Shown here one piece after another: positions 1 to 32,930 of a DNA stretch of 32,930 nucleotides (its first letter is position 1; each line of letters opens with the position of its first letter). Origin of the DNA: Acidobacteriota bacterium (lineage in GTDB: Bacteria > Acidobacteriota > Polarisedimenticolia > JAPUKU01); the NCBI GenBank assembly GCA_027295505.1, contig JAPUKU010000224.1, forward strand, positions 1 to 32,930, written 5' to 3'. The position numbers were made by a program, and so were the translations under genes. Under the pieces are notes generated by a model. That model had not been told where the DNA came from and made no database searches. It saw nothing but the letters and a program-made list of their open reading frames with translations.

Positions 1-1
1 C

Positions 2-82
2 TTTTGCGACCGGCTCCCCTCCTATGGCGCATTGCCGCCTCACATGGTGCGCCAGCAGATCCTGTCCGACCTCGAGCTCTGA
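2..82 (+). CDS. C-terminal fragment of an upstream CDS cut by the window edge (..FCDRLPSYGALPPHMVRQQILSDLEL*)
   Basis: Open frame from the left edge to TGA at 80-82. Too short to assign a family. Confidence 0.4.
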   Translation, partial: FCDRLPSYGALPPHMVRQQILSDLEL

Positions 83-100
83 ATCGACGAGCGGCTTGCT

Positions 101-241
101 CTGCTGCTAGTGATCTAAGAGCCACCGCTTGCCGGGTTCTGTCATGGCGACTCCGGAGCGCGCTCGCGCACACCCGAAGCCACCCTACCACCCGGCAAGC
201 GGCACCTCATCTTGAACCCAGGCCAGGAGCACCGCCAGCAG
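101..241. other. Candidate structured RNA or inverted-repeat element of unknown identity
   Basis: Perfect 13-bp inverted repeat CCGCTTGCCGGGT (125-137) / ACCCGGCAAGCGG (190-202). It encloses TGGC/GCCA (145-148/179-182) and a GC hairpin, and is flanked by CTGCTG (101-106) / CAGCAG (236-241). Confidence 0.4.
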
Positions 242-254
242 TAGGTAGATGTAG

Positions 255-956
255 ATGGTCAAATGCGATCACTGTCATCAACGCAAGGGTAAACGGATCT
301 GCCCTTACCTCGACGGGCACATCTGCTCCACCTGTTGCGGAGAGAACCGCGGGGTCAACTTTGACTGCCCGCGCAGCTGCCCCCACTTCGGGCCTCCGGC
401 AGGACGGGGTGACGATCGGGCGGACGCCACCGCATCCACCACCCCCGCCAGTACCGGGTCTCAGAATCCCACGCCCCGGGCTGCAACCGGGAGCGCGGCC
501 GCGGCCGCCACAGCGGAGCCGACGCCCGACCTCTCGCGCTACCAGAAGTACCTCTCATCGAACCGGCGCACGCTGGCCGACCTGATGGCGCGCATCGAGA
601 TGGCCATGGCGCAATTCGATCGGCAGCGTCGCGGGCTGACCGACGCCGATGCGGTCGCCACGCTGGAGTTCATGCGCAGGCGTGCCAGCCCCATCACGCT
701 GGTGGAGAAGTTCGCCCCCGAGATGGGAGTGTTTCTGGAAAAGGCGATCGTCGAGTCTTACCACGGAGGCTCGGCCCCCGGCACTTACGATCTAATGGAA
801 GTGCTGGACCACCTGATGGGCATCGCCCGCAACTTCGGGCCGGAGGGTTCTCGCCGGTATCTCGACGAGGTGGCGCTTTTCTTCAAACACTCGCGCAAGC
901 CGCCTCCCGGCGACCCTCCCCCCAAGGACACTCCACGCATCATCATTTCCCGCTGA
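255..956 (+). CDS. Hypothetical protein with an N-terminal Cys-rich (probable zinc-binding) motif
   Basis: ORF of 233 aa. N-terminus MVKCDHCHQRKGKRICPYLDGHICSTCCGENRG has paired CxxC-like motifs. Confidence 0.7.
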   Translation: MVKCDHCHQRKGKRICPYLDGHICSTCCGENRGVNFDCPRSCPHFGPPAGRGDDRADATASTTPASTGSQNPTPRAATGSAAAAATAEPTPDLSRYQKYLSSNRRTLADLMARIEMAMAQFDRQRRGLTDADAVATLEFMRRRASPITLVEKFAPEMGVFLEKAIVESYHGGSAPGTYDLMEVLDHLMGIARNFGPEGSRRYLDEVALFFKHSRKPPPGDPPPKDTPRIIISR

Positions 957-973
957 CGGACGGGAGGGTCGAG

Positions 974-1444
974 CTATCCCCGGGCGCGAGTCTCCAGGAT
1001 AAACAGCGTGAGAGCGAGCAGAAGCGTGCCCATGTACAGGCGAACAGAGAGGCGGTGGAAACGCTTGAACTCCAGCCTCAGCGGGTGGGTGTCTTCAACC
1101 TGCTCGATGCCGCCCATCTCCGCACGCAGCCCCTCCATCCGGGCCGAGACCCAGATCGATCCCAGCAGTAATGACAGGGCGAGCACAGCCACGGCGACCC
1201 GCGTTATCCAGGCTCCGGACCCCGACCCGTACAGTCCCTGCACCAGCGCAAAGATGCCGGCGGCCGCAGCTACCACGAGCCCGGCCACGGTGAGGCGCTG
1301 CAGCACTCGACTCACCACGGCTCCCGCCAGCTCACGGTTTGGCAGGACCTTGAACGCCACCGGAGCCACCACGGCACCGAACAGGAGCATCGCACCAATC
1401 CAGGCGCCGATGGCAGCCAGGTTCACGCTTCGCCAGATCTGCAT
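974..1444 (-). CDS. Small integral membrane protein, DUF4149-like
   Basis: Start trimmed from the ORF track to MQIWRSVNLAAIGAWIGAMLLFGAVVAPVAFKVLP at 1444. Several hydrophobic helices. The longer track ORF would run antisense into the tRNA promoter region. Confidence 0.7.
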   Translation of the reverse strand: MQIWRSVNLAAIGAWIGAMLLFGAVVAPVAFKVLPNRELAGAVVSRVLQRLTVAGLVVAAAAGIFALVQGLYGSGSGAWITRVAVAVLALSLLLGSIWVSARMEGLRAEMGGIEQVEDTHPLRLEFKRFHRLSVRLYMGTLLLALTLFILETRARG

Positions 1445-1476
1445 TTCGTCCTCCGGAAGCGAGATCTTAGCAGAGT

Positions 1477-1506
1477 TTGGAAGTCTCCCGGCAAGTGCGC
1501 TATGAT
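1477..1506 (+). promoter_or_regulatory. Putative sigma70-type promoter for tRNA-Ser
   Basis: TTGGAA - 18 nt - TATGAT, about 35 nt upstream of the tRNA. Confidence 0.4.
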
Positions 1507-1541
1507 TCGACCGGCCCAAGGCTAGAGTAGTTGATGCCCCG

Positions 1542-1631
1542 GGAGAGGTGTCCGAGTGGCTTAAGGAGCACGCTTGGAAAGCGTGTGTATGGGAAACCAT
1601 ACCGAGGGTTCGAATCCCTCTCTCTCCGCCA
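1542..1631 (+). tRNA. tRNA-Ser(GGA)
   Basis: Acceptor GGAGAGG/TCTCTCC. Anticodon arm CACGC-TTGGAAA-GCGTG with GGA. Long variable arm TATGGGAAACCATA. T arm GAGGGTTCGAATCCCTC. Encoded CCA. Confidence 0.95.
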
Positions 1632-1647
1632 GTTAAAGAAATCGGTT

Positions 1648-1670
1648 CGGCCGGCCCTGGTTGCCGGCCG
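1648..1670 (+). other. 8-bp hairpin between tRNA-Ser and SRP RNA
   Basis: CGGCCGGC-CCTGGTT-GCCGGCCG; no U-tract. Confidence 0.5.
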
Positions 1671-1676
1671 CTGTGT

Positions 1677-1777
1677 GGGCCCGAGCCCTGTGCAACGGGA
1701 GCCCCCGAACCCCGTCAGACCCGGAAGGGAGCAGCGGTAGGCGGCCACACCCGTGTGCCGCAGGTTTGCTTGGGCCC
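1677..1777 (+). ncRNA. ffs: Bacterial small signal recognition particle RNA (4.5S-like)
   Basis: Hallmark ACCCCGTCAGACCCGGAAGGGAGCAGCGGTAGGCGG. Terminal pairing GGGCCCGAGC/GCTTGGGCCC. Position between tRNA-Ser and dnaX. Confidence 0.9.
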
Positions 1778-1787
1778 TTGATTCTTC

Positions 1788-1809
1788 GGCCGGGCGCGCT
1801 CGCCCGGCC
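1788..1809 (+). other. 9-bp hairpin between SRP RNA and dnaX
   Basis: GGCCGGGCG-CGCT-CGCCCGGCC directly upstream of the dnaX SD. Confidence 0.5.
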
Positions 1810-1825
1810 CTCCGAGGGAGCTGAA

Positions 1826-3484
1826 TTGGAAAACCATTCCGGCTACATCGTTCTGGCCCGCAAGTACCGGCCCCAGCGGTTCTCGGATGTCGCCGGACAG
1901 GCGGTGACCGTGCAAACGCTCCAGAACGCGCTGCGAAGCGGGAGGCTGGCGCACGCCTTTCTGTTCTCCGGCCCGCGTGGAGTTGGCAAGACCACCCTGG
2001 CACGGCTGCTGGCGCGGGCCCTCAACTGCCACAAAGAGGTGACGGACGAGCCTTGCGGGGCGTGTGAAAGCTGCCGGGAGGTGGCGGAAGGACGCTCCCT
2101 GGATGTGCTGGAGATAGACGGCGCCAGCAACAACAAGGTGGAGGAAGCACGCCAGCTGCGCGAGACCGTGCGCTACGCGCCGGCGCGCGATCGTTACCGC
2201 GTCTTCATCATCGACGAGGTTCACATGTTGTCGGTGGCGGCATTCAACGCACTGCTGAAGACACTGGAGGAGCCCCCCGCGCACATCAAGTTCATTTTCG
2301 CCACGACCGAGATCCACAAGATCCCGGCGACGATTCTCTCGCGCTGCCAGCACTACGAGTTCCACCGCCTGTCGCGGGAGGAGATTACCTCTCAGATCGC
2401 TGGCGTGTGCAAGCAGGAAGAAATGAAGGTTGAGGATCGTGCCCTCGATCTGATCGCACGAAGCGCCGGTGGCTCTCTGCGCGACGCCCTGAGCTCCCTC
2501 GATCAGGTGGCGGCGCGCTGCGGCAATGAGGTGAAGGAGGCGGACGCGCGCAGCGTGCTGGGAATGATTCCGGACGAGCGCGTGCTCGGGATCTTCGAGG
2601 CCGCGGCGAGCCAGGATCTGGCCGCGCTGCTGCGCATCTCGCGGGAGATTTTCGAGGACGGATGCGATCCGGCCCGCTTCTGCGAGGAGATCATGGCCCA
2701 GGCACGGGATCTCCTGGTGCAGAAGCTCTCCCCGCAGGCGGGTGAGCAGGGCGACTGGGTTGGGGTCGCCCAGGCCGAAGACCGCCAGAAGCTGGCCGAG
2801 CTCCTGACACCCGACCAGCTGATACGCCTGTTTCAGCTCTTCTTCGATCTCGAACAGCGCCTGCGCGGCGCGTCCCTGCCACAGGTCCTCCTCGAACTGG
2901 TGTGCGTCAAGCTCGTCCAACTGGCCGATCTCAGACCGATCGAGGAGATCCTCGGAGAGTTGAGGGGCGGTCGCTCCGGGGTGACCGACTCGCGTTCCGC
3001 GGGTCCGCCCCCGCTCACAGCGCCGCCGGCGCCTGCACCCGAGACCCGGGAGACACAGGCCCCTGCCGGCGTGAGCACGGACACCTCAGCACCCGCGCCC
3101 GCCGGGGACAGCCCGGTCAGGGAACGGTTCCTGGAGGCGCTTCATCAGAAGAAGATCCACCTGGCCTCGTTCATCGAGAGCGCTCGTGACATAACCCCGC
3201 AAGGTTCGGCGCTCGTCATCAGCTTTGGGCCCGACCAGCGCTTCATCCACGACAAGGCCGCCGAGGACCTGCCCCTGCTGCGGGAAGCGGCCCGGGCTGC
3301 CCTGGGTGATGAAGCCACGGTGCGCCTCACGCTCGAAGAGAAGGGCGGGGACGGGTCTGCCGCGCAGGCAGCTTCCCCCGGGGAGCAACGGGATCGTCTG
3401 ATTGAACAGCTTGTCAAGGAGCCGATCGTGCAGTCGGCCCTGGATATTTTCGGCGGACAGATCGTCGACGTACAGGAGTCCTGA
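1826..3484 (+). CDS. dnaX: DNA polymerase III subunit gamma/tau
   Basis: YIVLARKYRPQRFSDVAGQ, GPRGVGKTTLARLLARALNC, zinc-binding Cys cluster, IIDEVHMLS. Likely TTG start at 1826 with GGGAG upstream. The track start at 1661 lies in the SRP RNA region. Confidence 0.93.
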   Translation: MENHSGYIVLARKYRPQRFSDVAGQAVTVQTLQNALRSGRLAHAFLFSGPRGVGKTTLARLLARALNCHKEVTDEPCGACESCREVAEGRSLDVLEIDGASNNKVEEARQLRETVRYAPARDRYRVFIIDEVHMLSVAAFNALLKTLEEPPAHIKFIFATTEIHKIPATILSRCQHYEFHRLSREEITSQIAGVCKQEEMKVEDRALDLIARSAGGSLRDALSSLDQVAARCGNEVKEADARSVLGMIPDERVLGIFEAAASQDLAALLRISREIFEDGCDPARFCEEIMAQARDLLVQKLSPQAGEQGDWVGVAQAEDRQKLAELLTPDQLIRLFQLFFDLEQRLRGASLPQVLLELVCVKLVQLADLRPIEEILGELRGGRSGVTDSRSAGPPPLTAPPAPAPETRETQAPAGVSTDTSAPAPAGDSPVRERFLEALHQKKIHLASFIESARDITPQGSALVISFGPDQRFIHDKAAEDLPLLREAARAALGDEATVRLTLEEKGGDGSAAQAASPGEQRDRLIEQLVKEPIVQSALDIFGGQIVDVQES

Positions 3485-3490
3485 GACGCC

Positions 3491-3790
3491 ATGAACATCG
3501 GGAAAATGCTCAAGCAGGCACAGCAGATGCAGGCCCAGCTTCAGGAGGAAATGGAGCAGCTCAAGGTAGAGGCCACAGCGGGCGGAGGGATGGTCACCGC
3601 TCGCATGAACGGTAAGAAACAGCTCCTGACGCTCGAGATCAAGCCGGAGGTCGCCAATCCGGAGGACCTCGAAATGCTGCAGGATCTGGTCGTGGCGGCG
3701 GTCAACGAGGCCACCCGGAAGGTCGAAGAGGCCCTTTCTTCCCGAATGGGAAACCTGGCGGGTATGATGGGGCTGCCGGGCATGCCCTGA
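3491..3790 (+). CDS. YbaB/EbfC family nucleoid-associated protein
   Basis: MNIGKMLKQAQQMQAQLQEEMEQLKVEATAGGGMV; classic dnaX-ybaB-recR order. Confidence 0.92.
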   Translation: MNIGKMLKQAQQMQAQLQEEMEQLKVEATAGGGMVTARMNGKKQLLTLEIKPEVANPEDLEMLQDLVVAAVNEATRKVEEALSSRMGNLAGMMGLPGMP

Positions 3791-3809
3791 ACCTCCTTCT
3801 GTCAAAAAC

Positions 3810-3837
3810 TTGCCCCCTTCACTCGTGTCACTATATT
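3810..3837 (+). promoter_or_regulatory. Possible promoter for recR
   Basis: TTGCCC - 16 nt - TATATT, upstream of ATG 3855. Confidence 0.3.
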
Positions 3838-3854
3838 AGAACTGGACTTTCGCC

Positions 3855-4454
3855 ATGCCTGAGGTAGCTGCGCCTATCGCGAGACTTATCAACGAGTTAG
3901 CGAAGCTCCCCGGGATTGGCCTCAAGACGGCTCAGCGGCTGGCCTTCCATATGTTGAAAGCGCCGGCGCCCGAGGCTGAGGCCCTGGCGATGGCCATCCG
4001 GGAGGTGCGTGACAAGCTCACCACCTGCAAGGAATGCTGCAACATCACGGATACGGACCTCTGCCGGTTCTGCTCCGATCCCGGGCGAGACCGAACGACG
4101 GTGTGCGTCGTGGAGAACCCGACAAACGTGCTGTCGATTGAGAGAACGAGAGAGTACCACGGCCTGTACCACGTGCTGCACGGCTCCATCTCACCGCTGG
4201 CCGGACGCGGACCCGAGTCGCTCACCCTGGAGGTGCTCACCGCGCGGGTGCGCGCGGGAGGCGTGCGCGAGGTGATCGTGGCCACCAACCCCAACGTGGA
4301 GGGAGAGACCACCGCCACCTATCTGGCCCAGATCCTCAGGCCCCTCGGTGTGCGGGTCACCCGCCCGGCGATGGGCCTGCCGATGGGGGCCGATCTGGAA
4401 TACACCGACGAGGTCACCATAGCCAAGGCCCTGGACGGCCGCCACGAGGTTTGA
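3855..4454 (+). CDS. recR: Recombination mediator protein RecR
   Basis: LPGIGLKTAQRLAFHML, Cys4 zinc finger CKECCNITDTDLCRFCSD, toprim region. Confidence 0.95.
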   Translation: MPEVAAPIARLINELAKLPGIGLKTAQRLAFHMLKAPAPEAEALAMAIREVRDKLTTCKECCNITDTDLCRFCSDPGRDRTTVCVVENPTNVLSIERTREYHGLYHVLHGSISPLAGRGPESLTLEVLTARVRAGGVREVIVATNPNVEGETTATYLAQILRPLGVRVTRPAMGLPMGADLEYTDEVTIAKALDGRHEV

Positions 4455-4460
4455 GCAACC

Positions 4461-4958
4461 ATGTCCGGCACTGAACTGGTGATGTACGAAGAGGAGTTCC
4501 TGAAGATCCAGGACATCCTCGAGAAGCTGCGCAAGGAGGCGAACGCAGAGTTCGTGATCCTGGTGGATAAAGCCGGGCAGCAGATCGCCAGCACGGGCAA
4601 CCTTCGCAACATCGATACCACCTCCCTCGCCTCACTGACGGCCGGCAACGTGGCTGCCACCGACGGCCTGGCCAAGCTCATTGGTGAGAAGGAGTTCTCA
4701 ATTCTCTTCCATGAGGGAGAGAAGGACAGCATTCACATCTCCATCGTTGATCAGCGCCTCATCCTGGTGGTCATCTTCGATGAGCATTCCTCGCTCGGCC
4801 TCGTGCGCCTGCGCGTGAAGAAAGCTCAGGGGGATCTCTCAGACGTGTTCAAGGAGGTACTCAAGAAGGCGGATCAGCACATGGCCGGAAAGGGTCAGGA
4901 ACAGTCCCCGTTCGCAGAGATTACCGACGAGGACATTGACAGCCTGTTCAGCGAGTGA
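4461..4958 (+). CDS. mglB: Roadblock/LC7 domain protein, MglB-like
   Basis: [39 protein letters not shown]; immediately upstream of an MglA-like GTPase. Confidence 0.82.
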
Positions 4959-4965
4959 GGCTGCC

Positions 4966-5550
4966 ATGACCTTCATCAACTACGCCGCACGCGAGATCAA
5001 CTGCAAGATCGTCTATTACGGTCCGGGGTTGTGCGGCAAGACCACCAATATCCAATACATCTATGACAAGACCAACCCGAACGCCAAGGGTAAGTTGATC
5101 TCCCTGGCAACGGAAACTGACCGCACGCTGTTCTTCGACTTCCTGCCTCTCGACCTTGGAAACATCCGCGGCTTCCGCACCCGCTTTCATCTCTACACCG
5201 TGCCCGGGCAGGTCTTCTACGACGCCTCGCGTAAGCTGATCCTCAAGGGTGCCGACGGCGTCATCTTCGTCGCCGACTCCCAGGACGCTCGCCTGGAGGC
5301 GAATGTAGAGTCGCTCAGGAACCTGCAGGCCAACCTCAAGGCCCAGGGGCTCGATCTGCTGAAGATCCCGTACGTGTTGCAGCTCAACAAGCGCGACCTT
5401 CCTGCCGTCGCAACCGTTGAAAAGATGGTCCAGCAGCTGCGCATCAAGGGGGAACCCGTCTTCCAGGCTTCCGCCGTCAAGGGCACCGGTGTCTTTGACA
5501 CCCTCAAGGCCGTCGCCAAGCTCGTCCTCGGCCAGCTCAAGCGGGGCTGA
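4966..5550 (+). CDS. mglA: MglA-like small Ras-family GTPase
   Basis: [93 protein letters not shown]; close to Myxococcus MglA from memory. Confidence 0.9.
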
Positions 5551-5561
5551 GCAGCCCTTTC

Positions 5562-5591
5562 TTGACACGATTTCCAATCCCCTGCTAGAAT
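5562..5591 (+). promoter_or_regulatory. Promoter upstream of rplU
   Basis: TTGACA - 18 nt - TAGAAT preceded by TGC (extended -10); 26 nt from ATG 5618. Confidence 0.65.
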
Positions 5592-5617
5592 TGCCGTTTG
5601 CATCAGGGAGAGATTCC

Positions 5618-5947
5618 ATGTTCGCCGTCGTAGACATTGGGGGAAAGCAGCGCCGTGTGGAGAAGGGCGACCGCCTGCGCCTGGAGCGAGTCGAGGCCAA
5701 GGTGGGCGATAAGATTGAGCTCTCGCCCGTGCTCATGGTGCAGACCGAAAAGAGCTTGAAGATCGGCAAGCCGCACGTGGACGGAGCCAGGGTTTCGGCC
5801 ACCGTGGTGGCTCAGGACCGGTACCCCCGCATCCTGGTTTTCAAGAAAAAGCGGCGCAAGCAGTACAAGCGCAAGAACGGCCACCGGCAGAGTTACACCG
5901 AGGTGGAGATCAATTCGATCGTCGCCAGCAGCGCTGCCACGGACTGA
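5618..5947 (+). CDS. rplU: 50S ribosomal protein L21
   Basis: MFAVVDIGGKQRRVEKGDRLRLERVEAKVGDKIEL; start trimmed from the track ORF. Confidence 0.95.
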   Translation: MFAVVDIGGKQRRVEKGDRLRLERVEAKVGDKIELSPVLMVQTEKSLKIGKPHVDGARVSATVVAQDRYPRILVFKKKRRKQYKRKNGHRQSYTEVEINSIVASSAATD

Positions 5948-5962
5948 GAAGGGAGGAGGCTC

Positions 5963-6223
5963 TTGGCACACAAAAAAGCAGGCGGAGCATCACGCAACGG
6001 CCGCGACAGCAACGCCAAGAGGCTCGGCGTCAAGCGCTTCGGCGGGCAGTTCGTCACCGGCGGATCGATCCTCGTGCGTCAGCGTGGCACCCCGTTCAAG
6101 CCAGGGCTCAACGTGGGCCGGGGCAAGGACGACACCCTCTTCGCCAAGATCTCAGGTGTCGTCAAGTTCCAGAACCGGGGCCGTCTCGGAAAGTTCGTGA
6201 GCGTCCTGCCGGCCGCCAGCTAG
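5963..6223 (+). CDS. rpmA: 50S ribosomal protein L27
   Basis: [46 protein letters not shown] start. Confidence 0.96.
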
Positions 6224-6239
6224 CCGATGCCAGGGCACC

Positions 6240-6260
6240 GGCCGGCCACAGAGGCCGGCC
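6240..6260 (+). other. Perfect 8-bp hairpin between rpmA and obgE
   Basis: GGCCGGCC-ACAGA-GGCCGGCC; no U-tract. Confidence 0.5.
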
Positions 6261-6292
6261 AGTAGGCCTCCTATTCCACGGCAATCGGCAAG

Positions 6293-7330
6293 ATGTTTCT
6301 TGATCAGGCAAAAATATCCGTCAAGGCCGGAAGCGGCGGCAGCGGTTGCGTGTCGTTCCGGCGCGAGAAGTTCGTGCCGCGAGGCGGTCCCAACGGCGGA
6401 GACGGCGGCAGTGGCGGCAGTGTCTGGCTCGAAACCACCCTCTCGACCAACACGCTCAACACCTTCCACCATCGCCAGCACTTCAAAGCAAAGCGAGGCG
6501 AACACGGCCAGGGCAGCAATCGCAGCGGCAGCCAGGGTGAGGATCTGATCCTTCAGATCCCCGTGGGGACAGTGCTCCATGACGAGGCGGATCCATCCGT
6601 CCTGCTCGGAGACCTGTGCGAACCGGGCCAGCGCCTGTGCGTGGCCAGGGGCGGCCGCGGTGGAAAGGGCAACGCCCATTTCGCCACCTCGACGCACCAG
6701 GCCCCGCGTTTCGCCCAGCCCGGCGAGGCGGGAGAGGAACGTTGGCTGATCCTGGAGTTGAAGCTGCTCGCAGATGTCGGACTGGTGGGCTTTCCCAACG
6801 CCGGCAAGAGCACCCTCATCTCCCGTGTCTCCGCCGCCCGTCCGAAGATCGCCGATTATCCTTTCACCACCCTGGTTCCAAACCTTGGCGTCGTACGCCT
6901 CGACGAGGCGCGATCCTTCGTGATGGCTGACATCCCCGGCCTCATCGAGGGAGCCCACGAGGGCACCGGGCTCGGCACACGATTTCTCAAGCATGTTGAA
7001 CGCACGCGCATGCTGCTTCATCTGGTCGACGTTTCTCCCGCTTCGGAGCGGGATCCGGTCTCGGATCTGGAGATTGTTGACCGGGAGATCGAAGCGTACC
7101 GTGACATACTCGCTGCCAAGCCGCAGATCATCGTGGCCACAAAGAAGGACGTTGCCCAGGATCCGCAACGCATCAAGGCGCTCAAGGCCGCGGCCCTGAA
7201 GCTGGGACGCGACTTTCACCTCATCTCGGCCGTCACCGGCGATGGGCTGGAGGAGCTGATCCAGTCGGTGGGCAGCCGCCTGGAAGCGTTCGGCCCTCGA
7301 ATGATAAATACGGCGGCGTCCGCACCCTGA
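6293..7330 (+). CDS. obgE: GTPase Obg
   Basis: MFLDQAKISVKAGSGGSGCVSFRREKFVPRGGPNGGDGG, GFPNAGKSTLIS, DIPGLIEGAHEGTGLG. Confidence 0.96.
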   Translation: MFLDQAKISVKAGSGGSGCVSFRREKFVPRGGPNGGDGGSGGSVWLETTLSTNTLNTFHHRQHFKAKRGEHGQGSNRSGSQGEDLILQIPVGTVLHDEADPSVLLGDLCEPGQRLCVARGGRGGKGNAHFATSTHQAPRFAQPGEAGEERWLILELKLLADVGLVGFPNAGKSTLISRVSAARPKIADYPFTTLVPNLGVVRLDEARSFVMADIPGLIEGAHEGTGLGTRFLKHVERTRMLLHLVDVSPASERDPVSDLEIVDREIEAYRDILAAKPQIIVATKKDVAQDPQRIKALKAAALKLGRDFHLISAVTGDGLEELIQSVGSRLEAFGPRMINTAASAP

Positions 7331-7340
7331 GAGGCCGCGC

Positions 7341-8021
7341 CTGAGCACACTCTCCACAGGCATCCTGGGCGGATCATTCGATCCCGTGCACAACGCGCAC
7401 ATGGGAATGGCCCGGCTGGCGCTCGAGCGCCTCGGCCTCGAGGAGATTCATTTCCTGCCGGTGTTCCGGCCGCCCCACAAAATGGAACGACCGCTCAGCG
7501 CAGAGCACCAGCGCTACGCGATGCTGGTTCTGGCGACCCAGCCCGAGCTACGGTTCAAGGTGTCCAGCGAGGAACTGACACGGGAGAGACCTTCGTATAC
7601 CATCGACACCCTGAAGCGGCTCCGTGAGACCGAAAGTAGTCGGCGATGGTATTTCCTGGCGGGAGCCGATACTTTCGCCGAGATCGAGACCTGGAAGCAG
7701 GCAAGAAGTGTGCTGGAACTGGTTGATTTCATCGTTTTTCCACGCAACGGGATCACCCTGGCAGAGATGATGAAGCGCCTGCCAGACTGGGCCAACCGGA
7801 GGTTGATTGAACACACAGGGCCAGAGCTCAAGCCGCCCCTGGCGGCCGGCCCGGACACCGGGGTCCACTGGGTGCCCCTGGCGGTGCCTGCCGTCTCCTC
7901 CACGGATGTCCGCGAGCGGGCGGCGGCGGGCGGAGACCTCTCCTCACTGGTACCGGAGCCGGTCGCGCATTACATTGAGAGGTATGGCCTCTACCGCGAT
8001 GAGGAAGGCCTGAAGCGTTGA
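7341..8021 (+). CDS. nadD: Nicotinate-nucleotide adenylyltransferase
   Basis: GILGGSFDPVHNAHMGMARLALERLGLEEIHFLPV. The track start (GTG 7386) is inside the motif. CTG 7341 follows GAGAGG; no ATG/GTG/TTG exists in frame back to the stop at 7305. Confidence 0.88.
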   Translation: MSTLSTGILGGSFDPVHNAHMGMARLALERLGLEEIHFLPVFRPPHKMERPLSAEHQRYAMLVLATQPELRFKVSSEELTRERPSYTIDTLKRLRETESSRRWYFLAGADTFAEIETWKQARSVLELVDFIVFPRNGITLAEMMKRLPDWANRRLIEHTGPELKPPLAAGPDTGVHWVPLAVPAVSSTDVRERAAAGGDLSSLVPEPVAHYIERYGLYRDEEGLKR

Positions 8022-8380
8022 CTGCGGTACGCCGCCCCAACGCGCGCACGCTCCTCACCCTGGCGAAACGGGCCGCACGCGACAAGCAGGGTGAAGAGAT
8101 CGTCATCCTCGATCTGCGCCGGCTGTGCGACTTCACCGATTATTTCATGATCTGCCACGGCAACACCTCCCGGCAGACACAGGCCATCGCCGACCATATC
8201 GAAGAGAAGTTGCGTGCCTCAGACCGCCGCCCGGGCCATGTCGAAGGCACGAAGCCGGGCGAATGGATTCTGATGGACTACATCGATTTCGTGATCCACA
8301 TCTTCACACACGAGAGGCGCTCCTTCTACGATCTGGAGAGGCTCTGGGGTGACGCCCCCAAAATCCGTACCACCGGCTGA
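8018..8380 (+). CDS. rsfS: Ribosomal silencing factor RsfS (Iojap family)
   Basis: DLRRLCDFTDYFMICHGNTSRQTQAIADHIEEKL, GEWILMDYIDFVIHIF; downstream of nadD. Confidence 0.92.
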   Translation: MTAVRRPNARTLLTLAKRAARDKQGEEIVILDLRRLCDFTDYFMICHGNTSRQTQAIADHIEEKLRASDRRPGHVEGTKPGEWILMDYIDFVIHIFTHERRSFYDLERLWGDAPKIRTTG

Positions 8381-9425
8381 GCCCGGCGAAGATAGTCTTC
8401 CCGCTTCGCAGCCACGCCACTCCCTTGCCACCGGCACACCCTCCGCAGTGGGTACGGCGCCCGAGCCGGAAGCAGTTGCGGATTCCGTGTCTGCACGTTT
8501 TCTGGCATCGCGCTCAAAAGCCATGCGCCCGGTTCTGGATCTGGCGCGCAAGGTGGCCGCCACGCGCTCGAGCGTTCTCATATTTGGGGAGAGCGGCACC
8601 GGCAAGGAAATGATCGCGCGCCTCATCCACGAATGGGGGCCACGCCGTTCCAAGAGCTTCGTGCGTATTCCCTGCGCTAACCTGCCCGACGATCTGCTCG
8701 AAAGCGAGCTTTTCGGCGTCGAGAAGGGCGCTTTCTCCGGCGCCGAGGAGCGCAAGATCGGGCGGATGGAGCGGGCTCACGGCGGTACGGTCTACTTTGA
8801 CGAGATCCTCGCCCTGTCTCCGCCCATGCAGGCCAAGCTCCTGCGGCTGCTTCAGGAGCGGAGCTTCGAGCGTCTCGGCGGGCAGAAGACGATCCGGGTT
8901 GATCTTCGCTTCATCGCTTCCACCAGCACACCCCCTGAGGAGGCCGCGCGCGACGAACGACTCAGGCGGGATCTTTACTATCGCCTCAACGTCGTCTCCC
9001 TGGGGATACCGCCTCTTCGCGAGCGATCGGAGGACATCCTCAAGCTGGCGCAACACTTTCTGCGTCAGGCGCGCGCCACCCTCCAGAAATCCGCCGGGCG
9101 CCTGAATACCGCCGCCAGGCGAGCCCTGACGGACTACCGCTGGCCCGGCAACATTCGCGAACTCAAGAACGTGATCGAGCGGGCCGTGATCCTGGCCTCG
9201 GGCAGCGAAATCACGCCGGACGACCTGGGAATCGATCCGACGGTCATGGTCTCCGACCTGATTGACCAGGCGGCTGAGAAGCAGCTCACCCTTAAGGAGC
9301 TCGAGCGAGCCTACATCGAGCAGGTGCTGCGCCGCACCCACGGCAACCGCTCGGAGGCGGCACGAATTCTCGCCATCAGCCGCAAGACCCTGCTCGAAAA
9401 ACGTCGGCGCTACGGTCTCGATTGA
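8349..9425 (+). CDS. Sigma-54-dependent transcriptional activator without a receiver domain
   Basis: Walker A GESGTGKE, ELFGVEKGAFSGAEE (GAFTGA variant), FDEI Walker B region, C-terminal Fis-type HTH. The exact start is uncertain because it overlaps rsfS. Confidence 0.88.
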   Translation: MTPPKSVPPAEPGEDSLPASQPRHSLATGTPSAVGTAPEPEAVADSVSARFLASRSKAMRPVLDLARKVAATRSSVLIFGESGTGKEMIARLIHEWGPRRSKSFVRIPCANLPDDLLESELFGVEKGAFSGAEERKIGRMERAHGGTVYFDEILALSPPMQAKLLRLLQERSFERLGGQKTIRVDLRFIASTSTPPEEAARDERLRRDLYYRLNVVSLGIPPLRERSEDILKLAQHFLRQARATLQKSAGRLNTAARRALTDYRWPGNIRELKNVIERAVILASGSEITPDDLGIDPTVMVSDLIDQAAEKQLTLKELERAYIEQVLRRTHGNRSEAARILAISRKTLLEKRRRYGLD

Positions 9426-9548
9426 GCCGGCGGCGCGTCCTTGCCTCGGGCGGCAGCTCCTCCTTATAATGAAGGATGCGTCGTTCGCCTCCACTGAACC
9501 ACTCCGGCTGACGCCCCGATTCCCCGTCCCGGAGCCCAGGATTCACCC

Positions 9549-10922
9549 ATGAAGTTGAGCACGCTCATCACTATTTTTGTCGGCTTCGTGCTGATCTTCG
9601 GCATGACCCGCCTGGTGACGGTCAATCAGCAGGTGCTGATTGCCCCGTTCGAGCTGCCCCGGGACCTGACGCTCCCCATATACGCCATCATTGGTATCGC
9701 CTTCCTGGCCGGACTCATGCTGGCCATCCTCACGCGACTGCGCTACGTGGCCCGCGACTGGATTCGGAGGCTGAAAAGCCACCGCCAGAGCCGGGGCTCG
9801 GCTGATATCGAAGGGACCTACATGGAAGGCGAGGAGGCAATCCTCAACGGTCAGAAGGAGATGGCGCTCGATAGCTTCCGCGAGGTCCTGGAACGGGATC
9901 CTGAGCACCGTTCCGCGCTGCTCAAGGCCGGCGAGGTGGCACGGACCCTGGGACAGCACGATGAGGCGGTTCGCATGCACAAGGAGGCGGAACGCCTACA
10001 GCCAGAAGACCTGCGGGCGCTCTACGGTCTGGTGGCGGATTACGAGGCCATGGGCTCAACCGACGCGGCCCGGGAGGTTCTGGAGCGTATCATCGCGCGG
10101 CACCCGCGACACCCTATTACCGCCTACCGCAAGTTGAGGCAGATCTTCATGAGCGCGGATGAATGGGATCAGGCCGCAGAGATACAGGACAAGATCCTAC
10201 GGCTCGTCCATCAGAACGCCTATGCCCGCGAAGCCGAGGCACGATACAGCCTGGGCATCCAGTACGAGCGCTCCTGCATGATCCTCAAGCAGGAGCGCTG
10301 GAAAGACGCGGCCACTGCGTTCCGAAAGATCATCAAGGAGAAACCGGACTTCGTACCGGCCTACCTGAACCTGGGTCGCGCTCTGGAGATCTCCGGAAAT
10401 CACAAGGACGCACTGGAAACATGGAAGCAGGGATTCCAGACCACCGGCTCAGCTGTGTTCCTGACTGCAATCGAAGATCACCTGCTCGATCGTGAATCAC
10501 CCCAGCAGGCGATTCAGATGCTGGACGATCTGGCACACTCGCCCCGCCGCCCGTTGCTGCCGCGCTTCCACCTGGGCTGTCTGTACCTGCGCCTGGAAAT
10601 GATCGACGATGCACACCGGCACTTCGAGTCAATCCAGACTGAAGCGGAATCGTTCCCCGCCTTCCACTATTACCGCGGCCTGGCCCTGGAGCGCCGCGGC
10701 TATGTGCCCCAGGCGGTGGAAGCCTTCCGCACCGCCCTCGAGAGCCTGGACCTTCCGCGCATCGAGTATGAGTGCACCGTCTGCAAGAAGCGCTACGACA
10801 CATGGAAGGATCGCTGCGAAAAATGCGGCGAATGGAACCGGGTGGAGATGCACCTCCCGCCCGGAGGTCCTTCTGAAGAGGGAATCTCCTCCGCTCCCAT
10901 CTACAGCGCCCGGGAAAGGTGA
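9549..10922 (+). CDS. LapB-like TPR protein with an N-terminal LapA-like two-helix membrane domain and C-terminal rubredoxin-type metal site
   Basis: Two hydrophobic helices at the N-terminus, TPR-like repeats, C-terminal CTVCKKRYDTWKDRCEKCGEWN (CxxC-x12-CxxC). Confidence 0.8.
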   Translation: MKLSTLITIFVGFVLIFGMTRLVTVNQQVLIAPFELPRDLTLPIYAIIGIAFLAGLMLAILTRLRYVARDWIRRLKSHRQSRGSADIEGTYMEGEEAILNGQKEMALDSFREVLERDPEHRSALLKAGEVARTLGQHDEAVRMHKEAERLQPEDLRALYGLVADYEAMGSTDAAREVLERIIARHPRHPITAYRKLRQIFMSADEWDQAAEIQDKILRLVHQNAYAREAEARYSLGIQYERSCMILKQERWKDAATAFRKIIKEKPDFVPAYLNLGRALEISGNHKDALETWKQGFQTTGSAVFLTAIEDHLLDRESPQQAIQMLDDLAHSPRRPLLPRFHLGCLYLRLEMIDDAHRHFESIQTEAESFPAFHYYRGLALERRGYVPQAVEAFRTALESLDLPRIEYECTVCKKRYDTWKDRCEKCGEWNRVEMHLPPGGPSEEGISSAPIYSARER

Positions 10923-12490
10923 AGCTGGGAGTGAAGGCTCGCCCGCTTCCCCTGGTCCTCGCCATCCTGGACGGTTGGGGACACCGGCCAGATCGTTCCG
11001 GCAACGCCATCCTCAACAGCGAGCCGCGCAATCTCCTCTCGCTGCAGGAAACCTACCCCTCGACCCTGCTCAGGGCCGCGGGCGAAGCCGTGGGGTTACC
11101 GGACGGCTTCATCGGTAATTCGGAGGTGGGCCACACCTGCCTGGGAGCGGGTCGTACGGTTCTGCAGGATCTCACGCGCATCCACAAATCTCTAGCCGAC
11201 GGATCGTTCGCCAGGAACCCCGTCCTAGTTGCTGCCATGGAGCCGGCGCGCCGGCCGGGCTCGAGCCTGCACCTGATGGGCCTGCTTTCGGACGGGGGCG
11301 TCCATAGCCACATCGAGCATCTACTCGCCCTCGTGAAGATGGCGGGCGACGCGGGTGTGCGGCGCGTCGTGGTACACGCATTTCTGGACGGCCGTGATAC
11401 CCCTCCCAGGAGCGGACTCGATTTGACACTAAGGCTGTCCGATTTTCTCGAGCACCAGAATCTCGGAATTATTGGCTCCGTGTGCGGACGTTATTTCGCC
11501 ATGGATCGTGATCGGCGCTGGGATCGCACCGAGCGGGCCTACCGGGCGCTGGTCCACGGCGAGGGTGAGCGGCACGACACGGCGACCGGCGCTGTGCAAT
11601 CCGCCTACGATCGCGACGTGAGTGACGAGTTCGTGCCTCCCACCCTCCTGATGCGCGCGGGTGAGACACCCGCCACAGTCGCCGACGGTGACTCGGTGAT
11701 CTTCTTCAACTTCCGCGCCGATCGCGCCCGCCAGCTCACACGCGCGTTCACTGAGGAAAACTTCACCGGCTTCGTCGCCGGGCAGCGGCCCCGGCTCGCC
11801 CGATACACCTGCATGACGGTGTACCACGAGAAGTGGAATCTCCCTTCCGCCTTCGAGCCGGTACCTCCCCACCACGTGTTCGGTGAGCTCATCGCCAGCG
11901 CGGGTCTCCATCAGGTGCGAGCCGCAGAAACGGAGAAGTATGCCCATGTCACCTACTTCTTCAACGGCGGCCGGGAGGCCGCATTCTCGGGGGAAGAGCG
12001 CCTGCTCATCCCCTCCCCGAAAGTGGCAACCTATGATCTCAAGCCCGAGATGAGCGCGCACGAGATCACCAGGGCGCTGATACGGGCCCTCAATAAGGAA
12101 CCGGACCGCGTGGCGTTGCTGAATTTCGCCAACGCCGACCTGGTGGGGCATACCGGCCGCTACGAAGCCACACTGTCCGCCTGCCGCACCGTTGACGAAT
12201 GTCTGGGCATGCTGGCACGAGAGGTGCACCGCCTCGGCGGCACGCTCATCGTCACCGCCGACCACGGCAATGCCGAGCAGATGTGGCAGGCGGACGGGCG
12301 CACACCGCATACCGCGCACACCACGAATCCAGTGCCGTTCGTCCTCGCGGGCGAGCCGTTCCGGGGAGCGACGCTTCGCCGGAACGGCCTGCTGGGTGAC
12401 ATCGCCCCGACCTTGCTGTCCCTGCTGAAAATCGATCCTCCCGCCGACATGACCGGCAAGAGCCTCCTCGCCGCCGATCACCCGGCGTGA
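10919..12490 (+). CDS. gpmI: 2,3-bisphosphoglycerate-independent phosphoglycerate mutase
   Basis: LAILDGWGHR, GNSEVGHTCLGAGRTVLQDLTRI, HAFLDGRDTPP, TADHGNAEQM; GTG start overlapping the previous stop. Confidence 0.95.
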   Translation: MKLGVKARPLPLVLAILDGWGHRPDRSGNAILNSEPRNLLSLQETYPSTLLRAAGEAVGLPDGFIGNSEVGHTCLGAGRTVLQDLTRIHKSLADGSFARNPVLVAAMEPARRPGSSLHLMGLLSDGGVHSHIEHLLALVKMAGDAGVRRVVVHAFLDGRDTPPRSGLDLTLRLSDFLEHQNLGIIGSVCGRYFAMDRDRRWDRTERAYRALVHGEGERHDTATGAVQSAYDRDVSDEFVPPTLLMRAGETPATVADGDSVIFFNFRADRARQLTRAFTEENFTGFVAGQRPRLARYTCMTVYHEKWNLPSAFEPVPPHHVFGELIASAGLHQVRAAETEKYAHVTYFFNGGREAAFSGEERLLIPSPKVATYDLKPEMSAHEITRALIRALNKEPDRVALLNFANADLVGHTGRYEATLSACRTVDECLGMLAREVHRLGGTLIVTADHGNAEQMWQADGRTPHTAHTTNPVPFVLAGEPFRGATLRRNGLLGDIAPTLLSLLKIDPPADMTGKSLLAADHPA

Positions 12491-13260
12491 GCGCTGATCC
12501 GTCTCCCCCATTCCCACCTCTCTGCGTCCCCCGGCGCGGCCTGTCGAGGCTTGGTGCCTGGGCGCTGTCGTACCTGCTGCCGTCCGCCTGCGCGGGATGT
12601 GATCGGCGGCTCGAAATCGATCAGCGGCAGGGGATCTGCCTGCGGTGCTGGCAGGCTCTCGAGCCCCGGGATCGGCCGGCCTGTCCTCGCTGCGCGTCCC
12701 CGCAATCAGGCAGCTCCAGGGTGTGTGAACGATGCCGCCGGCGCCCTCCCGGCTATCACTGGGCCAGGTCGGTGTGGCCTTACGAGGGGCCGGCGCGGGG
12801 GGCGGTGCTGGCCTTCAAGTATGGCGGCCTGCCAGGCCTCGTGCGCCCGCTCGGTCAGGCGCTGCTGGCAACGGCCAGCGAGCAGCTGGATCGTCTGCAC
12901 CCCGTGCTGATTCCCGTACCGCTACACCGGGCGCGGCTGCGGCAGCGTGGATTCGACGCCTGCGATGCTTTGGCGCGTTTCGTCGCCCGGAGGCTCGGCC
13001 TGACGGTATCCAGAGCAATCGAGCGTCCGCGCGGAACGACCCCTCAGGCCGGCCTGGGGGTTCTGGCACGCAGGCGCAACACGACGGATACCTTCCAGCT
13101 CCTGTGGCCTGAAGCAATTCTGGGAAGAAATGTCGTGCTGATCGACGACGTGCTGACGACCGGAGCAACTGTGGGCGTCTGCACACAGTTGCTCTCGGGT
13201 GCAGGCGCCCGGGAGATAGGCGTCCTGACCCTGGCCCGGGCCCGGTTGAACGAGGCCTGA
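12487..13260 (+). CDS. ComF family phosphoribosyltransferase
   Basis: CxxC zinc ribbon, IPVPLHRARLRQRGFDACDALA, VVLIDDVLTTGATV; GTG start overlapping the gpmI stop. Confidence 0.92.
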   Translation: MSADPSPPFPPLCVPRRGLSRLGAWALSYLLPSACAGCDRRLEIDQRQGICLRCWQALEPRDRPACPRCASPQSGSSRVCERCRRRPPGYHWARSVWPYEGPARGAVLAFKYGGLPGLVRPLGQALLATASEQLDRLHPVLIPVPLHRARLRQRGFDACDALARFVARRLGLTVSRAIERPRGTTPQAGLGVLARRRNTTDTFQLLWPEAILGRNVVLIDDVLTTGATVGVCTQLLSGAGAREIGVLTLARARLNEA

Positions 13261-13346
13261 GACAAGCCCCTGGCAGGCCGGCGGCGTGAATGGTATATTT
13301 ATATTTCTCCTACGCTCATAGGCAATAACGTATCTGGAGGTCTATC

Positions 13347-14387
13347 TTGAGGAAATTTCTGATCTGCCTGGGATTCTGCCTTCTGGCCTGCGTGGTCCCT
13401 GCCCCAAATGACGTGGCATCCGCAGAAGGAGAGAAAACCGCCACCGGGGACGCTTCGAGCCAGAAAGCGCCGGACCCGGCCTCACCTGTGTGGGTCGTCT
13501 CGGAAGTAAGGTTTCCCAACCTGTTCTCTTCCCTGTTCTACACCTTATACAGCGGCGATCCTGTGGAGTATCGCATCCTGCTTCACAATATCGGGGATGA
13601 GATGATCGAGCTACCAGGGGGGGGTGATCTCCGAAACAGCCTCCGTGTGACTGGACAGGAAAGTAAATCGCTGACCGTCAAAGCAGCAGACGAGCTTCCC
13701 GAAGGATCACTTCCCAAGGAGCTCCGTCCCGGACAGATCACCGGAGCCATTTTCAACCTGGTCGACGTCGTTCCCGACATCACCAAGCCTGGCACCTACA
13801 CGATCGACTGGTCCGCGGGGGAGTGGAAGTCGAATTCCGTTGAGATTCGCATCATTGGCCGCTTCAATCCGGAGGCCGATTACGAGGCCGTGCTGGAAAC
13901 CCAGGAGGGTGAGATTCGAATCGACCTGCTCTCCAAGGACGCTCCCATGCATGTGAGAAACTTCGTGAATCTCTCCCGGCTCGGGTATTACGATGAACAG
14001 GTATTCCACACCAGCGCCCGCGACCGATCAATCCGCACGGGAGGTCCGTTCAAGGACGGCATCCGTTCGATCGGCTACCGGATTCCAGCCGAGATCTCAT
14101 CGCTGCGCCATGTGGCCGGAGCGGTGTCGATGTACCGCGACTTGGGACAGCCCGGCACGGATAGCGACGGATCACAGTTTTTCATCAGCCTGGTTGATCT
14201 GCCGGATCGGGACGGGATATTCACGATCTTCGGCCACATCAAGGAGGGATTGTCGGTCGCCAAGAAGATCGGGGCCCGCCAGCCCAGCGCCGATCCCGCG
14301 CTGCCGCCCGGCACTCCCAAGGATCCGGCAGAGATTCACCGCATCATAATCGTTGAGAAGCCGCGAGACGTCTCCTCAGGAGGATGA
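13347..14387 (+). CDS. Lipoprotein cyclophilin-type peptidyl-prolyl isomerase
   Basis: Lipobox-like LLAC in MRKFLICLGFCLLACVV; cyclophilin region ETQEGEIRIDLLSKDAPMHVRNFVNLSRLGYYDEQVFH and GSQFFISLVDLPDRDGIFTIFGHI; TTG start with GGAGG. Confidence 0.88.
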   Translation: MRKFLICLGFCLLACVVPAPNDVASAEGEKTATGDASSQKAPDPASPVWVVSEVRFPNLFSSLFYTLYSGDPVEYRILLHNIGDEMIELPGGGDLRNSLRVTGQESKSLTVKAADELPEGSLPKELRPGQITGAIFNLVDVVPDITKPGTYTIDWSAGEWKSNSVEIRIIGRFNPEADYEAVLETQEGEIRIDLLSKDAPMHVRNFVNLSRLGYYDEQVFHTSARDRSIRTGGPFKDGIRSIGYRIPAEISSLRHVAGAVSMYRDLGQPGTDSDGSQFFISLVDLPDRDGIFTIFGHIKEGLSVAKKIGARQPSADPALPPGTPKDPAEIHRIIIVEKPRDVSSGG

Positions 14388-14426
14388 TCCTGACTAGCGC
14401 CCTGGCCTGTGGGCTTTCGAGTAGGC

Positions 14427-14456
14427 AAAAAAAAGGGGGTGCGGTTAGCACACCCC
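14427..14456 (-). terminator. Intrinsic terminator of the 40-aa basic protein gene
   Basis: Minus strand GGGGTGTG-CTAAC-CGCACCCC (one G-U) followed by a T-tract. Confidence 0.85.
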
Positions 14457-14493
14457 TTAAAGTGGTACGACCTGCCGCGGATGGCGGCGGGCT

Positions 14494-14616
14494 TCAGCTA
14501 CGGCGACGGCGCTTGGTCTTCCGAGCAGTCTTCTTCCGCGCAGTCTTGCGAGCGCGAGTTCCCGTGCTCTTCTTACGGCGCGTTGTCGCCTTCTTCTTCT
14601 TGCGACGCTTTGCCAC
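14494..14616 (-). CDS. Unannotated 40-aa, Lys/Arg-rich histone H1/protamine-like protein
   Basis: GTG start at 14616 after GGAGGTGA-GCT. Translation MAKRRKKKKATTRRKKSTGTRARKTARKKTARKTKRRRRS*. Flanked by a putative promoter and an intrinsic terminator. Below the ORF-track size cut-off. Confidence 0.82.
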   Translation of the reverse strand: MAKRRKKKKATTRRKKSTGTRARKTARKKTARKTKRRRRS

Positions 14617-14684
14617 AGCTCACCTCCCTTTCGTATCAGGTTCCCACCCTTCCCCAACTACTGGGGGGATGAAAACTGTCGCAT

Positions 14685-14713
14685 ACAATATATTGGGGTC
14701 TGATGGAAGTCAA
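14685..14713 (-). promoter_or_regulatory. Putative promoter for the basic protein gene
   Basis: Minus strand TTGACT - 17 nt - TATTGT, about 70 nt upstream of the GTG. Confidence 0.5.
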
Positions 14714-14737
14714 GAACTCAGAAGGACTTTTTTTCGT

Positions 14738-15637
14738 ATGCGGCGTGCCCTGACTTGCCTATTGATTGCAGTTCTATCGTTCTGCGCCGCGCCAGCTCCC
14801 GCCAGATCAGAGACAACCGAAGACTCTGCGCAGACACCATCAGCAGACGACAACCCCGGAGCTGTTGACGCACCCGATGCGACCCCGCCGAAGCCGAACC
14901 TGTGGATCGAGGTGGAAGGAAACCGCCGCTGGTGCGTTCGAATGCGCGAACCGGTCTGGCCCAACACCCGGGTTGTCCGCCCGCGGGGCCGCAGAACGCG
15001 GCGGGCCATGGCCATTTCCTCGCTGGCATACACGTACTACGTGTACGCAGAAATCGAAAGCGACGAGCCTGAGGAAGAGGTGCAGGAAGAGGGAGGACAG
15101 CCCGCAGCGGTCCCCGCTTCCGACGTACCTCTCGCACGCCCGGCGGTGCGAGAGGATGGAGGTGCTCCGGAGGGCGCCGTGCTGCTCGCAGAAGCTCCTG
15201 TGTTCCGCCCTCTCAAGACCGTGCGCCGGCCCAAGCGGGGCCAGCCACTAGAGGCTCAACGAAATGCCGTGTACACAGCCTGGGACAATTCCAGGACCTG
15301 CACGATCTTTCCCAATCACCTGCAGGCCAGCTTGCCGCCCGGCCGCTACACTCTGCAGGCGAACTTTGACGTCATGATTCGTCGCCGTGGCTGGCAGCAC
15401 TCCCAGATAGCCAGGCTGGAAGGGGTAGAGATAAAGGAAGGCCAGGTCACCAAGGTCTCGATGCAGGTCTCGACGGACGGATACGTCGAGGCCAAACCTC
15501 AGGGGCGTGTGGTGTTCTTTCTTCCCGCCGAGATCCCGGGTGACGCGAAGCCAGCTGCCAAAGAAGGCGCACCTGCCGATCCGCAGGAAGAGTCCCCTGC
15601 AGATTCCTCCGCCGACATCACCCCCGGCGGTGTCTGA
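14738..15637 (+). CDS. Secreted hypothetical protein
   Basis: MRRALTCLLIAVLSFCAAPAPARSE signal peptide; the track N-terminus (14384) reads antisense through the 40-aa ORF and is unlikely. Confidence 0.65.
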   Translation: MRRALTCLLIAVLSFCAAPAPARSETTEDSAQTPSADDNPGAVDAPDATPPKPNLWIEVEGNRRWCVRMREPVWPNTRVVRPRGRRTRRAMAISSLAYTYYVYAEIESDEPEEEVQEEGGQPAAVPASDVPLARPAVREDGGAPEGAVLLAEAPVFRPLKTVRRPKRGQPLEAQRNAVYTAWDNSRTCTIFPNHLQASLPPGRYTLQANFDVMIRRRGWQHSQIARLEGVEIKEGQVTKVSMQVSTDGYVEAKPQGRVVFFLPAEIPGDAKPAAKEGAPADPQEESPADSSADITPGGV

Positions 15638-15642
15638 TTGGC

Positions 15643-16959
15643 ATGCCCGAGATTCGGCCCCTTCGTGCACTCCGTTATGATGTCTCGAGGGTGGGTGATT
15701 TATCGCTCACCCTTTGTCCTCCCTACGACGTCCTTTCTTCAGATGACCAGGAGAGACTGCGCGCGCAGAACCCGTACAACTTCGTGCGCCTCATCCTGCC
15801 ACGGGAGGAATCCGGAGCCGACCGCTACCGCGCCGCCAGAAACCTGCTCGAGAGCTGGCGCCGGAACGGTACCCTGAAGCGAGATCCAGCCCCCGCCTAC
15901 TACTTCTACGAGCAGGAATACAGCGCCAGCAGTGGAGAATCGCTGCGCCGGCGGGGCATTTTCGCCCTGGTGCGCCTGCACGACTTCTCCGAAGGCGTTG
16001 TACTTGCTCACGAGCAGACGATGCCCGCTCCTCGCGAGGATCGTTACCGCCTGCTGGAAGCCAGCGCCACCCACCTCGACCCGGTCTTTGCTCTTTACAC
16101 CGACCCGGCCCAGACGGTTGATCCGCTCTTCACCCAGGCGGCACAGGACGCTCCGCTCGTGGACGCACGATCCCCTGACGGAGTGCGGCACCGCCTGTGG
16201 CTGACGGGCCGAAAAGAGGAACAGGCTCGCATCACCGCCACGCTCGCAAACACCTGGGTCCTGATCGCCGATGGGCATCATCGGTACGAGTCGGCCCTGC
16301 GTTACTCCCGCAGCCAGCCTCGGGGCAACGGATCGCCGAGGCCCTGTGACTTCATGCTCATGGTGCTGTGCAACATCGACGCTCCCGGTCTCAGCGTGCT
16401 GCCCATCCACCGCACGGTTCACTCAGTGCCGGACTTTGACGCGCAGGGCTGGCTTCGCAGGCTCGATGAGTGGTTCGAGAACCGTCCGCTAGACCTGGCA
16501 CAGGACGGCGAACGAGCAGCACAGACCATCGAAGACTCGCTGCGGCCGTTTGTGGGGCAGGGAGGTGCGGTGGTGGTTGCGGCCGGCAGAAGGGATGCGC
16601 ATCTGCTGACGCTGAGGCCCGGCGTAGATCGTGCCCGGGAGTTCGGAGGCTCCACCGCGGGACCTCTGCTCGGGCTCGATGTCTCGCTGGTACACGGCCT
16701 CATTCTCGGGCGCAGCCTGAGAATGACCTCTGACGAGCAGCTTCTCCAGACCCGGATGCGTTACGCCAAATCGACCACAGCGGCCCTCGACGATCTGGCC
16801 TCCGGCGCCAGCCAGGCGGTGATCTTCATGAACCCCACGCCGATCCGATCGATCGTGGAGGCCACCCGTGCAGGTCTGCGGATGCCCCCCAAGTCCACGT
16901 TCTTCTATCCGAAGATGATTTCCGGGCTGGTGATTCACCCCTTTGATGACGAGGGGTGA
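15643..16959 (+). CDS. DUF1015 family protein
   Basis: MPEIRPLRALRYDVSRVGDLSLTLCPPYDVLSSDDQERL, LIADGHHRYESALRY. Confidence 0.88.
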   Translation: MPEIRPLRALRYDVSRVGDLSLTLCPPYDVLSSDDQERLRAQNPYNFVRLILPREESGADRYRAARNLLESWRRNGTLKRDPAPAYYFYEQEYSASSGESLRRRGIFALVRLHDFSEGVVLAHEQTMPAPREDRYRLLEASATHLDPVFALYTDPAQTVDPLFTQAAQDAPLVDARSPDGVRHRLWLTGRKEEQARITATLANTWVLIADGHHRYESALRYSRSQPRGNGSPRPCDFMLMVLCNIDAPGLSVLPIHRTVHSVPDFDAQGWLRRLDEWFENRPLDLAQDGERAAQTIEDSLRPFVGQGGAVVVAAGRRDAHLLTLRPGVDRAREFGGSTAGPLLGLDVSLVHGLILGRSLRMTSDEQLLQTRMRYAKSTTAALDDLASGASQAVIFMNPTPIRSIVEATRAGLRMPPKSTFFYPKMISGLVIHPFDDEG

Positions 16960-16989
16960 GCCGCCCGCGGCAGATCTCCGGAACCCCTG

Positions 16990-17859
16990 CTAGCGGGTCA
17001 CGTTCCAGGTGCGAGCCGCACCGAGCAGAATTCCGAAGTCTTCGCGCGTCTCGGAAAGCCCCCCGAAAAATGAAACGCTGAGACGCCACCTTTCGTCCGG
17101 AAAAACATTGAGGCCCAGGTTCAGACTCTCCCCCACTCCGAGCCCCGGCACAATCGAATCATCCCTGTCGTAAACCAGGTAAGCCAGAGCCTTCGAGCCC
17201 AGCCGCACGCTCACGCCGGCCAGACCTGCCGTGGTGTCATCGAAGTCAAATGTTGGCGGATCACCCACCTGCTTGCGGCTCACCTCGAGGAAACCGGTGA
17301 AGCGCGATCCGAACGGCTGGGTGTAGGACACACCCACGCTCCAGTCGAGCTCACCGGTGCCAAGACCTTCCTCTTCATTGGCCGTGGGAATCTTGAGCTT
17401 GCCGAGCGCTGAGACCCATGGGCGGCGGCTCGTATCACCGGCAATGAAGAAATACTCTCCCTTCATAATGAGATCGCCCACACCGGAACGTCTCACGGTC
17501 TCTCCAGCGTTTTCGGGATCGACCGGGATCACGCTACCATCTCCGATCAGAAGACCGGGCGGCCCCTCGACAACCAGGAACGGAAAGGTGAAGGTGAAGG
17601 CATAGCGGCGCCCCTGGGACTTCAGGATCAGGGGTGCATACAGGAGATCGGTCGTCTCGTCGGCGCCATAGTCTCCGGTGAGAAAGACCAGGTCGAACTC
17701 TGCGGTGAACCAGCGCTGCTGCTCAGCTGCATGAGAGGGCGCCGAACCGAGCAGTGCCGCCAGAAGGAACACGCCGGCTATGCTGGCCGGCAATTTCCCT
17801 GAGCGGAAACCACAGCTCCAGGCGGAGCAGTCACGCTGCAGCATCAGACGAGCGGACAT
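16990..17859 (-). CDS. Probable secreted or outer-membrane beta-barrel hypothetical protein
   Basis: Signal-like segment SIAGVFLLAALLGSAPSHAAEQ and alternating-hydrophobicity strands; start uncertain because a terminator abuts the ORF start. Confidence 0.6.
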   Translation of the reverse strand: MSARLMLQRDCSAWSCGFRSGKLPASIAGVFLLAALLGSAPSHAAEQQRWFTAEFDLVFLTGDYGADETTDLLYAPLILKSQGRRYAFTFTFPFLVVEGPPGLLIGDGSVIPVDPENAGETVRRSGVGDLIMKGEYFFIAGDTSRRPWVSALGKLKIPTANEEEGLGTGELDWSVGVSYTQPFGSRFTGFLEVSRKQVGDPPTFDFDDTTAGLAGVSVRLGSKALAYLVYDRDDSIVPGLGVGESLNLGLNVFPDERWRLSVSFFGGLSETREDFGILLGAARTWNVTR

Positions 17860-17861
17860 GA

Positions 17862-17896
17862 AAAAAGCCCGGCGACCGCAAAGTCGCCGGGCTTTT
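17862..17896. terminator. Bidirectional intrinsic terminator
   Basis: AAAAAGCCCGGCGAC-CGCAAA-GTCGCCGGGCTTTT. Confidence 0.85.
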
Positions 17897-17906
17897 CAGA
17901 TTCGGG

Positions 17907-18539
17907 TTAGGGTCTCCCGTCCGGCCTCGAAGGCAGTTCCGGCCGCGGGATCACGGGCTTCACGACCTGGGTCGGCAGATCGGGCCGCGCCGGTCGCACA
18001 TCGCTGGGCCTCGCGAGGTCTGGGCGAACTGGACTCTCGGGAGGGCGGGCAGTGCTGACACCGCGCTCCAGCAGTCCTTCCAGCCTGGCCATCACAACGG
18101 CCTGGGTTTCACCGATCCGATCAAGGGCGCTCTGGATCATCTGCGATGCGTCTTCGGGCACCCTGTCCATGGCTGCCTCGAGCTTCGACGCCGCACGCTT
18201 GCCCGCCTGTTCGACCGCATCGATCGCCTTCTCAAGCCCCCTCAACTGGGAGCCGCTCATGAGCAAATCAAAATCCACTTTCGACATGTCGACCTTGGCC
18301 AGCGCCTCGAGAGCCTTCTCGCCGCCGCGGCGGGAAACCTCGATCGCCTTCTCGATCCTGGAGCGAGCACCTTCCGGGACCTCGGCCATCAGATCAGAGA
18401 GAACCTCCAGGTACCGTTCGGTCGCCTGCTCGACCTCCATGGCCGGCGAAGCGGCCTTCTCGGGCGTCTCCACGGCAATAACCGCCGAGGATACGATCAG
18501 CAGAGCGAAAATAGTGGCAAAAATTGAACGAATCATCAT
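17907..18539 (-). CDS. Secreted hypothetical protein, helical with Pro/Arg-rich C-terminus
   Basis: MMIRSIFATIFALLIVSSAVIAVE signal peptide; terminator immediately downstream. Confidence 0.7.
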   Translation of the reverse strand: MMIRSIFATIFALLIVSSAVIAVETPEKAASPAMEVEQATERYLEVLSDLMAEVPEGARSRIEKAIEVSRRGGEKALEALAKVDMSKVDFDLLMSGSQLRGLEKAIDAVEQAGKRAASKLEAAMDRVPEDASQMIQSALDRIGETQAVVMARLEGLLERGVSTARPPESPVRPDLARPSDVRPARPDLPTQVVKPVIPRPELPSRPDGRP

Positions 18540-18578
18540 CTTCCCCTCCCTTTTACAGATTCATCTACTTCTCGGGTA

Positions 18579-18584
18579 ATTATA
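18579..18584 (-). promoter_or_regulatory. -10 element (TATAAT) upstream of the 17907-18539 gene
   Basis: Exact TATAAT on the minus strand, about 40 nt before the ATG; no clear -35. Confidence 0.4.
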
Positions 18585-18666
18585 CACGCGTCCGACCGGG
18601 GGGCAACCGATCAGAGTTCCTCAGGAAAGGGACGGAAACAGGGGTAAGGGGTGGAGAAGATGGAGG

Positions 18667-19119
18667 TTAATCGTTTGCGCGGAAGAACTGTCCGATCCAG
18701 GAGTTGAGGCGGTGCTGGCGCGACAGAAACGAAAAGATGTTGCGCTTGCGAATGCCCATCTCCTTCATGCGGGAGCGGAGCCTTGAATGCTCGGGGGAAA
18801 TGGCCAGGCCGCGCAGGAAGGCCTTATGAGCGCTTTTCTTGTCGCCCCGGGCCAGGTAGATATCTCCCAGGTTGCAGAACAGGTCGGGGTTGAAGAACTC
18901 AATTTCCACAGCTCTCTTGCAGAGCTTGAGCCCGTCGAGATATTTCTTGCGGGCGAAGGCTAGCGTGTAACCGCAGTAGGAGAGCAGGCGCGCTGAAGGA
19001 TCCTCTCCTTCCCGCTGCTCCAACGTCAGGGCTGACTCGAACAAGACTGCCGCCTGCTCGAGGTTGTTCCTTTCGAGAAGATACTTCCCTTTCTGAAGGA
19101 GCTCGTCGCTTTCTTTCAT
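18667..19119 (-). CDS. TPR-repeat protein
   Basis: AAVLFESALTLEQ, LFCNLGDIYLARGDKKSAHKAFLRGLAISPEHSRLR. Confidence 0.75.
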   Translation of the reverse strand: MKESDELLQKGKYLLERNNLEQAAVLFESALTLEQREGEDPSARLLSYCGYTLAFARKKYLDGLKLCKRAVEIEFFNPDLFCNLGDIYLARGDKKSAHKAFLRGLAISPEHSRLRSRMKEMGIRKRNIFSFLSRQHRLNSWIGQFFRAND

Positions 19120-19158
19120 ACTTCCGGAGGGGAAAATAGGGCTTTATCTAATGTAGGC

Positions 19159-19223
19159 GCCGGATGACCGGCAAGCAAGCCACCTACCAGGTGGGGTAAA
19201 TCCCCCTCCGTTGAAGCGGGAGG
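19159..19223. repeat. Cluster of three short hairpins in an intergenic gap
   Basis: GCCGG-ATGA-CCGGC (19159-19172), CCACCT-ACC-AGGTGG (19180-19194), CCTCCG-TTGAAG-CGGGAGG with one bulge (19205-19223). Confidence 0.5.
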
Positions 19224-19285
19224 TTTCTTAACAGATGCCGGCCCGTGCAGCCGCCAGGTGTGGACAGGTTCTGGACACGAAACGC

Positions 19286-20182
19286 TCAGGCTTCGGGAGG
19301 TGGGGTGGAGGTGACATCGAGCATTCGATCCAGGCGGAACGTTCTGAGCGCCTGCTGGGAATGGCAGAAAGCCTCGATCTGCACCAGCCCTCGATACTGG
19401 CCGATGGCCCTTGGAGTGATCCAGCGTTCCGTCTCGTAACCGGAAGCCGTGCTGTAGATGATACGCAACGGCTTCGACCAGCGAAGTGCGCGGCGCAGGA
19501 TCTTGAGCGAGGGCACTTTCGGCCAGGGCCTGTGGAAATCCTCGAACCTCAGTGGTGGGCCGTGGCGCTCCAGCAGATCTTCCCAGAGCAGTGCCGGACG
19601 ATCACCGGCAATCCGTTCCACACAGCGGCGGAAGACCTCGTAACAGGCCCGGGCGTCGTCGGCCGCCCGGTGCTCACGCTCACGACGGATTCCGAATTGC
19701 TCGCACAGGGACGACAGGCTGTGGGAATGGTGTTCCGGAAACACGCGGCGCGAGAGCTTGCAGGAATCCAGGATCGGGTTTGGTGGAGACGCGTCCGGGC
19801 GCTTTGAAAGCTCGTAGGCCAGAAACCCGCAATCGAAGGGGGCATGATGCGCGAGCAGAATCGCCCCCTCGAAGAACTGCCACAGATCGGGCAGCACCTC
19901 ATCGATGCGCAGGCGTCCCCGCACCATGCCATCGGTGATGCCGTGGATCGCGGTCACCTCGGGCGGAATTGGCATCTGTGGATCGATCAGATCGTCGAGG
20001 CAGGCCACCTCCCGGGATGCCTCGAATCGGACGGCAGCAACCTCGACGATACGCGATCGGACAGGACTGCCACCCGTGGTCTCTAGATCGATCGCGACCA
20101 CCGGCAGAGACTTCAGGTCGTGGCCGTGGAAAGGATCGGTGGTCCTGGTTCGGCGGCTGCTACGTCCCAGTCGAGGGGGCAT
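19286..20182 (-). CDS. DEDDh (DnaQ-like) 3'-5' exonuclease with C-terminal WYL-like domain
   Basis: VVAIDLETTGGSPVRSRIVEVAAVRF, IHGITDGMV, LLAHHAPFDCGFLAYEL, HRAADDARACYEVF; then LRIIYSTASGYETERWITPRAIGQYRGLVQIEAFCHSQQALRTFRLDRMLDV. Confidence 0.82.
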   Translation of the reverse strand: MPPRLGRSSRRTRTTDPFHGHDLKSLPVVAIDLETTGGSPVRSRIVEVAAVRFEASREVACLDDLIDPQMPIPPEVTAIHGITDGMVRGRLRIDEVLPDLWQFFEGAILLAHHAPFDCGFLAYELSKRPDASPPNPILDSCKLSRRVFPEHHSHSLSSLCEQFGIRREREHRAADDARACYEVFRRCVERIAGDRPALLWEDLLERHGPPLRFEDFHRPWPKVPSLKILRRALRWSKPLRIIYSTASGYETERWITPRAIGQYRGLVQIEAFCHSQQALRTFRLDRMLDVTSTPPPEA

Positions 20183-20204
20183 GGGTGGGAGGCTCTGGCA
20201 CCGG

Positions 20205-20216
20205 ATTATATACAAT
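20205..20216. promoter_or_regulatory. Overlapping divergent -10 elements between exonuclease and mutY
   Basis: ATTATATACAAT: TATAAT on the minus strand, TACAAT on the plus strand. Confidence 0.45.
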
Positions 20217-20224
20217 CGTCCCGC

Positions 20225-21427
20225 ATGCCCCGCGCCCGCGGATCGAAACATCCCGCCGACGGCCTTCCACGCCGCCGGGTCGCGGCCATCCAGCGCAGGC
20301 TCCTGCGCTGGTATGCCGCGCACCGCCGACGGCTGCCGTGGCGCCGGGCGAGACCGGATCCTTACCGCGTGTGGGTAGCAGAGATCATGCTGCAGCAGAC
20401 CCAGATCTCCACGGTGATTCCCTATTACGAGCGGTTCGTGGCCCGCTTTTGCAATGTCGCCGCCCTGGCCGCAGCGGACGAAGAGGAGGTTCTGGCTCTG
20501 TGGTCGGGGCTAGGGTATTACTCACGGGCGCGCAGCCTTTTGCGTTCAGCCCGCCTGCTGATCGAGCGACACGACGGGAGGCTGCCGCGCCAGCGCGACC
20601 TGCTCGAGAGCCTGCCCGGCATCGGCCGCTACACCGCCGGCGCCATCCTCAGCATCGCTTTCAGCCAGCCGGAACCGGCGGTGGACGGGAACGTCCGCCG
20701 CGTGCTCACGCGGCTCATGTTAACGAAACAGAAGCCCGTACAGCGCTCCCGCTGCCAGCGCACGGCGGCCGGCAGACCACGCCGGGCCGGGGCCCCCGCA
20801 CCGGGCGCAGGTCGGTTCTCGGAACCGACCGCCGCCGAGCTCGAGGTCCGGGCCCGGGACCTGGTCAGCAGCGTTCCTCCGGCTGATTTCAACCAGGCGA
20901 TCATGGAGCTGGGCGCTCTGGTCTGCAGGCCCTCCGCGCCCCTCTGTGCAACCTGCCCGCTTTCAAGGGTGTGCGAAGCCCGCCGGCTGGGCGTCCAGGA
21001 GCAGGTGCCTTCGCCGCGTAAGCAGCCAGCAACCGTCCGCCAGTCGCGTGCCGTGGCCCTCATCCACAATAACGGGCGCGTTCTGGTCGAGCGTGCCTTC
21101 TCCCCCGGAACACCCCGCGGGTTGTGGGATCTGCCCGGCACCCTGATCCCGGAAAATTCGGAGCCGCGCCGTCACCTCGAGCGCCATCTACGCAGTCAAG
21201 GCCTCGGCACCCGTGTCGGGGCTCGCCTCGCCTGCGTCGAGCACGGCATCACCTTCCGCCGCATCCGCTGCACGGCGTACGAAACGGTGCTCGATGGTTC
21301 CGCCCTGTCCGAGTCCCCGGCAGCCGGGCGGCCGGCCCGGCGGTGGGTGGAACGCTCACACCTTCGTTCGCTGCCGATGGGATCGGCGGCGCGGCGGCTC
21401 CTGGCGAGCTGCCGGCGGCCGATCTAG
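20225..21427 (+). CDS. mutY: A/G-specific adenine glycosylase
   Basis: RLPWRRARPDPYRVWVAEIMLQQTQISTVIPYYERF, LPGIGRYTAGAILSIAF, VDGNVRRVLTRL, Fe-S Cys motif C-x6-C-x2-C-x5-C, C-terminal NUDIX-like region. Confidence 0.93.
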   Translation: MPRARGSKHPADGLPRRRVAAIQRRLLRWYAAHRRRLPWRRARPDPYRVWVAEIMLQQTQISTVIPYYERFVARFCNVAALAAADEEEVLALWSGLGYYSRARSLLRSARLLIERHDGRLPRQRDLLESLPGIGRYTAGAILSIAFSQPEPAVDGNVRRVLTRLMLTKQKPVQRSRCQRTAAGRPRRAGAPAPGAGRFSEPTAAELEVRARDLVSSVPPADFNQAIMELGALVCRPSAPLCATCPLSRVCEARRLGVQEQVPSPRKQPATVRQSRAVALIHNNGRVLVERAFSPGTPRGLWDLPGTLIPENSEPRRHLERHLRSQGLGTRVGARLACVEHGITFRRIRCTAYETVLDGSALSESPAAGRPARRWVERSHLRSLPMGSAARRLLASCRRPI

Positions 21428-21843
21428 CTCTGGGATCCCTCGGGGTGCTGGGAGAAGCCGTCCCTGATCTCGTACCAGGGCACGCGGCTGCGCACCCAGA
21501 TGTGGTGGGCTTCTATCTTCCCGAGCGGCGTGTCGAGCGTGCCCGCGGCGATCTCGATCACCTTGGATTCGTCGTCACCCCAGCAGGTGATCACCGCCCC
21601 GCAGTCAGGACAGAACCCACGCTTGGTTCCGGATTCCGCCTGGTAGGTCACGAGATCCTTCTCGCCGCTCACAAACGTGAGATTCTCCCGTGGAACATCC
21701 AGATAGCTGGCAAACGCCGCCCCATGCGTTTTGCGGCAGTGCGTGCAATGGCAGTGGGTGAGCGGACCGACCTTCCCCGTGATCCGGTAGCGCACCTTCT
21801 GGCACAGGCACGATCCCTCCAGGGTCTTTTCTGAAGCGTTCAT
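21424..21843 (-). CDS. GFA (CENP-V/glutathione-dependent formaldehyde-activating) family protein, copy 1
   Basis: GSCLCQKVRYRITG, HCHCTHCRKTHGAAFASYL, FCPDCGAVITCWGDD. Confidence 0.88.
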   Translation of the reverse strand: MNASEKTLEGSCLCQKVRYRITGKVGPLTHCHCTHCRKTHGAAFASYLDVPRENLTFVSGEKDLVTYQAESGTKRGFCPDCGAVITCWGDDESKVIEIAAGTLDTPLGKIEAHHIWVRSRVPWYEIRDGFSQHPEGSQS

Positions 21844-21858
21844 GATGATCTTCCTCCA

Positions 21859-22281
21859 TTAGATAGGATCGTCGGAGTTTCGCTCGAAACGCGGAAGCTG
21901 GTCACGGATCTCGTGCCAGGGCACCCTTCCGCTCACGAAAATATGAAACTCGGGCTTCCCGTGAAATTCGGTATCGAGCGTGGCCGCGCAGACGTATGTT
22001 GGATCCGGATCCCCGTCCCCCCAGCAGACCAGGGTCGAGCCACACGTAGTACAAAAGGCCGTATGGCTTCCGGAGTCCGTTCTATAGGAGCGCAGAGAGT
22101 CCTTCCCCCGCAGGAACGTGAGCTGTCGCGGATGAATCTCCAGGTTGGTGCTGAAAGCCGCTGCGTGTGCCTTCCGACAATTGACACAATGGCAGTGGCT
22201 CATGCTGATGGGAGCGCCATCGAGCCTGTACGCGACCTTGCCGCAAAGGCATGATCCACAGTAAGTATTCCTTTCATGCAT
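21859..22281 (-). CDS. GFA family protein, copy 2
   Basis: GSCLCGKVAYRLDG, HCHCVNCRKAHAAAFSTNL, FCTTCGSTLVCWGDG. Confidence 0.88.
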   Translation of the reverse strand: MHERNTYCGSCLCGKVAYRLDGAPISMSHCHCVNCRKAHAAAFSTNLEIHPRQLTFLRGKDSLRSYRTDSGSHTAFCTTCGSTLVCWGDGDPDPTYVCAATLDTEFHGKPEFHIFVSGRVPWHEIRDQLPRFERNSDDPI

Positions 22282-22405
22282 CACAACGCACCGCGCGCCC
22301 CCAATTCGACTTCACCGGAACAACGTCTGAACCGTAAGTGGATGGTAGAGGAGCCGCGTCAATGGTGTCAAACCTCGGGGACCGGTTGTGGGAACCCTGA
22401 TGCGC

Positions 22406-22411
22406 TAGAAT
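22406..22411 (+). promoter_or_regulatory. -10-like TAGAAT box upstream of the DUF4139 gene
   Basis: GCTAGAAT, 19 nt before ATG 22431. Confidence 0.4.
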
Positions 22412-22430
22412 GCCTCTCGGGAGGAGTACC

Positions 22431-23873
22431 ATGATACGCGAATTCAGCATTTCCCTCATCCTGGCCCTGGCACTGCTCGATGGATCCACAGCCATGGCCG
22501 CGGCTGCGGACGTGTCCGAAAATATCAGAAAATCAGACTCCTCTGATCGCGAGTCGATCGGGCTCACGATTTACAACTCCAATCGAGCCCTGGTCAGCGA
22601 AGTCCGCAGGGTAAAACTGCCGGACGGCCTGGTGGAGCTCTGGTTCCAGGATGTCGCCGCGAGCATCATGCCTGAGACGGTCGCCATTAGACGGCTCTCA
22701 GGAGCCTCCTTCTCGGTCCTGGAACAGAACTACGAGTACGACCTGCTGTCACCGCAGAAGCTGCTCGAGAAATATCTCGATCACGAGGTTGTACTGGTCC
22801 GCTACCGCAGAGAGAAGGAGACAACCATCGAGGACCGTACCCTGGCCAGGCTGCTGTCAACGAACAACGGCACAGTGTGGCAGGTTGAGGACCGCATCAT
22901 CGTCAACCCACCCTATGCCTACCTGGAGTTTCCGGAGCTTCCGGAAAACCTCTATTCGCGGCCGACCCTCGTGTGGCTACTCGATGCCCAGAGCGGAGAG
23001 GCGCGTGTCAGAACCTCGTACCTGACCGGGGATATGACCTGGCAGGCCGATTACGTGTTCACGCTTTCCGCGGACGATTCCCAGGGCGATCTTCTGGGGT
23101 GGGTGACGATCGACAACCGTTCGGGTGCGCACTACGAGAACGCCTCTCTGAAGCTCATTGCGGGAGACGTGAGGACCGTTGGACCTGAGCTTCTCAGACT
23201 GGAGGCCTCGAGGGCCAGAGCTGTGGCCGACGAGACCGGGTTCAGAGAGAAGGAATTTTTCGAATATCACCTGTACACGCTGCAACGTCCTGCCACGCTC
23301 AATGACCGCCAGCAGAAACAGATCGAGCTACTGCGGGCGCCCGGATTCGGAGTTGAGAAGGAGTTCATCCTCAGAGGCCAGCGCTGGTATTACCGGCGGG
23401 AGCAGAGCGGCGATACGAAACCGAAAGTGGCCGTGGCCGTGCGCATCGAGAACAGCGCGAAGAACGGACTGGGAATGCCTCTACCGAAGGGCACGGTGCG
23501 CGTCTACAAGAACGATGATGACGGCTCCGCCCTGTTCATCGGCGAGGACAAGATCGATCACACTCCAAAGGACGAGGAAATCGTGTTGACGCTGGGAAAC
23601 GCTTTCGATGTGGCAGCTTCACGCAAGCAGACCGACTACCGTATTGTCCGCAAATGCGTGCAAGAGTCCGCCTACGAGATTTCTCTGCGCAACCACAAGA
23701 AAGATCCGATCGTCGTGCGTGTGATCGAGCCGGTCGGCGGAGACTGGAAGATCCTGACCCACACCCATCCGTATGAGAAGAAGGATGCTTTCACGGTTGA
23801 GTTTCCGGTGCTGGTCGAGACGAACGCCGAGAGCATTCTTACCTATCGCGTACGTTCGAAATTCTGCGACTGA
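22431..23873 (+). CDS. Secreted DUF4139-like protein
   Basis: Signal-like N-terminus; VRTSYLTGDMTWQADYVFTLSADDSQGDLLGWVTIDNRSGAHYENASLKLIAGDV. GGGAGGAG SD before ATG 22431. Confidence 0.75.
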   Translation: MIREFSISLILALALLDGSTAMAAAADVSENIRKSDSSDRESIGLTIYNSNRALVSEVRRVKLPDGLVELWFQDVAASIMPETVAIRRLSGASFSVLEQNYEYDLLSPQKLLEKYLDHEVVLVRYRREKETTIEDRTLARLLSTNNGTVWQVEDRIIVNPPYAYLEFPELPENLYSRPTLVWLLDAQSGEARVRTSYLTGDMTWQADYVFTLSADDSQGDLLGWVTIDNRSGAHYENASLKLIAGDVRTVGPELLRLEASRARAVADETGFREKEFFEYHLYTLQRPATLNDRQQKQIELLRAPGFGVEKEFILRGQRWYYRREQSGDTKPKVAVAVRIENSAKNGLGMPLPKGTVRVYKNDDDGSALFIGEDKIDHTPKDEEIVLTLGNAFDVAASRKQTDYRIVRKCVQESAYEISLRNHKKDPIVVRVIEPVGGDWKILTHTHPYEKKDAFTVEFPVLVETNAESILTYRVRSKFCD

Positions 23874-23906
23874 GATACCCGCCGAGGGTGAGTCCCGGCA
23901 AACCGT

Positions 23907-24824
23907 TTACTCTGCCGGGCAGATTGACTCCCCCACCCGCCTGTACCATCGCTTGATGTGATTCCAGATTTCCTTCGCCTCCTCCGCGTATCGGAAGAGC
24001 CGGGTATCTTCCGGATCAATGGACCCCTCCCCGGCAAGGAACTCCACATCAAATGCCTGCTGCCAGTAAGTCTTTCCCACCAGCACGATCGGCAGGGGCC
24101 GCACCTTGCCGGTCTGGATCAGGGTCAATGTCTCGAAAAGCTCATCAAGGGTGCCGTAACCTCCGGGAAACGCGACCAGGGCCCTGGCCCGGAGAAGGAA
24201 ATGCATCTTGCGCAAAGCAAAGTAGCGGAACTGAAAGCATAGCTCCGGGGTGATGTACGGGTTCGGGTACTGCTCCTCGGGCAGCGTGATGTTCAGGCCC
24301 ACCGACCGGGCTCCCACGTCGTGGGCACCCCGGTTGGCTGCCTCCATGAGCCCCGGACCGCCGCCCGTCATGACGGACAGCTTGCAGTCGGCCGGCCCCC
24401 CGCCGGAGAGACCGACCAGCCGGCCGAGTTCCCGGGCAACGACGTAATAGCGGCTGTTATCTAGGATACGCTCCGCGACTCGAAGCTTGCGGAGGCGCTC
24501 TCGATCCGCTGGGCGTCTCGCCAGAGCCCGCCTGGCCTCCTCAAGGCTGCGCCGCGCCACGGCCGGCTCGGAGATCCGCGTGCCCCCGAAGACGACGATC
24601 GTCGCCTGGACTTTCGCCTCCGCGAGCAGCAGATCCGGCTTGAGAAACTCGAGCTGCAGCCGGGAGGGACGCAGGGCGTCCCGCTGCAAAAAGTCCACAT
24701 CCTTGTCCGAGCGCCGGTAGGTGGGACTCTCTACGATCCGTTTCACCGCCGCGGAGGCGCGCGTATTCCGCCTGGCCGGACTCGACACCGCCGGACGTCT
24801 CCGGCGCCGTGTCTTCCTCTTCAT
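23907..24824 (-). CDS. LOG family / TIGR00730-like Rossmann-fold protein
   Basis: MTGGGPGLMEAANRGA and AFPGGYGTLDELFETLTLIQTGK signatures; GGAGG SD. Confidence 0.9.
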   Translation of the reverse strand: MKRKTRRRRRPAVSSPARRNTRASAAVKRIVESPTYRRSDKDVDFLQRDALRPSRLQLEFLKPDLLLAEAKVQATIVVFGGTRISEPAVARRSLEEARRALARRPADRERLRKLRVAERILDNSRYYVVARELGRLVGLSGGGPADCKLSVMTGGGPGLMEAANRGAHDVGARSVGLNITLPEEQYPNPYITPELCFQFRYFALRKMHFLLRARALVAFPGGYGTLDELFETLTLIQTGKVRPLPIVLVGKTYWQQAFDVEFLAGEGSIDPEDTRLFRYAEEAKEIWNHIKRWYRRVGESICPAE

Positions 24825-24916
24825 ATTAATTCCTCCGCTTCTACCGGAACCTCAGGCCACTGCTCCGGCCTCTGCCTCACGACCGGTGAGGGCGGCCGCC
24901 CGTCGGAGGGGCGCAT

Positions 24917-24922
24917 ATTCTA
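24917..24922 (-). promoter_or_regulatory. -10-like TAGAAT box upstream of the LOG-family gene
   Basis: GGCTAGAAT on the minus strand. Confidence 0.35.
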
Positions 24923-24978
24923 GCCGCTGGGGCACTCCACTGGAAGGGCCCGGGGTGCCTCTGTGACGGTCACCATGC

Positions 24979-24984
24979 TAGAAT
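24979..24984 (+). promoter_or_regulatory. Extended -10-like box upstream of the alkyltransferase gene
   Basis: TGCTAGAAT, 25 nt before ATG 25010. Confidence 0.45.
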
Positions 24985-25009
24985 CTCCACACACTCACGG
25001 AGGTATCCC

Positions 25010-25525
25010 ATGGCCGGCGGCTCCCGCATCGTGCGATACGCAGGCGTCGACTCACTGTTCGGAAAAGTCCTGATTGCCGGGACCGACCGCGGCGTGTGTC
25101 GGCTCGAGATCGGCATGCGCGAACGGAAGTTCGTGGAATCCACGAAGGAGCGCTATCGCTGTTGGGTTGTCCGGGATGAGGCATTCATGGCCGGATATAC
25201 TCGGCAGCTTCAGGAATATTTTGACGGCCAGCGGCGCCGCTTTGACCTCAAGCTCGACTTTCTCGAGGGTACCGAATTTCAGCAGAAGGTCTGGCGCACG
25301 CTCTACTCCATCCCCTATGGCGAGGTGCGCTCCTATAAATGGGTGGCCCAGACGATCGGCTCGAATCAGGCATTCCGGGCCGTTGGGGCCGGCTGCGGCG
25401 CCAACCCGCTCGCCATCATCGTGCCGTGCCACCGGGTCGTCAGCCACAATGGCAAGCTGGGGGGCTTTGGCTACGGCCTTGAAATGAAGCAACAGCTGCT
25501 GCAACTCGAAGGCGCGCTTTTCTGA
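25010..25525 (+). CDS. Methylated-DNA--[protein]-cysteine S-methyltransferase
   Basis: EFQQKVWRTLYSIPYGEVRSYKWVA, ANPLAIIVPCHRVVSHNGKLGGFGYG (PCHRV active site). Confidence 0.95.
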   Translation: MAGGSRIVRYAGVDSLFGKVLIAGTDRGVCRLEIGMRERKFVESTKERYRCWVVRDEAFMAGYTRQLQEYFDGQRRRFDLKLDFLEGTEFQQKVWRTLYSIPYGEVRSYKWVAQTIGSNQAFRAVGAGCGANPLAIIVPCHRVVSHNGKLGGFGYGLEMKQQLLQLEGALF

Positions 25526-25590
25526 TATAGTCCGGTTTCGTTGTTTGCTGCGCGTTGCGCTTACCGGCTCACCTCTCGCTGTCTCGAACG

Positions 25591-26937
25591 ATGGTTTATG
25601 TCTTTCCCGGAACTCTGCCCCTGAGCATTGAATCCCCCGGTGCAGGCCCAGCACCCGCCACGGAGATCTCGCTGGATGTTTGCGAGGAGATCCTCGACAA
25701 CGGCCTTCGCCTCCTGATGGATCCGGATCCGAAGTCCCCGACGGTGTCGTTCATGACTTTCGTGGACGCGGGCGCGCGCGACGAGCTCAAGCCTGGAACG
25801 ACAGGTCTTGCGCACGTTTTCGAGCACATGATGTTCCGTGGCACGAAGCGGTTTCCGAACTACGATGAGACACTGGCGCCTCTCGGCCCGGAGCTCAACG
25901 CCAGCACTTCACAGGACATGACAACCTACTATGTAAACGTGCCTTCCAGCGCCCTCGAAAAGGTCATCGATGTCGAATCCGATCGATTCCAGAATATGAC
26001 TTTTACGAATGAGACCTTTCGCATGGAGCTCGGCACGGTCCGTGAGGAGAGACGCCGGAGCCACGTGGACAGCCCCACGGGCACTCTCTATTCACGCCTC
26101 TACGAACTCGCCTATCAGGTGCACCCTTACCATCATCCGGTCATTGGATGGGAAGAGGACCTGGAAAAAAACATGACCTACGAGGATGGCCTCGAATTCT
26201 ACCGTACCTATTACAGCCCCAAACGCACGGTGCTGGTGGTCTCGGGTGGGTTTGACGTGAGCTGGCTCAGAGATCAGGTGCGAGAGCATTACGACGCCTG
26301 GAAGCGCCAGCCGGAGCCGGACCTCGAGGTGCCCCGGGAGCCACCGCAGAAAGAGGAGCGCCGGGATTGCATCATCTGGAAGGACGACCAGGTGACTCCC
26401 AAGATGATGGTCGGCTACCACGGGCCCGAGATGAGCCTGGATGCACCCGATTACTGCGTTCTCGACGTCATCAGCCAGCTCCTGTTCATGCGAAGTCAAC
26501 GGCTGGCGAAGCGCCTGTACACCGATCTGCAGCTCGTCGAGAGCATTTCGGGCTGGATCACCGGCAGCAAGGATCCAAATCTTTTCATTATTTATGCTTC
26601 TCTGAAAAAAGGAGGTACCACGGCAAAAGTCCTCGAGATCGTGGATGAGGAGCTCGAGCGGCTGCGCGGCGAGAAAGTTTCGGAGCGGGAACTGGTCAAG
26701 GCCAAGAATGCTCTGGCGGCCTCTATGCTTTACAGCCTCGACCGTCCGTACGCGGTCGCCCGCTCGCTCGGGTTCCATCAGATCGCCGGGGGCGACTACC
26801 GCTTGCTCATGCGAATCGAGGCCCGCTATCAGACCATCACGCGCGCGGACGTACAGAACGTGGCCCAGCGGATTTTCCGCGCCGCGAACCGGACCGTGGT
26901 GGAGCTGCTGCCGAAATCCTCCGCTCAGAGTACCTGA
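25591..26937 (+). CDS. M16 family zinc peptidase, catalytic type
   Basis: GLAHVFEHMMFRGTKRF (HxxEH) plus downstream Glu region RMELGTVREERRR. Confidence 0.9.
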   Translation: MVYVFPGTLPLSIESPGAGPAPATEISLDVCEEILDNGLRLLMDPDPKSPTVSFMTFVDAGARDELKPGTTGLAHVFEHMMFRGTKRFPNYDETLAPLGPELNASTSQDMTTYYVNVPSSALEKVIDVESDRFQNMTFTNETFRMELGTVREERRRSHVDSPTGTLYSRLYELAYQVHPYHHPVIGWEEDLEKNMTYEDGLEFYRTYYSPKRTVLVVSGGFDVSWLRDQVREHYDAWKRQPEPDLEVPREPPQKEERRDCIIWKDDQVTPKMMVGYHGPEMSLDAPDYCVLDVISQLLFMRSQRLAKRLYTDLQLVESISGWITGSKDPNLFIIYASLKKGGTTAKVLEIVDEELERLRGEKVSERELVKAKNALAASMLYSLDRPYAVARSLGFHQIAGGDYRLLMRIEARYQTITRADVQNVAQRIFRAANRTVVELLPKSSAQST

Positions 26938-26969
26938 TCGAATCCACAAACCTCGTAACTCGACTCACA

Positions 26970-28454
26970 ATGGCAGCGTCCAGACCCTCTTCCGCTCCTG
27001 AAGCCCGCTCCGGGACCCATACAGGGCCGGAGAAGGAAACGCCTGAATTCATCAGCGTTCCGGGCACCGGTGTGCCCGTCATTCACTTCCGCCTGCTCAT
27101 CCGCGCCGGCGCGGCGGAGGATCCTCCTGGCAGGGAGGGTCTGGCGAGCTTTACCGCCAAGCTGCTTCGCCGCGGCACACGTTCACTGGATCGCGATTGC
27201 TTTGATGACGCACTCGATCAGATCGCAGCGGTTCTGGAGACCCGCGTTCAGAGGGAGTACACCGTTATTCAGGGAATCACTCTCAAGCGTAATCTTGACG
27301 AGTTTTACCGCATTCTTGTCGACATGCTGCTCGAGCCACGTTTCGACCCGAGGGAGCTCGAGAAGCTGAAGGCAGACCAGATCGATGCGGTCGAGGCCGT
27401 GCGCCAGAGCGACGAAGCGCTCGGACGTGAGGTCTTCTTCCAGGAGATGTTTCGTGACCACCCCTACGGGCACCTGAGCGTCGGCAGCCTGTCCTCCATC
27501 CGTTCCATCACCCCCGAGGACGTCCGAAATTTCCACGCCGAACATTACGTGCGCGCGAAGCTGATCGTCGGCCTCGCAGGAGCCATCGAACCAGAGCTGG
27601 AAGAGCGGCTGCGTGGCGATCTTGAGAAGATGCCGGCGGGGAAGATGGAGCGCTCACCGAGAACCGAAGCAGAACTCTCGGGCCGCAGAGTCGTGCTGGT
27701 GGAGAAGGAGGGTCGGACACAGACACACCTTCGCATCGGCCATCCTATCCCGGTGACCAGGGCCCATGCCGACTACACAGCGCTGATGCTCGCGAACACC
27801 CAGCTCGGACGGCACCGGAACTCGATGGGGCGCCTTTACCAGGCGGTGCGCGAGCAGCGAGGTCTTTCCTACGGAGCGTACTCGTACATCGGGCACTTTC
27901 TCGGCACCCCCGGTCCCACAACATCGTCTCCACCAGACCTGGCGCGAGGCAACCAGGCTTTCCACATGTGGATCTACCCGCGTTCGGAGAATGCCGCATT
28001 CGTCCTGAAGCTGGCGATCCGGGAGATGGAAGAACTCAAACGGGCGGGAGTGCCCGACGATCGCTTTGACGACGTGCGGGACTTTACCCGCAACTCCTTT
28101 GCCTTCGACATCGAGACTCCGGCCCGGCGGCTCGCCATGGAACTCGATGACCGCATCTATGGAGTTCGAGATTTCGCCAGACGGTTTCCCGACGAGGTGT
28201 CGAAGATCACTCGCGCGGAGGTGAACGGGGCCGCCGCACGCCACCTGCGTCCGCAGGATCTGCTGATCGTGGCCGTGGTACCGGATGCCGGGAAGCTGAA
28301 GGGGCAGATCCTCTCCGAGGACGCTCCTCTCATCTACCCCTCAGGGGTTGACGCCACCCCCCTTGCCCCGGACGACGCCCAGGTGCGTGCCGTCAAGCTC
28401 GACGTGGATCCGGGATCGATCAAGATCCTGAAAGCCAACGACCTGTTTCGCTGA
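26970..28454 (+). CDS. M16 family peptidase-like protein, apparently non-catalytic
   Basis: M16-type fold signatures, but LASFTAKLLRRGTRS replaces HxxEH. Adjacent to the catalytic paralogue. Confidence 0.87.
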   Translation: MAASRPSSAPEARSGTHTGPEKETPEFISVPGTGVPVIHFRLLIRAGAAEDPPGREGLASFTAKLLRRGTRSLDRDCFDDALDQIAAVLETRVQREYTVIQGITLKRNLDEFYRILVDMLLEPRFDPRELEKLKADQIDAVEAVRQSDEALGREVFFQEMFRDHPYGHLSVGSLSSIRSITPEDVRNFHAEHYVRAKLIVGLAGAIEPELEERLRGDLEKMPAGKMERSPRTEAELSGRRVVLVEKEGRTQTHLRIGHPIPVTRAHADYTALMLANTQLGRHRNSMGRLYQAVREQRGLSYGAYSYIGHFLGTPGPTTSSPPDLARGNQAFHMWIYPRSENAAFVLKLAIREMEELKRAGVPDDRFDDVRDFTRNSFAFDIETPARRLAMELDDRIYGVRDFARRFPDEVSKITRAEVNGAAARHLRPQDLLIVAVVPDAGKLKGQILSEDAPLIYPSGVDATPLAPDDAQVRAVKLDVDPGSIKILKANDLFR

Positions 28455-28586
28455 GAACCCTCCCTCAAGCCCGGATAGGGTAAAATGACCGCCAGCTAAG
28501 TTCCTCATCGGAGAAAGGGGTGCGGCCATGCCTTCCGACCGCCTGGAAAACCTGGAGGCCAAGCCGCGGTAGACTTTCCTGAACTG

Positions 28587-28988
28587 ATGAATTTACAACC
28601 TTCCAAGTCGCTCGAGACATTCGACAACCCCCAACCGGATCGCGATTACCTGATCGCTTTTGACTGTCCGGAGTTCACCTGCCTGTGCCCACGCACGGGC
28701 CAGCCGGACTTCGCAACGTTGCGCATCCGCTACATCCCCGACCAGCGTTGCGTGGAGCTCAAGTCGCTCAAGCTGTACCTCTGGTCCTTCCGCAACGAGG
28801 GCACTTTCCACGAGGCAGTCACCGGCAAAGTCCTCAGCGATCTGGTCACGGCTCTCGATCCTCGCTGGATGCGCGTCACAGGCGATTTCTATGTGCGCGG
28901 TGGAATTCACACGGTGGTCACCGTCACCCACCGTCAGCCCCGATGGCAAGGATCACTCGAAGAGATCCTTCCCCAGGGAGATCGTTGA
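28587..28988 (+). CDS. queF: NADPH-dependent 7-cyano-7-deazaguanine reductase
   Basis: [47 protein letters not shown]. Confidence 0.93.
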
Positions 28989-30706
28989 TGAAAACGCGGC
29001 GCGCTGTCCACACCTGTGGCCTCGCCCTGGCGCTCGTTGCGCTGGCGGCGTGTATGAATGCGCCTCCTGCCGACCGCGTCCTGGTAAATGGGCATATATG
29101 GACGGGCTGGGAGGAACACCCTGAGGTCCAGGCGATCGCCCTGCGCGGTGGCCGCATCGTCGCCGTGGGAGACGACGCGGATATCCGGGCACTGGCGGGC
29201 CCCTCCACCCGGATTGACGATCTCGGAGGCAAACACGTCGTTCCCGGCTTCATCGACAGCCACACGCACTTCATAGAGGGGGGACGCTACCTGCAGGGAA
29301 TTGATCTGCGTGACGCCCGCTCCGAGAGGGAGATGACTTCCCGACTCGGCAGGCACGCCTCACGGCTGCCTCCGGGACGCTGGATCCAGAACGGCAACTG
29401 GGATCACGAGCGCTGGAACCCGGTCCGGCTTCCCTCGAAGCACTCGATCGATCGCTTTACACCCGATCATCCCGTGTCCGTGTCAAGACTGGACGGCCAC
29501 ATGGTCCTGGTGAACTCGCTCGCTCTTTCGCTGGCGGGCATCCGCAGGGACACGCCGGATCCGCCGGGAGGACGCATCGATCGAGACGCTTCTGGGGAGC
29601 CAACCGGTATCCTCCGGGACACGGCCATCGACCTGTTGGCGGCGGTCATTCCGGCCCTCACTCCGGATGAAATGGACGAAGCCCTTGTTGCGGCGCTCTC
29701 TCACGCTGCCTCTCTCGGTGTCACCTCTATCCATGACAATTCCAGCTTTGCGGATCTGGAAACCTTTCGGCGTGCTCGAGCCCAAGGCGCGCTGACGTTG
29801 CGTGTTTATGCCCGCACGCCCCTCAACGAGTGGAAACGTCACCTCGATGAGATCCGCCGGCACGGCCGCGGCGACGAGTGGCTCCACCTGGGCGGACTCA
29901 AGGGCTTCATGGATGGATCTCTTGGTTCACACACGGCCTATTTCTTCGAGCCGTACAACGACGAGCCACAGACCGTCGGACTTCTGCGCGAAGACCTCTT
30001 CCCTGTGGATCGCATGTCGTCTCAAATCAGGAACGCCAACGCGGCAGGTCTGCAGGTCACGGTGCACGCGATCGGGGACCGCGCCAACAGCATGCTTCTG
30101 GACATGTTCGAGGAGGCTGAATCGGCGGCTGGCTCACAGCCTCACCGCTTGAGGATCGAGCACGCCCAGCATCTTCGCGCGTCCGACATCCGCCGCTTCG
30201 CATCGCAGGGCGTCATCGCTTCCATGCAACCCGCGCACATCGTCGACGATGGGAGCTGGGCCGAAAAGCGCATCGGCCCCGAGCGCTGTCGGACGACCTA
30301 CGCTTTCCGCTCGTTGCTCGACAGCGGAGTCCGTCTGGCGTTCGGCTCCGACTGGCCAGTGGCATCTCTGGATCCCGTATGGGGGGTCTACTCCGCCGTG
30401 ACCCGCCGCACCATTGACGGCCGCAACCCCGCCGGCTGGATCGCAGAGGAGAAGATCTCCGCTGAGGAAGCTCTGACCGCTTACACCCGGGATGCTGCCT
30501 TCGCCGAGTTCGAGGAGCACCGCAAGGGCATTCTGCGCCCCGGATACCTGGCCGACCTGGTGGTCCTGTCCCGCAACATCCTGGCAATTTCCCCGGAGGA
30601 GATCCCCCAGGTCCGGGTCGAGCTCACGCTGGTCGGCGGATCGACCGTGTTTTCATCTCCCTCCTGGAACAGCGCGCGCCAGGATACCGTCGCCGCACCA
30701 CGCTGA
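28988..30706 (+). CDS. Lipoprotein amidohydrolase, YtcJ-like
   Basis: Lipobox LAAC; VPGFIDSHTHFIEGG, GDRANSMLLDMFEEAE, RIEHAQHL, FGSDWPV. Start overlaps the queF stop. Confidence 0.88.
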   Translation: MKTRRAVHTCGLALALVALAACMNAPPADRVLVNGHIWTGWEEHPEVQAIALRGGRIVAVGDDADIRALAGPSTRIDDLGGKHVVPGFIDSHTHFIEGGRYLQGIDLRDARSEREMTSRLGRHASRLPPGRWIQNGNWDHERWNPVRLPSKHSIDRFTPDHPVSVSRLDGHMVLVNSLALSLAGIRRDTPDPPGGRIDRDASGEPTGILRDTAIDLLAAVIPALTPDEMDEALVAALSHAASLGVTSIHDNSSFADLETFRRARAQGALTLRVYARTPLNEWKRHLDEIRRHGRGDEWLHLGGLKGFMDGSLGSHTAYFFEPYNDEPQTVGLLREDLFPVDRMSSQIRNANAAGLQVTVHAIGDRANSMLLDMFEEAESAAGSQPHRLRIEHAQHLRASDIRRFASQGVIASMQPAHIVDDGSWAEKRIGPERCRTTYAFRSLLDSGVRLAFGSDWPVASLDPVWGVYSAVTRRTIDGRNPAGWIAEEKISAEEALTAYTRDAAFAEFEEHRKGILRPGYLADLVVLSRNILAISPEEIPQVRVELTLVGGSTVFSSPSWNSARQDTVAAPR

Positions 30707-30775
30707 GCCGCCTGGGCCGAAGTCCGAACCCACGGGCAGCCTGTCGATTATGGTTACTGTGCGGGGGAGAAGGTG

Positions 30776-31330
30776 TCAGCGACGGGCGCCGCCGGGATGG
30801 CGTTTCAGATGCACCTCTATATGCAGACTGGAGGCGACCTCATCGAGCTGCCTGCGCAGATCGTTCTCACCAACCTGGTTCGGCACGTCCACCTCGATTG
30901 ACATGCGGTAGACCGGCGTGCCGCTCTGCACCGCTCGCAACAGCTCACTGGACATATGTGTGATGCTGGCCCCATTGTCGGCAAGCACGCGAGCAACCCG
31001 TGCCACAATCCCCGCCTTGTCGAGACCGCTCGCCTGCACCTCGTACGTATCCACACCGTAAGGCTTACCGCGCATCGGCTCACCTTTCAGCGGGCGAATG
31101 AACACCGTCAGCCGCTTCTCCCACTCCAGCTTCTTGGCTGCGGACGCGAGGTGCTGATCGGCGTCTGCCACCGTCGAGGAGAGCAACAGCAGCACGGCAA
31201 ACTCGCTGCCCAGCCTCGACATGCTCGAGTCTTCCAGGTTGCAGTCGGCGCCGTAGATGAACTCGGCCAGATCGGCGACAATCCCGGCCCGGTCATGACC
31301 GATCGCGGACAGCGAAAACCATTTCCTCAT
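30776..31330 (-). CDS. Tandem ACT-domain protein, GcvR-like
   Basis: FSLSAIGHDRAGIVADLAEFIYGADCNLEDSSMSRLGSEFAVLLLLS and VQASGLDKAGIVARVARVLADNGASITHMSSE. Confidence 0.85.
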   Translation of the reverse strand: MRKWFSLSAIGHDRAGIVADLAEFIYGADCNLEDSSMSRLGSEFAVLLLLSSTVADADQHLASAAKKLEWEKRLTVFIRPLKGEPMRGKPYGVDTYEVQASGLDKAGIVARVARVLADNGASITHMSSELLRAVQSGTPVYRMSIEVDVPNQVGENDLRRQLDEVASSLHIEVHLKRHPGGARR

Positions 31331-31544
31331 TTGACTGGCTCCCGTAGGGCGCCGGACGCCCGTTGTTTCCTCATTCTATAGCGCTCCCCTCCCCGGACAA
31401 AAACTTATCCCCGGAGCGGTGGTGATTTCAGCTCCCCGGCAGAGCCTGGCAGGAAACACCCCATGCTCTACAAATACCTCCATACCACGATCCCAGCAAC
31501 CTCTTTATTCACATTATTTGCAGACTATTCCTTCAGTTACGAGC

Positions 31545-31573
31545 TTGACATTTACAAGGAACTAAATTAAAAG
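31545..31573 (+). promoter_or_regulatory. Promoter of the right-edge cytochrome gene
   Basis: TTGACA - 17 nt - TAAAAG in an AT-rich stretch. Confidence 0.6.
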
Positions 31574-31592
31574 TTAGCTTAGGCTAAACGTT
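31574..31592 (+). promoter_or_regulatory. DtxR/IdeR-like operator candidate
   Basis: TTAGCTTAGGCTAAACGTT matches TWAGGTTAGSCTAACCTWA at 15 of 19 positions with an intact TTAGGCTAA core; overlaps the predicted transcription start. Confidence 0.4.
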
Positions 31593-31678
31593 TCCGGGCC
31601 GTTTGACTCCGGTTTCGACCCCACACCGGAACCGGGACCGTAGCCCATTGATTCGGTTACGACGGAGGTACCCCAGCC

Positions 31679-32930
31679 ATGAGTCGATCACAGCCTTCGA
31701 GTCCGCGCAGGCTACTGAGAGGGCTTGCGGCGGTTCTGCTTGTGTGGAGCCTGATGGTTGTCGCTCCCGGAGCGCAGGCGCATATCGTTCCGCCTGAGGA
31801 ATTTCATCCCGTGGCGGAGAGCTATCGCCGGCTCTGCTTCCTCTTGAATCTGAATCCGGTACCCTGGACTCTGGTCGAGGCTGACGTGGGAGGTATTGCG
31901 GACGGATACGCTGGCGTCTCGAAGCTGGACGGACAGACCTACCTCGCCGAGGCTTCCAGGGTGGTGGCCTCAATGAAAGATCCGCAAGCTTCCGAGCCAC
32001 CGGATCGCATGGAGCAGCGTGCAGCCGTACGCCACGTTTTCGAGCTCTCTACGCGTGCCGTGGCCGGCACGCTCTCGCTGCGCCTCGAGGCCGCCCGTTC
32101 CGCGCTTTCCGATTACCGTTCCGCTTCGCGCCAGGTGGAGGAAGCGCGCCAGATCTGGGCCTCGTTCGAGCACGAGATCCGGTTCACCGATCGGCCTTCG
32201 TTCCAGCGGCTGGGACAGTGCTGGCTAACGCTGTCGGAAGCGCTCGGTCACCCGGGAATTTTCGGTATCGGCGAGCGGCGGCCGGATCGTGAGACGTTCC
32301 AAGAGGAGTCGGACGAGATCATCGAATATCTTGACGTCAACTTTGGCGAACGTTTCCACGTCCGCCCCGGGAGCCGCCTGGCCCCGCTGCCCGCCCATAG
32401 CGCAACGTTCGACGCGGGTGGAGCAGTGCCCGTCAAGCTGCCGCCGGGAAGCAATATGAACAAGCAGCTCCCACGCCCGCGCCAGATCCTCAACATGGCA
32501 GAGCGGGGGGTCGACGAGCATGACACGACGCTCATCGCCATGGGCGACATGGCCTTTGACAGCCCGATGATCTTCGGGGAGCCGGCCCGTTCGCTGATGC
32601 TGAGCTGTAACAGCTGCCACAACAAGGGTGTCACCAATCCCAATTTTCGCATTCCGGGGCTTTCAACACGTCCAGGAGGCATGGACGTCAGCAACAATTT
32701 CTTCGCCCCTCACGCAAACAATTCCCACTTTGCGGCACTCGACATCCCGGACCTCAGGGGCATCAGGTTCACCGCTCCCTACGGTCGCAACGGCCGCTTC
32801 GAATCTCTGCGGGAGTTCGTGCGCAACGTCATCATCAATGAGTTCAATGGCCCTGAACCCGATCCGTTACTTCTCGATTCCATGATTGCCTACATGCTGG
32901 AGTTCGATTTCCTTCCCAATCCGGTCCTGA
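31679..32930 (+). CDS. Secreted c-type cytochrome / cytochrome c peroxidase-like protein, truncated at the right window edge
   Basis: 417 codons without a stop from ATG 31679 with GGAGG SD. Signal peptide LLRGLAAVLLVWSLMVVAPGAQAH; heme motif LSCNSCHNKG; FTAPYGRNGRFESLREFVRNVI. Absent from the ORF track because it is open-ended. Confidence 0.82.
   Translation, partial: MSRSQPSSPRRLLRGLAAVLLVWSLMVVAPGAQAHIVPPEEFHPVAESYRRLCFLLNLNPVPWTLVEADVGGIADGYAGVSKLDGQTYLAEASRVVASMKDPQASEPPDRMEQRAAVRHVFELSTRAVAGTLSLRLEAARSALSDYRSASRQVEEARQIWASFEHEIRFTDRPSFQRLGQCWLTLSEALGHPGIFGIGERRPDRETFQEESDEIIEYLDVNFGERFHVRPGSRLAPLPAHSATFDAGGAVPVKLPPGSNMNKQLPRPRQILNMAERGVDEHDTTLIAMGDMAFDSPMIFGEPARSLMLSCNSCHNKGVTNPNFRIPGLSTRPGGMDVSNNFFAPHANNSHFAALDIPDLRGIRFTAPYGRNGRFESLREFVRNVIINEFNGPEPDPLLLDSMIAYMLEFDFLPNPVL

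Follow-up and report, generated by a model that had tools for sequence, protein, structure and literature searches.

A 40-residue lysine/arginine-rich bacterial protein with its own expression cassette and a composition resembling a histone H1 tail

Does a very short and extremely basic open reading frame on the minus strand of an Acidobacteriota contig form a gene of its own, and if so, on what would its product act? The stretch of DNA analysed here, referred to as the window, is the 32,930-nt contig C140 of a 2.92-Mb assembly that is 95% complete. The original prediction had described a promoter-like TTGACT-17-TATTGT site, a Shine-Dalgarno (SD) sequence, a GTG start, 40 codons, a TGA stop and an intrinsic terminator, and we found all of these elements on the minus strand (Table 1). 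The span it had given, 14427-14713, is correct for the cassette as a whole; the gene proper covers only 14494-14616. When the surrounding 1.3 kb region was examined, the promoter was the sole promoter-like site (0.3 expected in shuffled sequence) and the terminator of the 40-aa gene ranked best of five terminator-like sites, its hairpin folding with -15.8 kcal/mol (z = -3.7 against shuffles).

Table 1. Positions of the cassette elements and of the neighbouring genes in the window
Feature	Position	Strand	Remarks
40-aa Lys/Arg-rich ORF, MAKRRKKKKATTRRKKSTGTRARKTARKKTARKTKRRRRS	14494..14616	(-)	40 codons from the GTG start at 14616; TGA stop ends at 14494; paralog and class relatives
Shine-Dalgarno region GGAGGTGA	14620..14628	(-)	SD GGGAGGTGA, a few nt 5' of GTG
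Sigma-70-like promoter TTGACT-17-TATTGT	14685..14713	(-)	9/12 consensus matches; -35 TTGACT at 14713-14708, 17-nt spacer, -10 TATTGT ending at 14685
Intrinsic terminator	14427..14456	(-)	hairpin GGGGTGTG-CTAAC-CGCACCCC at 14456-14436, 8-bp stem, 5-nt loop, then eight T 3' of the hairpin
Cyclophilin-type isomerase	13347-14387	(+)	beyond the terminator, convergent with the 40-aa gene
Secreted-looking 299-aa protein	14738-15637	(+)	no Pfam match; divergent from the 40-aa gene, upstream of the DUF1015 gene
DUF1015 gene	15643-16959		

The composition of the product was then counted. It contains 12 Lys and 12 Arg and no acidic residue, exactly as predicted, together with 7 Thr, 5 Ala, 2 Ser, 1 Gly and the start residue. 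Aromatic residues are likewise lacking, the net charge is +24, or one positive charge per 1.7 residues, and there is no hydrophobic core. All 12 Lys codons are AAG and the Arg codons are CGT, CGC or CGG with no AGR, while in the genes of the window AAG makes up 78% of Lys codons and AGR 14% of Arg codons; this choice is compatible with a well-adapted gene, in a small sample. The gene may be highly expressed, as the original prediction had proposed. Scans for short Lys/Arg-rich frames covered 1.24 Mb of loci and a further 0.55 Mb made up of this genome and of loci with pattern matches; they returned no other short frame at the Lys/Arg level of 0.60 except the paralog described below, and the next most Lys/Arg-rich short frame reached 0.53 and had no SD. 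Since no equally basic short frame exists in these scans apart from the paralog, the 40-aa frame is not a product of chance.

A pattern search of the same genome revealed this paralog, a 38-aa frame, MAKRKAKKKKTTKRRKKASKKKVSRKKVSKRKSRRRRR, at about 10,104-10,220 (-) of contig C130 of the window genome (G000). It is 50% identical to the window protein across 38 aligned codons and is built in the same way, with a promoter-like site (TTGACA-16-TACATT), the SD AAAGGAGGTGG followed by a GTG start, and a terminator hairpin GGGTGGGC...GCCCACCC followed by T7. Elsewhere in the genome (C20, about 11,800 (-), L013 / L156), a strong SD precedes the gene of a 162-aa SWIB/MDM2 protein (Pfam E = 3.9e-28) with an N-terminal Lys/Arg-rich tail of ~80 residues that starts MAKRRRKSKSRK. 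This protein is a candidate second chromatin-like protein of the same genome.

Relatives were sought next, among comparison genomes none of which belongs to the order of the window genome. A protein search of 60 relatives returned the query only, and an HMM made from the two paralogs reported just one of them across 396 genomes of the phylum, failing to report its own input in its own genome; for this reason the negative profile results mean little. Because profile searches miss such low-complexity members, we adopted DNA patterns. The class pattern, consisting of SD, start, Ala, Lys and basic codons, matched 17 sites in 41 genomes, and 8 of the 17 were strongly basic ORFs in similar cassettes, two in the window genome and six in three other families. 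The products outside the window genome have 98 aa (G035), 53 aa (G012), 72 aa (G008), 115 aa (G038), 105 aa (G024) and 103 aa (G005), the last three with an acidic GSSDEEE-type end, and net charges range from +24 to +66 with a pI of 12. All eight cassettes carry an SD of GGAGG or GAGG, which is partly built in by the GAGG that the pattern requires. Furthermore, TTGAC[AT] lies 70-126 nt upstream of the start in 8/8, compared with 5.5% of 160-mers from the window, and a terminator-like hairpin followed by a run of T is present in seven of the eight; about 1% of stretches taken from the window score as high as six of these seven do. In the three f6 promoters (G038, G024 and G005; L270, L271 and L272) we also noticed a palindrome in the spacer after the -35 element, AAGGAT-C-ATCCTT in G038 and the imperfect AAGGATCACCCTT in the other two, a possible operator.

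Most genomes of the class gave no match to the DNA patterns, which were built on the present finding, are biased towards it and make the search incomplete, and on these matches the Lys/Arg-rich gene group does not look universal in the class. Among about 355 genomes outside the class, only two loosely similar ORFs were detected by pattern, giving a large class enrichment; the class and phylum patterns differed, however, and both were built on this finding, so that little weight can be put on its P value. The two ORFs are Lys/Arg-rich (L250 in G273, 86 aa; L339 in G361, 119 aa) and have acidic C-terminal ends, f6-like in style. Pattern matches from outside the class were mostly chance frames or common proteins whose N-terminus is short and basic, such as ribosomal L1 and signal peptidase, and were discarded. 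No similar frame lay near the loci found in a synteny scan with the neighbouring DUF1015 protein or near the DUF1015 loci of the class, and the surroundings differ among members, indicating that position is not conserved.

Selection on the reading frame could be estimated in the class relatives, the window gene having no close relative for such a measurement. In the closest pair, G012-G008, pS was 0.58 and pN 0.07 (dN/dS about 0.07), and among the f6 pairs dN/dS was 0.30-0.50; this supports translation of the family. The G012 and G008 genes come from one genus and are 94% identical from the -35 element to the start codon and 95% identical over the 3' 75 nt, and the difference in product length is due to an insert of KKAT-type units. 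A non-coding RNA with a fortuitously open Lys/Arg-rich frame would also have its own promoter and terminator, and a search of the cassette against Rfam, which gave no match above the cut-off, did return a weak suhB/mmgR match (17.5 bits of the 41 needed, E = 0.31). This match is far below threshold, however, and the SD-plus-start spacing in all members, together with a G012-G008 frame that is kept while third positions change, makes an RNA gene very improbable. We consider it just as far-fetched that the frame serves as a leader peptide or attenuator that responds to the supply of Lys and Arg: it is short, enriched in codons of one kind and directly followed by a terminator, but the next gene in the window, encoding the cyclophilin, is convergent and leaves nothing to attenuate, the gene beyond the terminator of the paralog likewise lies on the opposite strand, and products of 98-115 aa exceed leader size. 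Taken together, the paralog, the six class cassettes, the conservation of their promoter, SD and terminator, and the purifying selection seen in one pair bear out the claim of a genuine small gene. It is almost certain that the 40-aa ORF is a true coding gene and that it belongs to a small, class-level, length-variable group of Lys/Arg-rich genes. That the eight cassettes share an ancestor is a reasonable inference, which alignment is unable to prove: homology statistics fail on sequence of such low complexity, and the likeness could reflect convergence in composition.

What might such a protein do? The 40-aa protein has no Pfam or NCBIfam match, and for PF07382 and NF038052 none even at E 10; a longer class member (115 aa) scores against Pfam HC2 with E = 1.6e-7 (32.1 bits of the 40 needed) and against NCBIfam hist_H1_lk_Burk with 1e-7, also below the cut-off. 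The proposed resemblance to the basic domains of H1, Hc2 and AlgP holds in composition, with the longer member reaching HC2 below the cut-off. We favour, with a probability of about 0.6, the interpretation that a monocistronic gene encodes a disordered polycation that would act like an H1-like basic tail and bind and compact nucleic acid, most likely DNA. Binding of nucleic acid by the 40-aa protein is presumed, as is the choice of DNA over RNA and polyphosphate. The polycationic chain would attach to phosphate backbones without sequence specificity, and its likeliest partner, chromosomal DNA, would be neutralised in charge, aiding compaction of the nucleoid; the 38-aa second copy and the 162-aa Lys/Arg-tailed SWIB protein might act alongside. 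Neutralisation and compaction are put forward as the likeliest action on the basis of the literature on Hc2, bpH1, HctA/HctB and AlgP and of the sub-cut-off HC2 match. The role is expected to be non-essential and condition-dependent. In Bordetella, bpH1 knock-outs behave like the wild type (PMC2848022), and in Chlamydia the nucleoid still condenses after HctA/HctB knock-down, with the next cycle impaired (PMC13317200).

Two other partners of a basic peptide were weighed. A peptide associated with RNA or the ribosome, like bTHX or bS22, would stabilise rRNA and not DNA, and the small size, charge, strong SD and absent fold all fit this, as does the affinity of Hc2 for RNA, described as higher than that of Hc1 (PMC2848022). 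Lengths of 38-115 aa and two divergent copies in one genome are unlike a ribosomal protein, however, no ribosomal profile in Pfam or NCBIfam matches, and the pattern matches in few class genomes (in an incomplete search) instead of near-universally, so we regard such a role as unlikely. Alternatively, the protein could bind polyphosphate granules or tether them to DNA in the manner of AlgP, which carries an H1-like basic tail, associates with polyphosphate granules in Pseudomonas aeruginosa and spaces them (PMC9239181). This appears more doubtful still, since the helical N-terminal domain of AlgP is missing, which would leave both functions to a single peptide, and the immediate neighbours, a cyclophilin-type isomerase, a secreted-looking protein and DUF1015, give no pointer to polyphosphate.

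Returning to the H1-like basic tail, the second copy and the similarly built class genes suggest a real and unusually small bacterial protein of this type, and proteins of this kind probably coat DNA or RNA. If it binds DNA, the 40-aa protein would rank with the smallest bacterial proteins of the H1-like kind and offer a natural test of the minimal sequence for nucleoid compaction. More tentatively, at somewhat less than an even chance, the class may hold a family of protamine-sized chromatin peptides, down to 38 aa, with more than one copy per genome, autonomous cassettes, scattered sites and free change of length, which would have escaped notice so far because short sequence of low complexity defeats annotation and profile searches alike. 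Where genes are annotated by length and by profile cut-offs, the counts of such families are probably too low, given that even a two-row profile missed one of its own input sequences.

Among known systems, protamines and the eukaryotic histone H1 tail share the extreme basicity and disorder of the window protein, a likeness of composition with no evidence of descent. The 162-aa protein of the same genome joins a SWIB/MDM2 domain to its Lys/Arg tail, and the 40-aa protein, in which Pfam finds no SWIB/MDM2 domain, corresponds to the tail-like part alone. With the C-terminal domains of AlgP and PhaF from Pseudomonas it shares H1-tail-like basic repeats that are thought to bind DNA (PMC9239181), but AlgP combines a helical N-terminal domain with a KPAA repeat tail, and the 40-aa protein has neither, carrying ARK/TARK-type units instead. 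Hc2 (HctB) of Chlamydia and the Hc2-like BpH1 of Bordetella and Burkholderia (PF07382, NF038052, NF038053) share with it the Lys/Arg richness, the disorder and the scarcity or absence of acidic residues. The window protein is not filed as an Hc2 member because it fails the Pfam HC2 and NCBIfam Hc2 models, and it differs in having little alanine, no proline and two tiny copies in one genome; the shortest members of the group have 38-53 aa, compared with 149-237 aa for Hc2 (PMC2848022). In Hc2 and Hc2-like proteins the gain and loss of repeats changes length (PMC2848022), and the 53-aa and 72-aa relatives in the class likewise differ by repeat units.
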